DNA of 64,000 bases from positions 1 to 64,000 of the forward strand of contig NZ_JALJRK010000001.1 of assembly GCF_024519725.1 (NCBI RefSeq). The letters run 5' to 3'. The position numbers and the translations under genes were made by a program. Every line of letters begins with the position of its first letter. Position 1 is the stretch's first letter. Below are positions 1 through 64,000 of the stretch, piece after piece. This stretch comes from Microvirga sp. Mcv34. GTDB lineage: Bacteria; Pseudomonadota; Alphaproteobacteria; Rhizobiales; Beijerinckiaceae. Under the pieces are notes generated by a model that worked only from the letters and a program-made list of their open reading frames with translations, ran no database searches and was not told the origin of the DNA.

Positions 1-2
1 CC

Positions 3-323
3 GTTGGCCTCGCGGTGATCAACCCCCTGTTGAACAACCGCCTCGACCTGCATCTCCAGCGCCTGCGCGAGAACGTCTCCTGGGACAGTTCGAGGGCCCT
101 GGAAACCCTCAACGCCCTGACCATGCGGTTCCAGGGACTCGGCACGGATGCGAATGCGGCCGCCATCAAGACCATGTCGAACATGGTCCGGCGCGAAGCG
201 CTGGTGATGTCCTTCGCAGATGTCTTCCTGCTCCTGACAGTGCTGTTCCTGGGCCTGATCTGCGCCCTGCCGTTCATCAAGAAGCCACGCGCCGCTCCAG
301 CCGGCGGCGGGGGAGGGCATTGA
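3..323 (+). CDS. C-terminal end of a DHA2-family MFS multidrug efflux transporter (partial)
   Basis: The reading frame is open from the left edge of the window, so the gene begins outside it. The roughly 106 visible residues end in one long hydrophobic helix, a basic KKPR turn and a glycine-rich tail. An 'INPLLNNR' segment is followed by a polar periplasmic stretch rich in Arg, Asn and Thr, which is typical of the end of EmrB/QacA 14-helix drug:proton antiporters. A GTG at 15 is an in-frame valine of the truncated protein, not a likely start. The gene converges on the efflux operon that ends at 555. The family call rests on a short piece and the substrate cannot be told. Confidence 0.7.
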   Translation, partial: VGLAVINPLLNNRLDLHLQRLRENVSWDSSRALETLNALTMRFQGLGTDANAAAIKTMSNMVRREALVMSFADVFLLLTVLFLGLICALPFIKKPRAAPAGGGGGH

Positions 324-371
324 GGCGGCGGCACTCGGATGAGCGTTCGACGTCATCACCGTATGTCATCA

Positions 372-444
372 CCGGCCTCGTGCCGGCGATCTCGATGGCT
401 TGAAACACCGAGCCTTTCCAATCGGGGTGGCCGGCACAAGGCCC
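372..444. repeat. GC-rich palindromic intergenic element
   Basis: Between the convergent efflux genes there are two related GC-rich motifs: CCGGCCTCGTGCCGG at 372-386 and GGCCGGCACAAGGCC at about 430-444, in opposite orientation. They resemble the short dispersed palindromes found between Hyphomicrobiales genes. Dispersal cannot be shown from one window, so this is a weak call. Confidence 0.3.
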
Positions 445-486
445 GCCATGACAGTGCGGGTGCCATTCCCCAGAGGATGCTCAGTA

Positions 487-536
487 GAGGGGAACGGAAA
501 TCACCTTACGTCTCGCGTTTGATTTCCGTTCCCCTC
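487..536. repeat. 17-bp perfect inverted repeat with 16-nt loop
   Basis: GAGGGGAACGGAAATCA at 487-503 is perfectly complementary to 520-536, with 16 bases between. It lies just beyond the stop codon at 555 of the minus-strand membrane-fusion gene. As RNA it would form a strong hairpin on either strand, so it may stabilise or end transcripts of both convergent genes. Neither side has a T-tract, so a classical intrinsic terminator is not shown. Confidence 0.75.
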
Positions 537-554
537 GAACTTCCGCTGCCGGCC

Positions 555-1670
555 CTACCGCCGATCCGCCTCCGACGTCACATTCGGGCCCTGAGGCTGT
601 GCGCCTGTTCCCGTGGCCGGGACATCCGCAGGGCGGGCCGCCGTGTCCACGCTCACCACCACTGACATGCCGGGCGACAGGCGTTCCGCCAGCGCCTGCC
701 CTGGCGCGATGGCGATGCGGACCGGGACCCGCTGCGCCACCTTGGTGAAGTTGCCGGTGGCGTTGTCGGTCCTGATCACGCTGAACTCGGAACCCGCGGC
801 CGGCGAGAAACGCTCGATGCGCCCCTGAAGCGCGGCGTGTTCGAGCGCATCGACCGTGAAGGTGACGGGCTGGCCGACCCTCATGCCCGGCAGCTGGGTT
901 TCCTTGAAATTGGCGATGACCCAGATCCGCTCCGGGACGATGGTGAGCAACTGCGTGCCGGCTGCCACGTATTGACCGAGCCGGGCGCCAACTTCGCCGA
1001 GCTGTCCTTCCTCGGGCGCGACGATCCGGGTGTTCTGCAGATCGATCTCGGCGAGCCGCACGGCCGCCTCGGCACCCTGCACCGCCGCCTGGAGAGACTG
1101 GCGGTTGATGAGCGTGGAGGCGAGGTCCTGGCGGGAGACGGTGAGAGCAGCTTCCGCCTGGTGGAGGGAGGCGGTCGCCTGGTCGAGGGCGGCGCGGGCC
1201 TGATCGGCCTGGCTTTGCGTCGCGACGCCGCGTTCCAGAAGCGGAGCAATCCGGTTCCAGCTCGCGTCCGCAGCGCTCAATACGGCCTTGGCGCTGTCGA
1301 CCTGCGCTTGGCTCGATTCGATTCGCGCGCGGTCCGACCGCTCCTTCTGCTCGGAATTGGTCAAGGCCGCCTGCTGGCTCGCCAGGGTTGCCTTCGCCTG
1401 CTCGAGCTTCTGGGCAAAGATGCGGTCGTCGATCTTCACCAGCAGTTGCCCGACCTTCACACGCTGAAAGTCCTGAACGGCCACCTCGGCGACGTAGCCC
1501 GCGAGCTGGGGCGCGATGATCGTGATCTGACCGCGCACATAGGCATTGTCGGTGGTCTCGACCGTGCTGGTGAAGGGCGGAAGCCGCCATGCGTAGAGCA
1601 CGAGGGCTGCACCGGCGATGCCGATGACCGCAGCGAGGATAGTGGTCGTGAGACGGAGGAGCTTGCTCAT
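555..1670 (-). CDS. emrA: HlyD/EmrA-family membrane fusion protein of an efflux pump
   Basis: A 371-residue periplasmic adaptor that would link the inner-membrane MFS pump encoded just upstream to an outer-membrane channel. One N-terminal membrane helix (about residues 4-28) is followed by a biotinyl-lipoyl-like strand region beginning near 'TTDNAYVRGQ'. A long Ala/Gln/Glu-rich coiled coil comes next, then a second lipoyl half and a beta-barrel domain near 'RIVAPEEGQLGEVGARLGQY'. The ATG at 1670 is chosen because the longer frame up to 1727 would run into the preceding gene, which ends at 1678. Third gene of a marR-pump-adaptor operon. The symbol is by family; the drug substrate is unknown. 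Confidence 0.88.
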   Translation of the reverse strand: MSKLLRLTTTILAAVIGIAGAALVLYAWRLPPFTSTVETTDNAYVRGQITIIAPQLAGYVAEVAVQDFQRVKVGQLLVKIDDRIFAQKLEQAKATLASQQAALTNSEQKERSDRARIESSQAQVDSAKAVLSAADASWNRIAPLLERGVATQSQADQARAALDQATASLHQAEAALTVSRQDLASTLINRQSLQAAVQGAEAAVRLAEIDLQNTRIVAPEEGQLGEVGARLGQYVAAGTQLLTIVPERIWVIANFKETQLPGMRVGQPVTFTVDALEHAALQGRIERFSPAAGSEFSVIRTDNATGNFTKVAQRVPVRIAIAPGQALAERLSPGMSVVVSVDTAARPADVPATGTGAQPQGPNVTSEADRR

Positions 1671-1677
1671 GAGAGTG

Positions 1678-3375
1678 TTAACTGACAGCCGGTTGCGGTT
1701 CAGGTGAAATGGTTTTGCGGATCGCACGGAGCGCGAGATGCAGGATCATCGCCGCGAGGGCGACAGCGGCGAGGAGGGCGATGGCCAGGAAGGCGTCGTT
1801 GTAGGCGAGCACGGTGGCTTCGCGGGTGACCTGCTGGCCGAGCAGAGCGACGCCTTCCGCCTTGAGCAGGGACCGGTCCGTGAGGACACGGCCGTAGGCC
1901 CCCGCGAGCTGCGCAAGGCGCTGCGTGACGAGCGGGTCGGTCGAAGCGAGGTGATCGACCATGTCCTGGAGATGAAAGCGTGTCCGCCAGGTGATGAAGG
2001 TGCCGACGAGAGCCGAGCCGATCACGCCGCCGAGGCTCTGCGTCGTCAGGAAGACGACGATGAAGTTCAGGATGAAGGTCGGCCCCCGCTTCAGGGCCAG
2101 GGCCAAACCGGTCGCCATGGCGGGGGGCAGGAACAGAACACCGGCTGCCGCGATCAAGGCTTGGCTCACGTACATCTGCTCGGGCCTGGTGAGGTTCGTC
2201 GCGCTGCTGTCCATGAAGGCGCCGACCATGAGCAGCCCGAGAGCAACCATCTGGGCGGCGTTCTCCCGTCCGGGCTTGACGAAGATGATGTAGGACAGGC
2301 CTCCGGCGACGGAGGCTCCGATGACCACCAAGGACAGGGTCGTCATCTGGTCGTTCTGCAGGCCCAAGGCCTGGAAGAACGCGAAGGCTCCGGCGGTCTG
2401 CTCCGACATGAGGAGACGGAAGATCAGGAGCGTGCCGGCGAGATGAAGGATCTCCTTGCTGGTGAGCCAGCGGATGTCGAGAAACGGGTTTTCCCGGTTG
2501 AGCTCAATCACGACCGTGCAGGTGAGCGAGGCGAGGCCGATCGCGAGCATGACTCCGAGCCACGGCGCCTCGAACCACCAATAGGCCCGCCCCAGGGCGA
2601 ATACCATGGCGATCAGTCCGAACCCGATTGCGATGAAGAGATAGCTGACCACGTCGAGCCAGTGGATGACCTTGGCCCGTGGCGGCGGCGTGAGGGGCAG
2701 AAGATAAACGGCCGCGAAGGCCATCATGGCGAGCGCGATTTCGAAGAGGTACAGGCCGTGCCAATCGCCCAGCATGAGAAGGTCGGGCGAGATCAGGCGG
2801 GCCAGGGGGGCGCCGATGGCGATGTTCGTGAGGACGAGGGGCTGGCCGACACTCAGCTTCTTGGCCGGCGGAAGCGGCTCCAGCATGTAGAGGAAGGCCA
2901 GCGTCGAGATGGGCGAGGCCGCGATGCCGCTGAAGAAGCGCACGATGAGGGCCGATTGCAGGTCCCGCACGAAGATGTGCAGCAGCATCACAAGGACGAA
3001 GAGGAGAATGCTCAGCTCCGCGAAGTTGCGAAGGCCGTACTGCGCCCTGACCTTCACCAGGATCAACGATAGGCTGACATTCGGCGCCATATAGGCGGCG
3101 ATCAGCCAGGTCACTTCATTGGTGGTGGCGCCGAGCGGCCCCTGAAGCTGGGGCAGGTTCGCGGTGGCGAGGTTCATCCCCAGTCCCTGCGTGAGGGACA
3201 GGAGGAGGGAGGCCAGCATGTAAAGGACCGCCCGGGACCAGGGCATAGGGGCAGGCGCCGCCGGAGGGGCGGGCGGCGCCTGCTGCACCGGCGGCTCGGA
3301 AGGGGTCTCGACCTCGGAGCCGGTGGCATGGGAACGCTCGTTCTCGGACGAGCGGGTGTGAGATTCTGCGGTCAT
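1678..3375 (-). CDS. emrB: DHA2-family (EmrB/QacA-like) MFS efflux transporter
   Basis: A 565-residue multi-helix inner-membrane antiporter, the length expected for the 14-helix DHA2 family. A polar, proline-rich cytoplasmic N-terminus (about 45 residues, many PPAPP repeats) precedes the first helix. The 'LPQLQGPLGATTNEVTWLI' segment after helix 1 corresponds to the conserved region of EmrB proteins. The last helix is followed by a short Arg/Lys tail. It starts 14 bases after the MarR gene stops and ends 7 bases before the adaptor, so the three are probably one transcript controlled by that repressor. A proton-driven export role is inferred from the family. Confidence 0.9.
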   Translation of the reverse strand: MTAESHTRSSENERSHATGSEVETPSEPPVQQAPPAPPAAPAPMPWSRAVLYMLASLLLSLTQGLGMNLATANLPQLQGPLGATTNEVTWLIAAYMAPNVSLSLILVKVRAQYGLRNFAELSILLFVLVMLLHIFVRDLQSALIVRFFSGIAASPISTLAFLYMLEPLPPAKKLSVGQPLVLTNIAIGAPLARLISPDLLMLGDWHGLYLFEIALAMMAFAAVYLLPLTPPPRAKVIHWLDVVSYLFIAIGFGLIAMVFALGRAYWWFEAPWLGVMLAIGLASLTCTVVIELNRENPFLDIRWLTSKEILHLAGTLLIFRLLMSEQTAGAFAFFQALGLQNDQMTTLSLVVIGASVAGGLSYIIFVKPGRENAAQMVALGLLMVGAFMDSSATNLTRPEQMYVSQALIAAAGVLFLPPAMATGLALALKRGPTFILNFIVVFLTTQSLGGVIGSALVGTFITWRTRFHLQDMVDHLASTDPLVTQRLAQLAGAYGRVLTDRSLLKAEGVALLGQQVTREATVLAYNDAFLAIALLAAVALAAMILHLALRAIRKTISPEPQPAVS

Positions 3376-3389
3376 GGAAGGAACGTCAA

Positions 3390-3821
3390 TCAGCTTGAGG
3401 CTTCGATGTTCCGGCCCATGGCCTCGCAGACGCGAATGGCGACCCTGAGATCGTCCTCGTCGATGTCCTTGAGAACGTCGCTGCGGAATTCCTTCACAAG
3501 CAGATCCATATGGGCTGCCTGCTCCTGTCCCGTTGCGGTCAGGGCGATCTGCTTGGCCCGTCGGTCGCCGTCGACCGGCCGACGCTCGATCAAACTCTGC
3601 TTTTCCAGGCTGTCGAGAAGCGGGACCAGGGTCGGCCCCTCGATCTCCAGCGCGTACGCGAGCTCGGTTTGGGTCATGCCCTCTTTCTTGCCGAGAAGGA
3701 TCAGCGCGCGGGCGCGCGGCAGGGTGAGCCCCTGAGCCCGGACGCGGGCATCGAACAGAGTGCGCATCTTCCGGCTGATCTTCCAGAGTTCCTCGGAAAA
3801 TGCGGCCTTTGCAGGAGTCAT
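3390..3821 (-). CDS. MarR-family transcriptional regulator
   Basis: A 143-residue winged-helix protein of normal MarR length. The recognition region 'GMTQTELAYALEIEGPTLVP' is followed by 'LLDSLEKQSLIERRPVDGDR', the wing with the conserved D-x-R. It heads the efflux operon and most likely represses it until a toxic ligand binds. A perfect 10-bp palindrome lies 19 bases upstream of its start codon, exactly where an autoregulatory operator would sit. The ligand is unknown. Confidence 0.92.
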   Translation of the reverse strand: MTPAKAAFSEELWKISRKMRTLFDARVRAQGLTLPRARALILLGKKEGMTQTELAYALEIEGPTLVPLLDSLEKQSLIERRPVDGDRRAKQIALTATGQEQAAHMDLLVKEFRSDVLKDIDEDDLRVAIRVCEAMGRNIEASS

Positions 3822-3840
3822 GAGTTTGGACCTAGTGGGC

Positions 3841-3864
3841 GTATTATTAGGGTACTAATAATAC
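3841..3864. promoter_or_regulatory. Palindromic MarR-type operator
   Basis: GTATTATTAG at 3841-3850 and CTAATAATAC at 3855-3864 form a perfect 10+10 inverted repeat around GGTA. The AT-rich site stands out in GC-rich DNA and lies immediately upstream of the marR start at 3821. Its size and symmetry suit a MarR dimer. Binding is inferred. Confidence 0.75.
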
Positions 3865-3965
3865 GAGGGCTTGCTACTCCTTTCGCCGGTTCGGTGCAAG
3901 ATGCGGGGCCGGTCGGATCCAGCAGAGCAGGGTTGCGGAAAATGCGGTCCTCGTTCCGGTGAACG

Positions 3966-5219
3966 ATGCCGTTTAAACTGTTGTTCTTGCGGGGCGAACA
4001 TCATAGCTTGCCCGCTCAATTTCTCGTTCAAGGTCGAAGTCGCACCATCTTGCCTCCTCCGTCTCGCCAATCCACCTCCGTGGGCGCCGTACGCCGCGCC
4101 TTTGCGCCCTGGTCCAATCCCGATGCCAAGCCGCTCATCCGCTTCGATAACGTCACGAAGCGGTTCGGAGACGCGGTGGCGGTGGATCATCTCTCCCTAA
4201 ACATCTTCGAAGGCGAGTTCTTCTGCCTGCTCGGCCCGTCCGGCTGCGGCAAGACGACCCTCATGCGGATGCTCGCTGGCTTCGAGACGCCGAGCGAGGG
4301 CACGATCACCCTGGGCGATCAGAGCCTCGCCGGGGTGCCGCCCTATCGCCGGCCCGTGAACATGATGTTCCAGTCCTGTGCGCTTTTCCCCCACATGAGC
4401 GTGGAGAAGAACATCGCCTTCGGCCTGAAGCAGGACGGCATGCCGAAGGACCAGATCGCCGAGCGGGTGGGGGAGATGCTGCGTCTCGTGCAGCTCGAGA
4501 AGCTCGCCCGGCGCTATCCGAGCCAGCTCTCCGGCGGCCAGCGTCAGCGCGTGGCGCTGGCCCGCGCGCTTGCAAAGAAGCCCAAGGTGCTGCTTCTCGA
4601 CGAACCCCTCGGGGCCCTCGACAAGAAGCTGCGCGAGGAAACCCAGTTCGAGCTGATGGACATCCAGCACGAGCTCGGCATGACCTTCGTGGTGGTGACG
4701 CACGACCAGGAAGAGGCCATGACCATGGCCGACCGGATCGCCGTGATGGATCACGGCCGGATCGTCCAGGTGGCGACGCCGGGAGAGATCTACGAGCAGC
4801 CCAAGACCCGCTTCATCGCGGAATTCGTGGGCGACGTGAACATCCTGGAAGGCCATGTGCAAGGGCAGGAGAACGGTCTCTGGCGCGTGCAGACCGGCTA
4901 CGCCCAGGCGCCGCTCACCATCGACGATCCGGACGAGGTTCTGCATTCCGGCCAGGCGGTGGCGATTGCCGTGCGCCCGGAGAAGATGGTGATCCAGCGC
5001 GATCCGCCGCGTACCGGAGCGCTCAATGTCCTCACCGGGGAGGTGTGGGACATCGGCTATCTCGGCGACTGGACGGTCTATCGCGTCAAGCTCGCCACCG
5101 GCGAGATCCTGCGCGTCACCCGCGCCAACGCCTCCCGCTTCGTCGAGAACCCCATCGACTGGGACGAACAGGTCTATGTCACCTTCGCGCCGGATGCGGC
5201 CGTAATCCTGGCGGAATAG
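3966..5219 (+). CDS. potG: Polyamine ABC transporter ATP-binding protein (PotG/PotA type)
   Basis: The cytoplasmic ATPase of a spermidine/putrescine importer. Visible motifs are Walker A GPSGCGKTT (near residue 90 from this start), signature LSGGQRQR, Walker B LLLDEPLGALD and the H-loop VVTHDQEEAMTMAD. A C-terminal TOBE region follows, as in MalK/PotA proteins. Homology to rhizobial PotG clearly begins at 'VRRAFAPW', so the true start may be downstream of 3966. A GTG at 4080 is one option, but neither start has a good ribosome site. It ends 4 bases before the first permease gene. The complex needs a periplasmic binding protein, and none is encoded nearby. Confidence 0.9.
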   Translation: MPFKLLFLRGEHHSLPAQFLVQGRSRTILPPPSRQSTSVGAVRRAFAPWSNPDAKPLIRFDNVTKRFGDAVAVDHLSLNIFEGEFFCLLGPSGCGKTTLMRMLAGFETPSEGTITLGDQSLAGVPPYRRPVNMMFQSCALFPHMSVEKNIAFGLKQDGMPKDQIAERVGEMLRLVQLEKLARRYPSQLSGGQRQRVALARALAKKPKVLLLDEPLGALDKKLREETQFELMDIQHELGMTFVVVTHDQEEAMTMADRIAVMDHGRIVQVATPGEIYEQPKTRFIAEFVGDVNILEGHVQGQENGLWRVQTGYAQAPLTIDDPDEVLHSGQAVAIAVRPEKMVIQRDPPRTGALNVLTGEVWDIGYLGDWTVYRVKLATGEILRVTRANASRFVENPIDWDEQVYVTFAPDAAVILAE

Positions 5220-5223
5220 AGCC

Positions 5224-6129
5224 ATGACGGAGCGCCCCTTCGCACGACGCCTGGCAGCCGGTCTCGTGCCGGCCGTACCCTATCTCTGGCTCGGCGTGTT
5301 CTTCCTCGTGCCATTCCTGATCGTCCTCAAGATCAGCCTGTCGGATCCGGCCGTGGCCCAGCCGCCCTACAAGCCGGTTTTCGACTGGAGCGACATCGCC
5401 GGCTTCTTCAGCGGACTCGATCTGGAGAATTTCGAGCTCCTGACGCAGGACGACCTCTATTTCCGCGCGACGCTCTCGTCTGTGCGCATCGCGGCGATCT
5501 CGACGGCACTTCTCCTGCTCGTCGGCTTTCCCATCGCCTACGGCATGGCCCGTGCGCCCGAACGCTACCGTTCGCTGCTGGTGGCGCTCGTCATCCTGCC
5601 GTTCTGGACGAGCTTCCTTATCCGCATCTATGCCTGGGTGGCGATCCTCAAGCCTGAAGGGCTGCTCACCCAGGCGCTCACGGGGCTCGGGCTGATCAGC
5701 GAGCCGCTCGACATCCTCAACACGGAAACGGCGGTCTTTATCGGCATCGTCTATGCCTATCTGCCCTTCATGGTGCTGCCGCTCTACGCGACTCTGGAGA
5801 AGATGGACGACACGCTGCTCGAGGCGGCGCTCGATCTCGGCTCCCCGCCCTGGCGGTCATTCTGGACCATCACCGTGCCGCTCGCCATGCCGGGCATCAT
5901 AGCGGGTTCGCTCCTATGCTTCATCCCGGCAGTGGGCGAGTTCGTCATTCCCGACCTCCTCGGCGGATCTGAGACCCTGATGATTGGCCGGCAGCTCTGG
6001 AGCGAGTTCTTCTCCAACCGCGATTGGCCGCTGGCTTCGGCGGTGGCGATCCTGCTTCTCATCATCCTCGTGGTGCCCATCGTGATCTACCGCGATGTCG
6101 AGGCCCGGCGCCTGGAGGCAAGGCCATGA
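5224..6129 (+). CDS. potH: Polyamine ABC transporter permease (PotH type)
   Basis: A 301-residue inner-membrane permease with about six helices. The cytoplasmic EAA loop 'EAALDLGSPPWRSFWTITVP' would dock on the ATPase. The pattern of an N-terminal helix, a long periplasmic loop and then the BPD_transp_1 core matches PotB/PotH. It lies 4 bases after potG, and its TGA overlaps the next ATG as ATGA, so translation is probably coupled. Substrate assignment to polyamines follows the subunit set; related systems carry other cationic compounds. Confidence 0.9.
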   Translation: MTERPFARRLAAGLVPAVPYLWLGVFFLVPFLIVLKISLSDPAVAQPPYKPVFDWSDIAGFFSGLDLENFELLTQDDLYFRATLSSVRIAAISTALLLLVGFPIAYGMARAPERYRSLLVALVILPFWTSFLIRIYAWVAILKPEGLLTQALTGLGLISEPLDILNTETAVFIGIVYAYLPFMVLPLYATLEKMDDTLLEAALDLGSPPWRSFWTITVPLAMPGIIAGSLLCFIPAVGEFVIPDLLGGSETLMIGRQLWSEFFSNRDWPLASAVAILLLIILVVPIVIYRDVEARRLEARP

Positions 6130-6920
6130 ACCGGCGCCTGAGTCTCTTCAACGTCACCTCGCTGGTGATCGGCTTCGCCTTCCTGTATCTGCCGATCCTG
6201 CTCCTAGTGATCTATTCCTTCAACGCGTCGCGCCTCGTGACCGTGTGGGGCGGCTTCTCGACCCAATGGTACGGCGCGCTCTTCCGCAACCAGGCCCTCA
6301 TGGAGGCGGCCTGGGTCACCCTGCGGATCGCGCTCCTCTCGGCGACGCTGGCGACGGTGCTCGGGACCCTTGCGGCGCTCGCGCTGACCCGCTACGGGCG
6401 CTTTCCCGGCCGGACGCTCTTCACCGGCATGGTCTATGCTCCGATGGTCATGCCGGAGGTCATCACCGGCCTGTCGCTGCTGCTGTTCTTCGTTGCGATC
6501 GACCTGGACCGCGGGTTCTGGACCATCACGCTCGCACATACCACGCTCACCATGTGCTTCGTCACGGTGGTGGTGCAGTCGCGCCTCATGACCTTCGACC
6601 GCTCGCTCGAAGAGGCGGCCATGGATCTCGGCGCGCCGCCTCTGCGCACTTTCTTCTCCGTGACCCTGCCGCTCATCGCCCCGTCCATCGTGGCGGGCTT
6701 TCTGCTCGCCTTTACCCTGTCCATGGACGACCTGGTGATCGCGAGCTTCAACGCCGGGCCCGGCGCCACGACCCTGCCGATCAAGATCTACAGCCAGGTC
6801 CGACTTGGGCTCTCACCGGAGGTGAACGCCGCCTCCACGATCCTCATCGGCATCGTGACCCTCGGCGTGATCTCCGCGACCCTGCTCAGCAAGCGCTCGG
6901 TTTTGCGCAAAGCTCACTGA
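6126..6920 (+). CDS. potI: Polyamine ABC transporter permease (PotI type)
   Basis: A 264-residue second permease. The opening segment has the 'YLPILLLVIYSFNAS' pattern of PotC/PotI. The EAA loop 'EAAMDLGAPPLRTFFSVTLP' and 'FTLSMDDLVIASF' near the last helices are family signatures. The ATG at 6126 overlaps the potH stop, which is why the longer frame from 6024 is not used. The 3' end overlaps the convergent AsmA-like gene by 7 bases. It is the last gene of the importer operon. Confidence 0.9.
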   Translation: MNRRLSLFNVTSLVIGFAFLYLPILLLVIYSFNASRLVTVWGGFSTQWYGALFRNQALMEAAWVTLRIALLSATLATVLGTLAALALTRYGRFPGRTLFTGMVYAPMVMPEVITGLSLLLFFVAIDLDRGFWTITLAHTTLTMCFVTVVVQSRLMTFDRSLEEAAMDLGAPPLRTFFSVTLPLIAPSIVAGFLLAFTLSMDDLVIASFNAGPGATTLPIKIYSQVRLGLSPEVNAASTILIGIVTLGVISATLLSKRSVLRKAH

Positions 6921-8725
6921 GCGATGGCCTGGGGACGCTGTTCGTTGGCGGGGACGCGGTCCGAGGGGAAGAGGGGCTTGGCTGCGCCCGAGCGTTCGAT
7001 CAGGGAGCGGACCTGCGGGGACACGACCACGTTGTCCCAGTCGCCTACCACATTGAACACGAGAGAAGGCGATTGGCCCGAAGGTGCGCCCGCGGGCGAA
7101 ACGTTCGCCGTCATGCTGACTGTGCGGTCCACCAGAAGCACCTGTCCTTGAAGAGCAGCCTGTACGGTGGGTCCCTTCAGGTTGGCTTCCGCGATCTCGC
7201 CGACCCCATCCTTGATGACGACCTGCGCCTGCGCCTTGTCGAAGGGGGTCCGGCCGCCTTTCCAGTTCAGGGACGCGAGAAGCGGACGCTTGTCCACCCG
7301 GCGCAAGGCGTCGTCGAGAGCGATCCCGACGATCTCTCCGTCGACGATCTCGATGGAGGAGCGACCCTGGGCCTCCCGGATCACGTCCGCGGGGTTCCGG
7401 CCCGTTCCCTCGAAGCCGAACTGCCCGGATGCCAGGCCGGTGATCCAGCGCGGCTCTCCCATGGCGGCCAGGAAGGGGGCGATCTTCACCCCGGCGAAGG
7501 TTCCCTGGCTCTTCAGCTCGACCTGGCCGTCCTGCTTCACCAGCGACAGGCGTCCCTTCAGGCTGCCGTCCTGGAATCCTGCCCTGCCGATCGAGGCCTC
7601 GATCCGTCCGGACTGCACGAGGACGCTGGCGGCCATGTCGTCGAGGCTGAGGCGTCCCAAATTGGCACTCGCGGCCGATATGCGCAGGTCGAGATCGGTG
7701 CCGGTGGTCCGCGTGAGGTCGATGGTCTCCTCGCTCCAGGCGCCGGAAGAGGTCCGGGCCTGGGAGAAGGGGGCAAAGAGGTCCGACAGGTTGAGCGTAT
7801 CAGCCGCGAGCGTGCCGGTGATCACGGGGCGCTCCGTGTCGAAGCGCACGCCCAAAGTCCCCTCCAGCTTGTCCTCCCCCAGGGTCACTGAGACGGCCGG
7901 CCAGGACAGGCGGCGGCGGTCCATCGAGAATTCGCCCGCGACGGAGACGGCGCGCAGCAGCGGCCCGAAGGGCAGCTCCACCCCGCTCCAGCGGGTGAAG
8001 TCGCGCACGGACTTGGCCTTGAGGGTGCTTTCCCCCGTGATCCGAGGCGATAGGCCAAGCTGGGCTTCGCCTGCGGCCGTGAACCGGGCGGAATGTGTCG
8101 ACAGGGCGAGCGAGAACGGGCTGATCCGGTCCAACACCAGAAGGTCGGGGGAGACCGAGGCTTGCTCGAGAGCGACCACCTCGTCCCTCCAGAGGGCGGA
8201 TCCGGATAGGGTCATGGGCTCGGCAGCATCGGCCCAGCGGATGACGAGGTTCAGCTGGTCGAGATTGGCTTCCTTCAGGTCGCTCCAGCGCAGGGTGGAT
8301 TTGTTCACGATCAGGCGCCGGGCATAGGTCTCGTTTGTCCGGTCCTTGAGGACCTCCGCCCATTTCACCGATTGCAGGGCTTGGAGCGACGCCGTAATGC
8401 GGCTTTCGCTCAAGTCGAAATCCGAGAGCTCGATCCGGCCGAGGAGGAGGGGCAGGATGCGCAGCTCTCCCCGCAGGGTTCCGCCTTCAGCCTTGAGAGC
8501 CTGATCGGGGAAGTGCAGCGTCACATCCTCGAACTTGACCCGAGGGATGGGAAGGACGGCGAAGGTGCTGCGGCCCCTGACCGTCAGGTCGAGCCCGTAT
8601 TTCTCCCTCACGTGCTGGGTCAGCTCCGCGGACAGGCCGCCGCCGGGCAGGGTCCACGGAGAGGCGGCCGTTCCGAGAACGGCGAGCGAAATCAGCGCAA
8701 TGAGCAGGACTATGCGGCGGGACAT
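6914..8725 (-). CDS. AsmA-family envelope protein
   Basis: A 603-residue protein with an N-terminal signal-anchor helix ('RRIVLLIALISLAVLG'). Long beta-rich repeats follow, typical of the AsmA/TamB-like superfamily of periplasmic phospholipid-transport or outer-membrane-assembly factors. The C-terminal 'GLASGQFGFEGTGRNPADVI' and 'GRSSIEIVDGEIVGIALDDA' stretch is the characteristic AsmA C-terminal region. It is transcribed alone and converges with the polyamine permease. No catalytic site is expected. The precise role is not deducible. Confidence 0.85.
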   Translation of the reverse strand: MSRRIVLLIALISLAVLGTAASPWTLPGGGLSAELTQHVREKYGLDLTVRGRSTFAVLPIPRVKFEDVTLHFPDQALKAEGGTLRGELRILPLLLGRIELSDFDLSESRITASLQALQSVKWAEVLKDRTNETYARRLIVNKSTLRWSDLKEANLDQLNLVIRWADAAEPMTLSGSALWRDEVVALEQASVSPDLLVLDRISPFSLALSTHSARFTAAGEAQLGLSPRITGESTLKAKSVRDFTRWSGVELPFGPLLRAVSVAGEFSMDRRRLSWPAVSVTLGEDKLEGTLGVRFDTERPVITGTLAADTLNLSDLFAPFSQARTSSGAWSEETIDLTRTTGTDLDLRISAASANLGRLSLDDMAASVLVQSGRIEASIGRAGFQDGSLKGRLSLVKQDGQVELKSQGTFAGVKIAPFLAAMGEPRWITGLASGQFGFEGTGRNPADVIREAQGRSSIEIVDGEIVGIALDDALRRVDKRPLLASLNWKGGRTPFDKAQAQVVIKDGVGEIAEANLKGPTVQAALQGQVLLVDRTVSMTANVSPAGAPSGQSPSLVFNVVGDWDNVVVSPQVRSLIERSGAAKPLFPSDRVPANEQRPQAIAQ

Positions 8726-8972
8726 GGAATATGCGTTGTAAACCTTGAACCCGGCCTAGCAAGCGAGCATGAGGAGATGTCCTCAGGCAAGGCCGAAGTC
8801 TTGAATCGTTTCTATATATCCATAGGAAGGGATTGTCTAAATTGAGGCCAAGTTGCAGGGTGCCGCCATTCGTAGGCGGGCGGCCTGCGGCAAATACGTC
8901 GCGAGCCGCTCCCGAGGTTTATTTTTCGGACGCTTCTAACGAGCATGAGCATGCCCATGGGGAGAGGTTTTG

Positions 8973-9707
8973 ATGGATAAGGTATACAGCGATGCGCGGG
9001 CAGCGCTCGCCGGGGCGGTCAAGGATGGTATGACCATCATGGCCGGCGGCTTCGGCCTGTGCGGCATTCCGGAGACGCTGATCGAGGCGATCCGTGATTC
9101 GGGGGCGAAGGACCTGACCTTCATCTCCAACAATGCGGGCGTGGACGGCATTGGGCTGGGCCGCCTGCTGGAGACCCGCCAGATCCGCAAGATGATCTCT
9201 TCTTACGTGGGTGAGAACAAGCTCTTCGCCCAGCAATTCCTCTCCGGCGAGCTGGAGCTGGAATTCAATCCGCAGGGCACTTTGGCCGAGCGCATCCGCG
9301 CCGGCGGCGCGGGCATCCCGGCCTTCTACACCAAGACCGGCGTGGGCACCCTCATCGCCGAGGGCAAGGAGGTGCGCGAGTTCAACGGCGAGAAATACGT
9401 CATGGAGACGGGGCTGTTCGCCGACATCTCCATCGTGCATGCCTACAGGGGCGACACGGAAGGCAATCTCGTCTATCGGAAGACCGCGCGTAACTTCAAT
9501 CCGATGATGGCCACCGCCTCGCGCCTGACCATCGCCGAGGTCGAGCATCTGGTGCCGGCCGGCGAGATCGATCCGGATTGCATCCACACCCCGGGCATCT
9601 TCGTGAAGCGCATGGTGCACGTGCCGAACCCGGTCAAACACATCGAGCAACGCACGACCCGCAAGCGCGCCGAAGTCGCGCCGGCCGGAGCAGGGGAGGA
9701 AGTCTGA
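8973..9707 (+). CDS. scoA: 3-oxoacid CoA-transferase subunit A
   Basis: A 244-residue alpha subunit of a succinyl-CoA:3-ketoacid (SCOT-like) CoA-transferase, which moves CoA from succinyl-CoA to acetoacetate or a similar 3-oxoacid. '[18 protein letters not shown]' is the glycine-rich CoA-binding opening of family I transferases. '[16 protein letters not shown]' and '[20 protein letters not shown]' are also diagnostic. ATG 8973 is preferred to the TTG one codon earlier because GGAGAGG at 8961-8967 sits at good spacing. Its TGA shares a base with the next ATG. PcaI (3-oxoadipate) is a close relative, but no protocatechuate genes are nearby. Confidence 0.93.
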
Positions 9708-10387
9708 TGGCCTGGACCCGTGAACAGATGGCCGCCCGCGCGGCCAAGGAGCTGCGCGACGGCTTTTACGTGAACCTCGGCATCGGCATTCCCACGCTGG
9801 TGTCCAACTTCATCCCCAAGGGCATGCGCGTGCAGCTCCAGTCGGAGAACGGCATGCTCGGCATGGGCCCGTTCCCCTTCGAGGGCGAGGAAGACGCGGA
9901 TCTCATCAATGCCGGCAAGCAGACGATCACCGAGTTGCCGACGACGAGCTATTTCTCGTCGGCTGATTCTTTCGGCATGATCCGCGGAGGCCATATCGAC
10001 CTGTCGATCCTGGGCGCCATGCAGGTGGCCGAGAACGGCGATCTCGCCAACTGGATGATCCCGGGCAAGATGGTGAAGGGCATGGGCGGCGCCATGGACT
10101 TGGTGGCGGGCGTCAAGCGCGTCGTCGTGGTCATGGAGCACGTGGCGAAGGCCAAGGACGGTTCGGAGGATCCGAAGCTTCTGACGGCGTGCAACCTGCC
10201 GCTGACCGGAACCGGCGTGGTCGATCTGGTGATCACCGATCTCGGCGTCTTCTCCATCGACAAGAAGGGCGGCACCGGCATGACCCTGATCGAGCTCGCC
10301 GATGGCGTGACCGTGGATGAGATCAAAGCCAAGACCCAGGCCGAGTTCAAGGTCGACCTGAACGGCAAGCAGTCCAACGCCGCCTGA
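9707..10387 (+). CDS. scoB: 3-oxoacid CoA-transferase subunit B
   Basis: The 226-residue catalytic beta subunit. '[15 protein letters not shown]' is the family signature, and '[14 protein letters not shown]' holds the glutamate that forms the glutamyl-CoA thioester. '[20 protein letters not shown]' and '[14 protein letters not shown]' also match. The ATG at 9707 overlaps the subunit A stop by one base, so the two subunits are translationally coupled. A strong hairpin follows at 10414-10439. Confidence 0.94.
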
Positions 10388-10413
10388 TCGTCGCGTTCGA
10401 CGAACCTTTCATG

Positions 10414-10443
10414 CGGGCCCCGGGCATCCCCGGGGCCCGTTTG
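10414..10443 (+). terminator. Intrinsic terminator after the CoA-transferase genes
   Basis: CGGGCCCCGGG at 10414-10424 pairs perfectly with 10429-10439 across a CATC loop and is followed by TTTG. The very stable 11-bp stem lies 26 bases after the scoB stop. The T-tract is short, so efficiency is uncertain. Confidence 0.7.
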
Positions 10444-10505
10444 CGTTCTCGAGGGAACCCGGGCGGATGCGGGCCCGTTGGCCCGGCAACGTCCTCTTGC
10501 ACGCT

Positions 10506-11102
10506 ATGGATATGACGCCCCTCGGACCCTCTACGCTCCACCTGTGCATCGACATGCAGCGCCTCTTCTCATCGGACGGTCCCTGGCCGACCCCGTGGAT
10601 GGAGCGTGTCCTGCCGACGGTGACACGGATCGCCGAGCAGGCTCCGGATCGGACGGTGTTCACCCGCTTCATTCCTCCGTACCGGCCCGAGGACATGCCC
10701 GGGACTTGGCGCGGGTATTACGAGCGATGGCGCGAGGTCACCCGCGAACATCTCGATCCACGAATGCTGGATCTGATGCCGTCGCTGCAACGGCTCTCAC
10801 CGCCTGCCGTCGTCCTCGACAAGCCGGTCTATTCCGCTTTCGCCGGGCACAAGCTGCGCGATCTCGTGAGCGAGCGCGGCATCGATACCCTGCTGATCAC
10901 GGGCTCCGAAACCGACATGTGTGTTCTCGCCACCGTACTCGGCGCGGTCGATCTGGGGCTGCGGGTCGTGATCGTCACCGATGGCGTGTGCAGTTCGTCG
11001 GACGAGGGACACGATTCACTGCTGACGCTCTACACGCAACGATTCAGCTATCAGGTCGAGACGGTCAGCAGCGAGATCGTGCTCGATCAGTGGCCGCTGT
11101 GA
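10506..11102 (+). CDS. Isochorismatase-family cysteine hydrolase
   Basis: A 198-residue hydrolase of the isochorismatase/nicotinamidase fold. The presumed triad is visible: Asp in 'HLCIDMQRLF', Lys in 'VLDKPVYSAF' and Cys in 'SETDMCVLAT'. The following 'DLGLRVVIVTDGVCSSSDEG' is the usual strand-loop after the nucleophile. Starts at 10506 and 10512 are both possible and neither has a clear Shine-Dalgarno site; the frame is open upstream to 10467. It stands alone, so the amide substrate is unknown. Confidence 0.85.
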   Translation: MDMTPLGPSTLHLCIDMQRLFSSDGPWPTPWMERVLPTVTRIAEQAPDRTVFTRFIPPYRPEDMPGTWRGYYERWREVTREHLDPRMLDLMPSLQRLSPPAVVLDKPVYSAFAGHKLRDLVSERGIDTLLITGSETDMCVLATVLGAVDLGLRVVIVTDGVCSSSDEGHDSLLTLYTQRFSYQVETVSSEIVLDQWPL

Positions 11103-11124
11103 CCGGCGATCCGGAACGGGCAAC

Positions 11125-12285
11125 TCATCGCCTGTATTCGAGTTGCATGGCGACGAGATCGGCCGTCGGATTTCCGTAGCGGGCGGCGATCCCCTGGAGC
11201 GCCTGATCCAAGGCATGGGCAGGCCGCTGGATTCCGACAGCCGGCAGGAGATGTTCCGCTGACCAGCTCGTGGCCACCTTGTCGGGAATGATGCGGATGC
11301 GGCTGCGGGTCTCGAGCGGGGCTTCCGTACGGGCGAAGGTCACGGCGCGTGACCGGAAGGTCCTCGACCAGGCATCCGCCACGAGAGCCAGCGACACCTC
11401 GTCGGCGCCAGAGCGCAGGTCGATGCCGAGCTCCTCGCGTTTCCAGAAACCCAGAGTATTGCCGATGATCGTCAGGACGAAGGGTTGCGAGAACGAGAAA
11501 GCGTCGCTCCGGTGGCTCGCATCCCAGCCAGGGAGGCCAAGATCGCGGGCGACCGCCTCGGACTTGCCCCGGCCCGCGATGGCCTCAATCAGAGTGAGCG
11601 CCATGGGCATGGAGGCGGTGATCCCGGTCGTCGTCGCGACGCCCTGGTCGACGACCATCCGTCGGTCCGCGACATAGCGGATGGCAGGATGCCTTTTGCT
11701 CAGTTCGTCGCGATAGTACCAATGCGTCGTGGCCTTCTTACCGTCGAGCAGACCGGCTTCGCCCACGATCTTCGCTCCAGCGCAGATGCCGAGGATGATA
11801 GCCCCTCTGTCGGCTTGTTTCCTGAGCCATTGCAGGACGGCCGGGTCATCGTCGCGGCTCATGGCGGGAACGATGACGTAATCGGCGCCGTCCGGGTGCC
11901 GGGCCTCGAAATCCGCCACCGTCATATCCGGCACGACCTTGAAGGCAGGGTAGAGCGTCACCGGTCCGGGCTCCGTCGCCAGCGCCACAACGTCGGCCAC
12001 GTCTGCGCGTCTGAGGATCCCATAGGGCATGAGGTAGTCGGTGGTCTCGGTGGCGTCGTTCAGACCCAGGATCGCGACGAGCGGGCGCCGGCGCTTCGGC
12101 GGCTTCAGGGCGGCCAGCATGGCGTCGGCCTCTTCCTTCGCGATCGGCACCGCGGCGCCGACATTCGGCGCAGGAGGCAGGGTGAGGATCCAAGTCGCGC
12201 CGATCGTTGCGAGAAGCGCGACGACGCCCAAACTGCTCCTCCAGAATAGCCGCTTCCTCATGTACGCGTACTCCGATGGACGCAT
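11125..12285 (-). CDS. Membrane-anchored DJ-1/PfpI-family protein
   Basis: A 386-residue protein with an N-terminal helix (after 'MRKRLFWRSSLGVVALLATI'). A class-I glutamine-amidotransferase-like DJ-1/PfpI domain follows at about residues 65-235. The nucleophile-elbow motif 'GAIILGICAGAKIVGEAGLL' carries the conserved cysteine, and 'GVATTTGITASMPMALTLIE' matches the end of the domain as found in GlxA-type regulators. About 150 further residues have no recognised domain, and there is no AraC-type HTH. ATG 12285 is chosen for GGGAGGG seven bases upstream. Function unknown; a periplasmic amidase or stress chaperone is possible. Confidence 0.8.
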   Translation of the reverse strand: MRPSEYAYMRKRLFWRSSLGVVALLATIGATWILTLPPAPNVGAAVPIAKEEADAMLAALKPPKRRRPLVAILGLNDATETTDYLMPYGILRRADVADVVALATEPGPVTLYPAFKVVPDMTVADFEARHPDGADYVIVPAMSRDDDPAVLQWLRKQADRGAIILGICAGAKIVGEAGLLDGKKATTHWYYRDELSKRHPAIRYVADRRMVVDQGVATTTGITASMPMALTLIEAIAGRGKSEAVARDLGLPGWDASHRSDAFSFSQPFVLTIIGNTLGFWKREELGIDLRSGADEVSLALVADAWSRTFRSRAVTFARTEAPLETRSRIRIIPDKVATSWSAEHLLPAVGIQRPAHALDQALQGIAARYGNPTADLVAMQLEYRR

Positions 12286-12532
12286 CGTGAGGCCCTCCCG
12301 GGCTCCCACGCGGCCCTCCGGATCCGCGCCTGACGATGCGCTCGACAGGGACCGGGGCATCGGATAGGATTCCGAAGGTGCAAGTCGACGTTCGGATCCA
12401 ATGCTCTGGTCTGCCGCACGGCATCCTATGTCGCGTCCCCGACGCGGTCCACCTTATCGAAAGGCGATAGCTCCTTAGAGACATGCTCATCGAGCTCTCA
12501 GCCTATCCTGAGGGCTCAGCCCAGCGCCCGCC

Positions 12533-14257
12533 TCACGCGGGCGAACCCGATTCGAAACTGCCGGCGCTCTCGGCCACGCGCGGCCGCGCTTCGGCACTGC
12601 GCACCAGCTGAATGACCGGGAGGAGGCCGACGAGGACGATGACGAGAGCCGCCAGGGACCCATCCTCGAAGCGGCCGCGCGAGGCATAGGTGTAGACGAG
12701 CGTCGAAAGCGTTTCCGTATTGAGGGGGCGAAGCAGCAGGGTTGCCGGCAGTTCCTTGATGCAATCGACGAAGATCAGCAGGGCGGCGCTCGCCAGGGCC
12801 GGGCGCATGAGCGGGATCTGGATCGCCCAGACCATTTCCCGCCGCGAGGCGCCCAATGTCCGCGCTGCGTCCTCAAGGCTCGGGGACACCCGGTCCAGAC
12901 CGGCTGAGAGCGACCCGGTTGCGATGGACAGGAACCGGATCACATAGGCGATCACGATGCCTCCGGCTGCGCCCATGAGGAGGAGGCCGATGCGCTCCCC
13001 GGTGAGGCTACGCCAGACGGTGCCGATCAGGTTGTCGATCCCGACGAGGGGCGTCATCAGGCCGAGCGCCAGGACCGTGCCGGGCAGGGCGTATCCCAGG
13101 CCCGCGATGAACAGCGAGCCTTTGGTCAGGGAATTCTTGGACAGGCGTGCGGCCGAGACGAGCACTACGGCGAGGACCAGCACTGTTGAGGTCGCCACGA
13201 CCGAGAGACCGATGGTGGTCATGAAGTGGGCGAGGAATTCCGCGTCGAACTGATCGAAGAGGCTGCCGCGCAGGGTTTCGCGCAGCAGAAAGGTCGTCGG
13301 AATGATGAAGCCCAGGAGGACCGGAACGGCGCAGAGCAACGTCGCGATCCAGCCTCGGATGCCGAAAAGCGGAACGGGATGCACGGTGCGATGGCGCTTG
13401 GGCGAGGCGGCGTAGCGGCGGTCGCGGCGGCCGTAGCGTTCGATCAGGATCAGGCCGATCACGAAGGCCAGCATCACGCAGGCGATCTGCGCCGCGCCTG
13501 GCAGGCTGCCGCGGTTAAGCCAGGTGTTGTAGACCGAGACGGTGAGCGTGCGCACACCGAGATATTCGCTTGCGCCGATGTCGTTCAGCGCCTCGAGGAG
13601 AGCGAGGGAGACGCCTACCGCGAGGGCTGGGCGGGCAAGGGGCAGGGCGATGATGCGGAAGAGCTTGATGCGGCTGGCCCCGAGGGTGCGCGCCACTTCC
13701 AGCATGCTGGCGCTCTGCGTTAGAAACATCGCCCGCGCCGCGATGTAGATGTAGGGATAGAGCACCGCGGACATCACCAGGATACAGCCGGGCAGCGACC
13801 GGATTTCAGGAAACCAGTAATCGCCGCGCGACTTCCAGCCCATGAGGCCGCGAAGGACCATCTGGACGAGGCCGGCGGAGTCGAAGACTTCGACGTAGAT
13901 ATAGGCGGTGATGTAGGTCGGTACGGCGAGCGGCAGCGGCAACAGCCACACCAGGATGCTGCGGCCAGGGAAGCGGTGCGCCGTGACGAGCCAAGCCGCC
14001 GTGATGCCCATGGAGCCTGCCACGACGCCGATCCCCGCGAGCAGCGCCAGGGTGTCGAACGTGCTCGCCGGCAGGACGTTCGCGATGAGATGCGGCCAGA
14101 TCTCCGTGTCGCCTTCGGCGGCGATCTCGATCAGCGCGGCCAGCGGCAGGAGGACGACGAGCGCGATGGCCGCCACGGCGGCCGAAAGCCACCAGGGAAG
14201 GCGCTTCGCCTTTCGCCGGGACGAAAATCGGAATGCAGTCTGGGTTTCTGCGATCAC
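12533..14257 (-). CDS. fbpB: Ferric-iron ABC transporter permease (fused two-domain, FbpB type)
   Basis: A 574-residue permease of about twelve helices, made of two BPD_transp_1 units in tandem as in FbpB/SfuB. Two EAA loops are visible: 'EVARTLGASRIKLFRIIALP' in the first half and 'EDAARTLGASRREMVWAIQI' in the second. It lies 81 bases after the binding-protein gene on the same strand. No ATPase gene follows, so the importer must borrow one from elsewhere. Thiamine or phosphonate permeases share this layout, but the neighbouring FbpA-like protein favours iron. Confidence 0.9.
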   Translation of the reverse strand: MIAETQTAFRFSSRRKAKRLPWWLSAAVAAIALVVLLPLAALIEIAAEGDTEIWPHLIANVLPASTFDTLALLAGIGVVAGSMGITAAWLVTAHRFPGRSILVWLLPLPLAVPTYITAYIYVEVFDSAGLVQMVLRGLMGWKSRGDYWFPEIRSLPGCILVMSAVLYPYIYIAARAMFLTQSASMLEVARTLGASRIKLFRIIALPLARPALAVGVSLALLEALNDIGASEYLGVRTLTVSVYNTWLNRGSLPGAAQIACVMLAFVIGLILIERYGRRDRRYAASPKRHRTVHPVPLFGIRGWIATLLCAVPVLLGFIIPTTFLLRETLRGSLFDQFDAEFLAHFMTTIGLSVVATSTVLVLAVVLVSAARLSKNSLTKGSLFIAGLGYALPGTVLALGLMTPLVGIDNLIGTVWRSLTGERIGLLLMGAAGGIVIAYVIRFLSIATGSLSAGLDRVSPSLEDAARTLGASRREMVWAIQIPLMRPALASAALLIFVDCIKELPATLLLRPLNTETLSTLVYTYASRGRFEDGSLAALVIVLVGLLPVIQLVRSAEARPRVAESAGSFESGSPA

Positions 14258-14338
14258 GGTCGAATGGGAATGGCGCCGCCGTTACCGGCAGCGCCTCTTG
14301 GGAGCGGAAGAGGGCGGCTGGACACGCTGCCCCGGGTG

Positions 14339-15379
14339 TTATTGGTCGAAGCCGACCTTGTCGACCAGCTCGCTGGCCTTCTTGCGCAGCTTCGCGATCT
14401 CCGCGATCGGAATGTTGTCGGCCTTGAGCTCGCCGAAGGACGCGATGGTCGGGTGGATCTTGATGCCAGACTTGATCGGGTATTCCGAATTGGCTTCGGC
14501 ATGGATCTGCTGGGACGCGTCGGAGACCATGTATTCCATGAACTTCACCGCGTTCGCCTTGTTAGGTGCGTTCTTCGTCAGAGCCAGACCCGAGACGTTC
14601 ACATGGGTGCCGCCGCCCTCGAAGGTGGGGAGGATGACGTTGATCGCCTCGCCCCACTTCTTCTGCTCGGGATCGGTGCCGTTGAGCATAAGCGAGACGT
14701 AATAGGTGTTGCCGACGGCGATGTCGCAGACACCCGCGAGGATGTCCTTGGCCTGCTCGCGGTCGCCGCCTGAAGGCTTCTTGGCGAGGTTCGCCTTCAC
14801 ACCCTTGAGCCATTCCTCGGCCTTGGCCTCGCCCTTGTGGGCGATCATGGCGGCGATCAGGCTGATGTTGTAGAGGTGCTGGCCCGAGCGGATGCAGACC
14901 TTGCCCTTCCACTTGGGATCGGCAAGCTCCTCGTAGGTGATCTTGTCCTGCTTCACGCGCTCCTTGGAGGCGTAGACAACGCGGCCGCGCAAGGCAATGC
15001 CGAACCAATGGCCCTCCGGATCGCGGTAGGCCGCGGGAATGACCTTCTCGAGCGCCTCGGACTTCACCGGCTGCGTCACGCCGTAATCCTTCGCGGCCGC
15101 GAGACGGCCGATATCGACCGTGATGATCAGGTCGGCGGGGCTATTCTGGCCCTCGGCACGGATACGCTCTTCGAGACCGTTGGCGATGAAGATCGTGTTG
15201 ACCCGGATGCCGGTCTCCTTGGTGAACTCGTCAAGGACGGGCTTGATGAGGCCGGGCTCGCGGGTGGTGTAGATGTTCAGCACTTCCTCGGCGGAGGCCG
15301 AGAGGCTCGATCCTGCCAGCATACCGAGAGCCGCAGCACCGAAGAGCAGCCCGCGCGCGAACGAAACCTTCACCTTCAT
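14339..15379 (-). CDS. fbpA: Ferric-iron ABC transporter substrate-binding protein (FbpA/FutA type)
   Basis: A 346-residue periplasmic protein with a clear signal peptide ending at about 'LSASAEE'. 'EEVLNIYTTREPGLIKPVLD' is the usual first strand. 'VCDIAVGNTYYVSLML' carries the adjacent tyrosines that coordinate Fe3+ in FbpA proteins, and 'GLALTKNAPNKANAVKFMEY' is also conserved. The start at 15379 is preferred to one five codons upstream because GGAGGAATTC sits directly before it. Two AT-rich repeats upstream (15488-15534) look like an iron-responsive operator, so induction under iron starvation is likely. Confidence 0.93.
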   Translation of the reverse strand: MKVKVSFARGLLFGAAALGMLAGSSLSASAEEVLNIYTTREPGLIKPVLDEFTKETGIRVNTIFIANGLEERIRAEGQNSPADLIITVDIGRLAAAKDYGVTQPVKSEALEKVIPAAYRDPEGHWFGIALRGRVVYASKERVKQDKITYEELADPKWKGKVCIRSGQHLYNISLIAAMIAHKGEAKAEEWLKGVKANLAKKPSGGDREQAKDILAGVCDIAVGNTYYVSLMLNGTDPEQKKWGEAINVILPTFEGGGTHVNVSGLALTKNAPNKANAVKFMEYMVSDASQQIHAEANSEYPIKSGIKIHPTIASFGELKADNIPIAEIAKLRKKASELVDKVGFDQ

Positions 15380-15487
15380 GAATTCCTCCAGCAACCATGC
15401 CAGGGCCGGCGCTCAGCCAGCCGTGTTGACGCTGCAAGAACCATGATAGAGCGGGTGGGTCAACTGAAAATCGAGTGATTTCAATAA

Positions 15488-15534
15488 CTTATAAGGATTC
15501 TAAACTGCCGCTTCCTTATAGGAATTCTAAGCTG
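15488..15534 (-). promoter_or_regulatory. Tandem AT-rich repeats, possible Irr/iron-responsive boxes
   Basis: Two 20-bp near-identical direct repeats lie 27 bases apart: CTTATAAGGATTCTAAACTG at 15488-15507 and CTTATAGGAATTCTAAGCTG at 15515-15534. Read on the minus strand they contain TTTAGAATCCTTATAA and CTTAGAATTCCTATAA. Both are close to the imperfect TTAGAA...TTCTAA dyads of rhizobial Irr (ICE) boxes. They sit about 110-155 bases upstream of the fbpA start and overlap the end of the preceding gene. The regulator identity is inferred. Confidence 0.5.
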
Positions 15535-16189
15535 ACGCAGCTTTCTGAACCGGCGCGACATCCGGCAGCTCGGCCCTGAGACGCGCGATCTCCTCTTCCA
15601 TCTTCTCCATGTTCGAGAACAGGCGCTCGCTGGCAAGGCGCAGGAAATAGAAGCCGAATTCGGGGTTCTGGAAATAGAGCTGGCGCACCTCGTCATAGGA
15701 GATGCTGAGCACCTCGCCCGCCTCCACGCATTCGAGGGTCTGAGAGCGGGTGTTTCGCGGCGACATGAAGCCCATTTCGCCGACAACCTGCCCCTGAAGA
15801 AGCTCGATGCCGATTTCCTTCAGGCGGTAGCGCCCGGAGATCGTGAAGTACATGCAGTTGGCGGTGTCGCCCTTGGCAAAGAGCACCTCGCCGGCCGTGG
15901 TTTTGCGGCGGGTCATGAAGGGCTTGAGCCACTCCATGGACAGGTCGCTCTTGGAGGCGTGCTTCACGCGCTTGATCAGGCCCAGCATCTGATACAGCCG
16001 GATACTGTTCAGCGGCAGCAGGATCAGGTTGACGACGATGCTCGGGTAGTTCCCGGTGAAGGACGAGAAGATCAGGGAGCAGATATTGGCGCCGATCCCG
16101 ATGCAGCGCAGCGGAATGATGGTCTTCATCGCGCTGCCGGTGACGGCAAGGACTGCGCCGAACCAGCCGATCGCCTCGAACCAAGTCAT
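15527..16189 (-). CDS. Membrane protein with cyclic-nucleotide-binding domain
   Basis: A 220-residue protein. The first 70 residues form about three membrane helices (from 'WFEAIGWFGAVLAVTGSAMK' to 'NLILLPLNSIRLYQMLGL'), similar to the YgjV/Popeye-type membrane region. A cyclic-nucleotide-binding beta-roll follows at about residues 85-190 ('GEVLFAKGDTANCMYFTISG', 'VVGEMGFMSPRNTRSQTLEC'). A short helix precedes the end ('MEKMEEEIARLRAEL'). The phosphate-binding cassette reads 'GEMGFMSPRNTRSQT', with R-S-Q-T where cAMP binders usually have R-x-A-(T/S), so ligand binding is not assured. No HTH is present, so it is not a Crp-type regulator. Confidence 0.82.
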   Translation of the reverse strand: MTWFEAIGWFGAVLAVTGSAMKTIIPLRCIGIGANICSLIFSSFTGNYPSIVVNLILLPLNSIRLYQMLGLIKRVKHASKSDLSMEWLKPFMTRRKTTAGEVLFAKGDTANCMYFTISGRYRLKEIGIELLQGQVVGEMGFMSPRNTRSQTLECVEAGEVLSISYDEVRQLYFQNPEFGFYFLRLASERLFSNMEKMEEEIARLRAELPDVAPVQKAASA

Positions 16190-16352
16190 GACCCCACATC
16201 CCCCGCCTTATGATTCAACGGAACGGCATATACCATCAGGATCGGAAACGGCGCCAGCCGGGATCGGCGCAGGATCGAAGGCTCTTAAGGAGAGTATAGC
16301 TCTTCATCGGAAGCACCGGTCGGCACGATCCGGCCAGCGCTCTCCCGAGGGA

Positions 16353-16580
16353 TCAGGGGCGGGGAGACGAGGCCTGGCCCGGCACGCTCAGGCCCCGGCG
16401 CTGCGTGGTCGAACTGGTCCGCGGGGCGGCAGCAGAGGCGCGGGGGCTGTTCACGGAAACGGACGGCGGGGGAGGAACGGGATCGCGCGGCAGGACACCA
16501 ACGGGACCCGTGGAGGCGACGCAGCCGCCCAAGGCGATACCGGCAAGGAGGAGGGTGGATAGGGATACGATGTGACGCAT
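16353..16580 (-). CDS. Small proline/serine-rich lipoprotein
   Basis: A 75-residue protein with a textbook lipoprotein signal: 'MRHIVSLSTLLLAGIALGGC' with lipobox LGGC and Cys20 as the lipidation site. The mature part is a low-complexity Pro/Ser/Arg tail ('PRDPVPPPPSVSVNSPRAS'). Such proteins are common envelope lipoproteins in this order. No domain is recognised. Confidence 0.65.
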   Translation of the reverse strand: MRHIVSLSTLLLAGIALGGCVASTGPVGVLPRDPVPPPPSVSVNSPRASAAAPRTSSTTQRRGLSVPGQASSPRP

Positions 16581-16791
16581 GGCATTACTCCACTGGGTTT
16601 GCTGGAGAAGCTAGACCATACGTAAGGGATGTCGAGTCTCGCCGCGATCTTCGGTCTCTGGCCAATCCCTTGCCGGCCGTGCCATGAAGGCGATCACCTG
16701 CCGAATAATCGGGTTAGGAAAGTTTCGCACGAAGGGCTCCTCCGGCAGGCTGCAATGCCTAAGTAACAGAAGAGAAACGAGAGAGGATTTC

Positions 16792-17547
16792 ATGGAGGAT
16801 CGCTTCCTCGTGAAGGCAGTGGGCGCCGCCATCGCCCTCGTCCTGTGTGCCGGGCCCTCCTTGGCCAAGTGTCAGGACGGTCCGGGGCCGGGGGTGGATT
16901 GGTCCGGGTGCTCGAAGGCCCGGTTGATGCTCACCAACGAAGACCTGGCGGGCACCAATTTCCAGCGCTCCCTGCTGACTCTAAGCGATTTCGCCTCTTC
17001 CAAGATGACCGGGGCCAATCTGAGCGAGACGGAAGTCAGCCGCACCCGCTTCGAGGGGGCGGACCTGTCCAAGGCGAACTTCACCAAGGCACTGGGCTGG
17101 CGGGCCAATTTCGGCCAAGCCAACCTCAGCGGCGCCGATTTCAGTGCCGCCGACATGAACCGCTCGAACTTCGCCCAGGTCAAAGCTCCGGGGGCGAATT
17201 TCAGCAAGTCCGAACTGAACCGGTCCGACTTCAGCGGCGCCGACCTGTCGGGCGCTAATATCTCGAAGGCCGAACTCGCGCGCGTGCTCTTCCAGAGCGC
17301 GAAGATCGCCGGCGTCGACTTCAGCTATTCGAACCTCTCGCGGTCCCGTCTGGATGGCTTGGACCTGCAGGGTGTGAATTTTACGGGCTCCTACCTCTAT
17401 CTGACGCAGATCGGCGGCGCGGATCTGAGCAGAGCCACAGGTCTCACGCAGGCGCAGATCGAGATCGCCTGCGGCACGGCGCAGACGAAGCTTCCCTCCG
17501 GCCTCAATGCGCCGAAAACATGGCCCTGCAAGGAAGAGGAGGAATGA
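16792..17547 (+). CDS. Secreted pentapeptide-repeat protein
   Basis: A 251-residue protein with a signal peptide ('AIALVLCAGPSLAKC') and then about 20 pentapeptide units of the A(D/N)LXX type, such as 'GADLSKANFTKALGWRANF' and 'GADLSGANISKAELARVLF'. These build a right-handed quadrilateral beta-helix. A Cys-containing non-repeat tail ends the protein ('EIACGTAQTKLPSGLNAPKT'). ATG 16792 is used because AGAGGA lies just upstream and the signal peptide starts there. The role of periplasmic repeat proteins of this kind is unknown. Confidence 0.85.
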   Translation: MEDRFLVKAVGAAIALVLCAGPSLAKCQDGPGPGVDWSGCSKARLMLTNEDLAGTNFQRSLLTLSDFASSKMTGANLSETEVSRTRFEGADLSKANFTKALGWRANFGQANLSGADFSAADMNRSNFAQVKAPGANFSKSELNRSDFSGADLSGANISKAELARVLFQSAKIAGVDFSYSNLSRSRLDGLDLQGVNFTGSYLYLTQIGGADLSRATGLTQAQIEIACGTAQTKLPSGLNAPKTWPCKEEEE

Positions 17548-18142
17548 GGCACCAACCTTCTCCGTGAAGCTAAGCCGCAGCGTGGCTATTGAACCTGGAG
17601 GAGCGTAGAGCCAGGACATTTCTAGTGCCTGCCTCCTTGAACGAGTACGCTCGCTTTAACCGCTCTCAACGCATTCGAGGAGGGCCCCCTGCGGGAGCGA
17701 GTAAGGAATAAAATCATGATTTTCTAGCGCTAGCACCAATCAGGAGCATCGATTGCAGTCGAGTTGAGCCCTGGCCAGCACGGCAATGCGCATCGGCGCT
17801 CAGCTCGCCGACTGCCTGCTAGCGCCCTCATCTTTAAGACCGCACGCTCTATCGCAGCCGCAATTGACTTGAGTGCGCTATCTGCCGCCTTGAGGACTTC
17901 CATAGAATTGCTACCTGCTATGACAGGCTGGTCCAGAACGATCTCGCCGCCACTCATATCGCAGTTCTCATCGCTTTCTGGTTAGGAGCCCCGGACCTGG
18001 TCTCCCATGCGCGATGGACGGTTTCTACCGCCACGCTGAAACCCATCTCTGGATTGGCGGTTCCTCTCTTTCACGTGACTTCGCCCGAATGCTCCAGAAC
18101 CTGGCGTCGGGCGGATGGGACAAGTTCCCGAGGAGAGTGCCG
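17548..18142. other. Non-coding stretch without a recognisable gene
   Basis: About 600 bases between the pentapeptide gene and the NepR-like gene. Short frames exist on both strands (for example 17730-17957 minus, 75 codons) but have no ribosome site, domain or family resemblance. GC content is somewhat lower than in the neighbours around 17700-17730. It may be a decayed insertion or a regulatory region. Confidence 0.4.
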
Positions 18143-18340
18143 ATGTCCCCCGACGCCTCAGGCGACGTGCGCCTGCCCCATGTCAATGACCTTCATCCGG
18201 ATGTCGCGACCTTTCTGATCGGACGCGCCTTCGCCGAGGTTTACAGGGACGTGCTCGATGCGCCAGTCCCGGACCCACTCGTCGCCATTCTTCGGCAGAT
18301 GGAGATCAGGGAGACTGGCGATGAACGCTCTTCAGCCTGA
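18143..18340 (+). CDS. NepR-like anti-sigma factor (small)
   Basis: A 65-residue protein. Its core 'IGRAFAEVYRDVLDAPVPDP' followed by 'LVAILRQME' matches the two-helix pattern of NepR, the anti-sigma factor of the alphaproteobacterial general stress response (usual form: IG..LR..Y.....EPVPD....LL..L). ATG 18143 is chosen because AGGAGAG lies at 18130-18136; the frame upstream has no such site. The 3' end overlaps the receiver gene by 20 bases. NepR normally binds EcfG and is released by PhyR, but neither is visible here, so this is probably a paralogue. Confidence 0.65.
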   Translation: MSPDASGDVRLPHVNDLHPDVATFLIGRAFAEVYRDVLDAPVPDPLVAILRQMEIRETGDERSSA

Positions 18341-18719
18341 TCCGCACTTGGCGCTGATCGTTGAAGATGATCCTGATCTGCGGGCTCTCGCCGCCGTTCT
18401 TCTGGATGAAACGCCCCTCGATGTGGTGGAGGTCGAGAGCGCGGAGGCGGCCTTGGACCTCCTTCAGGAGCGCGGAGGTGAGGTGGCCATGTTGTTCGCC
18501 GATGTCCGCCTGCCGGGTGAGATGGACGGGGCACAGCTCGCCAGAGCAGCATGTAAGCTCTGGCCGACGATTCGGATCGTGCTGACCTCCGGTGATCCAG
18601 GCATCCGGTCGGACGACCTGCCGGAATGCGTCACCTTCATGCCGAAGCCCTGGCGCGGCCTCGACGTGCTCGTGCAAGCCGAGAAGGCGATTCACGATCC
18701 GCAGCCGCCGGTGACCTGA
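18321..18719 (+). CDS. Stand-alone CheY-like response-regulator receiver
   Basis: A 132-residue single-domain receiver. The acidic pocket E15/D16/D17 ('LIVEDDPDLRAL'), phosphoacceptor D61 ('LFADVRLPGEMDG'), switch residue T89 ('IVLTSGDPG') and K109 ('FMPKPWRGLD') are all present. No output domain and no PhyR-type sigma-like domain. It overlaps the end of the NepR-like gene by 20 bases, so the two are translationally coupled. Together they suggest a phospho-signal feeding into stress sigma control. No histidine kinase is adjacent. Confidence 0.88.
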   Translation: MNALQPDPHLALIVEDDPDLRALAAVLLDETPLDVVEVESAEAALDLLQERGGEVAMLFADVRLPGEMDGAQLARAACKLWPTIRIVLTSGDPGIRSDDLPECVTFMPKPWRGLDVLVQAEKAIHDPQPPVT

Positions 18720-18986
18720 GATGGTGCGGTGTGAGCCACCAACCCACCCGTGGTTGGGCTGGTGGAGGAAGAGCCCCTGGCGTGGATGACCCCGCCAGCG
18801 AGTTGGTGAACAAACCGACGAAGTCCATCTCTCCAACGGCACCGGGATTGTTCATATCGCACGGAAGATCACTAGGCGGGTCTGGTGGATTGGCCACCGA
18901 CCTGCTGCCAATCCGGCGAATGGCTGCGCAGCCCTGCACGTGGCCGAACCCGCGCAGGGTCAAGGCGGGTTCCTGGCGACCCCGCG

Positions 18987-19631
18987 TCAAAGATCGAGTT
19001 CCTCTCGCGTGCGTCCAGGGCGTGGCCGGTAGCGTGGCAGGGACCAGTCCCACCGCAGCGCGGCCGCGCGAATCGCGAACGCTGCCGAGAAGCCTCCAGC
19101 GAGCGCGTACTCGCGTGCGATCCCGGCCAGCGCCAAGACGACGAATATCACGGCTCCACCCAGCGCCGCCGACACATAGATCTCGCGACTGAGGATGACC
19201 GGGCTTTCGCCGCCCAGGACATCCCGGACGATGCCGCCGAAGGTGGCCGTGATCACGCCCATCGCGATCGCCACGATGGGACTCGCGTCCGCCAGCAGCG
19301 CCTTCTCGGCTCCGGTTACCGCGAACAGGGCCATGCCGACCGCGTCACACCAGAGCAGGAGCCTGAGCCGCGAATGCGGAATGTGGGCGAGGAAGAACGC
19401 CGCGCAGGAGACCAGTACACAGGTGACCAGGTAGGCCGGCTCCTGCACCCAGAACACGGGAAGCGCACCAATGAGCGTGTCGCGGATCGTGCCCCCGCCG
19501 ATCCCGGTCGCCGTGCCGAGCAGCACGAAGCCAACAACGTCCATCTGCTTGCGCGAGGCGACCAGCGCCCCGGTCGTCGCGAAAATGACGATCCCGAACC
19601 AGTCGAGCAGGGCCGTAAATGTATCGAACAT
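18987..19631 (-). CDS. UPF0126/TRIC-family membrane protein, probable glycine transporter
   Basis: A 214-residue integral membrane protein with about seven helices in two similar halves. Each half carries the conserved kinked-helix motif: '[17 protein letters not shown]' and '[16 protein letters not shown]'. This is the PF03458 family, known as prokaryotic TRIC homologues and also as the Pfam 'glycine transporter' family (E. coli YadS/YicG). It is the last gene of the glycine-riboswitch transcript, 36 bases after the class B PBP gene. That context supports glycine movement over a general cation-channel role, but direction of transport (import or export) cannot be told. Confidence 0.85.
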
Positions 19632-19667
19632 TGGTCAGGAATCCATCATGGCTGTACGAGATCAATA

Positions 19668-21308
19668 TCAATTTGTGGAAGCCGTCCAGGACTGGACGCC
19701 GAGCAGGGGCAGTGCCTCACCCATGACACGCCGTGTCACGGGAACCGCATTCCATCCAGAGGTCCGGAAGCCAAAGGTTTCCGGCAGGCCGCGCGGTTCG
19801 TCCAGGATCGTCAGGAACAGGTAGCGTGGCGCGTCGATGGGGGCGACGCCGACGAAGAAGGTCATCACCTTCTCCTTGGAGTAGACGCCGCCGACAACCT
19901 TCTCCGAAGTTCCGGTCTTGCCGCCGATGCGGATCGGATCGAGCGCGGCCCGGCGGGCCGAGCCCGCCTCGACGTTCAGGCGCATCAGGTCGCGGATAGC
20001 AGAGGAGGTTGCATGTTTGATCACCCCTTCGGCGCGGAGGCGGTCGCCGGTGCTGCGTCCGGCAAGGAAGGTCGGTGTGATCAGGTCGCCGCCATTGACC
20101 AGTGCAGCCACCGCCATGGCCCCCTGGAGCGGAGTGACCGCGATACCGTGGCCGAAGGCGACTGTGGCGGTCGTGACATCGCTCCATTGCGAAGGCACGA
20201 GAGGCGCGGAGCTCTCCGCAAGCTCCGTCCGGACCCGGTCGAACTGTCCTAACGCTTTCATGAATGAACGGACCCTCGGAGCGCCGATAGCCAGTCCCAT
20301 CTGGCCCATGGCGATGTTCGACGAGTAAATGAAGCTCTCGGGCAACGTCAGGATCCGCTTTTTGCCGCGGAAGTCGTCTATGCTGGCACCGCCGATTGTG
20401 AGCGGCAGGCTCACATCGAAGGTCGAGTGCAACGTGAACAGACCGGTGTCCAAGGCGAGCGCAGTCGTCAAGGCTTTGTAGATTGAACCCATCTCATAGC
20501 GGCCGACCTGCATCCGGTTGATACGGTCCGGTTGTAGCGCCAGACCCGGCTCGTTCGGATCGAAGTCGGGCAGCGACACGAGCGCGAGAACCTCGCCGTT
20601 GGTGACGTCGAGGACGAGACCGGCGGCAGCGATGGCCCCGTATGTGTCAACCGCGCGACGGAGGTGTTCGGCATAGACGTGCTGGATCCGAAGATCGATG
20701 GTCAGCCGGACCGGCGAGCCAATGGGTTCCTCGATCTGCGTCTGATCAGATGCCTCCACGGCAGTTCCCATCATGGCATCGATCCATTTCTCGATCCCCG
20801 CCAGACCTCGGTTGTCGATGTCCACCGCGCCGAGCACATGCGCCGCCGCCGGCCCATTGGGATAGGTGCGCGTCGGTTCGGGCCGCAGGTGAATGCCGGC
20901 CAGCCCCAGAGACCAGACGCGGTCGGCCACGGAGGGCGGAACCGAGCGCTTGATCCAGGCGAAGCCCAACCCCGACATGAGCTTCCGGCGCAGATCGCGC
21001 GGGTCGAGGTCGTCGAATACCTCGGCCAGTCCCTCGACCGCTTCGTCGATGTCGATAATCCGCCGCGGTTCGGCATAGACGGAGAAGGTTTTCAGCTCCT
21101 TGGCGAGCAGGATGCCGTTGCGGTCGACGATGTCGGGCCGCATTCGCTTGACCGCGTCCTGCGTGGCCGCGCGTGGCTCGAACGGGTCGAAGCCGAACGT
21201 GATCAGTCGCACGGCAATCACGGCGAACAGGCCGACGAACCCATAGGCCGCCAGCCGGATACGGCCAGGAGCGCAATCGGCCGCAAGTTTGGACGGAGAC
21301 CGTGCCAT
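19668..21308 (-). CDS. Class B penicillin-binding protein (FtsI/PBP2-like)
   Basis: A 546-residue transpeptidase with one N-terminal anchor helix and a dimerisation domain ('[17 protein letters not shown]'). The catalytic domain has all three motifs: S275-I-Y-K, SSN in '[13 protein letters not shown]' and K464-T-G. The sequence before the nucleophile is EMGSIYK, where FtsI proteins normally have (E/Q)PGS(T/V)(F/M)K. ATG 21308 is used; it lies 16 bases after the class A PBP stop. It is smaller than dcw-cluster FtsI and lies far from any mraW or mur gene, so it is an accessory paralogue. It probably cross-links peptidoglycan when glycine is high. Confidence 0.9.
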
Positions 21309-21324
21309 CGCGTCACCCGATACT

Positions 21325-23739
21325 TCAGCGGAAGTAGGTGGGCCGGGGCGGGGCGTAAGCCTCCCAGGTTGGGCTGTCGGTTGGCATCTCGTCAGCGATG
21401 GCAGGCGATTTCGAAACCGGTGGCTCGGTGCCGGGCTTGAACGCTTCCAGAATTCCCCTCCCGGGTGCACTGCGCTCGCCAGTGAAAGGATCCACGGGGA
21501 TCAGCTTGATCCCGGTCGGAACGCGGAAAGCAGTCGGCGGCGTGCCCGCGAGTGCCTGCTCAAGGAAGGCTCGGGCGATGGGTGCGGCGTGCCCGGAGCC
21601 GTATGCGGATCGTCCGAGCGAGCGCGGACGATCGTAGCCGAGGAAGACGCCGACGGCCAGTTCCGGCGTCGATCCGACGAACCACAGGTCCTTGGCGTCA
21701 TTGGTCGTCCCGGTCTTGCCGGCGAGAGGCCGATTGAACCCGGAGAATACCCTCGGGAGCGTGCGCTCGACGACACCCTCGAGAAGGGAGGTCACTTGGT
21801 AGGCGGTCAGGGGATCGATCACCTGTTCTGTGTCTTCGGCAAGCCTTGGACCGCCGTGGTTGCGCCACGAAGAAACGGAGCAGCCGGAGCAGGCCCGCCG
21901 GTCATGCCGGAAGATGGTCTTCCCGTTGCGGTTTTGGATGTGCTCGATCAAAGTTGGCCGAATGTAGCGTCCGCCGTTGACGAACATCGCGTAGGCAGTT
22001 GTCATCCGCAATACGGTTGTCTCGCCTGCCCCGAGAGCCATCGCGAGCAGGGGCGGGAGGTCGTCCTGGACGCCGAGACGGCGGGTATAGTCCGCGACGC
22101 GCGGCATCCCGAGATCCCGCGCCAGCCTGACCGTCATCACGTTCTTGGAGCGCTCCAGGCCCAAACGGAGCGTGGACGGGCCGTCGTAGCGGCCGTTGTG
22201 ATTGCTCGGGGACCATGGTGCCTGACCGGCACCTTGATCGATGGACAGGGGCGCATCGAGCACGAGGCTGGATGGCGTGTAGCCGGCGTCAAGTGCGGCC
22301 GCGTAGACGATGGCCTTGAACGTGGAGCCGGGCTGACGCCACGCCTGGGTCACGCGGTTGAACTCATTCTGGCTGAACGAGAAGCCTCCGACCATCGCGC
22401 GAATGCGTCCGGTGTCCGGCTCCAGCGCAACCAAGGCTCCGGAGATCTCAGGGATCTGCCGTAACCGATACTCCTCAGATGCCTTCTTGATCGGCTCGAC
22501 ATGCACGACGTCACCGACCCGCAGGACGTCGCTTACCCGCCCCTTGCCTGTCCAGCGGACGCCTCGGAGCGCGATCCGTCCGATGCGCCGGCGGGCTTCG
22601 ACGGCACCGGTGAGGTCTCTGTCGGGGCGCAGGCCAATGCGGGCCTCCTTGCCATCGACCGCGAGCACGACGGCCTGCTGCCAGGGATGGATATCCTCAA
22701 GCGCCGGAAGTTCGGTGAGACTCGCGCCCCAGTCGCCCGCGATAGAAGCGAGTCGTGTCCCGGCTCCGCGCCAGCCACGGGCCTCGTCGAAGCGAACCAA
22801 GCCATCAACGAGGCTCCTGCGGGCCGCGGCCTGCATCTTCGGGGCAAGCGTCGTGCGAACCGATAGACCACCTTCATAGAGCGTCGCGTCGCCGTAGCGG
22901 TTGGCGAGTTCGCGCCGGACCTCCTCGGCAAAGTAGCCTGCTTGCGTCTCATGGGGGGACACCGAGCGCGGAGCGGCAACCAACGCTTCCTCCATCGCCA
23001 CAGCGACCTCGTCCTGCGCGACATAGCCGTTCGCGGCCATTCGCTCCAAAACCCAGTTGCGGCGGGCCATCGCAGCCTCAGGCTGGCGGAAGGGATGATA
23101 ATTGTTCGGACCCTTTGGCAGAGCGGCGAGATAAGCCGTCTCCGCTAGGCTCAGTTCGTGCACGGACTTGTCGAAATAGCCGAGCGCCGCCGCGGCAATG
23201 CCGTAGTGGCCCATGCCGAAATAGATCTCGTTGAGATAGAGTTCGAGGATGCGGTCCTTGCTGAAGGCCTCCTCGATCCGGAAGGCGAGCAGGATCTCTT
23301 TGAGCTTACGGCTGTAGGTCTGCTCGCGTGACAGCAGGAGGTTCTTGGCGACCTGTTGGGTGATCGTCGAGGCCCCCTGCGGGCGGCCCGCGGCACTGAC
23401 GAGGTTCGCGAGTAGCGCGCGGCCGATGCCCATGGGATCGATGCCGTTGTGCTCATAGAAGTGCCGGTCTTCAGCCGACAGGAATGCGGCGATGATCCGC
23501 TGCGGCATCGCCGCTAAAGGGAGAAACAGGCGGTTCTCACGTGCGTATTCGGCGATGATGCGGCCGTCGGAGGCATGCAGGCGCGTCGTTAGCGCGGGCT
23601 CGTAGCGCGCGAGTTCCGCATGGTTGGGTAGGTCAGAGGAGAGCTGGCAGAACACCATTCCGGCCACCAGCAAGCCACTGACCAACAGGAGGGAAGCCAA
23701 CGCTGTGGCAAAGCCGAAGAAGCGAAGAACGAAGCGCAT
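21325..23739 (-). CDS. Class A penicillin-binding protein (PBP1A family)
   Basis: An 804-residue bifunctional enzyme with an N-terminal membrane anchor. The GT51 glycosyltransferase domain has catalytic E90 in 'SAEDRHFYEHNGID', then 'GASTITQQVAKNLLLS' and 'RKLKEILLAFRIEE'. The transpeptidase domain has S472-T-F-K ('QPGSTFKAIVYAAAL'), SKN ('LERSKNVMTVRLA') and K675-T-G ('GKTGTTNDAKDLWF'). ATG 23739 is chosen over GTG 23748. It is the first gene after the glycine riboswitch, though 368 bases of leader intervene. Roles in polymerising and cross-linking peptidoglycan are certain by family; regulation by glycine is inferred. Confidence 0.93.
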   Translation of the reverse strand: MRFVLRFFGFATALASLLLVSGLLVAGMVFCQLSSDLPNHAELARYEPALTTRLHASDGRIIAEYARENRLFLPLAAMPQRIIAAFLSAEDRHFYEHNGIDPMGIGRALLANLVSAAGRPQGASTITQQVAKNLLLSREQTYSRKLKEILLAFRIEEAFSKDRILELYLNEIYFGMGHYGIAAAALGYFDKSVHELSLAETAYLAALPKGPNNYHPFRQPEAAMARRNWVLERMAANGYVAQDEVAVAMEEALVAAPRSVSPHETQAGYFAEEVRRELANRYGDATLYEGGLSVRTTLAPKMQAAARRSLVDGLVRFDEARGWRGAGTRLASIAGDWGASLTELPALEDIHPWQQAVVLAVDGKEARIGLRPDRDLTGAVEARRRIGRIALRGVRWTGKGRVSDVLRVGDVVHVEPIKKASEEYRLRQIPEISGALVALEPDTGRIRAMVGGFSFSQNEFNRVTQAWRQPGSTFKAIVYAAALDAGYTPSSLVLDAPLSIDQGAGQAPWSPSNHNGRYDGPSTLRLGLERSKNVMTVRLARDLGMPRVADYTRRLGVQDDLPPLLAMALGAGETTVLRMTTAYAMFVNGGRYIRPTLIEHIQNRNGKTIFRHDRRACSGCSVSSWRNHGGPRLAEDTEQVIDPLTAYQVTSLLEGVVERTLPRVFSGFNRPLAGKTGTTNDAKDLWFVGSTPELAVGVFLGYDRPRSLGRSAYGSGHAAPIARAFLEQALAGTPPTAFRVPTGIKLIPVDPFTGERSAPGRGILEAFKPGTEPPVSKSPAIADEMPTDSPTWEAYAPPRPTYFR

Positions 23740-24107
23740 CGCAAGCACCCAGGTTCAGGCGAGCCCCCCGCGATGGCGCGAAGGTGCTCGCTCAAAGGTC
23801 GTGAAGGGCGGAAGCAATCCCCTTGGCGCATGCCGGCCCGCTATGACTCGTGCCAAGGGACAGCCGCCATCGTTCGGGCAGCTTTGAATGCGCCGGTGTC
23901 AGATCATGGGCCCCGGCCACGCAGAAATTGACGACAGGCCTAAGGGGATCGGCTGGGTCGCGTCTGCGACTCAGGTGCAGCCGCACCTCACGCTGTGGCT
24001 TCTGGCCCATCCGTCGCGGCGGAAGCGATGTGTTGTAGTGCGCAGGTATCGTGGGAAAGGCATTCGTCAGGCTCCGTCACGGGCCGCAGGCGATGCTGCG
24101 GAAGGAG
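23740..24107 (-). promoter_or_regulatory. Long leader between the riboswitch and the PBP1A gene
   Basis: Directly after the second aptamer comes a two-part hairpin: an outer GGCTCC/GGAGCC stem (24104-24109 with 24070-24075) and an inner CCGCAG/CTGCGG stem (24096-24101 with 24084-24089). It has no following U-tract, so it is not a classical terminator. The remaining 330 bases hold a 72-codon minus-strand frame (23792-24010) without a ribosome site or family resemblance. The expression platform is therefore unresolved; Rho-dependent or processing control is possible. Confidence 0.6.
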
Positions 24108-24287
24108 CCCCCTCTGTCATTGGCCTGAGAGTTTCGTCGGGAGGCACAAGGCAGCCGCGACTTTCACCATGGGCGGGAGCGGAGTGCTCCACTTTTCAGA
24201 GTGTCGGGCAACGAAGCGGTCCTGTGTGCCTGAGAGTTTCCGGGGCAGTTGCTCCTTCGGCGGCCAGCGTGCTGGCTCTCTCCCGCT
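24108..24287 (-). promoter_or_regulatory. Tandem glycine riboswitch
   Basis: Read on the minus strand, the first aptamer (24216-24286) is canonical: GCGGGAGAG, then GCCGAAGGAGCAA, then AACTCTCAGGCACACAGG and ACCGC. A short linker follows. The second aptamer (24111-24202) begins ACTCTG, has AAACTCTCAGGCCAATGACA and closes with CAGAG. The second is divergent: the internal CACCGAAGGAG-type core reads CATGGTGAAAGTCGC and the P2 helix is imperfect. Two glycine aptamers in series are the RF00504 architecture. The next gene on this strand is the PBP1A gene. Confidence 0.93.
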
Positions 24288-24330
24288 CATTGCTAAGGTC
24301 AGTTCGCCTTTGTTTGTGGCCGAATTGTGT

Positions 24331-24350
24331 TGATCACGCGTGAGTGATCA
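24331..24350. repeat. Palindrome at the end of the L,D-transpeptidase gene
   Basis: TGATCAC at 24331-24337 pairs with GTGATCA at 24344-24350 around a 6-base loop. It includes the stop codon of the L,D-transpeptidase gene and lies about 45 bases before the riboswitch. No T-tract follows, so it is only a weak transcription end. Confidence 0.5.
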
Positions 24351-25049
24351 GACTCCGACGATACCGTCGGACGGCAACGTCCTGTCCTCTGCATCGGCAT
24401 TCAGTACCGTGACACGAGTGCCTACGGGCACCCGTCGATGCAGGTCGACGATGTCCTGGTTGAACAGGCGGATGCATCCGCTGGAGACCGATTGACCGAT
24501 GGTATCGGGCTCATGCGTGCCGTGGACACGGTAGAGCGTGTCACGTCCGTCCCGGTACAGATACAATGCTCGCGCGCCGAGCGGGCTCTCGAGGCCGCCC
24601 TCCACGCCGCCAGCGTAAGGACCGTAGCGTTCCGGCTCGAGCTTGATCATATTGGGCGTGGGCGTCCAGCGCGGCCATGCAGCCTTGCGCCCGACCACGG
24701 CACTGCCCTGATAGTCGAAGCCGGCCTTGCCGACGCCACAGCCGTAGCGAAGCGCCATCCTGTTCTCCTGGACGAGGTACAGGAAACGCCGCGACGGATC
24801 GACGACAATGCTTCCAGCCTCCTCCGGCCCTCGGAAGGCGACGACCTGCCGGACGTATTGCGGAGGAATCCGACTGACATCGACGGCCGGTACCGGATGC
24901 GGCTCATCGGAGAGTGCGGCGTACATGGCGGCGACACCGGGATCGACGCCGGGCTTCGATGTAAGGGCCGTGCGGCCGGACGAAACGCAGGCCGTCAGCG
25001 AGAGAGGCAGTCCGGCGAGCAGGGTTCGACGGGTGAGGGATAGCGACAA
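24348..25049 (-). CDS. L,D-transpeptidase (YkuD domain) lipoprotein
   Basis: A 233-residue envelope enzyme that would form 3-3 peptidoglycan cross-links or swap terminal D-Ala for glycine or D-amino acids. The YkuD domain spans about residues 90-215 and ends in the active-site motif 'HGTHEPDTIGQSVSSGCIRL' with C192. TTG 25049 is the preferred start: AAAGGAG lies seven bases before it, and it gives a signal 'TRRTLLAGLPLSLTAC' with twin arginines and an LTAC lipobox. A longer frame to 25238 adds only unstructured sequence. It lies on the same strand directly upstream of the glycine riboswitch and the PBP genes. Confidence 0.9.
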   Translation of the reverse strand: MSLSLTRRTLLAGLPLSLTACVSSGRTALTSKPGVDPGVAAMYAALSDEPHPVPAVDVSRIPPQYVRQVVAFRGPEEAGSIVVDPSRRFLYLVQENRMALRYGCGVGKAGFDYQGSAVVGRKAAWPRWTPTPNMIKLEPERYGPYAGGVEGGLESPLGARALYLYRDGRDTLYRVHGTHEPDTIGQSVSSGCIRLFNQDIVDLHRRVPVGTRVTVLNADAEDRTLPSDGIVGV

Positions 25050-25413
25050 TCTTGTTCTCCTTTCGGGTCGTTGGGACCGGGACCCCACTCGCGTCACCTT
25101 TATGGCCAAGGTGTGACGCGACGGGAACGGAGAAGCGATGATGGTCGTGTGTTGCTCGCTCGCACCAGGGCTGCGCCGGATGGCGACTAAGGCCCGAGCG
25201 ATTCTGCCCCTGAAGCTGCGTAGGTCTAGCCGTAGCAAGGTTCATCGGGAACGACGTTCAACACATCTCAGTCCACACGGTACGGGCGGTGACCACAACG
25301 CCGTCCGTTCTTCAGCCAGTACACGCTGCATCGGGGAGGGGAGCGAGGCTCGGCGAGAACTCTGTGCCCACCGCACTGCGGAGCGAAGTAGGACGGGGCA
25401 AGGTGCTATGCTC
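25050..25413. other. Non-coding stretch upstream of the L,D-transpeptidase gene
   Basis: About 360 bases with no supported gene. The part next to 25049 holds the ribosome site AAAGGAG and should contain the promoter, but no clear -35/-10 pair was recognised. Confidence 0.4.
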
Positions 25414-25629
25414 TCATTGCACTGATCCCTTGGACATCAGCGCATCTTGCCGTGCTCTGTTCCTCTCATACGTGTCCCAGGAAAGCCATGCGGCGAATCC
25501 GAGAACGGCAATGATGTAGATTGAGAGAACCTTCCCCGACTCGAACATCATCATGCCGAGAGCTCCGAGCATCAGACACACGCCGCCGAACAGGATGGCT
25601 GCCATCAGGATTGCACGAGGGCGACTCAT
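25414..25629 (-). CDS. Small two-helix membrane protein
   Basis: A 71-residue hypothetical protein with two hydrophobic helices ('AILMAAILFGGVCLMLGALG' and 'VLSIYIIAVLGFAAWLSW'). A charged C-terminal tail follows ('DTYERNRARQDALMSKG'). AAAGGAGCG precedes the ATG at 25629. It follows the CBS-BON gene by 17 bases on the same strand, so the two may be co-transcribed. No family is recognised. Confidence 0.6.
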   Translation of the reverse strand: MSRPRAILMAAILFGGVCLMLGALGMMMFESGKVLSIYIIAVLGFAAWLSWDTYERNRARQDALMSKGSVQ

Positions 25630-25646
25630 TGGACGCTCCTTTCCGT

Positions 25647-26546
25647 TCAGGAAACTGAGCGGGATCGCAGGATCATGCGATCCTGGATCGAGCGGATCCC
25701 CGGGGTATTCTCGGCTGCGACGAGGATCGCCTCGCGCTCGGCGGCCGAGTCCACGACTCCGGAAATGTCCGCATTGCCGCGATGCACCGAGACGTGGATG
25801 AGCCTATGTGAAGGCGTCAGACCCTTCACTCGTGCCATCAGGTCTCGCAAAATGTTGTCGTCCGTGGAAGGGTGGGCGAAGAGGTTTGCACGGCTGCGCG
25901 CCAACGCCTTGACGAGATCGCTTCGGCTGACAATGCCGACGACAACATTCCCGCGAACAACGGGAAGCCTCTTGAGTCGCCTCTTCTCCATCACATCGGT
26001 AACGTCAGCAAGAGTCATGTCCTCCTTAGCCGTGGCGACACGTCGTGTCATGACGTGCTGCGCCTTGCGGCCGTGGGCCCGGACGTAGTCGGTGGCATCA
26101 GCCTCGATGTCAGCCAGGACTTTGCGCCACCAGGAGCGCCGACGCTGAGTTCCGATCTCGGCCCGCCGGATCAGGTCACTCTCACTGACGATGCCAAGGA
26201 GGCCTCCATCGGCGCTGACCACCGGTACGCCACTGATCCTCTTGCCGACCATTGTGCTCGCAATCTCGCATACGGGGGTGCTGCTTGAGACGGCGACGAC
26301 TTCGCGCGTCATCACATCCGCGACCGTGAGCGGAGGTGGCACTGCGCCTGCGGGCGCGGATTCCGGCCTGCAGCCTTGGTCACGGGGGACGCTCGGCGTC
26401 GGGCGCCCCATGGCTTCCCGCCTCACGCGCCACGGCATCAGCGCAATGCGGCCGCCATCGTCCGGGGTAGGCGACTGGGCAAGGGCTAGGGACAGCAGTC
26501 GGTGCGGTGACAGCGGCTCGGTCGAGCGGTGACGACGGGTGATCAT
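25647..26546 (-). CDS. CBS-pair and BON-domain protein
   Basis: A 299-residue cytoplasmic protein. After a basic, low-complexity N-terminus come two CBS motifs ('VADVMTREVVAVSSSTPVCE' and 'HVMTRRVATAKEDMTLADVT'), each ending in a conserved GIVSxSDLV/I signature. A C-terminal BON domain follows ('LIHVSVHRGNADISGVVDSA'). CBS pairs bind adenosyl nucleotides, and BON domains bind phospholipid or accompany stress proteins. ATG 26546 is chosen because GGAGGAGAAGTC sits directly before it. This CBS-BON combination is common in Hyphomicrobiales stress regions. No effector domain is present. Confidence 0.88.
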   Translation of the reverse strand: MITRRHRSTEPLSPHRLLSLALAQSPTPDDGGRIALMPWRVRREAMGRPTPSVPRDQGCRPESAPAGAVPPPLTVADVMTREVVAVSSSTPVCEIASTMVGKRISGVPVVSADGGLLGIVSESDLIRRAEIGTQRRRSWWRKVLADIEADATDYVRAHGRKAQHVMTRRVATAKEDMTLADVTDVMEKRRLKRLPVVRGNVVVGIVSRSDLVKALARSRANLFAHPSTDDNILRDLMARVKGLTPSHRLIHVSVHRGNADISGVVDSAAEREAILVAAENTPGIRSIQDRMILRSRSVS

Positions 26547-27014
26547 GACTTCTCCTCCGTGCAGCGCAGCATGCCAAAGGCTCAAAGACGATCCTGACGG
26601 GCGCATGCCGCGCTGCCCCTGAAGAGGCACAATAGGTCCGACACTGATTCAGGATGCGTCATGGTCCCGAATGGCGGGCCGCCGCGATGGGCGAGGCCAG
26701 CCTTCGGGACTAGTAGCCTGGGAGGAGGTGCCCCACGCCGAGATGGGAGAGGTGAAGCAGGGTAATCATGACATTCCTGATGTAAGTGGAAGATCCGCGA
26801 ATTCAAGCTCAGTCGTCAGGAACGATGAGCGCGCTCGTCCGCTGCTTGAGGGCTCCGAACCTGTCGGGGCGGCAGGCGCGCTCGAACATCTCACGGGTCA
26901 AAGCTTAGATGCCATGTAAGATGGGCGCTTTGTTGCGCAGGTTCGCGGCGTGCCGTGCACAGCTGGACATCTTGTTCTCCTCACAAATGCGGCACCCGCG
27001 GCCTCGGTCTGAAC
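26547..27014. other. Non-coding stretch
   Basis: About 470 bases between two minus-strand genes. No frame on either strand has both a ribosome site and a recognisable protein. The promoter of the CBS-BON gene should lie in its left part. Nothing else was recognised. Confidence 0.4.
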
Positions 27015-27230
27015 CTAATTGCGCGCTGACTGGACGTACTCCCGTGCAAGGCGGCTCACAGTGCTGGCGCTCAGGCCCAGCCGGATTGCGATGGTAGCGT
27101 AGTTAAGGCCCTGCGCCTTAAGCGCCAGAATACGGGCGGATCGCTGCTCGATCTCCACCTCTCGTCGGATCCGTTCTTCGGGTGTCGTCACCCGGTAGCT
27201 CAAGGACTTCTTCTTCGATTCTCTGCTCAT
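27015..27230 (-). CDS. Small helix-turn-helix protein
   Basis: A 71-residue protein. Its C-terminal half is a clear HTH: 'LKAQGLNYATIAIRLGLSAS' followed by 'TVSRLAREYV'. The N-terminal part is charged ('MSRESKKKSLSYRVTTPEER'). The start at 27230 is preferred to 27344 because AGGAAACC directly precedes it. With no ligand domain it may be a DNA-binding accessory protein or a mobile-element remnant. It resembles in layout, but not in sequence, the HTH gene at 33335. Confidence 0.6.
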   Translation of the reverse strand: MSRESKKKSLSYRVTTPEERIRREVEIEQRSARILALKAQGLNYATIAIRLGLSASTVSRLAREYVQSARN

Positions 27231-27808
27231 GGTTTCCTGCCGAGGTGCACAATCCGGCCTGCGGCGAAACCATTCGTCGGCGGCCTGTTCCGCAAGCGCG
27301 ATGACGCCGCGAGCGCCGGTGCCGGGCCGTGCGTGAGCCTGCATCCCAATCTAGCTCGATTTTGGTAGGCTTTTTTACCCCGGGTCCGCGTGCACACACG
27401 CAGACGCGGGGTCAGCGTCCTGCGACCAGGGTTCCGGCGCGGCAAAGGCCGCGATGATGTCTGACGAACGGCACCATAACAAAGCAAGCTTAGGCTGCCT
27501 GACGCCTTTGTCAAACCGCGTGTTATGACGCATGGGATAAACTTGACAATGATCCTGGCGCAACCGACATTGGTGGCGTCATGCCCACGAACCGCACCCA
27601 TTCCGCATTGCGCGCAGGCCGTCTCAAGACGGGAGCCTGAGCCCCGGACGTTGTCAGTCCGGGGATAATCGGTACACGGCAAAACTCAACCTTTGACAGT
27701 CCCAGAGGCATTCACTGCGTGGACTGATCCCGGGCGTACGGGCTTTTTGCATTCACAACCCAATCGCGATGAGCGGCAGTCTCGCCGAGACCGCCGCGTG
27801 GTGAGGTC
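27231..27808. other. Long intergenic region with hairpins
   Basis: About 580 bases without a supported gene. CCCCGGAC at 27642-27649 pairs with GTCCGGGG at 27657-27664 around a 7-base loop, and CCGTCTCAAGACGG at about 27619-27632 is a second small palindrome. TTGACA at 27543-27548 could be a -35 box but has no convincing -10. A small RNA is possible but not demonstrated. Confidence 0.35.
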
Positions 27809-27997
27809 ATGTCCATCGCTATCCGTGCACTCTTCTTCGCGCTGACGTTCGCGCAACTTATTTTCTGGGAGCGGCTCGGCGAAAGTTTCGGCTATGCGGC
27901 GTCGATCAGCCTTTTGGGATTGTCCGCATCCATCACGCTGATCGTGACGGCATGGGTCGCCGCAACCGAAACTTTCTTTGGACGACGGAGCCGGTGA
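27809..27997 (+). CDS. Small two-helix membrane protein
   Basis: A 62-residue hypothetical protein with two hydrophobic segments ('IAIRALFFALTFAQLIFW' and 'SISLLGLSASITLIVTAWVA'), ending in a basic GRRSR tail. GAGG lies just before the ATG. It precedes the zinc-ribbon and hibernation-factor genes on the same strand. Unknown function. Confidence 0.5.
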   Translation: MSIAIRALFFALTFAQLIFWERLGESFGYAASISLLGLSASITLIVTAWVAATETFFGRRSR

Positions 27998-28083
27998 CAC
28001 GGCTGCTGCCTTCCTGACCACTTTCTCGCACGAACCATGACAACGGCTTTGCCGAGCGCAAGGCCTGCGAAAGGAGAACGACG

Positions 28084-28269
28084 ATGCTGAGGCGCGCCCG
28101 ACGGGACGTCTGCAGGATCTGCAAGCGCAATCTGCCAAAAGCCGCGGCCCGGTGCCCTTGGTGTTCCTATGGAAACGACGAACCGGTCAAACCCACCACT
28201 CCGAATGCCCCCATGCCTCGTGATGAGAGGCACGCCTCATCGCGATGGTCCCCTCCGGTATACCCATGA
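28084..28269 (+). CDS. Small zinc-ribbon protein
   Basis: A 61-residue protein with two CxxC knuckles ('CRICKRNL' and 'ARCPWCSYG') 14 residues apart, forming a probable zinc ribbon, then a disordered proline-rich tail. AAAGGAG seven bases before the ATG is an excellent ribosome site. It lies 11 bases upstream of the ribosome-hibernation-like gene, so the pair is probably one transcript. The partner (RNA, ribosome or protein) is unknown. Confidence 0.6.
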   Translation: MLRRARRDVCRICKRNLPKAAARCPWCSYGNDEPVKPTTPNAPMPRDERHASSRWSPPVYP

Positions 28270-28280
28270 AGGAAGTATTC

Positions 28281-28604
28281 ATGACGCAGAACGCCATATC
28301 CGCTCCGATCAAAATCAACGGCTCCAACGTCAACCTTGGTGAGGCGCTGCCCCACAAGGTCCAGGACCAACTTCTGCACGTTGCCAAGACCTATTTTAGG
28401 CAGTTGCATCATGGAACTGTCGGGTTCACCCGCGATGGTCACTCCTACAGCTGCACCATCAACATTCAGGTCAGCAATCTCAGGATGATTGTTGCGGAAG
28501 CGTCCGCCGGCGATTGTCACCAGGCCTTCGATCAGGCGCTCGGAAAAGTCGACAAGCAGTTGCGCCGACGCAAGCGTCGGATGATTGATGCCAGCCGAGG
28601 CTAG
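28281..28604 (+). CDS. Short HPF/RaiA-type ribosome hibernation factor
   Basis: A 107-residue protein with the S30AE fold pattern: 'IKINGSNVNLGEALPHKVQD' opening, 'VGFTRDGHSYSCTINIQVSN' beta strands, then the acidic-to-basic helix 'FDQALGKVDKQLRRRKRRMI'. It has no C-terminal dimerisation domain, so it corresponds to short HPF/YfiA, which blocks the 30S decoding centre in resting cells. The start at 28281 is backed by AGGAAG five bases upstream. The long HPF normally found in this order lies beside rpoN. This copy is an extra one in a stress-related region. Confidence 0.78.
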   Translation: MTQNAISAPIKINGSNVNLGEALPHKVQDQLLHVAKTYFRQLHHGTVGFTRDGHSYSCTINIQVSNLRMIVAEASAGDCHQAFDQALGKVDKQLRRRKRRMIDASRG

Positions 28605-28639
28605 AGGATGGTTTCGGTGCTGAGCTAAATTTTTTCCCC

Positions 28640-28660
28640 GGCCGGAGGGATCCTCCGGCC
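28640..28660. repeat. 9-bp perfect palindrome between convergent genes
   Basis: GGCCGGAGG at 28640-28648 and CCTCCGGCC at 28652-28660 flank GAT. It lies between the HPF-like gene and the convergent Rnk-like gene. T and A runs lie only on the 5' side (28629-28635), so it is a hairpin without a proper terminator tail. Confidence 0.5.
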
Positions 28661-28670
28661 ACTTACACCA

Positions 28671-29249
28671 CTAACGTGTCATCCTCATCAGTTCGGCTCG
28701 CGACAGTGCTGTCGCTTCACTCTCACGGTAATCATTACCCACATTCGTAGATTCTGGCTGACAAACGACACGAATGACCTGCAGTGTCCATTGAAGTCCT
28801 GTGGCGCTGCGCCATTGGAAGGATTGTCCTTCGGACAAGCCGATCAGAGCTGCGCCCAATGGGGACAGAATGGAGATTCGTCCCAAGCCATCATCCTCTT
28901 CACCCGGATAAACCAGCATCCCGCGGCGGACCTGATCGGTGATCCCATCCCGGAATTCGAAGACGGAGTGCATGGAAATCACGTTTGGAGGAAGGCTGGC
29001 AGGGCTGACTACCCGGGCCAGTGCGAGTTCCAGCGCCAGGAGCTTTGCTGACGGCGGCACTCTGCGGATCCGCAGGCCGGCTGCGGACGACGTGCCTGCC
29101 GACCTTGTATTCCTGCTGCTGAGTCCTGATGGAGACGATTCCACACATCTGAGGGGCGTGGCCTGCGCTGCGCGACGTCTGCGCGACCGCGAGGTCTCAG
29201 AACGTCTCCGCTCGGCGGAGGATGCGGTCGCCGCCCATGTCGTGCTCAC
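28671..29249 (-). pseudogene. Rnk-like GreA/GreB C-terminal-domain protein, N-terminus probably frameshifted
   Basis: The last 110 residues are a clear Rnk-type (nucleoside diphosphate kinase regulator) protein: 'KLLALELALARVV', 'VISMHSVFEFRDGITDQVRR', 'LVYPGEEDDGLGRISILSPL', 'GAALIGLSEGQSFQW'. These resemble the intact copies at 29903 and 32446. Upstream, the same frame becomes Arg/Ser-rich and unlike any Rnk N-terminus. An alternative frame starting with ATG 29148 gives a more plausible opening ('IRTQQQEYKVGRHVVRSRP'). A frameshift near 29050-29065 would join the two. It is either a pseudogene or a sequencing slip. Confidence 0.6.
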
Positions 29250-29902
29250 GAGCGATGCATGGCGTCAGCCCGACGAGGAGCCGAGAACAGGGCATTACGC
29301 CACACGGTCCTTCAGCGATTTGACAAACGGGACAATGTGCACCAGCTTGGAAGCATCATGTTGAGCTTCGCACATCACCGTCGCGGCCTGCTGCGTGCAG
29401 GCAACCTCATCGCGGGCAAGTAGCCCCGAACTCGACGCGCATACGCGCCCCGGGTTCGGGGCAGTGCAGGATTCCCAAAGCTTCGGACATCTTGTGGGGC
29501 CGGCTGCCGACGCAGCCGGTTTGGCGGTATGCGTCAACGTTTCTTTCAACTCATGCTTCGCCATGCGGAGGGCAGGCGATCTGCGGCACCTGTGGAACAC
29601 GGCTCGCCTAAGGAATTGGCGCGCCCGGACACCGTCGTGCGCGAACGCGTGACGCTGACGCTCCAACCCTCAGCCGTTCCCACTCCCATCCGGTGGGAGG
29701 GAAATCTTGCCATGCAGCGTTCCCGAACGACCCGCGCTCCAGACCCGATCACATGGAGCAGGGGAACCGGACGGAAAGATAGTGCGGCCTGCGCCCCAGT
29801 GGCGGCCAACGCAGGGGCTCAACCTGTCGCCGCATGACCATGACCCCGTACCGAGCACCGCATGAAGGGCGCTCGCGTCCACACCAGAACTGGAGACCTT
29901 AG
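29250..29902. other. Long stretch without a supported gene
   Basis: About 650 bases. A minus-strand frame at 29295-29564 (89 codons, six cysteines) and overlapping plus-strand frames exist, but none has a ribosome site or recognisable family. The right end carries the promoter region and ribosome site (GGAGACC) of the Rnk-like gene at 29903. Confidence 0.35.
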
Positions 29903-30325
29903 ATGGCGAAGAATTCTGGCGCCAAGCCGCGCATCACCCTGAAGGCTGGCGATTATGAAAAGCTGTCGGTTCTCGCCAATGCGGCCGCACACACCATGCC
30001 TGCAGTCGCGGCCGAACTCAGCGACGAACTCGACCGCGCACATGTTCTGGGCGCGGGTCGCCATCCCGCCGACACCGTCTGCATGGGCTGCACGGTCGAG
30101 TACCGCGACGATATGACGGGGCGCGTGCAGACGGTCACCCTCGTCTATCCGAACGAGGCCGACATTTCAAAGGGGTGCATTTCGGTGCTCACGCCTATTG
30201 GCACCGCCCTGATCGGGCTGCCGGTCGGCAAGTCGATTGATTGGACCACGCGCACCGGACAGACGAAGCGGCTGACTGTGCTGCATGTGCGCGCATCCGC
30301 TCCGACGGAGCTCCAGCCCGCATAA
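29903..30325 (+). CDS. rnk: Rnk-family nucleoside diphosphate kinase regulator
   Basis: A 140-residue protein. A helical N-terminal part ('KAGDYEKLSVLANAAAHTM', 'VAAELSDELDRAHVL') is followed by the GreA/GreB C-terminal fold ('TVTLVYPNEADISKGCISVL', 'PIGTALIGLPVGKSIDWTTR'). Rnk-type proteins bind RNA polymerase or affect nucleotide pools, but lack the Gre coiled coil needed for transcript cleavage. GGAGACC precedes the ATG. It is the intact member of three similar genes within 4.2 kb and lies just upstream of speD. Confidence 0.88.
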   Translation: MAKNSGAKPRITLKAGDYEKLSVLANAAAHTMPAVAAELSDELDRAHVLGAGRHPADTVCMGCTVEYRDDMTGRVQTVTLVYPNEADISKGCISVLTPIGTALIGLPVGKSIDWTTRTGQTKRLTVLHVRASAPTELQPA

Positions 30326-30421
30326 CACGCATACTGTACGAAAGAGTTTCCACGCCGCCGTCACCGGCCGCGTGCCGTCCTTGCCCTGCAACCGGCAGAA
30401 ACCCTGCCCACGGAGAACTGA

Positions 30422-30940
30422 ATGGCCGAAACTAACCGTCTCAACGTGGTCGCCATCCCTGACCCGCGCCCTCCTGCCCACGGATTCGAGGGCCGCTCGC
30501 GTCATGCTGACGGGACCGCGCCTCTCGCAATCGTAGCCTCAGCTCCTGCGGTGGCTAGTGATGCCCGCCCTGATCATTTCATCCAGCGTGACGGCATGCT
30601 GTTCGCAGGAACGCATCTGATTGTCGACCTCTGGCATGCGTCGAATTTGGACGATCTGCCTTTGGTCGAGCAGACTCTTCGCGACGCGGTAGACCGCTCC
30701 GGTGCGACGCTCCTGAACATCGATCTTCACCACTTCACCCCGAACGGCGGCATCTCCGGCGTCGCGGTCCTCGCCGAGAGCCACATTTCCATTCACACTT
30801 GGCCCGAGATTTCCTATGCGGCGGTTGACATCTTCATGTGCGGTGCCGCCCAGCCGCACAAAGCCATTGATGTTCTGAAAGGCGCGTTCCTGCCGGGGCA
30901 TGTCACACTCGCCGAGCACAAGCGGGGAGTGATCCTATGA
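30422..30940 (+). CDS. speD: S-adenosylmethionine decarboxylase proenzyme
   Basis: A 172-residue pyruvoyl enzyme that makes decarboxylated AdoMet, the aminopropyl donor for spermidine. The autocleavage site is E119-S120 in 'VAVLAESHISIHTWPE'. H122 and the catalytic C140 in 'IFMCGAAQPHKAIDVLK' are present. The normal bacterial class Ib enzyme is about 120-130 residues and corresponds to residues 59-172; the first 58 residues are an extra, disordered extension. GGAGAA before the ATG at 30422 supports that longer start. The TGA overlaps the speE ATG. Confidence 0.95.
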   Translation: MAETNRLNVVAIPDPRPPAHGFEGRSRHADGTAPLAIVASAPAVASDARPDHFIQRDGMLFAGTHLIVDLWHASNLDDLPLVEQTLRDAVDRSGATLLNIDLHHFTPNGGISGVAVLAESHISIHTWPEISYAAVDIFMCGAAQPHKAIDVLKGAFLPGHVTLAEHKRGVIL

Positions 30941-31821
30941 ACTGGTTCCAGGAGAAGCTCTATGAGCATCACAAGCAGATGCTCTCCATGGAAAGCGTGA
31001 TCTACCACTGGCGTACCGAGTTCCAGGACGTGCTGATCTTCGAGAACGCGACCTTTGGCAAGGTGCTTGTGCTCGATGGTATCGTTCAGCTGACGGAGCG
31101 CGACAACCATATCTACCACGAGATGATCGCTCATGTGCCAATGCTGGCGCATGGTTCCGCGCAGGAGGTGCTCATCATCGGTGGCGGCGATGGCGGCACG
31201 CTGAGGGAGGTGCTGAAGCATCCGGTGGAGCGAGCAACGCTGGTTGAGCTCGACGGCGAGGTGATCGACCTTTCGCGACGTCACCTTCCCGGGATTTCGG
31301 AACGAGCTTTCGACGATCCACGTGCAAGCGTTCTCGTCATGGATGGAACGCGCTACATCGCCGAAACCGAGAGCATGTTCGATGTTATCATCATCGACTC
31401 GACGGATCCGATGGGACCAGGAGAACCGCTCTTCACTCCGGCTTTCTACAGGGCTTGCCGAAGCAGGCTCCGTCCCGGCGGGTTGATTGTGGTCCAGAGT
31501 GGCGCGCCATTCTTCCAGCCTGCGAATTTGGAGATGGTATGCGGGCGCCTTGCCGCTTCTTTCTCTGCGGTTCGGCCCTACTTGGCGCCTGTTCCGACCT
31601 ATGCCGGTGGCATGCTCGCGCTCGTCGCGGCGGGTGGGTCCCGCGATGGTCTGTGTCCCCCGTGTAGGGTTCTGCGGGAACGCTTCGGTGCGCTGCAAGG
31701 CCGGACGCGCTACTACGTGCCCGAGGTGCACCGGGCGGCGTTCATATTGGCCCCTTCGTTTGAGCCGTCTTCGCTGCGTGAGGATCCGATGCCCGCAGGT
31801 GTCCTGAAATCAGGAGCCTGA
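30937..31821 (+). CDS. speE: Spermidine synthase
   Basis: A 294-residue aminopropyltransferase that joins putrescine and decarboxylated AdoMet. 'FQDVLIFENATFGKVLVLDG' and 'NHIYHEMIAHVPMLAHG' line the putrescine site. 'VLIIGGGDGGTLREVLKHP' is the nucleotide-binding loop, and 'VIIIDSTDPMGPGEPLFTP' carries the catalytic aspartate. It overlaps speD by four bases (ATGA), so the two form one translationally coupled unit. A 10-bp hairpin follows at 31824-31855. With speD it gives a complete spermidine route from putrescine. Confidence 0.95.
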   Translation: MNWFQEKLYEHHKQMLSMESVIYHWRTEFQDVLIFENATFGKVLVLDGIVQLTERDNHIYHEMIAHVPMLAHGSAQEVLIIGGGDGGTLREVLKHPVERATLVELDGEVIDLSRRHLPGISERAFDDPRASVLVMDGTRYIAETESMFDVIIIDSTDPMGPGEPLFTPAFYRACRSRLRPGGLIVVQSGAPFFQPANLEMVCGRLAASFSAVRPYLAPVPTYAGGMLALVAAGGSRDGLCPPCRVLRERFGALQGRTRYYVPEVHRAAFILAPSFEPSSLREDPMPAGVLKSGA

Positions 31822-31823
31822 GC

Positions 31824-31855
31824 CCAGGGCGGCAGCCGATGAGGCGCCGCCCTGG
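31824..31855 (+). terminator. Hairpin after speE
   Basis: CCAGGGCGGC at 31824-31833 pairs perfectly with GCCGCCCTGG at 31846-31855, three bases after the speE stop. There is no T-tract, so it may protect the 3' end rather than terminate on its own. Confidence 0.5.
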
Positions 31856-31933
31856 AGACCCAATTCGGTTACAAACGCATCATCACGACTCCGCTCCCGG
31901 GTCCCTGAGCCATGGAGCTGACAGGAGCACATC

Positions 31934-32398
31934 ATGACCATCGTTCCGCCCTCGTTGATCACCCCACTGCGTGGGATCAACCCGCCTCAATGGCTGAGCC
32001 CGCGCGGCTACTCGCATGCCATGGCAGGGACCGGCACCTTCGTGTTCGTGGGCGGGCAGATCGCCACCGACGCTTCGGGCAGGGTGATGTCAGTCGGTCT
32101 CGTAGCCCAGGCGCGCCAGGCGCTGCGGAACGTGTGCACCGTCCTCGCCGAAGCGGGCGGAGCGCGCGAGCACATCGCGCAGATGACATGGTACGTGCTC
32201 GACATTGACCACTATCGAGCGTTGCCCCGAGAGCTTGGGGTGGTCTATCGCGAAGTCATGGGCCGCCACTACCCGGCAATGGTGCTCGTCGAAGTCACGG
32301 GATTGGCCGATCCGTCGGCTGTCGTGGAGATCGCAGCCACGGCGATCCTCCCGGTTGGAAGCCGATTGTCCCCCATGGGCGATCCTACCCTTCCGTAG
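31934..32398 (+). CDS. RidA-family (YjgF/YER057c) protein
   Basis: A 154-residue protein of the Rid family, whose archetype deaminates toxic enamine/imine intermediates. 'YSHAMAGTGTFVFVGGQIAT' opens the domain, and 'QARQALRNVCTVLAEAGGAR' and 'MVLVEVTGLADPSAVVEIAA' follow. The conserved active-site Arg of true RidA ('R-x-x/E' near the C-terminus) is not visible; the segment reads 'YPAMVLVEVTGL' where RidA has a 'RSAVEVARLP'-like run. It is probably a Rid4-7 type member of unknown activity. GGAGCAC lies upstream of the ATG. Confidence 0.85.
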   Translation: MTIVPPSLITPLRGINPPQWLSPRGYSHAMAGTGTFVFVGGQIATDASGRVMSVGLVAQARQALRNVCTVLAEAGGAREHIAQMTWYVLDIDHYRALPRELGVVYREVMGRHYPAMVLVEVTGLADPSAVVEIAATAILPVGSRLSPMGDPTLP

Positions 32399-32445
32399 GA
32401 TTGCCGCTTTCCTCGCGTCACCCGCTTCCTTAACACGAGGTCCCG

Positions 32446-32865
32446 ATGACCAGCAGATTGTCATCCATTCCGATGACGCCCCGTGACCACCGGCGCTTGA
32501 TGCGGACAGCTCAGGAACTCGCCGAGCAGGCTCATCCGCTCGCGTCGCAGCTCCTGCACGAGTTGCGACGCGCCACCTTATACGAGCCGGACCAGATCCC
32601 TGACCTTGTGGTCACTCTCGACACGTTCGTGACCTACCGCATCGCGGGAGAAGACCCGCCTGAAAGGCGCATGCTGATCCATCCGGACGATCGCATGTGG
32701 CCGCCCGCCGAGCTGTCGGTTCTCACGCCGGTCGGTCTGTCCCTGCTCGGTCTGCGCGCCGGTGACCGGATGCCGATGATGGGGTCGGACGAACCGCTTG
32801 ACGTGTACGTCGAAGCTGTCGGCCCGAGGATCATCGGTGCCTTCGTGCCGGTTGGAATCCTGTAA
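32446..32865 (+). CDS. Divergent Rnk-like GreA/GreB C-terminal-domain protein
   Basis: A 139-residue paralogue of the Rnk-type protein at 29903. The helical N-terminus ('DHRRLMRTAQELAEQAH', 'ASQLLHELRRATL') and the Gre fold ('RRMLIHPDDRMWPPAELSVL', 'PVGLSLLGLRAGDRMPM') are recognisable. Many conserved residues of Rnk differ: VTLVYP becomes RMLIHP and DWTT becomes MMGS. It may have a different partner. It follows the RidA gene by 47 bases on the same strand. Confidence 0.75.
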   Translation: MTSRLSSIPMTPRDHRRLMRTAQELAEQAHPLASQLLHELRRATLYEPDQIPDLVVTLDTFVTYRIAGEDPPERRMLIHPDDRMWPPAELSVLTPVGLSLLGLRAGDRMPMMGSDEPLDVYVEAVGPRIIGAFVPVGIL

Positions 32866-33334
32866 CGGGATCCGAGGCATGCGAAGAAGCGCGATCTGAT
32901 GCGGATGCCGCATATGAGCAGGATCACGCAGTCTGACGAGCTACACGAGATTTCTGTGATCGCTCGCGACCCACCCGTTTTCGCGGTCAGGCAGGCCTTC
33001 GATGCGATCAGCTTGGAAGTGGCCTATTCCGGGCAGATCCGCTTGGCCGCAATGCGGTTCCGCGCATGTGCGATGATAGTCGCATCTTCAGCCGAGAGCC
33101 GGCGAACTCCGGCTCGGGCCCTGCTGGAACCAACCCGATCAGAACCTACATCTTGGAGCGTGAGCACTTGAAAAAGCGGGTTCTGTGACCCTAATCATCT
33201 GATGTAAGCTTTGTCTCGACGAGTTTTGGCGAGGGCTCTTAGGGCGAAATCAGGAGATGACCTGCGAGTCTACATCATCAAGGGATCTCAATACCGAGCC
33301 TGTGCGTTAGTTTTAGCTTTCGAGGAGTTTGCTG
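32866..33334. other. Intergenic stretch of lower GC
   Basis: About 470 bases. A 90-codon plus-strand frame at 32899-33171 has no ribosome site and no recognisable family. From about 33150 the GC content falls below that of the surroundings and stays low to about 34100. GAGGAG at 33322-33327 is the ribosome site of the next gene. Confidence 0.35.
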
Positions 33335-33784
33335 GTGACTACGCTCAAAGAGTTTGAAGAAGCCTTGCGAGAGCAGGGGATGCATATGGCTTTAGCAATC
33401 CTGGAAAGACTCCGTAAGCAAGACCGGGAGAAGAGGGCAATCGCCCCTGCTCGACGGATCTCTGGCAAGAAGATGACGCCAGAGCTGGCGCGCAAGATTC
33501 TAGAGCTTCACTCGACCACTGATATGACTCAGCAGGAGATTGCCTTCCAGCTGGGAGTTAACCAGGGGCGGGTCAATGAAGTTGTAAAGCGACAAAGATG
33601 GATTCAAGATGATCCGAATGCCCCGGAGGCTATCGCCCGGGACAAGGCTAAGGCGCGGATGCTCGGTGCCGATGACCGGCCGCGATCCGAGCGCCGCGTC
33701 ATGAAGACCGTCCCTCAATCTCAGAAGAAGAGCGCAAAGTCTAAGCCGAGCAATCAGGCCCAGTTGCTGCTGGGCGATCTGTAA
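33335..33784 (+). CDS. Small HTH DNA-binding protein
   Basis: A 149-residue protein. After a helical N-terminus ('LKEFEEALREQGMHMALAIL') comes a sigma-like HTH: 'MTPELARKILELHSTTDMTQ' and 'QEIAFQLGVNQGRVNEVVK'. A lysine-rich disordered C-terminus ends the protein ('SQKKSAKSKPSNQAQLLLG'). GTG 33335 is the best start, with GAGGAG seven bases upstream; TTG 33329 would be too close. Base composition is lower in GC than the neighbours, which suggests recent acquisition. No partner gene is adjacent. Confidence 0.68.
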   Translation: MTTLKEFEEALREQGMHMALAILERLRKQDREKRAIAPARRISGKKMTPELARKILELHSTTDMTQQEIAFQLGVNQGRVNEVVKRQRWIQDDPNAPEAIARDKAKARMLGADDRPRSERRVMKTVPQSQKKSAKSKPSNQAQLLLGDL

Positions 33785-33811
33785 GGGGGCTCGCGGCAGC
33801 GTTCTTGCCCA

Positions 33812-33840
33812 GAAAAAACCCCGCCCAAAGGGCAGGGTTG
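33812..33840 (-). terminator. Intrinsic terminator on the minus strand without an obvious gene
   Basis: On the minus strand AACCCTGCCC at 33839-33830 pairs with GGGCGGGGTT (33826-33817, one mismatch), followed by a run of T (33818-33813). No minus-strand protein gene lies to its right before the plus-strand porin. It either ends an unannotated small RNA from about 33850-34100 or works as a back-to-back stop for the HTH gene. Confidence 0.6.
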
Positions 33841-34053
33841 AGTGATCTCCTCGCCTTCGGTTGTCAAGCCGAAAACGCGATCATTAGGACATGCCTTCAA
33901 AATAAAGTCAAACGCCTTTCAAGACCTTGCTAACAAGACGAATTTCTGAACTTTTGGATAAAATTCTCTTCGTCGAAAGTAGTACTACTTTTGCACCCAT
34001 TGAATACTGCTCAAATATGTAGGTGTTGCACCTTTGCCATAGCATTCCCGAGC

Positions 34054-34078
34054 GGAACGAGCGTAAGTTTTCACCGTG
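34054..34078 (+). promoter_or_regulatory. EcfG-like stress promoter candidate for the porin gene
   Basis: GGAAC at 34054-34058, a 16-base spacer and CGTG at 34075-34078 match the alphaproteobacterial general-stress consensus GGAAC-N16/17-CGTT in all but one base. It would give a short leader before the porin ATG at 34103. A single near-match can occur by chance. Confidence 0.35.
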
Positions 34079-34102
34079 AGTCCACATCAAGGGGTTACGG
34101 TT

Positions 34103-34894
34103 ATGAGAAAGTGCGTACTTAGCCTCCTCGCAGGGGTTGCGAGCGTTTCGCTTGCTGCAGCCGCTGCCTCTGCTGCCGACCTGCCGGCCCGCGCTGCGCC
34201 CCCGGCTCCGATCATTGCAACGGTGCCGGTCTTCACCTGGACTGGTTTCTACATCGGTGGCAACCTCGGCTGGGGTTGGCGGAACAGCAACAACGATCCT
34301 GTGATCCTCGGGGGACCCGGGGTTCCGGGCGGCCTCGCCGGGGGTACGCTCATCTTTGACAACAACAACGATGGCGCCTTCACCGGTGGTGGCCAGATCG
34401 GTTATAACTACCAGATCGGCTCCTTTGTGATCGGTGTCGAAACCGACATCCAGGGGATCGACAACGGCAATAACACCGCCGTGTTCATCCCGGGGCCGGG
34501 CTTTGCCGGCACCTTCGTTCCCGGCCGGTTCGAGAACTCTTCGGATTGGTGGGGTTCGACCCGCGTGCGCGCCGGTTTCGCTGTCGATCGCGTCCTGATC
34601 TACGCCACCGGTGGTGTTGCCTACACGGACAACGACACCGGTTGGGCGGTCGGCGGCGGCATCGAGTGGGCACTGCCGACGAACTGGAACCTGTTCGGCG
34701 GCAACAGCGCCGTCACCCTGGGCCTCGAAGGTCTGTGGGTCAGCATTGATCAGAGCAACGATAACAACAACGTTATCGGAACCTTCACGCCGGTTGGCGG
34801 TGGGCCGGTCAATGTCTTCTGGCCTCAGTCGAACAACGATCAGGACTTCTTCGTCGCCCGTGCCAAGCTGAACTTCAAGTTCGGCACGTACTGA
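34103..34894 (+). CDS. Outer-membrane beta-barrel porin (Omp25/Omp31 family)
   Basis: A 263-residue outer-membrane protein. A signal peptide ('VLSLLAGVASVSLAAAAASA') is followed by the typical rhizobial linker 'ADLPARAAPPAPI'. An eight-stranded barrel then begins at 'FTWTGFYIGGNLGWGW' and ends in an aromatic strand ('ARAKLNFKFGTY') with the terminal Tyr expected for BAM recognition. Asn/Gly-rich loops are visible. ATG 34103 has AAGGGG upstream. An intrinsic terminator follows immediately. Such proteins are abundant structural barrels and surface antigens; pore function is unproven. Confidence 0.9.
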   Translation: MRKCVLSLLAGVASVSLAAAAASAADLPARAAPPAPIIATVPVFTWTGFYIGGNLGWGWRNSNNDPVILGGPGVPGGLAGGTLIFDNNNDGAFTGGGQIGYNYQIGSFVIGVETDIQGIDNGNNTAVFIPGPGFAGTFVPGRFENSSDWWGSTRVRAGFAVDRVLIYATGGVAYTDNDTGWAVGGGIEWALPTNWNLFGGNSAVTLGLEGLWVSIDQSNDNNNVIGTFTPVGGGPVNVFWPQSNNDQDFFVARAKLNFKFGTY

Positions 34895-34916
34895 TCAGGT
34901 CGATCCGACAAACGAA

Positions 34917-34945
34917 AAGGCCCGGGAATCCTCCCGGGCCTTTTT
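34917..34945 (+). terminator. Intrinsic terminator after the porin gene
   Basis: AAGGCCCGGGA at 34917-34927 pairs with TCCCGGGCCTT at 34932-34942, with a short AATC-type loop and a TTTTT run ending at 34945. It lies 22 bases after the porin stop codon. This is the clearest rho-independent terminator in the window. Confidence 0.92.
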
Positions 34946-35075
34946 GCATGCCTGCCCGCGGAGACCTGACGCGCCATTCATCAAAAGGACGGACAGCCGC
35001 CACGATCTCGCCCCGTCTCAGACAAGTTTCCTATGACAATCCTGCGCGGTTATCCCTTTTCATCGCGGGCCGCCC

Positions 35076-36524
35076 ATGATCGCCACGGAAGCTTCATCGA
35101 AGGACAGCGCTAATATCGCCCTTGCGCTGGCCCGCTTCGGCCTCGGCGCCAGGGGCAACGACCTGGCTGAATCCCGCTCCGACGTGAGGGGCTTCCTGAG
35201 CCAGGACATCGAAGGCTGGCGATCCGCGCAGGGCCATCTCCAAAGCACACCCGAGATCCTCGCCGCGCTCCAGCAGGAGAACCGCCGGGTGGAACTGGCG
35301 CGATCCTTGCGAACCAGTCCCTACGACCGTCGGGATGGCGCGCTTCTGGCCCGCGCGATGGACGAGGCAGACGCCTCAGCCAAGCCGCTGCCGCAGGCCG
35401 AGGCGCCGAGGAATGTAATCCCGCAGGACACCTATCGTGACGAGGTCCTCGCCCGCACCCAGGTGGCACTGGAGGCGAAGAGCGGTTTCGCCGAGCGCAT
35501 GGTCTGGTTCTGGAGCAACCATTTCGCGGTCTCCACCTCCAAGGGCAACCAGATTCAATCCACGGCCGGCGCTTTCGAGCGGGAGGCCATCCGGCCCCAT
35601 GTGTTCGGGCGTTTCGCCGACATGCTCTTCGCCGCCGAGACGCACCCGGCGATGATTTATTATCTCGACAACAACCAGTCGATCGGCCCCAACTCCAATG
35701 CCGGCCTGAAACAGCGCAAGGGGCTGAACGAGAACCTCGCCCGTGAGATCCTGGAACTGCACACGCTCGGCGTCTCCGGCGGCTACGGCCAGACCGACGT
35801 GACGAGCCTGGCGCGCGTCATCACCGGCTGGACAGTGGCGGGGCCCGAAGGAAAGCTCGGACGGCCCGGATCCTCGATCTTTAATGTGGGCCTGCACGAG
35901 CCCGGCGAGCACCGCGTGCTCGGCGCCTATTATCCTGATTACGGTCCGGACCAGACCAGGGACGTGTTCGACGCCCTCGCACGTCATCCGTCGACTGCGC
36001 AACACATCGCGTACAAGATGGCGCGTCATTTCGTGGCCGACGATCCGCCGCCCACTCTCGTGGCCCGGCTTCGGGACGTGTTCCTGGAAACCGAAGGCGA
36101 CCTCGCGGAACTCTCCCGCGCTCTACTCGATTCACCCGAGGCCTGGGCTCCGGAGACGCGCAAGATCCGCACCCCACAGGAATTCGTCTTCGGGGCGCTT
36201 CGCCTCATCGGCACGCCCCCGGAGAACCTGTGGGTGGTGGTCAGTCCGCTCAACGCGCTCGGCCATAAGCTCTGGGATCCGCCTGGGCCCAACGGCTATC
36301 CCGACACGGCCGCCCATTGGGCCACGCCCGAGGGCATGAAGACGCGCTTCTACGCCTCCGCGCGGTTGGCGCAGCGCGCCGGGCGGCTTGATCCCATGGA
36401 GTTGCTGGAGGCGAGCCTCGGCGACTACGCGTCGAAGGAAACGCGCCAGACCGTCGCCCGCGCTGAAAGCCGCCAGCAGGGTGTCGCGCTTCTGCTGATG
36501 GCGCCGGAATTCCAGCGGCGCTGA
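35076..36524 (+). CDS. DUF1800-family protein
   Basis: A 482-residue protein of the DUF1800 family. Landmarks are 'ALARFGLGARGNDLA' near the start, 'KSGFAERMVWFWSNHFAVS' in the centre, 'NENLAREILELHTLGVSGGY' and 'VARVITGWT'-like 'SLARVITGWTVAGPEGK', and 'NPLNALGHKLWDPPGPNGYP'-like text near residue 390. No signal peptide is evident. The partner DUF1501 gene follows after 22 bases, and this two-gene order is conserved across many bacteria. The biochemical role is not known; a link to extracellular or surface polymers has been suggested for the pair. Confidence 0.9.
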   Translation: MIATEASSKDSANIALALARFGLGARGNDLAESRSDVRGFLSQDIEGWRSAQGHLQSTPEILAALQQENRRVELARSLRTSPYDRRDGALLARAMDEADASAKPLPQAEAPRNVIPQDTYRDEVLARTQVALEAKSGFAERMVWFWSNHFAVSTSKGNQIQSTAGAFEREAIRPHVFGRFADMLFAAETHPAMIYYLDNNQSIGPNSNAGLKQRKGLNENLAREILELHTLGVSGGYGQTDVTSLARVITGWTVAGPEGKLGRPGSSIFNVGLHEPGEHRVLGAYYPDYGPDQTRDVFDALARHPSTAQHIAYKMARHFVADDPPPTLVARLRDVFLETEGDLAELSRALLDSPEAWAPETRKIRTPQEFVFGALRLIGTPPENLWVVVSPLNALGHKLWDPPGPNGYPDTAAHWATPEGMKTRFYASARLAQRAGRLDPMELLEASLGDYASKETRQTVARAESRQQGVALLLMAPEFQRR

Positions 36525-36546
36525 ACGTCGGAGCAGGAGAGCGATC

Positions 36547-37773
36547 ATGTCCGATCTTTGCGAGAACAATGTCAGCCGCCGCGCCTTGCTGGGAGCAGCC
36601 GGAGCTCTCTTCGCCTGGAGCTTCGTGCCGAAATTCGCCTATGCGGCGGCGGGTGCACGGGACGCGCGCTTCGTATGCATCGTCCTACGCGGCGCGATGG
36701 ACGGCTTGTCCGCCGTCGCCCCCTTAGGCGACCCGGATTATGTGGGCCTGCGCGAGAGCATCGCTCTCTCGACGGAGGGCCGCACGCCGGCCCTGCCTCT
36801 CGACGGGTTCTTCGCGCTGCATCCGGCCATGCCGAACCTGCTGCGGCTCTACAAAGTCGGGCAGGCAACCGTGGTCCACGCCACATCCACTGGCTATCGC
36901 GACCGTTCGCATTTCGACGGGCAGGACGTCCTGGAGAGCGGCCAGCCGGGGCCGGGCCGCACCGAGACCGGCTGGATGAACCGCCTGCTCCTAACCTTGC
37001 CCGCGGGCGAGCGCATCGCGCAGCGCGGGGCGCTGGGTATCGGCCCGGTGCCACCTCTGATCGTGCGCGGGCGCGCGCCCGTGACCGGTTGGGCTCCGGC
37101 CATCCTGCCCAAGGCCAAGGAGGACTTGGCACAACGGATTCTCGATCTCTACGACGCCCGCGATCCGGAACTGGGCGCGCAGCTCCGGAGCGGCCTCGAA
37201 ACGGAGCACCTGGCGAGCCGTATGGGCGGCATGGCGGGCCAGTCCGGAGGCGGCGCAGCCGCCGCTATGCGCCGCGTGGCGGAGGGAGCCGCGCGCCTCG
37301 TGAATGCGGATGACGGACCGCGCATCGCGGCGCTCGCCTTCGATGGTTGGGACACCCATGCCAACGAAGGTGGCGCGACGGGCCAGCTCGCCCAGCTCCT
37401 CGGCGGGCTCGACGGCGCCTTCGCGGCTCTCGAGGCCGGGTTGAAGGATCGATGGGCGGATACGGTCGTGATGGTGGTCACGGAGTTCGGGCGCACCGCG
37501 CGGGTCAACGGCACGGTGGGAACGGACCACGGCAACGGCACCGTGGCGTTCCTCGTCGGCGGGGCAGTCAAGGGCGGGCGGGTCATCGCCGACTGGCCTG
37601 GCCTGAGGCCGGAGAACCTCTTCGAGCGTCGGGATCTTCGCCCGACGACCGATATCCGTTCCGTCGCCAAGGGCGTGCTCTCCGACCTGTTCGGAATCAC
37701 CGCCGCCCGGCTTGCCGACGATGTGTTTCCCGGCACGCCTGACCTGAAGCCCATCCAGGGTCTCGTGGCCTGA
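36547..37773 (+). CDS. DUF1501-family Tat-exported protein
   Basis: A 408-residue protein with a twin-arginine signal ('VSRRALLGAAGALFAWSFVP') and the DUF1501 (alkaline-phosphatase-like fold) domain. 'CIVLRGAMDGLSAVAPLGDP', 'THATSTGYRDRSHFDGQDVL'-type 'STGYRDRSHFDGQDVLESG', 'WDTHANEGGATGQLAQLLGG' and 'VVTEFGRTARVNGTVGTDHG' hold conserved His/Asp residues expected of that fold. GGAGCAGGAGAG precedes the ATG. It probably works in the periplasm with the DUF1800 protein encoded upstream. The substrate is unknown. Confidence 0.9.
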   Translation: MSDLCENNVSRRALLGAAGALFAWSFVPKFAYAAAGARDARFVCIVLRGAMDGLSAVAPLGDPDYVGLRESIALSTEGRTPALPLDGFFALHPAMPNLLRLYKVGQATVVHATSTGYRDRSHFDGQDVLESGQPGPGRTETGWMNRLLLTLPAGERIAQRGALGIGPVPPLIVRGRAPVTGWAPAILPKAKEDLAQRILDLYDARDPELGAQLRSGLETEHLASRMGGMAGQSGGGAAAAMRRVAEGAARLVNADDGPRIAALAFDGWDTHANEGGATGQLAQLLGGLDGAFAALEAGLKDRWADTVVMVVTEFGRTARVNGTVGTDHGNGTVAFLVGGAVKGGRVIADWPGLRPENLFERRDLRPTTDIRSVAKGVLSDLFGITAARLADDVFPGTPDLKPIQGLVA

Positions 37774-37779
37774 ACGAAG

Positions 37780-37800
37780 AGGCGTAGTGTACCTACGCCT
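37780..37800. terminator. Bidirectional hairpin between convergent genes
   Basis: AGGCGTAG at 37780-37787 pairs with CTACGCCT at 37793-37800 around TGTAC. It lies between the DUF1501 stop and the convergent regulator gene and overlaps the regulator's last codons. The T-tract is weak on both sides. Confidence 0.5.
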
Positions 37801-38749
37801 TCGCACCTGGCTGCTCTTTCAAGTGGATGCGCATGACGATATCCTGATCGTAGTTTCCGAAGCCGCGGCCGAAGATATTGATCCCGCCAGGATGGCGCGC
37901 CGTCTCGTCGATCCCGATTCTCAAGCGGATGCCGTGATGCTTGTCCAGCTCGAGCTTGTCGAGCGTCACGTCCGAAATCTGAACATCGTTGACTGATGTT
38001 CCGCTTCTGGTGATCTGCCAGGTCACGAGCTTGCCGTATTGGGAGCCTTCCAGCTTCCACCATTGTGGCGTGTAAAGACCGCGCTTGTCGCCAAAGTCGC
38101 TCGGGGAGATCCAGCTTCCCACCTTCACGTTGTTGATCCAGAGACTGATCTCGGACGGCCAGTCGAGGCTCGTGCCCGGAACCTCGGACGACAGCTCCAT
38201 GACGAATTCGAGCCTGTCGATCTTGGCGCCGAGGACCTTGCCGTTATTGGGAAACTTGTATTCGACGAAGCCCCGCCTGAACCAGATCAGGGATGCGTTC
38301 ATGCGATGCGGATCGAGGAAAAGATCGGGCACATCGAGGACACCCAGGACGCTCTCCGTCGAGCAGAGCCCGCACGGCGCGCTCACATCGCAACTCGTGT
38401 AGAGGCCGATCGGCATGGAGACTTCGATGTGGTCCTTGCTCTTGAGCGGATCCTCGTCGTCGAAGCGGATGATGATCTCGTCGTAACGGATCGAGCATAC
38501 CTTCTGCTGACCCTTCGAGGCCTTGATGGTTTCCGTCTCGATGAGCCCGGCACGTTCCAGCACCTGGACATGGGTCGCGATCGTGGATTGAGGCAGATCC
38601 AACGCATCGCTGATCTCGTTGACGTTCAGCGGTCCCTGCGCCCGCAGGAGCTTGAGGATCCGAATGCGGCCCGGTGAGGCGATCCCTCGCAGGGTCTCGG
38701 AGCTCTCCTCCGCGACCAGGGTCAGGAATTTTCTTTTGAATGTCGACAT
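37793..38749 (-). CDS. ArsR-type regulator with a C-terminal beta-sandwich sensor domain
   Basis: A 318-residue regulator. The N-terminal winged helix (about residues 20-100) is clear: 'GIASPGRIRILKLLRAQGPL', 'NVNEISDALDLPQSTIATHV', 'QVLERAGLIETETIKASKGQ'. About 200 beta-rich residues follow with many aromatic residues ('LIWFRRGFVEYKFPNNGKV', 'RGLYTPQWWKLEGSQYG', 'GGINIFGRGFGNYDQDI'), a pattern suggesting a sugar-binding jelly roll. A cysteine cluster 'SCDVSAPCGLCSTE' lies between the two. ATG 38749 is used. Divergent from the ABC importer and GH51 genes, it is probably their sugar-responsive regulator. Confidence 0.8.
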   Translation of the reverse strand: MSTFKRKFLTLVAEESSETLRGIASPGRIRILKLLRAQGPLNVNEISDALDLPQSTIATHVQVLERAGLIETETIKASKGQQKVCSIRYDEIIIRFDDEDPLKSKDHIEVSMPIGLYTSCDVSAPCGLCSTESVLGVLDVPDLFLDPHRMNASLIWFRRGFVEYKFPNNGKVLGAKIDRLEFVMELSSEVPGTSLDWPSEISLWINNVKVGSWISPSDFGDKRGLYTPQWWKLEGSQYGKLVTWQITRSGTSVNDVQISDVTLDKLELDKHHGIRLRIGIDETARHPGGINIFGRGFGNYDQDIVMRIHLKEQPGAKA

Positions 38750-38803
38750 GGGTCGCTCTGCTGGAAAGTCGCAGAAGGCGGACAGCAAACTGCGTTCCGG
38801 CTG

Positions 38804-38832
38804 TATGTATCAAAAGTTTGGATATGTATCAA
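38804..38832. promoter_or_regulatory. Repeated motif in the divergent regulator/importer promoter
   Basis: TATGTATCAA occurs at 38804-38813 and again at 38823-38832, nineteen bases apart. Between them CAAAAGTTTG (38811-38820) is a small palindrome. The AT-rich block lies between the divergent regulator and substrate-binding-protein genes and is a likely operator. TTGACC at 38840-38845 may be a -35 box for the importer operon. Confidence 0.5.
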
Positions 38833-38909
38833 TGCTACTGTTGACCGATCCCGAAAACTGAGGGCTAACTAAGAAAAAAGATAAAAAATCAACCAAGGAG
38901 GAGCGCCAA

Positions 38910-40802
38910 ATGCGATTTCTACGCCTGCTTACCGTTGCCACCGGTTTAGCCCTGGCAGCGACCACCGCAATGTCTCAAACCAATGTCCCAGGTGTGCCGC
39001 GCAACGAGACGATCATTCTCGAAAACCCGGAGGGCACGATCAAGAACCCCGGATGGTTCAACATCTGGACCATCAACGCCGGCGGACAGTATACCGGCCT
39101 GCACCAGCTCGCGCTCGATACACTTTGGTACATCGATCCCGAACGTGGGCTCGACGGCGTCTGGGAAAACTCGCTCGCGGCGGAAAAGCCGATCTACAAT
39201 GCGGACTTCACCGAGATGACGGTGAAGCTGCGCCCCGGCATCTATTGGAGCGACGGCGTCGAGTTCACGCCCGACGATCTCGTCTATACGGTCGAAACCC
39301 AGATCAAGAATCCGGGCATGCGCTGGAGCGCCCTGCTGGCGCTGAACGTCGAGAGCGTGTCGTCGCCGGAGCCTTGGACGGTCGTGTTCAAGCTGAAGAA
39401 GCCGAACTCACGGTTCCACTCGCTCTTCACGGTGCGGTTCAACGCGATCTGGATGATGCCGAAGCACATCTTCGAGAAAGCGGCGGATCCTCAGCGGTTC
39501 GACTTCAACCCGCCGGTTTCACTCGGCGCCTACAAGATCCACAGCTTCGATCCGGACGGAAAGTGGTACATCTGGCAGAAGCGTGACGACTGGCAGCGCA
39601 CCACGCTCGGGCGCTATGGCGAGCCTGGGCCGAAATTTGCTGCCTATATCGACCCGGGACCGCCGGACAAGCGCGTGATCGCGCAGCTCAACCACAACCT
39701 GGACGTGGTGCACGATATTGCCCCCGAGGGCATGTTCACCCTGACCAAGCAGTCGCCGAGCCTCAAGACATGGTTTCCGAACTTCCCGTTCGCTCATCCT
39801 GATCCGACCCTGCCGTCGGTGATCTTCAACATGCAGAATCCGGCTTTCCAGAATCGCGACGTGCGATGGGCGCTGGCGCTGCTGATCGACATCAAGGCCG
39901 TTTCGATGGCATCCTATCGCGGAGCCGCGACGCTCTCGCCGATCGGGATCCCGCCCACGGGAACGCATCCGGACGATTACCACATCCCGCTCCAGGAGTG
40001 GCTGGCCTCCTACGAGATCGACACCGGCAAGAGCAAGGTCAAGCCGTACGATCCAACCATCGGCAACCAGATCGCCGACATGCTGCGTCCCACGATGAAG
40101 GAGCAGATCCCGACGGATCCGGCGGAGATCAGGAAGGCGTTCGGATACGGCTGGTGGAAGCCCAACCCGCAGGCGGCGACGGAACTTCTCGAAAAGGCCG
40201 GTTACACCAAACGCGGCAATGCCTGGTACACGCCTGACGGCAAGCCTTTCTCCATCAAGCTCATGGTCGAGGGCGATAGTCGCCCGATCCTGACCCGGGC
40301 CGGAACCATGATCGTTCAGCAATGGCGCCAGTTCGGCATCGACGCGAAAACGGAGGTGGCTCAGGGCACCACGATGCTGGACCGGCGAATCGCCGGCGAC
40401 TTCGAGACGCTGATTTCCTGGAGCGTCGAGACCTATGGCGGCCATCCCGACCTGTCGTTCTTCCTCGACAGCTGGCATTCGCAGTTCGTGGCAGCACCGG
40501 GCAAGACGCAGTCGCCGCGCAACTGGCAGCGTTGGAGCAACCCCGAGCTCGACAAGATCATCGAGGAGGTGCGCCGGATTTCCTTCGACGACAAGCGCAC
40601 GGTCGAACTCGGTCGCGACTACGCGAAGCTCATCGTTCGCGAGATGCCGATCATCCCGCTGATGGCCTACAACGTCTTCACGGCCATGGATGAGACCTAC
40701 TGGACAGGGTACCCGACGTCGGAGAACCCCTATGCCAATCCCGTGCCGAATTGGGGCAATTCCCGCTCGATGATGGTGAAGCTCAAGCCCAAGCAGCCAT
40801 AG
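38910..40802 (+). CDS. ABC transporter substrate-binding protein (oligopeptide/oligosaccharide class, SBP_bac_5)
   Basis: A 630-residue periplasmic protein with a signal peptide ('FLRLLTVATGLALAATTAMS'). 'MTVKLRPGIYWSDGVEFTPD' and 'DLVYTVETQIKNPGMRWSAL' are the classical SBP_bac_5 signature. It is longer than usual DppA (about 530). AAGGAGGA before the ATG is an excellent ribosome site. It begins a six-gene unit ending in a GH51 arabinofuranosidase, so the ligand is more likely an arabinose-containing oligosaccharide than a peptide. Some family members are known to bind plant oligosaccharides. Confidence 0.9.
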   Translation: MRFLRLLTVATGLALAATTAMSQTNVPGVPRNETIILENPEGTIKNPGWFNIWTINAGGQYTGLHQLALDTLWYIDPERGLDGVWENSLAAEKPIYNADFTEMTVKLRPGIYWSDGVEFTPDDLVYTVETQIKNPGMRWSALLALNVESVSSPEPWTVVFKLKKPNSRFHSLFTVRFNAIWMMPKHIFEKAADPQRFDFNPPVSLGAYKIHSFDPDGKWYIWQKRDDWQRTTLGRYGEPGPKFAAYIDPGPPDKRVIAQLNHNLDVVHDIAPEGMFTLTKQSPSLKTWFPNFPFAHPDPTLPSVIFNMQNPAFQNRDVRWALALLIDIKAVSMASYRGAATLSPIGIPPTGTHPDDYHIPLQEWLASYEIDTGKSKVKPYDPTIGNQIADMLRPTMKEQIPTDPAEIRKAFGYGWWKPNPQAATELLEKAGYTKRGNAWYTPDGKPFSIKLMVEGDSRPILTRAGTMIVQQWRQFGIDAKTEVAQGTTMLDRRIAGDFETLISWSVETYGGHPDLSFFLDSWHSQFVAAPGKTQSPRNWQRWSNPELDKIIEEVRRISFDDKRTVELGRDYAKLIVREMPIIPLMAYNVFTAMDETYWTGYPTSENPYANPVPNWGNSRSMMVKLKPKQP

Positions 40803-40844
40803 CGCACAGACAACTCCTTACTTTCCTCAGACAAGGAGGGGTCC

Positions 40845-41849
40845 ATGAAGGCTTACCTGGCCTATCTGTCCAAGCGGCTCGTGCAGTTCGCGGTCGTCGT
40901 CTTCGTCGGGATCAATATCACCTATCTGGTGACGCATATGACCCCGATCAATCCGGTCGAGCAATCGATCTCGGCTGCGACGACCTACGGGGCGACCAGT
41001 CCGGAAGCCATCGAGATGATGCGGCAGTCGCTGCGCCAGCTCTATGGTCTTGAGGGCACGCCTTGGGAACAGTACGTGTCGTTCTGGAAGCGGGTCCTGG
41101 TCGGCGACTTCGGCCCCTCCCTGTCGGCCTTTCCAACACCGGTCTCGCAGCTCATCCTGCGAGCCCTTCCCTGGACCGTCGGATTGCTGCTCGTCTCGAC
41201 GCTCCTGACCTGGGTTCTCGGCAATCTGCTCGGCGGCCTCGCGGGCTATTACCGCAACAGCCGCGTCCTAAAGGCATTCGGCGTCCTGAGCATGGGAATC
41301 CACCCGATCCCATATTATGTCGTCGCCTTCGTCCTGCTCATCATCTTCGGCTTTCTCTGGCCCATTCTGCCGATCAGCGGCGGCGCCACGATGGCGTCGG
41401 ACCGTTCTAACACCTTCGCCTTTGCCCTCGACGTCGTGGTCCACTCGATCCTGCCCGTGCTCTCGCTCATGGCGGTCGGCATCGGTGGGTGGTTCATGGG
41501 GATGCGCGCCCTCGTGTCCAACATCGTGACGGAAGACTACGTGGTCTATGCGGAGCTGGCAGGGGTCAAACGCGGCAAGATCCTGCGCTCCTATGTGATG
41601 CGCAATGCCCTCGGCCCCCAGGTCACCGGCCTTGCCCTGCAGCTGGGCGCCATCTTCAACGGCGCGATCATCACCGAGCAGGTCTTCGGATATCCAGGCG
41701 TCGGGTCGCTGCTGATCAGCGCGGTCCATGCCGGCGATTACAGCCTGGTGCTGGGCATCACCACCGTATCGATCGTGGCCGTCTCCGCCACTGTCCTGCT
41801 GATCGATCTGCTCTATCCGCTGATCGACCCGCGCGTGGAGGCACGCTGA
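40845..41849 (+). CDS. ABC transporter permease (DppB/OppB class)
   Basis: A 334-residue permease with about six helices. 'AYLSKRLVQFAVVVFVGINI' opens the protein, as in DppB. The EAA-type loop 'YVVYAELAGVKRGKILRSYV' and 'NALGPQVTGLALQLGAIFNG' followed by 'EQVFGYPGVGSLLISAVHAG' are family signatures. AAGGAGG lies upstream of the ATG. The TGA overlaps the next ATG, so the permeases are translated together. Confidence 0.92.
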   Translation: MKAYLAYLSKRLVQFAVVVFVGINITYLVTHMTPINPVEQSISAATTYGATSPEAIEMMRQSLRQLYGLEGTPWEQYVSFWKRVLVGDFGPSLSAFPTPVSQLILRALPWTVGLLLVSTLLTWVLGNLLGGLAGYYRNSRVLKAFGVLSMGIHPIPYYVVAFVLLIIFGFLWPILPISGGATMASDRSNTFAFALDVVVHSILPVLSLMAVGIGGWFMGMRALVSNIVTEDYVVYAELAGVKRGKILRSYVMRNALGPQVTGLALQLGAIFNGAIITEQVFGYPGVGSLLISAVHAGDYSLVLGITTVSIVAVSATVLLIDLLYPLIDPRVEAR

Positions 41850-42718
41850 TGAACACGTTCAGGATCTTTCGTGACCTCTTTCGATACAACGGCGAGTTCG
41901 CCATCGGCCTGATGCTCGTCCTGATCGTGCTGGCCGTCGCCGCCTGCTCCTTCTTCTCACCCTATCCACCAATGGACGTGTACGTCGTACCGCCGGATGT
42001 GCCACCGTCCTGGGAATATCCGCTCGGCACCACGTCGCGCGGGCAGGATGTGTTCTGGCAGCTCACCGTCGCGATCCGGAACACCCTTCTGTTCGGCATC
42101 GTGGTGGCGGCGCTCAGCCGAGTCATATCGCTCCTCGTCGGGCTGATCTCCGGCTACAAGGGCGGCTGGGTCGATCGGGTTCTGATGTCGATCAACGATA
42201 CATTCGTCGTCGTCCCCCTCTTTCCCATCCTGGTGCTGTTCTACTTCATCATGCGCGACCAGATGACCTGGGCGATGCTCGCCGTCATCACGGCGCTGCT
42301 GGGCTGGGCCTACGATGCGCGGCTCATCCGGTCCATCGCCATGAGCCTGCGGACCCGTGAATTCACCCGCCAGGCCGTGTTCTCCGGCATGAGCACCGGC
42401 AAGATCGTCCTTCAGGAGCATCTGCCGTTCGTGCTGCCGATCGTGTTCTCGACGACCATGAACAACATCAACTGGTCGATCGGGATCGAGGTCACGCTGT
42501 CGGTCCTCGGCTTCACCGACATCAACACGCCCACCATCGGCGGCATGATCTACTGGGCCAACCAGCATACCGCCCTGGTGTCGGGCATCTGGTGGTGGAT
42601 CACGTTCCCGGTCCTGCTGGTGATCATGCTGTTCATCGGGTTGTTCCTGCTCGCGATCTCGATGAACGAATACATCGATCCGCGCAGCCGCCTCAGCCGT
42701 CTCGGGGGGCAGGCATGA
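41849..42718 (+). CDS. ABC transporter permease (DppC/OppC class)
   Basis: A 289-residue permease. 'FRYNGEFAIGLMLVLIVLAV' is the first helix. 'YPLGTTSRGQDVFWQLTVAI' is the OppC-specific 'LGTDxxGRD' region with T-S-R-G-Q-D here. The EAA-like loop 'FTRQAVFSGMSTGKIVLQEH' lacks the usual acidic-Ala-Ala run. ATG 41849 overlaps the previous stop. The last codons overlap the first ATPase gene by four bases. Confidence 0.9.
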   Translation: MNTFRIFRDLFRYNGEFAIGLMLVLIVLAVAACSFFSPYPPMDVYVVPPDVPPSWEYPLGTTSRGQDVFWQLTVAIRNTLLFGIVVAALSRVISLLVGLISGYKGGWVDRVLMSINDTFVVVPLFPILVLFYFIMRDQMTWAMLAVITALLGWAYDARLIRSIAMSLRTREFTRQAVFSGMSTGKIVLQEHLPFVLPIVFSTTMNNINWSIGIEVTLSVLGFTDINTPTIGGMIYWANQHTALVSGIWWWITFPVLLVIMLFIGLFLLAISMNEYIDPRSRLSRLGGQA

Positions 42719-43776
42719 TCGCAGACCTTCGCTCCATTCCTTCTTCCGTGGAACTGAGGGCTCCCCAGGCGGCTCCGCTGCTCTCGGTCGACCGGCTGAA
42801 GGCCTATTACAAGGTGAAGCTGTTCGGCATCGACCGCGAGGTGCGGGCGGTCGACGACGTCAGCCTCAAGATCAACCGCAACGAGATCTACGGCCTAGCG
42901 GGCGAGTCGAGTTCCGGCAAGAGCTCCCTCATCAAGACCATCGCGGGCGCCATCCGTCCTCCGCTCCGGGTGGTCGAAGGCTCGGTGCGCTTTTCCTTCA
43001 AGGATGGAGAGCGGGACATCTACAAGCTTTCGCCGCAGGAATTGTCGGCGATCCGCTGGAGCCATCTGTCCTATATCATGCAGGGCTCGATGAGCGTGCT
43101 GAACCCGGTTCGGCGGATCAAGCATGCCTTCGCGGATTTCGCGCTGCCGCACGTAGCTGCCAAAGGCGCCGACTTCACCCACCTCGTGGAGGGGCACCTG
43201 AAGCGCCTCCACCTCGATCCCGCGGTTCTTCAGGCCTATCCGCACGAATTATCCGGCGGCATGCGACAGAGGGTGACCATTGCCCTCGCGACCATCTGCA
43301 GCCCGGAATTCATCATCGCCGACGAGCCGACGACGGCGCTGGACGTGATCGTCCAGAAGGGCGTTCTCGCCATGATCCGGGAGATCCAGCAGGAGTTCGG
43401 ATCGTCCGTCCTGTTCGTGACCCACGACATGGCGGTTCACGCCAACCTGACCGATCGGCTCGGCATCATGTATGCCGGCCGGCTGGTGGAGGAGGGCAGG
43501 ACCAGGGACGTGTTCAAGAGGCCGCTCCATCCCTACACCGCGCATCTGATCTCCAGCCTGCCGCGCATCGGGGACGAGGCGCCCAAGAAGGCCCTTGAAG
43601 GCTCGCCCCCGAGTCTTGCCGATCCTCCGCCGGGCTGCCGGTTCCACCCCCGCTGCCCCCTGGCCATCGACATCTGCCGCCGCGAGGCTCCGCCCATGGT
43701 GGAGCTCCTGCCAGGACACCGGACAGCCTGCCACGTCGCTCAAGCCGACCCCGCCCGGGTCCGGCCGGTCGCATAG
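42715..43776 (+). CDS. ABC transporter ATP-binding protein (DppD/OppD class)
   Basis: A 353-residue ATPase. The P-loop reads GESSSGKSS in 'YGLAGESSSGKSSLIKTIAG', with Ser where Gly is usual (GESGSGKS). The signature is 'LSGGMRQRVTIALATICSPE', Walker B is 'FIIADEPTTALDVIVQ', and the C-terminal oligopeptide-type extension has the Cys motif 'GCRFHPRCPLAIDICRREAP' often tied to an iron-sulphur cluster. It overlaps the permease gene by four bases. It pairs with the ATPase encoded 12 bases downstream. Confidence 0.92.
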   Translation: MIADLRSIPSSVELRAPQAAPLLSVDRLKAYYKVKLFGIDREVRAVDDVSLKINRNEIYGLAGESSSGKSSLIKTIAGAIRPPLRVVEGSVRFSFKDGERDIYKLSPQELSAIRWSHLSYIMQGSMSVLNPVRRIKHAFADFALPHVAAKGADFTHLVEGHLKRLHLDPAVLQAYPHELSGGMRQRVTIALATICSPEFIIADEPTTALDVIVQKGVLAMIREIQQEFGSSVLFVTHDMAVHANLTDRLGIMYAGRLVEEGRTRDVFKRPLHPYTAHLISSLPRIGDEAPKKALEGSPPSLADPPPGCRFHPRCPLAIDICRREAPPMVELLPGHRTACHVAQADPARVRPVA

Positions 43777-43788
43777 GGAGGCGAGCGC

Positions 43789-44637
43789 ATGAAGCCGAAC
43801 CTCCTCGACGTCGAGCACGTCAACAAGATCTTCACGAGAGGCGGTTTCGTCTCGCGGCGGGTCACTCATGCCGTGAACGACGTCAGCTTCTCTCTTGCGG
43901 CGGACAAGCCCGAGGTCTTCACGATCATCGGCGAGTCGGGCAGCGGAAAGACGACGCTCGCGGGCATGATCCTGAACAGCCTGACCCCCACGGGCGGTCA
44001 GATCCGCTTCCGGGGGCGGGATCTGCGCGAGATCCGCAGCCGTCGCGACCGGCTGGAGTTCATGAGCCATGTGCAGGCGATCTTCCAGAACCCTTTCGAT
44101 GCGTTCAATCCCTTGAAGCGTGTCGACCGCTACCTGTTCAGCGCAGCCAAGCGTTTCATGGAATGCCGCACGCCTGCGGCGGCGGCGGAGCGGGTGGACG
44201 AGTCCCTGCACAAGGTCGGCCTGTCGCTCGCGGAAGTTCAGGGGCGCTACCCGCACGAGATGTCGGGCGGGCAGCTCCAGCGCGTAGCGATCGCGCGTGC
44301 GCTCGTATCAAATCCATCCCTGATCGTCGCCGACGAGCCGGTCTCGATGATCGACGCATCGCTGCGCATGACCGTGATCAACCTGTTCAAGAAGCTTCGC
44401 GACGAGTTCGGCGTCTCGATCATCTACATCACGCACGACTTGGCCACCGCCTATTACATCAGCGACCGTCTGATCATCATGCAGAAGGGCAGGGTGGTCG
44501 AGGGCGGCGACGCCCGGACGGTGCTGGCCGCGCCGCAGCATCCGTACTCCATCAAGCTTCGCCAGGCGGTTCTGTCGGTCGACGACGCCTGGCGCGACGA
44601 CAGCTTCACGGGCGGCATGCCCGCGACCGCCACCTGA
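43789..44637 (+). CDS. ABC transporter ATP-binding protein (DppF/OppF class)
   Basis: A 282-residue ATPase with Walker [10 protein letters not shown], signature '[20 protein letters not shown]', Walker B '[16 protein letters not shown]' and H-loop '[15 protein letters not shown]'. The usual C-terminal cysteine motif of the class is missing, so the protein ends soon after '[16 protein letters not shown]'. Together with the preceding ATPase it forms the heterodimeric motor of the importer. GGAGGCGAGCGC lies upstream of the ATG. Confidence 0.92.
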
Positions 44638-44702
44638 TCCACTCCCAGCTTGCCGATAGTTCGAACACCCCGAGACCGCACCTCACTGATCGGAGCCTCC
44701 CC

Positions 44703-46256
44703 ATGAAAGAAGCCAAAGTCACCATTGACCGTGATTTCTCCATCGCTGAAACGGATCCCCGTCTCTTCGGGGCCTTCGTCGAGCACCTGGGACGGTGCGT
44801 CTACGGCGGCCTTTACGAGCCGGGGCATCCGAGCGCCGACGAGCGCGGATTCAGGCAGGACGTGCTCGAACTCGTCCGCGAGCTCGGGCCGACGATCATT
44901 CGTTATCCGGGCGGAAACTTCGTCTCCGGATACAACTGGGAGGACGGCGTCGGTCCCGTGGAGAACCGGCCGCGTCGGCTCGATCTCGCCTGGATGTCGA
45001 CGGAGCCGAACACGTTCGGCACCAACGAGTTCATGGATTGGTGCCGGGCGGCCGAGGTCGAGCCCATGATGGCCGTCAATCTCGGCACCCGCGGCCCCGA
45101 CGATGCTCGCCGCCTGCTGGAATACTGCAACTTCCCCGGCGGGACAGAGCTGTCGGACCTGCGCCGTGCCCATGGATGGGAGAAGCCGCACAACGTGAAA
45201 TTCTGGTGCCTGGGCAACGAGATGGACGGCCCTTGGCAGATGGAGACCAAGACGGCCTGGGAATACGGGCGGATCGCCTCCGAGGCCGCAAAGCTCATGA
45301 AGTGGATCGATCCGACGATTGAACTCGCGGCCTGCGGCTCCTCCTCGCGCAACATGCCGACCTTCGGCACCTGGGAGGACACGGTGCTCGAGCACTCGTT
45401 CGATCACGTCGAGTACATCTCCCTGCACACCTACCTGAACAATTATGCCGATGACACGCCGGCCTTTCTCGCGAGCCCGGACCTGATGGACAGCTTCATC
45501 GAAGAGGTCGTGGCCATCGCGGACGCGGTCGCTGCCCGGCGTCGCTCGTCCAAGCGGATCATGCTGAGCTTCGACGAATGGAACGTCTGGTACCGGACCC
45601 GGCGCAAGAACGAGGGCCGGGTGAAGCTCGGTTGGCCCGTCGCGCCGCAGATCCTCGAAGAGATCTACAACATGCAGGACGCGCTCGCCTTCGGGGGAGC
45701 ATGCATCTCCCTGCTCAACCATGCTGACCGGGTGAAGTCCGCCTGCCTGGCGCAGCTGGTCAACGCCATCGCGCCCATAATGACCGAGACCGGCGGGCCG
45801 GCTTGGCGGCAGACGATCTTTTATCCGTTCAAGGACATGAGCACGCTCGGTCGTGGCACGGTGCTGCAGACGAAGGTGAACTCGCCCACCTACGAGACCA
45901 CTTATTACGATCCGCGCGGCACGTCCGACCTGCGGTTCCCGATCTCCGAAGTGCCTTACCTCAAGCTGTCGGTGGTTCACAACCACGACGAAGATTGCAT
46001 CACGCTCTTCGCGCTCAATCGCAGCCTCGACGCGAGCCTGTCCATGGAAGCGCTCGTGCGCGGCTTCGAGGGCCTCGTGGTCAGGGAGGCGCACCAGCTG
46101 CGCAACGACGATCTGATGGCGGTGAATACGAAAGACGCGCCTGATACGATCCGGCCCACGCCTCTGGAGGGTGTGGAGATCTGGGGAGAGCAGGTGCGTG
46201 CCAAGCTCGCGCCGGCCTCCTGGAACGTCATCCGCCTCGGTGTCCAGAAGCAGTAA
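44703..46256 (+). CDS. abfA: GH51 alpha-L-arabinofuranosidase
   Basis: A 517-residue cytoplasmic glycosidase without a signal peptide. The acid/base E173 lies in 'WCLGNEMDGPWQMETKT' and the nucleophile E292 in 'IMLSFDEWNVWYRTR'. 'RLFGAFVEHLGRCVYGGLYE' and 'IIRYPGGNFVSGYNWEDGVG' are GH51 hallmarks. A C-terminal beta domain ('WGEQVRAKLAPASWNVIRLG') completes the family fold. It lies 65 bases after the ABC importer genes and would release L-arabinose from imported arabino-oligosaccharides. No arabinose catabolic genes are in the window. Confidence 0.95.
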   Translation: MKEAKVTIDRDFSIAETDPRLFGAFVEHLGRCVYGGLYEPGHPSADERGFRQDVLELVRELGPTIIRYPGGNFVSGYNWEDGVGPVENRPRRLDLAWMSTEPNTFGTNEFMDWCRAAEVEPMMAVNLGTRGPDDARRLLEYCNFPGGTELSDLRRAHGWEKPHNVKFWCLGNEMDGPWQMETKTAWEYGRIASEAAKLMKWIDPTIELAACGSSSRNMPTFGTWEDTVLEHSFDHVEYISLHTYLNNYADDTPAFLASPDLMDSFIEEVVAIADAVAARRRSSKRIMLSFDEWNVWYRTRRKNEGRVKLGWPVAPQILEEIYNMQDALAFGGACISLLNHADRVKSACLAQLVNAIAPIMTETGGPAWRQTIFYPFKDMSTLGRGTVLQTKVNSPTYETTYYDPRGTSDLRFPISEVPYLKLSVVHNHDEDCITLFALNRSLDASLSMEALVRGFEGLVVREAHQLRNDDLMAVNTKDAPDTIRPTPLEGVEIWGEQVRAKLAPASWNVIRLGVQKQ

Positions 46257-46265
46257 GACCCTCGA

Positions 46266-46289
46266 TGGGGGCTGCCGCAACGGCCCCCA
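46266..46289 (+). terminator. Hairpin after the GH51 gene
   Basis: TGGGGGCTGCCG at 46266-46277 can pair with the CGGCCCCCA segment at 46281-46289, ten bases after the stop codon. No T-tract follows. A second inverted pair (CACCGGATGTGAA and TTTCACGTCCGGTG, about 46316-46358) lies at the end of the convergent kinase gene. Confidence 0.45.
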
Positions 46290-46343
46290 CGTGAAAACGA
46301 AACGGTGATGCCCGGCACCGGATGTGAAGGCAGGATGCGGCTT

Positions 46344-47162
46344 TCACGTCCGGTGCTCCACGCCCTGGAGCGAGTAGAGGTCCAGGGCGCCGCTGAACCG
46401 GGTCCGGTACTGGTCGAGCCGCCGCTCGTCCTTTTCCTCCCCCGCCCGTTCGAAGAAGGGTGCGTAGTTGATGACGTTGAGGGCCTTGAGTATGGGCACC
46501 ATGGCGCGCACCTGCGTCTCGCTGACGCCATAGCCTCCCAGAAAGGCCTGCTTGGCGTCGATGGAAAGATCATGCAGCGCCAGGGACAGATCCCAATAGG
46601 GCGCCACGTTGGAGGAGCAGAACTCCCAATCGATCACGGCTGTGATCTCGCTCGCATCGTTCACCATCACGTTCTTCAGGCGCATATCGCCATGGTTGAG
46701 GACCGTGTCCGCCTCCACGCTTTCGATCTCCTCGAGCGTGGCATGGAGGGACTTGAGCTGAGGCTGCGACAGCATCTTATGCGTTTCCAGCACCTCCAGC
46801 CGCTGCTCGATGTGGAGTTCGCGTTTGAGGCACTCGGCCCAGGTTTCCTTGCGCGAGAGCTGGTTGCTCGACCAGTCGAAGGTGTGGCCGAAGCCGCGGG
46901 TCGGGATGGTGTGGATCAGGGCCGTGAGGCGGCCCATCTCGCGCAACACAGCCATCCGCTCCGGATGATCGTGTTCATTCGAGTTTCCGGAAACGGGTGG
47001 TGGGCGGCCTTTGCTGCTCAGTACAGACACTCGATGCCGTCTGAGCCGGAATCCTCGAGCACGATGCCTCGCTCGATCGCCAGGAAGGAATGGATGCCCG
47101 AGGCGGCCGCTCGAAAGAGCGCCGACAAAGGCCTCATGCGGACCAGGGCACCCGAGGCCCAC
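46344..47162 (-). pseudogene. Aminoglycoside-phosphotransferase-like kinase lacking its N-lobe
   Basis: From about residue 75 of this frame the protein is a kinase C-lobe: 'LREMGRLTALIHTIPTRGFG', the Brenner motif 'VLNHGDMRLKNVMVND' with catalytic Asp and Asn, and the metal-binding 'ITAVIDWEFCSSNVAPYWD'. The preceding 70 residues are Arg/Gly/Pro-rich and look like out-of-frame sequence. The ATP-binding N-lobe (about 90 residues) is missing, and the neighbouring gene begins only 18 bases away. A possible in-frame start is near 46950. It is most likely a 5'-truncated remnant. Confidence 0.65.
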
Positions 47163-47179
47163 TGGTCCGCACGAATGCC

Positions 47180-47644
47180 TTATTGATTGGCGGTCGCGTT
47201 CGTACCGTCGGCGGGTGACGTTCCGGAGCCAATCCCTATGCCCGTGCGGTTGAAGTTGGGGGCATTTTCCAGGTCGGCCTTCGTCATCTGTCGCAGGATG
47301 ATGCGCGAAGGATTGACGGTCCCTGGCCCGGCCGTATTGACAGATCCTGTCGCGGCGGGATCGCCGATCATGTTGCGCTCGGCGTTGCCTGCCGTCGTGG
47401 GAACCGGGGAGGTGGCGCGATCCGTCGTGTTCTCCGCCATGACCTCAAGGGCTTGGTAAGGGACCGCCACATCCTTCTGTCCGATGCCGAGGAACCCGCC
47501 GACCCCGACGATCACCGCGACGGTGCGGCCACCGCGGTCGATGAGAACGTCGTTGATGTCGCCGATCTTTTCGTCATTTGCCCCGTACACGGTGGTGCCG
47601 CGCAGGTCAGAGGTCAGCATCTGCCCCGGACCGGGATTCGCCAA
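47180..47644 (-). CDS. PRC-barrel domain protein, probably lacking its 5' end
   Basis: A 154-residue frame. The PRC-barrel fold is clear in 'QMLTSDLRGTTVYGANDEKI', 'GDINDVLIDRGGRTVAVIVG', 'VGGFLGIGQKDVAVPYQALE'. A disordered linker and a short conserved end follow ('RIILRQMTKADLENAPNFN'). Relatives in this order start with a signal peptide and an Ala/Gln/Pro linker. Here the linker continues upstream of 47644 ('TPSQPAAGAASTDATSQHG') but hits a stop at about 47735 before any signal peptide or ATG. The only start is a TTG inside the linker. Either the 5' end was lost or a frameshift hides it. Confidence 0.7.
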   Translation of the reverse strand: MANPGPGQMLTSDLRGTTVYGANDEKIGDINDVLIDRGGRTVAVIVGVGGFLGIGQKDVAVPYQALEVMAENTTDRATSPVPTTAGNAERNMIGDPAATGSVNTAGPGTVNPSRIILRQMTKADLENAPNFNRTGIGIGSGTSPADGTNATANQ

Positions 47645-48250
47645 CGGCGTGAGGCTTGCACCGTGCTGACTCGTAGCATCGGTGGAAGCCGCTCCTGCGG
47701 CCGGTTGGGACGGAGTCTGTGAATAGTGAGCTGCTGCCGATCAGGATGGCCATCTCGCAGGATTGTTATCGGCCTATGGCTTCGGACGCGCCGCGGCCCT
47801 GAAACGCCGCTCCTGGGGTGCCTTTTGAAAGGTCTTGGCGAAGATGCCCGAGCGGATCGTGTCACGCCCTGAAGGGGGGTAGCCGCGACCATGTCCGTTG
47901 AAGGATCATTGGTCGCGGCCCCGGCCCGTGTTTGCCCCCACGGGAAGCTAAGCCCTAGACCCGGAAAACGTGACGTCAATGAGGCGTGAGCTAGGCCATG
48001 AAAATTCTTCAAAAATCTTTGGAACCAAGTCCGACCTTGGGCGTTTATTGACATCTCCGGTCACTTTTGCCCCTACGGCCGGACACCTTAAGAGCACCTC
48101 CGGGTGCTCTTTCTTTTTGTAATCCCTCGTTCTTTTCCTCGTTCGAATCGCTAACGAGCTTGAGCTTATGGAGCCGGAGTCCCGGGTTCAAGGGTTCCAA
48201 GCGTGGCAATGTCTGCATCCGTGCAAGGTTGGTTTGCGGTTGACCGTTGG
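47645..48250. other. Intergenic region with an orphan terminator
   Basis: About 600 bases. The part next to 47645 encodes the orphan linker of the PRC-barrel gene out to a stop near 47735. No other protein is recognised. TTGACA at 48049-48054 and the terminator at 48091-48119 lie on the plus strand with no gene between. Confidence 0.4.
48091..48119 (+). terminator. Intrinsic terminator without an upstream gene
   Basis: AGAGCACC at 48091-48098 pairs with GGTGCTCT at 48103-48110 around TCCG and is followed by TTCTTTTTG. The stem and T-tract are orientated for plus-strand transcription, yet no plus-strand gene ends to the left as far as 46256. A small RNA of up to about 350 bases could end here. 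Confidence 0.75.
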
Positions 48251-49489
48251 TCAACCGAGCCTGCGCTCATCCGCGATGACCTTGCCGTCGTTTGGAAGGC
48301 TTCCGGGGCTTGCGAAGGTGATCTCCCCCTTCAGCTTGAGGATGCTCTGCAACGTCGCGCCGAGCGTGGCCGCGAGTGCATCGCTCGGGCTGCCTGTCTC
48401 TGCCATCAGTGTCATGGCGTCGGTCTCGCCCTCGCGGGTGACGACGAGGCGAAGGCGGCCGAGTTCGGGATGGCGCCGACCGATCTCCGCCACTTGCTCC
48501 GGCCGTACGAACATGCCCTTCACCTTCGTCGCCTGGTCGGCGCGCCCCATCCACCCCTTGATGCGCAGATTGGTCCTGCCGCAGGGGCTGGGGCCGCTCA
48601 AGGCCGCTGTCAGGTCCCCGAGGGCGAGGCGGATGAAGGGATGATGCGGGTCGAGGGTCGTCACGACGATCTCGCCCACATCGCCCTCGGGCACCGGATC
48701 GCCCGTACCGGGCCGTACGATCTCGACGATGATGTCCTCGTTGACGACGAGCCCTTCTCTGGCTGTGGTCTCGTAGGCGATGAAGCCGAGATCCGCCGTG
48801 GCGTAGGCCTGATAGGCCTCGATGCCCCGCGCGGAGAATTCTTCCTGCAGAGACTTCGGAAAAGCAGCGCCGGAGACGAGCGCGCGCTTGATGGAGGAAA
48901 CGTCGCGCCCGGACGAGTCAGCGCCATCAAGCAGGATCTTGAGGAAATCCGGCGTGCCGCAATAGGCGACGGGGCGATAGGCCTCTATCAGCTCGAATTG
49001 CTGCTCGGTGTTGCCCGGACCCGCCGGGATGACGGCGCAGCCGAGGGCGCGCGCGCCGGAATCCATGATGAAGCCGCCCGGCGTCAGGTGGTAGCTGAAG
49101 GTGTTGAGTACCACGTCGCCGCGCCGGAACCCGGCCGCGAATAACCCGCGCGCCGCGCGCCATGGGTCGGGCGCATCGGCCTCCGCCTCGAAAATCGGGC
49201 CGGGCGAGGTGAAGAGGCGCCCGAACGAGCCCGGTGCACCGGACACGAACCCGCCGAAGGGCAGGGCCGTCTTCTGCAGGCTCGGCAGCTCGGATTTGCG
49301 CAGCACCGGCAGGGCGGCGAGCGCATCGCGGCTCGTGATGCGGTCGATATCGATCCCCTTGAGGCGCTCCGCATAGGCGGGCGCCTGGGCCGCCTGCTTC
49401 AGGATCTCCGGCAGCCTTGTGAAGAGAGCCTTTTCGCGCTCGGTGGGGTCACGGGTTTCGAGGGTGTCGAATGCATCGGACAAGGTCAT
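48251..49489 (-). CDS. Phenylacetate-CoA-ligase-family (PaaK-like) enzyme
   Basis: A 412-residue adenylate-forming ligase of the PaaK/CapK group. 'LPVLRKSELPSLQKTALPFG', 'FTSPGPIFEAEADAPDPWRA', 'AVIPAGPGNTEQQFELIEAY' and 'GLVVNEDIIVEIVRPGTGDP' match that group. The C-terminal hinge and domain are 'GWMGRADQATKVKGMFVRPE'. ATG 49489 is used because homology begins at 'DAFDTLETRDPTEREKALF'; the same frame stays open far upstream through the ATPase gene by chance. It is the last gene of an importer operon and would activate an aromatic or related acid to its CoA thioester. Confidence 0.88.
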   Translation of the reverse strand: MTLSDAFDTLETRDPTEREKALFTRLPEILKQAAQAPAYAERLKGIDIDRITSRDALAALPVLRKSELPSLQKTALPFGGFVSGAPGSFGRLFTSPGPIFEAEADAPDPWRAARGLFAAGFRRGDVVLNTFSYHLTPGGFIMDSGARALGCAVIPAGPGNTEQQFELIEAYRPVAYCGTPDFLKILLDGADSSGRDVSSIKRALVSGAAFPKSLQEEFSARGIEAYQAYATADLGFIAYETTAREGLVVNEDIIVEIVRPGTGDPVPEGDVGEIVVTTLDPHHPFIRLALGDLTAALSGPSPCGRTNLRIKGWMGRADQATKVKGMFVRPEQVAEIGRRHPELGRLRLVVTREGETDAMTLMAETGSPSDALAATLGATLQSILKLKGEITFASPGSLPNDGKVIADERRLG

Positions 49490-49509
49490 GTTCCCGATTG
49501 TATGAACCG

Positions 49510-50349
49510 TCACGCCAGCCAGCGCTTGCGGCGCTTGTAGCTTTTCACCGCGCGGAAGGATTTGCGGTCGCCCTCGGAGACCCCGAGGTAGAACTCCTTC
49601 ACGTCCTCGTTCTCGCGCAGCATCCGGGCCGGCCCGTCCATCACGACGCGGCCGGTCTCCAGGATGTACCCGTAGGTGGCGTATTTCAGCGCCATGTTGG
49701 TGTTCTGCTCGGCGAGCAGGAAGGACACGCCCTCCGTCGCGTTGAGCTTGCGCACGATCTCGAAGATCTCCTCGACGATCTGCGGCGCGAGGCCCATGGA
49801 AGGTTCGTCGAGCAGGATCATGGAGGGACGCGACATCATCGCCCGGCCGATGGCGCACATCTGCTGCTCGCCGCCGGAGGTATAGCCCGCCATGGAGGAT
49901 CGCCTTTGCTTCAGGCGCGGAAAATACTCGTAGATCGCCTCCAGGTCGCGCCGGATGGCGGCGTTGCCGTCCCGGCGCGTGAAGGCGCCGGTGAGCAGGT
50001 TCTCCTCGATGGTCAGGTGCCCGAAGCAATGCCGGCCTTCGAGAACCTGGATGCAGCCGCGCCGCACCAGCTCGTTGGGCGAGAGCTTGTCGACCCGCTC
50101 GCCCTTGAACTCGATCGATCCCTTCGTGACCTCGCCGCGTTCGGCATGGAGGAGATTGGAGATGGCCTTGAGCGTCGTCGTCTTGCCCGCGCCGTTGGCG
50201 CCGAGCAACGCCACGATGCCGCCTTTGGGGACGTTGAGGGAAACGCCCTTGAGCACGAGGATCACGTGGTCGTAGACGACCTCGATGTTGTTGACCGTGA
50301 GGACGGTTTCGGCGGCCGGCGACTGGGACGTCTGAATGGCGCTGCTCAT
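49510..50349 (-). CDS. livF: Branched-chain-amino-acid-type ABC transporter ATPase (LivF)
   Basis: A 279-residue ATPase. Walker A 'LLGANGAGKTTTLKAISNLL', signature 'YTSGGEQQMCAIGRAMMSRP' and Walker B 'MILLDEPSMGLAPQIVEEIF' are those of LivF. A C-terminal extension ('SFRAVKSYKRRKRWLA') is longer than in E. coli LivF and typical of the aromatic-acid versions of this importer. It lies 20 bases upstream of the CoA-ligase gene. A hairpin-rich gap separates it from the binding-protein gene. Confidence 0.93.
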   Translation of the reverse strand: MSSAIQTSQSPAAETVLTVNNIEVVYDHVILVLKGVSLNVPKGGIVALLGANGAGKTTTLKAISNLLHAERGEVTKGSIEFKGERVDKLSPNELVRRGCIQVLEGRHCFGHLTIEENLLTGAFTRRDGNAAIRRDLEAIYEYFPRLKQRRSSMAGYTSGGEQQMCAIGRAMMSRPSMILLDEPSMGLAPQIVEEIFEIVRKLNATEGVSFLLAEQNTNMALKYATYGYILETGRVVMDGPARMLRENEDVKEFYLGVSEGDRKSFRAVKSYKRRKRWLA

Positions 50350-50369
50350 GGTCGGTTCGATCCCTTCTC

Positions 50370-50492
50370 CCTCTCCCCGAAGCGGCAGAGGGTGCCCTGC
50401 GAAGCAGGGTGGGAGAGGGGCGGTCCTTGTCCGTTCGGCCCCTCTCCCGGCTCACTCCGTTCGCCACCCTCTCCCCTTCAGCGGGAGAGGGT
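50370..50492. repeat. Cluster of GC-rich inverted repeats between the binding-protein and LivF genes
   Basis: ACCCTCTCCC at 50466-50475 pairs with GGGAGAGGGT at 50483-50492, and CCCTGC/GCAGGG at 50395-50400 and 50404-50409 form a tight hairpin with a GAA loop. Further CCTCTCCC blocks recur at about 50368 and 50440. Such CTCTCCC-type elements are dispersed in Hyphomicrobiales genomes. Here they may reduce or stabilise readthrough from the highly expressed binding-protein gene to livF. Confidence 0.7.
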
Positions 50493-50506
50493 CAGCGAGC
50501 GCCGGC

Positions 50507-51829
50507 TCAACTCGCCTTGTCGCAGGCCTCCGTCCGCTTCGGCCAGCCGGCGTTCTTTTCGGCATAGTCCTTCGCGGCAGCGTCGAGCTGGCCCTTCACC
50601 CGGTCGGTCATCGGCTCAATGGGGTCGGAGATCTTCACCCATTTTGCGCCGTCCCATTCCTGCATGAAGGCGGGACGGTGGCCGTTATGATCGGCGCAGC
50701 TCAAGGTGAGCGTCTCCGTGAAGCCATCGAGGCCAAGCTCCTTCAGGCGGGCGGCATCGAGCTTGATGTTCTCCATGCCGCGGCGCACGTCCTCGCCGGT
50801 CACGGCCTTCTTGCCGGTGATCTTCTGCGCCTGCGCGATGCCTTCCGCGATCAGCAGCGAGTTGTAGACGCCGCGGTTGTAGAGAAGCTCGCCGACCTTG
50901 TCCTTCTGGGCCTTGGACATGCCCTTGTCGACCACGTGCTTCTGAATGTCCTGGATGGCCGGGAAGTTGGTGCCCACCGCGTGCCAGTTGAGCATTTTGA
51001 AGCCTTTGGCGCCGCCGCCGCCGGAGCGGGCGTCATCCTCGCTGGGCCACCAGACCGAGTAGAACTTGTCCATCGGATAGCCCGAGCGCACCGCTTCCTT
51101 CACGGCCGCGCCGTTCATGGAGCCCCAGCCCCACATGATCATGTAGTCGGGCCGGTCGCGGCGGGCCGAGAGCCATTGCGAGGACTGGTTCTGCATGTCC
51201 TGGGCAGCGACCGGATAGAGAGCCACCTCGAAGCCGATATCCTTGGCGAGTTCCTGGAGCAGCGGGACCGGCTCCTTGCCGAAGGCGGCGTCAAGATGGA
51301 TGAAGCCGATCTTCTTGCCCTTCAGCTTCTCGAGTCCACCCTCCTTCTGGCCGATATACTTGATGATCATCGACAGGCCGTCCCAATAGGTGGCCGGCGG
51401 GTTGAACACCCAGGGGAAGATGTCCCCGCGCGCCGAGGCCGAGAGGCCGTAGGCCATGGAAAGGATCGGGATCTTGTCGACGGAGGCGCGGGGGATCAGC
51501 GGCAGGGTGATGCCGGTGGACCAGGGATTGACCACGACCGGGTTCTTGCCCTTCACGGCCTCGTAGCATTCGACGCCCTTCTTGGTGTCGTAGCCGGTCT
51601 CGCATTCCTCCAGCACGAGCTTCACGCCGCCGATGCCGCCGTCGCGCTGGTTCAGCATCTCAAGGTAATCGTGCATGCCGTCGGCGATGAAGGTGCCGGA
51701 GCCCGCGAAGGGGCCGGTGCGGTAGGTGAAGAGCGGGACGTAAATCGAATCCTGCGCGAAGGCGGGCAGGGCCGTGCCCGCGAGCATCGTCACGGCGGCG
51801 AGTCCAAGGCTTAACTTGCGAAACGACAT
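50507..51829 (-). CDS. ABC transporter substrate-binding protein (LivK/LivJ-like, aromatic or acyl substrate)
   Basis: A 440-residue periplasmic protein with a signal peptide ('LGLAAVTMLAGTALPAFAQD'). The periplasmic-binding fold is marked by 'SIYVPLFTYRTGPFAGSGTF', 'LVLEECETGYDTKKGVECYE' and 'NPVVVNPWSTGITLPLIPRA'. It is longer than LivJ (about 367) and belongs to the group usually found with CoA ligases. Cysteines near both ends could form disulphides. ATG 51829 is chosen because the signal peptide starts there. The ligand is not known. Confidence 0.92.
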   Translation of the reverse strand: MSFRKLSLGLAAVTMLAGTALPAFAQDSIYVPLFTYRTGPFAGSGTFIADGMHDYLEMLNQRDGGIGGVKLVLEECETGYDTKKGVECYEAVKGKNPVVVNPWSTGITLPLIPRASVDKIPILSMAYGLSASARGDIFPWVFNPPATYWDGLSMIIKYIGQKEGGLEKLKGKKIGFIHLDAAFGKEPVPLLQELAKDIGFEVALYPVAAQDMQNQSSQWLSARRDRPDYMIMWGWGSMNGAAVKEAVRSGYPMDKFYSVWWPSEDDARSGGGGAKGFKMLNWHAVGTNFPAIQDIQKHVVDKGMSKAQKDKVGELLYNRGVYNSLLIAEGIAQAQKITGKKAVTGEDVRRGMENIKLDAARLKELGLDGFTETLTLSCADHNGHRPAFMQEWDGAKWVKISDPIEPMTDRVKGQLDAAAKDYAEKNAGWPKRTEACDKAS

Positions 51830-51905
51830 GGTTGCGTTTCCTCCCATTGTATCGGCCGAGAAGCCGAATTCTTGTTTCGTGGTCCGTCTCCTTTGAAACC
51901 GGCCG

Positions 51906-52991
51906 TCAGTAGGGGAACGGCCAGACCAGGAGCTTCTGCTTGCCGATCTGCCAGAGCCGCGCGAGGCCGTGCGGTTCCACGATCAGGAAAAAGATGATGA
52001 GCGCGCCCACGATCATGAAGCGCAGGTGCTCGATCACGTCGGCGCCGACCGAGAGGCCGAAGGGCGACAGCATGGCCGGAAGCACGATGCCGAGCACGAT
52101 GGGCAGGATGAAGATCAGCGCCGCGCCGAAGAACGAGCCGATGAGGCTGCCCAATCCTCCGATGATCACCATGAACAGGATGAAGAAGGACTGGTTGATG
52201 TTGAACACGTCGTATTCCGCGCCGCCATACCAGAGGAAGACGAGCAGAGCGCCGGCGACGCCGCAGTAATAGGACGAGACCGCGAAGGCGAGGAGCTTCG
52301 TCTGCAACGGCCTGATGCCCATGAGCTCGGCCGCGAGATCCATGTCGCGGATCGCGATCCACATGCGCCCGATGCGGCCATGGACGAGGTTCGAGGCGAG
52401 CCAGGTGAGCAGGATCACGATGGTGAGCACCACGAGATAGCGCGTCTGCGGCGTGGCGTTCGGCCCCATGATCGGCGTGCCGAAGAGTGTGCGCAGGGGC
52501 GCGTCGAGGGCGCCCGAGACGTTGTAGTTCACGAGCCACGGGATGCGGATGAAGCACCATTGCAGGAAGAACTGCGCGGCGAGCGTGGCGACCGCCAAGT
52601 AGAAACCCTTGATGCGTAGCGAGGGCAAGCCGAACAGCGCACCGACCGCCGCGGAGAAGAAGCCTGACACGAAGATCCAGACGATGACGTTCACGCCCGG
52701 AAAGGCCGTCATCAGCTTGTAGCAGGCATAGGCGCCCACGCCCATGAAGGCGCCGGTGCCGAGCGACAGGAGGCCGGTATAGCCGGTGAGGATGTTGAGC
52801 CCGATGGCCGCCAGCGAGAAGACCAGGAACGGGATCAGCACCGCCTGGAGCAGGAAGCTGCTGCCGAGGAAGGCCAGCGCATAAGCGGCGAGGATGATGA
52901 GCGCCAGTCCGATCCGGTCTTCCCGCAAGGGGAAGATCGCGCTGTCCGCGACGTAATTGGTCTTGAACTGTCCAGCCTCGCGGTAAAGCAC
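51906..52991 (-). CDS. livM: Branched-chain-amino-acid-type ABC transporter permease (LivM)
   Basis: A 361-residue permease with about ten helices. 'TGYTGLLSLGTGAFMGVGAY' is the conserved LivM/LivH core motif, and 'GPNATPQTRYLVVLTIVIL' and 'GGLGSLIGSFFGAALIFILP' follow. The start is GTG 52991, with GGAGACG seven bases upstream. It lies 12 bases after livH. A short conserved 'PHGLARLWQIGKQKLLVWPF' tail is typical of the aromatic-acid versions. Confidence 0.93.
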   Translation of the reverse strand: MLYREAGQFKTNYVADSAIFPLREDRIGLALIILAAYALAFLGSSFLLQAVLIPFLVFSLAAIGLNILTGYTGLLSLGTGAFMGVGAYACYKLMTAFPGVNVIVWIFVSGFFSAAVGALFGLPSLRIKGFYLAVATLAAQFFLQWCFIRIPWLVNYNVSGALDAPLRTLFGTPIMGPNATPQTRYLVVLTIVILLTWLASNLVHGRIGRMWIAIRDMDLAAELMGIRPLQTKLLAFAVSSYYCGVAGALLVFLWYGGAEYDVFNINQSFFILFMVIIGGLGSLIGSFFGAALIFILPIVLGIVLPAMLSPFGLSVGADVIEHLRFMIVGALIIFFLIVEPHGLARLWQIGKQKLLVWPFPY

Positions 52992-53003
52992 TCGGGCGTC
53001 TCC

Positions 53004-53960
53004 CTAAATCCGTTCGATGATCTTTTCGCCGAACAGACCCTGCGGCCTGTAGAGCAGGAAGAGGAGGGCGATGACGTAGGCGAGCCAGGTCTCGACCCCG
53101 CCGCCGACGAGCGGCCCCCAGTAGAACTCCCCGAGCTTCTCGCCGACCCCGACGATGAGCCCGCCGATGATGGCGCCCGGGATCGACGTGAAGCCGCCGA
53201 GGATGAGGACCGGGAGCGCCTTGAGGGCGATGATCTGGAGCGAGAATGACACGCCCGAGCGCGCGCCCCACATGATGCCCGCCACCAGCGCCACGATGCC
53301 GGCGGCGAACCACACGATGACCCAGATCTGGTTGAGCGAGATGCCCACGGAGAGCGCCGCCTTGTGGCTGTCCGCGACCGCGCGCAGCGCCCGGCCGATG
53401 CGAGTCTTGGAGAAGAACACGGCAAGGAGGCCGATCATGATCGACGCGATGAGGGCGGCGGCAATGTCGAGATGCTGGAAGCGCACCATGCCTCCCAGCA
53501 TGTCCACCTCCGTCGTGCCCTGGGGCAGGAAGAGCTGATCCGTGATCATCTCCCTCGGGCTTCCGCCGAAGATGAGCTCGCCGAAGCCGATGAGGAAATA
53601 GGTGAGCCCGAAGGTCGCCATGAAGAGGATGATGTCGGGCTGGTTGACGAGCGGGCGCAGCACCACGCGCTCGACCACCATGGCGAGCACGAGCATGGCG
53701 AGGGCGGCCAGGATGAGCGCCAGGAACGCCGGAACGCCCTTCTCATAGAGGCCGACCAGGATCAGGGCCGCGAACACGACCATGATGCCTTGCGCGAAGT
53801 TGAACACGCCGGAGGCCTTGAAGATGAGCACGAAGCCGAGCGCGATCAGGGCATAGAGCACGCCCGAGACGAGCCCCTCCCAGAGGGTCTGGATCAGGAG
53901 ATCCGGCGCCTCGCCCATGAAAACGAAGGGTTCGATGAAGACCTTGTAGAGCATGTCCAT
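53004..53960 (-). CDS. livH: Branched-chain-amino-acid-type ABC transporter permease (LivH)
   Basis: A 318-residue permease with about eight helices. 'TLWEGLVSGVLYALIALGFV' opens the core. 'FNFAQGIMVVFAALILVGLY', 'GRALRAVADSHKAALSVGIS' and 'PVLILGGFTSIPGAIIGGLI' are LivH landmarks. It starts 13 bases after livG and ends 12 bases before livM, so it is well inside the operon. Confidence 0.93.
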   Translation of the reverse strand: MDMLYKVFIEPFVFMGEAPDLLIQTLWEGLVSGVLYALIALGFVLIFKASGVFNFAQGIMVVFAALILVGLYEKGVPAFLALILAALAMLVLAMVVERVVLRPLVNQPDIILFMATFGLTYFLIGFGELIFGGSPREMITDQLFLPQGTTEVDMLGGMVRFQHLDIAAALIASIMIGLLAVFFSKTRIGRALRAVADSHKAALSVGISLNQIWVIVWFAAGIVALVAGIMWGARSGVSFSLQIIALKALPVLILGGFTSIPGAIIGGLIVGVGEKLGEFYWGPLVGGGVETWLAYVIALLFLLYRPQGLFGEKIIERI

Positions 53961-53973
53961 CGTCAGGAACCCT

Positions 53974-54774
53974 TCAATGCGCCACGCCGAGATAGGCGTC
54001 GATCACGCGCTGGTCGCTCTTGACCTCGGAGGGCGTGCCGTCGGCGATCTTGCGGCCGTATTCCAGCACCACGACCCGGTCGGAGAGATCCATCACCACG
54101 CCCATGTCGTGCTCGATCAGCGCGATGGTGGTGCCGTATTGCTGGTTCACCTCCAGGATGAAGCGCGACATGTCCTCCTTCTCTTCGAGGTTCATGCCCG
54201 CCATGGGCTCGTCGAGGAGGAGCAGTTCCGGCTCCATGGCAAGGGCGCGCCCCAGTTCGACCCGCTTCTGAAGACCGTAGGGCAGGCGCCCGACCGGGAC
54301 CTTCCGGATGTGCTGGATCTCGAGAAAGTCGATGATCTCCTCGACGAACCGGCGGTGCTCGACCTCCTCCTTCATGGCCGGGCCGTGGCGGAAGAGCTGC
54401 CAGAAGAAGTTCGAATGCATCTTGATCGACCGGCCGGCCATGATGTTGTCGAGGGTCGACATGCTCTTGAAGAGCGCCACGTTCTGGAACGTGCGGGCTA
54501 TGCCACCGCGCGCCGCCTCGTAGGGGCGCATCTTCGGGCGCTTGACGCCCTTGAAGGTGATGCGGCCTTCCGTGGGATAATAGAAGCCGTTGATGCAGTT
54601 GAGCATCGAGGTCTTGCCCGCGCCGTTGGGCCCGATGATGGCGCGGATCTCGCTCTTGCGGATGTCGAACGACACGTCCGTGAGCGCCTTCACGCCGCCG
54701 AAACCGAGCGAGACGTTGTCGACGGCGAGCAGCACGTCGCCCTTGCCCATGACGGGATGATCGGGCGCCCTCAT
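53974..54774 (-). CDS. livG: Branched-chain-amino-acid-type ABC transporter ATPase (LivG)
   Basis: A 266-residue ATPase with Walker A 'IIGPNGAGKTSMLNCINGFY', a LivG-type signature 'LPYGLQKRVELGRALAMEPE' (degenerate, as usual for LivG), Walker B 'LLLLDEPMAGMNLEEKEDM' and H-loop 'ALIEHDMGVVMDLSDRVVVL'. Its ATG overlaps the stop of the CoA ligase upstream by four bases (ATGA), tying the importer to acyl activation. Confidence 0.94.
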   Translation of the reverse strand: MRAPDHPVMGKGDVLLAVDNVSLGFGGVKALTDVSFDIRKSEIRAIIGPNGAGKTSMLNCINGFYYPTEGRITFKGVKRPKMRPYEAARGGIARTFQNVALFKSMSTLDNIMAGRSIKMHSNFFWQLFRHGPAMKEEVEHRRFVEEIIDFLEIQHIRKVPVGRLPYGLQKRVELGRALAMEPELLLLDEPMAGMNLEEKEDMSRFILEVNQQYGTTIALIEHDMGVVMDLSDRVVVLEYGRKIADGTPSEVKSDQRVIDAYLGVAH

Positions 54775-56819
54775 TCCGCCGCCTCCAGCACCGATCCGGA
54801 TTCCGTTGTCGGATACACCTTCATGTCCCTGATCTTGACCCGCGCGGAGATCACGCCCTTGCGGCCGTCCTCGAACGTGACTTCGGTCGAGATGTCGGCC
54901 TCGGGGGAGCCGTCGTAGAGCGCGTCGATGAGCGGGGCGTAGCGGTCCGCGATGAAGCCGCGGCGGACCTTCTGCGTGCGCGTGAGTTCGCCGTCGTCGG
55001 CGTCGAGTTCCTTGTGCAGGATCAGGAAGCGCTTGATCTGGGCGCCGCCCATGCGCGGCTCGGAGGCGAGCGAACGGTTCACCTCGTCCACGTGCTTCTC
55101 GATCATGTCGTAGACCAGCGGATGGCCGGCGAGCTCCTGATAGGAGGCGTAGGTCACGCCGTTCCGCTCGGCCCAGTTGCTCACCGCCACGAGATCGATG
55201 TTGATGAAGGCCGCCACATAGTCGCGCCCATCGCCGAAGCAGACCGCTTCCTTGATGTTCGGGTAGAATTTCAGCTTGTTCTCGACGTATTTCGGCGGGA
55301 AGAGCGCGCCGTCGCGCATGCGGCCGACATCCTTGGCCCGGTCGATGATCTTCAGATGGCCGTTCTGGTCGAAGAAGCCGGCATCGCCCGAATGCACGAA
55401 GCCGTCCGGCGTCTTGGTCTCCGCCGTTTTCTCGTCGTCCTTGTAATAGCCCACGAAGATGCCGGGCGAGCGGTAGAGCACCTCGCCGTTGTCGGCGATG
55501 CGGATCTCCACCTGCGGGGCAGGGCGGCCTACCGTGTCGGCGCGGATCTCGCCGTTGGGCTGCATGGTGATGTAGACGGAGGCTTCCGTCTGCCCGTAGA
55601 GCTGCTTCAGGTTGACGCCGATGGAGCGGTAGAAGCGGAAGATTTCTGGTCCGATGGCCTCGCCCGCCGTGTAGCCGACCTTCACTCGGGTCATGCCGAA
55701 GCGGTTGCGCAGCGGCGCATAGACGAGCACGTTGCCGACCTGCCAGAGCAGCCGGTCCCAGGCGCCGATTCCCGGCTCCCCGTTCAGGATCTTCTCGCCC
55801 ACCTTGTTGGCGTGCTGGATGAAGAAGTGGAACATGCGCCGCTTGAGAGCGCCCGCATCCTCGATCCGCACCATGGTCAGCGTCAGCATGCTCTCGAAGA
55901 CACGCGGGGGCGCGAACACGTAGGTGGCGCCGATCTCTCGGCGGTCTTCCGCCACGGTCTCGGGGCTTTCCGGGCAGTTGACGCAGAGGCCGGAGAGAAT
56001 CGCTTGTGCATAGGAGAAGATGTGGTCGCCGACCCAGGCGATGGGCAGGTAGGCGATGATCTCGTCGGTCTCGTCGAGCTTGTCGAAGTCGCAGCCGATT
56101 TCCGCGGCGGCGATCACCGCGTCGGAGGTGAGCATCACGCCCTTCGGCCGCCCGGTCGTGCCGGAGGTGTAGAGAATGATGGCGAGATCAGCGCCCTTGC
56201 CGTCCTGCATCACTTGGTCGATGGCGGCGGCTTCCTGCGCGTCGGCCAAGCGGGCGCGACCTTCCTCGACGACGGACGCGATGGAATGAAGCCGGCTGTG
56301 GTCGTAGTCGCGCAGCCCCTTCGGCTCGTCGTAGAGGACGTGCTCGAGCTGCGGCAACTGGTCGGAGACGGACAGGATCTTGTCGACCTGCTCCTGGTCC
56401 TGCACGGCCGCGTGGGTCACCTCGGCATGAGCCAAAACGTAGGCCATCTCCTCGGCGACGGAATCCGCATAGACCGGGATCGGGATCGCGCCGAGCCATT
56501 GGGCGGCGCAGATGCTCCAGTAGAGATAGGGGCGGTTATAGCCGATGATGGCGATCTTGCCGCCGCGCTTCAGGCCCAGCGCCTGCAAGCCGCAGGCATA
56601 GGCGCGGACGATGTCGTGCACCTCGCCCCAGGTCCAGGATTGCCAGATGCCGAGATCCTTGTGCCGGAACGCGGTTCGCGTCGGGCGTACGCGTGCATTG
56701 CGCGCCAGGAGTTTCGGGAATGTATCCGCGCGCGAATCCGCAGCCGTCGTCAACGACGTCAACCTCCCTGGCAGCCGCGCGTCGAGACGCGTGGTATGGC
56801 TTCGCTTCCTCTGGTGCAT
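54771..56819 (-). CDS. AMP-dependent acyl-CoA ligase (long-chain fatty-acid type)
   Basis: An adenylate-forming ligase of up to 682 residues, cytoplasmic or membrane-associated. 'LAIILYTSGTTGRPKGVMLT' is the P-loop-like AMP-binding motif. 'LYGQTEASVYITMQPNGEIR', 'GDAGFFDQNGHLKIIDRAKD' and 'GALFPPKYVENKLKFYPNIK' match the FadD15/long-chain group. Homology starts near 'ADTFPKLLARNARVRPTR'. TTG 56753 has GGGAGG ten bases upstream and is as likely as the ATG at 56819. It is the first gene of the importer operon, so it probably activates the imported acid. Confidence 0.9.
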   Translation of the reverse strand: MHQRKRSHTTRLDARLPGRLTSLTTAADSRADTFPKLLARNARVRPTRTAFRHKDLGIWQSWTWGEVHDIVRAYACGLQALGLKRGGKIAIIGYNRPYLYWSICAAQWLGAIPIPVYADSVAEEMAYVLAHAEVTHAAVQDQEQVDKILSVSDQLPQLEHVLYDEPKGLRDYDHSRLHSIASVVEEGRARLADAQEAAAIDQVMQDGKGADLAIILYTSGTTGRPKGVMLTSDAVIAAAEIGCDFDKLDETDEIIAYLPIAWVGDHIFSYAQAILSGLCVNCPESPETVAEDRREIGATYVFAPPRVFESMLTLTMVRIEDAGALKRRMFHFFIQHANKVGEKILNGEPGIGAWDRLLWQVGNVLVYAPLRNRFGMTRVKVGYTAGEAIGPEIFRFYRSIGVNLKQLYGQTEASVYITMQPNGEIRADTVGRPAPQVEIRIADNGEVLYRSPGIFVGYYKDDEKTAETKTPDGFVHSGDAGFFDQNGHLKIIDRAKDVGRMRDGALFPPKYVENKLKFYPNIKEAVCFGDGRDYVAAFINIDLVAVSNWAERNGVTYASYQELAGHPLVYDMIEKHVDEVNRSLASEPRMGGAQIKRFLILHKELDADDGELTRTQKVRRGFIADRYAPLIDALYDGSPEADISTEVTFEDGRKGVISARVKIRDMKVYPTTESGSVLEAAE

Positions 56820-56992
56820 GGAGGTTGTTCCCCCATGCCTTTCGCCGATCTGTCGTCGGCTTGCCCGTTTCGGGCTTCGTGGAGGGTATTGTGTCGCGCT
56901 AGTCAGGGGACGGCAAGGTGCCGGCCACCGCTACCATGGGCTAATACAGAGACGGTGCTAAGCGGCGGCCTCTGTACGGGAGGGCACGTCCG

Positions 56993-57196
56993 TTACGGCA
57001 CGGCGGTCAGCGCGGCGGGTTCGATCTCGTAGGATTTGACGACACGCTCGATGCCGACCGTGTTCTTGATCCGGTAGAGCCGTGCCTCGTCCTCGTCCGA
57101 CATGAGGCAGACGATGCAATAGATGCGGTGGTCCGAGCTGCCTGAGGACGACCGGGAGATCCGGACGAGCTGTCCGATATGGAATGCCTCTTTCAT
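56993..57196 (-). CDS. Conserved small hypothetical protein
   Basis: A 67-residue protein with a beta-rich pattern ('FHIGQLVRISRSSSGSSDH', 'RIYCIVCLMSDEDEARLYRI'), ending 'VVKSYEIEPAALTAVP'. ATG 57196 is chosen because GGAGGAGTC lies directly before it; the longer frame to 57325 adds low-complexity sequence. Proteins of this shape are seen in Methylobacteriaceae but have no assigned function. It is monocistronic. Confidence 0.65.
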   Translation of the reverse strand: MKEAFHIGQLVRISRSSSGSSDHRIYCIVCLMSDEDEARLYRIKNTVGIERVVKSYEIEPAALTAVP

Positions 57197-57390
57197 CGAC
57201 TCCTCCAACCCCTTGGGATACGATGAGCGGGAGCTTGGCGGATGCCGGGCGACCGCGAATGCCGCCGCGAAACCCATCAAGCCTGCATGGTCTCCCCGAC
57301 CCCTTTCAGGCTTCGAACGGATCAAGACGGACCCTTGAGGCGAAACGATGGCGGCTCGGCAGTTCCCGCCGGGGCCGCGTCCCGATGGCG

Positions 57391-58713
57391 TCAGCCGTGG
57401 GCGATGACGTGGAAGAAGCTTCCGGTGACCTTCCCAACGCGATGGCCGGTCGTACCCAAATCGCTGCCTTCGGCATCCGTGATCGCCGCGAAGGCGGCTT
57501 CCCGCGAGGGATCGCTCTGCGTCACCGAGGCGTAGTGGAATTCATGCCCGACGAGGCGCTGTCCCGCCCGGCCCATGGCGCCGTCCCCGAGCAGATGCGC
57601 GACCCGGTAGCCGAGATGCATCTTGCGCTTGGCATAGCTCGTCTCGACCGGCAGGAGGCCCGCCATGAGATGCGTGGTCCCGTCGCCATCCTCCAGGGTG
57701 CGGCCCAGCACCATGTAGCCGCCGCACTCCCCGTGGACCGGCCGGCTTTCGGCGAAACGGCGCAGCCCTTCGAGGAAGCGGTGCGCTCCAGCGATACGCC
57801 CGGCGTGAAGCTCGGGGTATCCTCCCGGCAGCCAGCAGGCGTCGCAATCCGGCGGGGGCGATTCGTCGGCCAGGGGCGAGAAGGGGACGATCTCCGCCCC
57901 GGCGGCGCGCCAGCCCGACAGCACATGCGGGTAGACGAAGGAGAAGGCCTTGTCCGAGGCCAGGGCGATGCGCTGGCCCGGCGGCTGCAGAAGCGGGGCG
58001 CCTCCCGAGGAGCGAAGCCGGGTCGGGCCCGCGAGGGTGATCAGACGGTCGATGTCGAGCGAGATTTCAACCGCATTGGCAAGTCCTTCCAGCCGCATGC
58101 CAAGCTCGTCGGTCTCCCCGGCTTGGACGAGACCGAGATGACGCTCCGGTAGGACGAGATCGGTATCGCGCGCCATCGCGCCGAGGACCGGCAGCCCGAT
58201 CCTCGTCATCCCGTCCTCCACCAGCCTTCGGTGGCGGTCGCTCGCGACCTTGTTCAGCACCACGCCGACCACATCGATCCGTGGGTCGAATCGGGCGCAG
58301 CCCAGGGCGACGGCGGCGGCTGATTGCGCATGGCCCGACACGTCGAGGACGAGGATCACCGGCCAGCCGAACAGGGCCGCGATATCGGCGCTGGCGCCGG
58401 TTCGGCCGGTCTCCTGGCGGATGCCGTCGAAGAGCCCCATGGAGCCTTCCGCTAGGACAAGATCCGCGTCGCTGGCGGTCTGGGAGGCAAGCGTTTCCAG
58501 AAGGGCCGGAGCCATGGCGAAGCTGTCGAGGTTGAAGCTCGGCGCGCCCGTGGCGGCGGCATGGAAGGCTGGGTCGATGTAATCCGGCCCGCATTTCATG
58601 CCCCGTACCTTGAGACCCCGGCGGGCCAGGGCGCGCTGGAGCCCGAGCACGATGGTGGTCTTGCCGGAGCCGGAGCGAGGCGCGGCGACGAGGAGGCCGG
58701 GAGCGAGGCTCAT
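57391..58713 (-). CDS. cobB: Cobyrinate a,c-diamide synthase
   Basis: A 440-residue ATP- and glutamine-dependent amidase acting on the a and c side chains of hydrogenobyrinate (aerobic route) or cobyrinate. The N-terminal dethiobiotin-synthetase-like domain has the P-loop 'APRSGSGKTTIVLGLQRALA' and 'RGMKCGPDYIDPAFHAAAT'. The C-terminal glutamine amidotransferase domain has the nucleophile Cys in 'GECGGYMVLGRTLEDGDG'. 'LPGGYPELHAGRI' is diagnostic. ATG 58713 overlaps the cobA stop as ATGA, so the longer frame to 59010 is not used. Confidence 0.95.
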   Translation of the reverse strand: MSLAPGLLVAAPRSGSGKTTIVLGLQRALARRGLKVRGMKCGPDYIDPAFHAAATGAPSFNLDSFAMAPALLETLASQTASDADLVLAEGSMGLFDGIRQETGRTGASADIAALFGWPVILVLDVSGHAQSAAAVALGCARFDPRIDVVGVVLNKVASDRHRRLVEDGMTRIGLPVLGAMARDTDLVLPERHLGLVQAGETDELGMRLEGLANAVEISLDIDRLITLAGPTRLRSSGGAPLLQPPGQRIALASDKAFSFVYPHVLSGWRAAGAEIVPFSPLADESPPPDCDACWLPGGYPELHAGRIAGAHRFLEGLRRFAESRPVHGECGGYMVLGRTLEDGDGTTHLMAGLLPVETSYAKRKMHLGYRVAHLLGDGAMGRAGQRLVGHEFHYASVTQSDPSREAAFAAITDAEGSDLGTTGHRVGKVTGSFFHVIAHG

Positions 58714-59504
58714 TGGGCGGCCTCGCTGCCGAATTCGAGCAGATGATTGGCGATGGCCGAGCGAAAGGCCGCAATGGCCCCAATGGCCACGATGGCGGGC
58801 GACCGGATGAGCCCTTTCTCCGCCAGCTTCGGCAGGGTTTCGAGGGTTCCTTCCACCACGCTTTCCTTGGCGGTCGTCGCCCCATGCACGGCGAGGGCGG
58901 GAGTATCGCCCGCGAGGCCGCCTTCCATGAGCCGCTCCACGATGGAAGGCAGGCTCGACACTGCCATGTAGAGCACGATGGGAGCGCCGGTGCGGGCGAG
59001 CGAGGCCCACTCGATTTCCGAGTCCGGAGCGGCATGGCCGGTGGCGAGGATGACCGCATGGTTCGCCTTGCGCATGGTCGCCGGAACGCCGTGGATGGCC
59101 AGTGACGCGAGGCCGCTCGACACGCCCGGGATGATGCGGAAGGAGATCCCGGCATCCGACAGGGCCAGCGCTTCCTCGCCGCCGCGCCCAAAGATGAAGG
59201 GATCGCCGCCCTTGAGCCGCAGCACCCGCTTGCCTTCGCGTGCGAGCTGGACCAGCCGCTCGCAGATGTCCCGCTGGACGGCGGAGGGCTTGCCGCCGCG
59301 CTTGCCGGCGAATTCGAGGGTGGCTCCCTCGCGAGCCAGGGCCAGCACGGCCGGATCGACGAGGGCGTCGTACACGATGGCATCGGCCGCCGCGAGGGCG
59401 TTCAGGGCATGGATCGTGAGCAGGCCGGGATCGCCCGGACCGGCCCCGACAAGCCAGACCGTGCCTGGCGCGAAGGGCGGCGAGAGGCGGGACAGGGAAG
59501 TCAT
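58710..59504 (-). CDS. cobA: Uroporphyrinogen-III C-methyltransferase
   Basis: A 264-residue SAM-dependent methylase that converts uroporphyrinogen III to precorrin-2. 'VWLVGAGPGDPGLLTIHALN' is the N-terminal SUMT signature. 'VLRLKGGDPFIFGRGGEEAL' and 'GVPATMRKANHAVILATGHA' follow. The siroheme-synthase domains of CysG are absent. It begins the minus-strand pair cobA-cobB and diverges from cbiD, with 71 bases between starts, so the two may share a promoter region. Confidence 0.95.
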   Translation of the reverse strand: MTSLSRLSPPFAPGTVWLVGAGPGDPGLLTIHALNALAAADAIVYDALVDPAVLALAREGATLEFAGKRGGKPSAVQRDICERLVQLAREGKRVLRLKGGDPFIFGRGGEEALALSDAGISFRIIPGVSSGLASLAIHGVPATMRKANHAVILATGHAAPDSEIEWASLARTGAPIVLYMAVSSLPSIVERLMEGGLAGDTPALAVHGATTAKESVVEGTLETLPKLAEKGLIRSPAIVAIGAIAAFRSAIANHLLEFGSEAAQ

Positions 59505-59575
59505 GCGGGCCTCCGGACTTGACCGGCGGCCATGATGCGGCTGTTGGAATTCATGGGGACGATGTAAGAGGGCGT

Positions 59576-60679
59576 ATGGACGAGAGTAAACCCGCCGGAT
59601 CGTTGCGCCGTGGCTGGACCACGGGCGCCTGCGCCACGGCGGCGGCCAAGGCGGCGTATCTGGGTTGGCGGACAGGCGATTGGCCGGACCCGGTCGAGAT
59701 CGTGCTTCCGGGCGGAGCGCGGCCGGCCTTTTCCCTGGCCTTGCATGAACTTTGCGAGGGCGGCGCGCGCGTCGGTGTCGTCAAGGATGCGGGCGACGAC
59801 CCAGATGTGACGCATGGCGCCCTGGTGGTCGCGACCATCCGGCCGGGCACGCCAGGCTCCGGCGTCACGTTTCGCGCCGGCGAGGGAGTCGGGACGGTCA
59901 CCCGCGCCGGACTGCCCCTGCCGCCGGGCGAGCCGGCCATCAATCCGGTGCCGCGCCAGATGATCCGCGACAACCTGGAGGAGGCAGCGCGCAGCGTCGG
60001 TGGGCCTGTTGATGTCGAAGTCGAGATTTCCATTCCGGGCGGGGAGGCGATCGCGCAGAAGACCCTCAATCCACGCCTCGGCATCCTGGGCGGGCTGTCG
60101 ATCCTCGGCACCACCGGCGTGGTGGTGCCCTATTCCTGCGCTGCGTGGATCCACAGCATCTACCGGGGCATCGACGTCGCCCGCGCGGGCGGCATCGAGC
60201 ATGTGGCGGGCGCCACCGGCTCGACCTCCGAGAAGGCTGTGCAGATCCTGCATGACCTGCCGGACCATGCCCTCATCGACATGGGCGACTTCGCCGGCGG
60301 CATGCTGAAATACCTGCGCCGCAACCCGGTCCCGCGCGTGACCATCGCGGGCGGCATCGCCAAGATGACAAAGCTCGGCCAAGGCCTGCTCGACCTCCAT
60401 TCGCGCTCCGGCGCGGTCGATCTCGCCTGGCTGGCCGAGCGCCTGGCCGACGCCGGTGCCGAGCCAGACCTCGCGGAGGCGGCGCGGGGCGCCAATACGG
60501 CGCTCGAAGTGCTGGACATAGCGAAGAGCTGTGGCCTGCCGCTGGGAGATGTTGTGGCGCAGCATGCCTGGCGCACGGCTGCCAAGGCCCTGCGCGGGGC
60601 GGAAATCGCCCTCGAGATCGTGGTGTTCGACCGAAACGGACAGCTCGTCGGCCGCATGCCGTTCCATCCGGTCGCCTGA
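59576..60679 (+). CDS. cbiD: Cobalt-precorrin-5B C1-methyltransferase (CbiD)
   Basis: A 367-residue protein. 'LRRGWTTGACATAAAKAAYL' is the CbiD N-terminal hallmark. 'GEGVGTVTRAGLPLPPGEPA', 'INPVPRQMIRDNLEEAAR' and 'GGLSILGTTGVVVPYSCAAW' are also typical. It methylates C-1 of the corrin ring and so does the job that CobF performs in the classical aerobic route. ATG 59576 follows GAGGGCGT. It is the only plus-strand gene between the cobAB and cobM-cobE-cobL blocks. Confidence 0.95.
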   Translation: MDESKPAGSLRRGWTTGACATAAAKAAYLGWRTGDWPDPVEIVLPGGARPAFSLALHELCEGGARVGVVKDAGDDPDVTHGALVVATIRPGTPGSGVTFRAGEGVGTVTRAGLPLPPGEPAINPVPRQMIRDNLEEAARSVGGPVDVEVEISIPGGEAIAQKTLNPRLGILGGLSILGTTGVVVPYSCAAWIHSIYRGIDVARAGGIEHVAGATGSTSEKAVQILHDLPDHALIDMGDFAGGMLKYLRRNPVPRVTIAGGIAKMTKLGQGLLDLHSRSGAVDLAWLAERLADAGAEPDLAEAARGANTALEVLDIAKSCGLPLGDVVAQHAWRTAAKALRGAEIALEIVVFDRNGQLVGRMPFHPVA

Positions 60680-60690
60680 CGTCGCGCGGC

Positions 60691-61458
60691 TCATCGGCTA
60701 ATCCCGCCTGGACGGAAGCGGCGATCGTAATCGGTCGAGTAGAGGGCGCTCTCGCGGAAATCCTTCGCGTTCAAAGTAAGCCCGACCAGGATCAGGGCGG
60801 TGCGTTCCAGCTTCTCTGCCCGGACCATAGCGGCGATGGTGGATAGCGTTCCCTTAATCACCCGCTCGTCCGGCCAAGTCGCGCGCCAGACCACCGCCGC
60901 GGGGCAATCCGCTCCGTAGGAGGGCAGCAGCTCCTCAACCACCTGCTCGATCACGTGGATCGAGAGGTGGATGGCGAGCGTCGCCTTCGTCTGCGCGAAG
61001 GCGGCAAGGCGCTCCGTTTCCGGCATGGCGGAGGCGCGGCCCGAGGTGCGGGTCAGGACAAGCGACTGGCCGACCTCCGGCACCGTAAGCTCGCGTCCCA
61101 GGGCTGCGGCGGCGGCCGCGAAGGCGGGAACGCCGGGCGTAATCGTGTAGGGAATACCCAGCGCATCGAGGCGCCGCAGCTGCTCCCCCATAGCGCTCCA
61201 GATCGACAGATCGCCCGAATGAAGCCGCGCCACATCCTCGCCGCTCTCGTGGGCCCGCACGTATTCGGCCGTGATGGCATCAAGATCCAGGGGAGCGGTG
61301 TCGACGAGCCGCGCGCCGGGCGGGCACCAGGACAGGATCTCCGGAGGCACGATGGAGCCAGCATAGAGACAGACAGGGCAGCGTTCGACGAGCGAGCGGC
61401 CGCGTACAGTGATGAGATCGGCGGCACCGGGGCCCGCTCCGATGAAGTGAACGGTCAT
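60691..61458 (-). CDS. cobM: Precorrin-4 C11-methyltransferase
   Basis: A 255-residue SAM-dependent methylase. '[20 protein letters not shown]' opens the family fold. '[20 protein letters not shown]' and '[20 protein letters not shown]' are CobM/CbiF signatures. Its ATG overlaps the cobE stop by four bases, so it is the last of a coupled cobL-cobE-cobM string. The convergent cbiD gene ends only 11 bases away. Confidence 0.94.
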
Positions 61459-61841
61459 GGGGCGGTCTCCAGGCGCGCAAGGGCGCAGGTGGCGGACGCG
61501 GAGGCAATGCGCGCCAGAACGAGGTCGGAGTTCGGACCGGCGGCCGCGAGAGCTGCCGCTTCTGCGACGGAGCCGACGCCATGAGCGGCGATGGAACGGG
61601 CCGATTGCGTCCGCACACGAGGCACCGCCGCCGAGAGGGCGCTCTCATCGACCGCAGTCGCGGGGACCGCAAGCCTGTGGGCGGCTTCCGTGAAGGCGGG
61701 CAGGTCGGCCAGAGCTTTCATCGTGGCGAGTGTCGTCAGCCAGCCCCGCGTGAGTGCGGCACGCTCCAGGGCCTGCTCCACAAGCGCCACGATCTCCTCG
61801 GCGGCGACGCCGCGCCTGAAACCGACCCCTGCCACGATCAT
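61455..61841 (-). CDS. cobE: Cobalamin biosynthesis protein CobE (CbiG C-terminal-like)
   Basis: A 128-residue protein homologous to the C-terminal domain of CbiG. '[20 protein letters not shown]' opens the fold, and '[19 protein letters not shown]' and '[20 protein letters not shown]' follow. In aerobic producers CobE is thought to aid a mid-pathway step, but its reaction is not settled. ATG 61841 overlaps the cobL stop by four bases. It is translationally coupled on both sides. Confidence 0.88.
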
Positions 61842-63052
61842 GGCTTCACCACCAACCATTGCGTGACGGGCATCGCCGCCCGCCAGCCATGCATGCCGCC
61901 GACGGGTTCGAGGCGCGAGACCGCGAGGCGTCGCATCACGCCGCCATGCTGCGCATAGAGTGTGCCGAGCAGGGTCTCGGTTTCCAGGGTGACGCCGTTG
62001 ACGACGAGGCGCCCGCCGGGTTTCAGCGCGTTCCAGGCGGCGTCGAACACGCCCGGCTCCGAGGCGCCGCCTCCGATGAAGACGGCATCCGGCGCCGGCA
62101 GGTCCCACAAGGCTTCCGGTGCTCGTCCGACGCGGATGTCCAGTGCCGTCGCGCCGAGGTCTAGCGCATTGCGGCGGGCGCGCTCGGCCCGCTCGGGACG
62201 CTCCTCGATCCCGATGCAGCGGTTGCGGGGATGGCGCAGGCACCATTCGATGCCGACTGAGCCGGCCCCCAGGCCGATATCCCACAAAAGCGCACCGGCT
62301 CTCGGCGCAAGCGCCGCGAGGGTGAGGGCGCGGATTTCCGCCTTGGTGAGCTGGCCGTCATTCTCGAAGAAGGCATCGGGCAGGCCCGGTGCGAGGGTGA
62401 CGATGCGCGCATCCCGGGTCGCCATGACCTCGATGGCGACGGTGTTGAGCGGATCGATCTCTCCAAGGGTAAAGTCGGCGGCCTGCGCGCGGCGGATGCG
62501 CTCGCGCCGGCCGCCCATGGCTTCGCACACGGTGATCATCGAGGCGCCGAACCCGCGCGCCGTCAGCAGTTCCGCGAGCTTGCCCGGTGTCGTGCCATCC
62601 CAGGATAAGGCGAGGAAGCGGGCGCCCGGCTGCAGATGGGGGACGATCCGCTCCAGCGCCCGTCCGTGCAGGCTCACGCAATCGCATTCCGGCAGCGACC
62701 AGCCCAGGCGCGACGCCGCAAGGCTGAAGGCGGAAGGCTGCGGAAAGCAGGCGATTTCCTCCGCCGGGATGAGCCGTGCAAGCTCCGCTCCAACACCGTA
62801 ATGAAACGGGTCGCCGGTTGCCAGAACGCAGGTCGGTTCGCCGCGACGGGCGAGGATTAGCGCATAGGCTTCCGCGAAGGGGCTAGGCCAGGGTTGAAAC
62901 CGGCAGACGAGGGGCGCGGCCAGCTCCAGATGGCGCGTGCCGCCTATGACGAGCGCAGCTCCATCGAGCGCCGCCAGGGCCGCGGGGGACAGCCCTGCAC
63001 GCCCATCCTCGCCGATGCCAATGATGGTGAGCCAGGGTCTGTTCGGCGCCAT
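61838..63052 (-). CDS. cobL: Precorrin-6Y C5,15-methyltransferase (decarboxylating)
   Basis: A 404-residue bifunctional enzyme. The N-terminal CbiE-like half has 'LTIIGIGEDGRAGLSPAALA' and 'LATGDPFHYGVGAELARLIP'. The C-terminal CbiT-like half has the SAM motif 'LLWDIGLGAGSVGIEWCLRH' and 'DAVFIGGGASEPGVFDAAWN'. It methylates C-5 and C-15 and removes the acetate carboxyl on ring C. ATG 63052 is used, since homology begins there and the frame upstream runs through cobK. It diverges from cobK, with 37 bases between starts. Confidence 0.95.
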   Translation of the reverse strand: MAPNRPWLTIIGIGEDGRAGLSPAALAALDGAALVIGGTRHLELAAPLVCRFQPWPSPFAEAYALILARRGEPTCVLATGDPFHYGVGAELARLIPAEEIACFPQPSAFSLAASRLGWSLPECDCVSLHGRALERIVPHLQPGARFLALSWDGTTPGKLAELLTARGFGASMITVCEAMGGRRERIRRAQAADFTLGEIDPLNTVAIEVMATRDARIVTLAPGLPDAFFENDGQLTKAEIRALTLAALAPRAGALLWDIGLGAGSVGIEWCLRHPRNRCIGIEERPERAERARRNALDLGATALDIRVGRAPEALWDLPAPDAVFIGGGASEPGVFDAAWNALKPGGRLVVNGVTLETETLLGTLYAQHGGVMRRLAVSRLEPVGGMHGWRAAMPVTQWLVVKP

Positions 63053-63089
63053 GCTCGACTCCCGCTCAAAATTCGGAGAAAAGGTGCCC

Positions 63090-63842
63090 ATGCGCATCCT
63101 CATTCTGGGCGGCACCACGGAGGCCTCCGCGCTCGCGGCGCGGCTCGCCGGCCGTTCCGATGTCAGCCCGCTCCTGTCCATGGCCGGCCGCACCAGCGAT
63201 CCGCGCCCCATGCCGATCCCGACCCGCATCGGCGGCTTCGGCGGCGTGGCGGGGCTCGCCGGTTTCCTGCGCGAGGAGCGTGTCGAGGCGGTGATCGACG
63301 CGACGCATCCCTTCGCGGCCGTGATGTCCCGCAACGCCGCCGAGGCCTGTGCGCAAGTCCGGGTACCGCTGCTCGCCCTTCGCCGTCCAGCCTGGACTCT
63401 GCAGGCAGGTGACCACTGGATCGAGGTGCCCTCGATGGCGGCGGCCGTTCGGGCGCTTGGCGAGGCTCCGCGGCGCGTGTTCCTTACGGTAGGGCGGCTC
63501 GAACTCGCCCCCTTTGCGGCGGCGCCGCAGCACACCTATCTCGTGCGGACCATCGAGCCCATCGGTGAGGCCCTGCCGGTGCCGAACGTCGTCGCCGTTC
63601 AGGATCGCGCACCTTTCCATGAGGATGCGGAGCGCATGCTGATGCAGCGCGAACGCGTTGAGGTGGTGGTGACCAAGAATTCCGGCGGATCGGCAACCTA
63701 TCCCAAGATCGCGGCGGCGCGGTCGCTCGGCCTTCCTGTTGTTGTGGTTGCGCGGCCTGAGAAGCCTCACAATGTCGAGGAGGTCGCGAGCGTCGATGCG
63801 GCGCACGACTGGCTGGAGAACCGTCACGGTCGCACTCCGTAG
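63090..63842 (+). CDS. cobK: Precorrin-6A reductase
   Basis: A 250-residue NADPH-dependent reductase. 'MRILILGGTTEASALAARL' is the CobK N-terminus. 'VIDATHPFAAVMSRNAAEAC', 'RRVFLTVGRLELAPFAA' and 'VVVTKNSGGSATYPKIAAAR' are diagnostic. GGAGAAAAGG lies upstream of the ATG at 63090. Its last 19 bases overlap the end of the convergent cobJ gene. Confidence 0.95.
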   Translation: MRILILGGTTEASALAARLAGRSDVSPLLSMAGRTSDPRPMPIPTRIGGFGGVAGLAGFLREERVEAVIDATHPFAAVMSRNAAEACAQVRVPLLALRRPAWTLQAGDHWIEVPSMAAAVRALGEAPRRVFLTVGRLELAPFAAAPQHTYLVRTIEPIGEALPVPNVVAVQDRAPFHEDAERMLMQRERVEVVVTKNSGGSATYPKIAAARSLGLPVVVVARPEKPHNVEEVASVDAAHDWLENRHGRTP

Positions 63843-64000
63843 AAGCGCGGCGTGTAGACGTAAGGCGTCGCACTGTCGGGCCGTTCGATCAGCCGGGTGG
63901 TGGAGGCTCCGATGATCACGAGAGTCGACATGTCAGCCATGGCGGCCTCTACCTCGGCGAGGCGCACAATTCGGGTCCGCTCGTCGGGCCGCCCGACCGC
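63824..64000 (-). CDS. cobJ: Precorrin-3B C17-methyltransferase, 3' end only (partial)
   Basis: The last 58 codons before the stop at 63824 are visible; the gene continues past the right edge. The translated end includes 'MADMSTLVIIGASTTRLIE' and ends 'YVYTPRFYGVRP', matching the C-terminal strand-loop and closing motif of CobJ/CbiH. It overlaps the convergent cobK by 19 bases. Its presence supports a full set of ring-methylating enzymes continuing to the right. Confidence 0.85.
   Translation of the reverse strand, partial: AVGRPDERTRIVRLAEVEAAMADMSTLVIIGASTTRLIERPDSATPYVYTPRFYGVRP

Follow-up and report, generated by a model that had tools for sequence, protein, structure and literature searches.

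A Glycine Riboswitch Type Related to That of dadA Precedes Cell-Wall Transpeptidase Genes in Microvirga and Other Hyphomicrobiales

A tandem glycine riboswitch heads an operon of two penicillin-binding proteins (PBPs) and a TRIC-family membrane protein in Microvirga sp. Mcv34, and riboswitches of the same type precede PBP or L,D-transpeptidase (LDT) genes in 21 of 48 Microvirga genomes and elsewhere in Hyphomicrobiales. We analyzed a 64,000-nt stretch of the Mcv34 genome (NZ_JALJRK010000001.1, positions 1 to 64,000; hereafter the window) and compared its locus with relatives. At the sequence level, the case comprises the riboswitch, the order of the genes behind it, the conservation and recurrence of this arrangement, a conserved start site, and a short upstream ORF (uORF). 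We consider it probable that these parts form a glycine-responsive wall regulon that acts through the uORF and is ON with glycine. A wider proposition—that different D,D- and L,D-transpeptidases have repeatedly recruited one riboswitch type, related to that of dadA, which gates a tiny uORF that licenses the wall genes—is put forward tentatively, at slightly less than an even chance.

The weakening of bacterial walls by glycine was observed long ago. The arrangement suggests that cells adjust wall building when glycine accumulates, in several soil- and plant-associated bacteria; if so, the sensing of glycine wall damage becomes testable in one leader.

Architecture of the Riboswitch–PBP Locus

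The preliminary description had read from the letters a minus-strand tandem glycine riboswitch followed by a class A PBP, a class B PBP, and a PF03458/TRIC protein, with gene gaps of 16 and 36 bases, and each of these elements was borne out (Table 1). RF00504 matches at 24295–24104 (−) with 59.7 + 42.2 bits, within the region 24000–24350 where it had been expected, and aptamer 1 exceeds the cut-off at 59.7 bits versus 32. A scan of the whole window at the gathering cut-off returned aptamer 1 alone, aptamer 2 coming from the genome search; because the second aptamer, at 42.2 bits, also lies above 32, we describe the riboswitch as tandem. Pfam domains on the same strand support the gene order, and the gaps are reproduced with the preferred ATG starts taken from the translations (PBP1A 23739, PBP2 21308, TRIC 19631).

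Table 1. Parts of the riboswitch-headed wall operon and its upstream neighbor in the window
Feature	Coordinates	Strand	Support
Glycine riboswitch aptamer 1	24207..24295	−	RF00504 59.7 bits, E 7.9e-10, cut-off 32
Glycine riboswitch aptamer 2	24104..24209	−	RF00504 42.2 bits, cut-off 32
Expression platform, hairpin GGCTCC...GGAGCC, SD-like GGAG in 3' arm, then ATG	24061..24109	−	
Upstream ORF (uORF), 30 codons, start right at platform	23971..24063	−	
Hairpin just 5' of PBP1A start	23759..23791	−	Pairing and covariation
Class A PBP (PBP1A family)	21325..23739	−	PF00912, PF17092, PF00905; TIGR02074 590 bits over cut-off
Class B PBP (PBP2)	19668..21308	−	PF03717, PF00905
TRIC/PF03458 membrane protein	18987..19631	−	PF03458 E 6e-46; PDB 5h36 E 4e-83
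L,D-transpeptidase (LDT), directly upstream of riboswitch	24348..25238	−	PF03734 E 8.8e-21

The domain content of both PBPs agrees with their class. The first carries Transgly, PCB_OB, and Transpeptidase domains, hence GT51 plus a transpeptidase, and the second PBP_dimer and Transpeptidase, hence a dimerization and a transpeptidase region; both show SxxK, SxN, and KTGT by eye in the translations, which we take to be the usual PBP motifs. PBP1A relatives in seven Microvirga loci share 78–86% identity, which places the genome in that genus. The membrane protein is a TRIC homologue with two PF03458 stretches (Gly_transporter by Pfam name): Its best solved relative is TRIC entry 5h36, and of five PDB sequences matched, two bear the name TRIC. 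The available text of PMC5477506 describes the TRIC family as K+-permeable cation channels, and the protein may likewise function as a channel instead of carrying glycine, “glycine transporter” being the family name alone.

Mcv34 has one other tandem glycine riboswitch, at C283, which precedes gcvT. The riboswitch of the PBP locus is not of this gcv type: It heads PBP1A and groups with dadA-type switches.

A Conserved Start Site Opens a Short uORF

Approximately 320 bases separate the platform end (24061) from the PBP1A start, ~230 of them past the uORF. Aptamer 2 and the platform have a mean column identity of 84% over 26 Microvirga sites, and all 26 of the Microvirga wall-type sites examined retain the GGAG with its ATG/GTG, a 27th being left out for an N gap. 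Riboswitches of the dadA-type FAD oxidase share the P1, the SD hairpin, and the ATG layout, and there the start codon opens dadA itself. In wall-type leaders, by contrast, it opens a short uORF and not the PBP or LDT gene, which usually lies 140–340 bases on from the uORF start. The exception is genome G480, in which a GTG at the riboswitch start site is in frame with the LDT, as is an ATG further up in the hairpin.

Counting the start codon, Microvirga uORFs span 25–33 codons in 14 of 14 PBP-type leaders and 5–37 codons in 12 of 12 LDT-type leaders, lengths that shuffled sequence also gives. Outside the genus, all seven uORF-bearing sites have mini-ORFs of 4–9 codons (MTDP, MHIPSLYPD, MNLSI, MQPI, MQITS, MNRIS, and MNYIS). 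These are shorter than in shuffled sequence, the product of seven fractions being 2e-7, or 1.4e-6 without the near-copy Q54, in a post hoc comparison whose single values are 0.04–0.18. A conserved leader peptide was considered and rejected, as neither the reading frame nor the peptide is shared among Microvirga species. Conservation in the uORF is confined to the start site, plus shortness outside the genus.

The distance from the uORF start to the next gene varies by type. It is 292–340 bases in 10 of 12 PBP-type leaders and ~900 in the two with an extra gene, 195–270 bases to the likely LDT ATG in 11 Microvirga LDT-type leaders, and 140–208 bases in four outside leaders with an intact LDT next; a fifth outside LDT leader (SOG26), which holds an istA/istB insertion, was set apart from this range. 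In G514, the distance is 107 or 212 bases, depending on the gene start.

We searched the leaders for further elements. A terminator-like or sigma-70-like site was sought in the window's leader and none was found, which is a weak test for a promoter; a run of five T was sought in Microvirga leaders and is present only in G007. Outside the genus, a terminator-like hairpin with six T immediately follows the mini-ORF stop in G567, and another lies just 5' of the LDT start in Rhizobium sp. WL3. C exceeds G in all 12 PBP-type leaders measured. For the hairpin before the PBP1A start, 93.1% of cells are paired across 12 sequences, versus at most 55.6% in slid controls; two pairs are changed on both sides, a count reached by 57 of 500 shuffles, and covariation support is modest. 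Another helix at the PBP1A start, mutually exclusive with this hairpin and 88.4% paired, showed no covariation over shuffles and was discarded.

Wall-Type Riboswitches Are Common in Microvirga

RF00504 is present in all 48 Microvirga genomes. We compared by tblastn the neighborhoods of all listed sites of the 22 genomes with more than one riboswitch, plus the window; these 54 sites divide by downstream gene into 23 gcvT, 4 dadA-like FAD oxidase, 15 PBP type, and 12 LDT type. Among the 26 single-riboswitch genomes, gcvT stands behind the riboswitch in all 15 looked at. The count of 21 genomes with the wall type, at 27 sites (the same 15 and 12), comes from model R3, which gave no match in 27 of the 48; its 29 Microvirga matches include one dadA site and two at one gapped site in G040, leaving 27.

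Gene content varies among these sites. At the PBP type, PBP1A is present at 12 of 15 sites (in three pieces in G046), reduced to 64-aa remnants in G005 and G007, and absent in G023; PBP2 is found at 8 of 15, with just ~250 residues in G026, and TRIC at 12 of 15, including G007, where it is full length though PBP1A is a remnant. The LDT stands behind the riboswitch at 11 of 12 LDT-type sites and is lost in G017, and no TRIC was found downstream of these 12 within the sequence retrieved, which for some sites was short. Sites in G005, G007, G017, and G023 count as eroded. Both types stand in series in G012 and G014 (riboswitch–PBP1A–PBP2–TRIC–riboswitch–LDT) and likewise, with the shortened PBP2, in G026. 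In Microvirga lupini, an N run covers the riboswitch ahead of PBP1A, and the platform end and the PBP1A–TRIC pair remain; this site is excluded from the 27. An OmpA-family lipoprotein gene lies between riboswitch and PBP1A in G018 and G037 (by Pfam for G037). By eye, this lipoprotein looks Pal-like.

The riboswitch is not a general feature of PBP1A relatives, an idea we considered and dropped. Among 80 PBP1A loci searched with model R2, aptamer 1 appears at E below 1e-20 in six, all from Microvirga. A seventh Microvirga locus, that of M. lupini, has the N gap at the aptamer 1 position, and other loci gave four weak matches (E 0.1–0.9).

The Wall Type Is Scattered Across the Order

Outside Microvirga, the wall type was found in a second genus of the family, in genomes of the order bearing four further family codes, and on plasmids from Rhizobiaceae; families were counted as codes (f1, f6, f14, f18, f35), one of which may be that of the named Rhizobiaceae. 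The searches used model R1, which covers aptamer 2 and the platform and was built from 26 Microvirga sites and none from outside. In the family sample, R1 matched 26 of 248 genomes at E 1e-8, and its 22 family sites outside Microvirga comprise 18 dadA, 2 gcvT, 1 LDT–TRIC (G278), and 1 (G133) whose downstream genes gave no match to the reference proteins used. In the order sample, it matched 25 of 397 genomes at E 1e-9, with 27 sites: 11 dadA, 11 gcvT, and 5 wall, namely the window, G406 and G480 (LDT–TRIC), G567 (LDT), and G514 (class A plus class B PBP). This Microvirga-built model gives the four outside order sites 76–104 bits and G278 106. Model R3 was built from 14 sites, the outside wall-type sites among them except Q54, and its high scores for those sites arise by construction because they trained it; among the 397 order genomes, 13 remain at E 1e-20, those same 4 of the wall type (its own training members) and 9 dadA.

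The order riboswitch–LDT–TRIC is found in G278, G406, G480, and a plasmid of Rhizobium sp. WL3; riboswitch–LDT is found in G567 and on plasmids of Rhizobium sp. Q54, where a divergent class B PBP lies beside the pair, and Neorhizobium sp. SOG26, where an IS21-type istA/istB pair is inserted between riboswitch and LDT. The LDTs of WL3, Q54, and G480 have a YkuD domain by Pfam, and the others were assigned by tblastn to LDT references. The PBP pair of G514 differs from the window's: The class A proteins match in pieces of 34–43% identity alone, with no PCB_OB domain seen in G514, and the class B proteins share 43% identity over 548 residues.

Samples of single families place these sites in context. 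One of eight f14 genomes matched, G406 again, and 3 of 10 f18 genomes, with G480 and two dadA sites. In G514's family, 115 of 136 genomes matched at E 1e-8; G514 scores 128 bits and every other at most 75.7, and gcvT lies behind all nine of the other matches inspected. Spread beyond the order was rejected: Among 385 genomes, the class level yielded one other match (E 1e-18), G843; this 3.9-kb contig carries Microvirga-like TRIC and LDT, comes from a bin of 82% completeness, and is probably a contaminant. Within the order, the wall type is uncommon but scattered; in Microvirga it is common.

One Riboswitch Type Meets Different Wall Genes

A tree built from 90 tandem riboswitches unites the 32 wall-type rows and 25 of 28 dadA rows as one clade (99/94), and all 30 gcv rows lie outside these 57; Microvirga dadA rows G033, G038, and G047 fall with gcv. 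Absent from the 90 rows are G017, G463, G533, Q54, G413 and G348 (too short), G133, and the gapped G040 site. The wall-type switches are more similar to most dadA-type switches than to those of the gcv type, with dadA switches supplying the closest aptamers. The tandem RF00504 of gcvT operons is like the locus riboswitch in aptamer class, tandem form, and passing the Rfam cut-off; it differs in its place outside the wall/dadA clade and in having gcvT as the first ORF past the platform.

We call the wall-type switches related, not one clade, because the one-clade result is not robust across trees. One clade is recovered in the 90-row tree (97/90) and from aptamer 1 by itself (99/95), but two changes are required once long rows are removed (29% of bootstraps show one clade) and three when aptamer 2 is used by itself; a firm single origin was therefore dropped. 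For the follow-up trees, ten more rows were removed, including the three dadA rows from Microvirga that group with gcv.

The riboswitch-headed LDTs do not form one clade. Forcing 15 such rows together, apart from 11 others, carries a penalty of 57 log units (p-AU 0.0046; 0.00045 with G278 among the others), in a test for which 11 of 37 rows (near-duplicate, short, or long) had been removed, an earlier tree had already been seen, and long branches are in play. These comparisons indicate that this riboswitch type has come to stand before wall genes of several kinds: LDTs that do not share a single clade, PBP1A, the dissimilar PBP pair in G514, and inserted lipoprotein genes. This is our main reason for favoring a functional link over a chance neighbor; and because the riboswitch–operon pair recurs in many related genomes, chance pairing is not a reasonable account.

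Proposed Switching and Alternative Readings

The preliminary description had proposed that glycine is sensed to make extra PBPs and a glycine carrier, which would be a dedicated glycine-tolerance system of the wall. Comparison upholds one part of this, in that the riboswitch heads wall genes; the riboswitch does not, however, sit directly at the PBP1A start, and control of PBP1A would be indirect because a short ORF and a long leader intervene. We infer glycine binding, the ON direction, coupling through the uORF, a benefit to the wall, and a role for TRIC. Rising free glycine would bind the aptamers and free the SD site in the platform hairpin; ribosomes would then translate the uORF; and this translation would make the transcript or the downstream start usable, either by shielding the leader against termination or through reinitiation. 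Extra transpeptidases would be made while glycine replaces D-Ala in wall precursors, in keeping with the harm of glycine to cell walls described in the accessible part of PMC5666159.

We estimate ON with glycine to be about three times as likely as OFF, because related dadA/gcv switches head presumed degradative genes and excess glycine weakens walls. Folding predicts neither direction nor switching, because forcing or forbidding aptamer-2 P1 shifts SD pairing by at most 0.05 in all 52 sequences, the script having taken a neighboring GGA motif as the SD site in a few rows. Pairing of the CAGAGG of P1 with CCTCTGGAG beside the start, noticed by eye in several LDT leaders, would mean ON; folding did not bear it out. 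An OFF switch, in which glycine shuts the operon, for example to prevent LDT-catalyzed D-Ala/glycine exchange or because TRIC imports glycine, is unlikely in our judgment. The platform hairpin does hide the GGAG in PBP-type folds (mean unpaired probability 0.04), passages of PMC6944388 indicate that a glycine riboswitch before a transporter can be an OFF switch, and the portion of PMC8263019 at hand has LdtD used for D-Ala-to-glycine exchange, placing glycine at position 4. Yet the closest riboswitch relatives, with the same platform, head a dadA-type oxidase presumed degradative, shutting PBPs during wall stress is hard to rationalize, and folding does not separate the two states.

Two other readings were weighed. 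The riboswitch could be a relic, a dadA-type switch whose gene was lost, so that its start opens a meaningless ORF and the wall genes use their own promoter; the correspondence of the ATG past the platform to the dadA start in relatives, the unconserved uORF peptide, and a 300-base leader that could hold a promoter would all fit. We regard this as improbable given the identity of aptamer 2 and platform across Microvirga, the occurrence in several families of PBP and LDT genes from more than a single clade downstream of this riboswitch type, the G480 LDT that can start at the riboswitch's own start site, and, as a weak test, the lack of a sigma-70-like promoter in the window leader. That TRIC, as ion or glycine channel, is the real target and the wall enzymes are passengers seems more improbable still: TRIC accompanies most PBP-type sites and four LDT operons outside the genus, and G007 keeps it intact beside the PBP1A remnant, but 11 of the 12 Microvirga LDT-type sites retain the LDT and none shows TRIC in the downstream sequence retrieved (for some sites short), and the wall gene, not TRIC, comes first in intact operons.

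Relation to Known Riboswitch Systems

Control of these genes by glycine would place a riboswitch on the damaged process itself, cross-linking, as a second line of defense; glycine riboswitch targets in the literature examined mostly degrade, move, or convert glycine. The available portions of PMC6944388 and PMC3766115 give glycine cleavage and metabolism, transport, and serine metabolism as contexts. A glycine riboswitch before PBPs or L,D-transpeptidases is absent among the literature matches listed, in which subscription journals are thinly covered. As far as we have seen, the riboswitch class is known and the wall regulon with its uORF arrangement is new.

The ligand of another class, ydaO-yuaA, is c-di-AMP. 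That class controls wall enzymes according to the excerpted PMC3766115, as the wall type would, with a different ligand, other enzyme families (COG0791/COG3773), and a proposed role in osmoregulation. If the mini-ORF is gated by its riboswitch, glycine would join the ligands of riboswitches that are reported to work via uORFs. In the accessible text of PMC11260477, the leader ORF of a Mycobacterium tuberculosis B12 riboswitch is translated and essential for PPE2, mainly by termination–reinitiation; these B12 riboswitches with uORFs would share with the proposed mechanism a riboswitch-controlled translated leader needed for the downstream gene (ppe2 there) and differ in ligand, genes, and being OFF switches. 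The part of PMC9373788 consulted concerns the Sinorhizobium meliloti metA SAM-II riboswitch, whose SD is needed, with a translation start 74 nt downstream and a terminator between; it belongs to the same bacterial order, would be a precedent for control of translation at a distance, and differs in ligand, genes, and a second start that is in frame there.

Neighbors of the PBP Operon

The LDT directly upstream of the window's riboswitch is a paralogue of the riboswitch-headed LDTs, and 8 of the 15 PBP-type sites have a relative on their upstream side. On a plasmid of Microvirga sp. VF16, the PBP operon adjoins genes for sarcosine oxidase, serine deaminase, glyA, and purU, which belong to pathways making or using glycine.

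Aptamer Grouping of dadA Riboswitches

The glycine riboswitches ahead of dadA (FAD oxidase) genes in three Microvirga genomes (G033, G038, and G047; loci L156, L164, and L173) cluster with gcv-type aptamers, whereas the dadA switches of their relatives do not group with these aptamers. The three Microvirga switches look as if they were recruited separately from those of the relatives.

Variation at Wall-Type Loci

Several loci carry additional elements around the riboswitch. In the leaders of G018 and G037 (L142 and L161), an inserted gene for an OmpA-family, Pal-like lipoprotein separates PBP1A from the riboswitch; in Neorhizobium sp. SOG26, an inserted IS21-type istA/istB pair separates the L,D-transpeptidase (LDT) gene from its riboswitch (L245, 5492–7737). 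The riboswitch–LDT leader of G567 (L252) has a terminator-like hairpin and T-run immediately 3′ of the stop of its mini-ORF, MNLSI, a short upstream ORF opened by the riboswitch's own start site.

On a plasmid of Microvirga sp. VF16, the riboswitch–PBP operon directly adjoins glyA, purU, and the genes for sarcosine oxidase and serine deaminase (L247, 13335–22125), and these neighbors are a possible glycine source. A Microvirga-like contig with the order TRIC–riboswitch–LDT (L317, contig C70) lies in the G843 bin, assigned to "same class" only, and is probably contamination.

PBP Complement and Other Genes in the Window

A whole-genome PF00905 search of G000, which holds the window, recovered class A PBPs and one class B PBP, the window's own; no second, FtsI-like class B PBP was found across this draft, rated 99.99% complete. 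This absence, though odd, is probably a gap or filter effect.

Additional features of the window
Feature	Position	Strand	Remarks
Pentapeptide-repeat protein	16684–17547	+	Qnr-like NCBIfam matches, every one under its cut-off
DUF1800–DUF1501 gene pair	35076–37773	+
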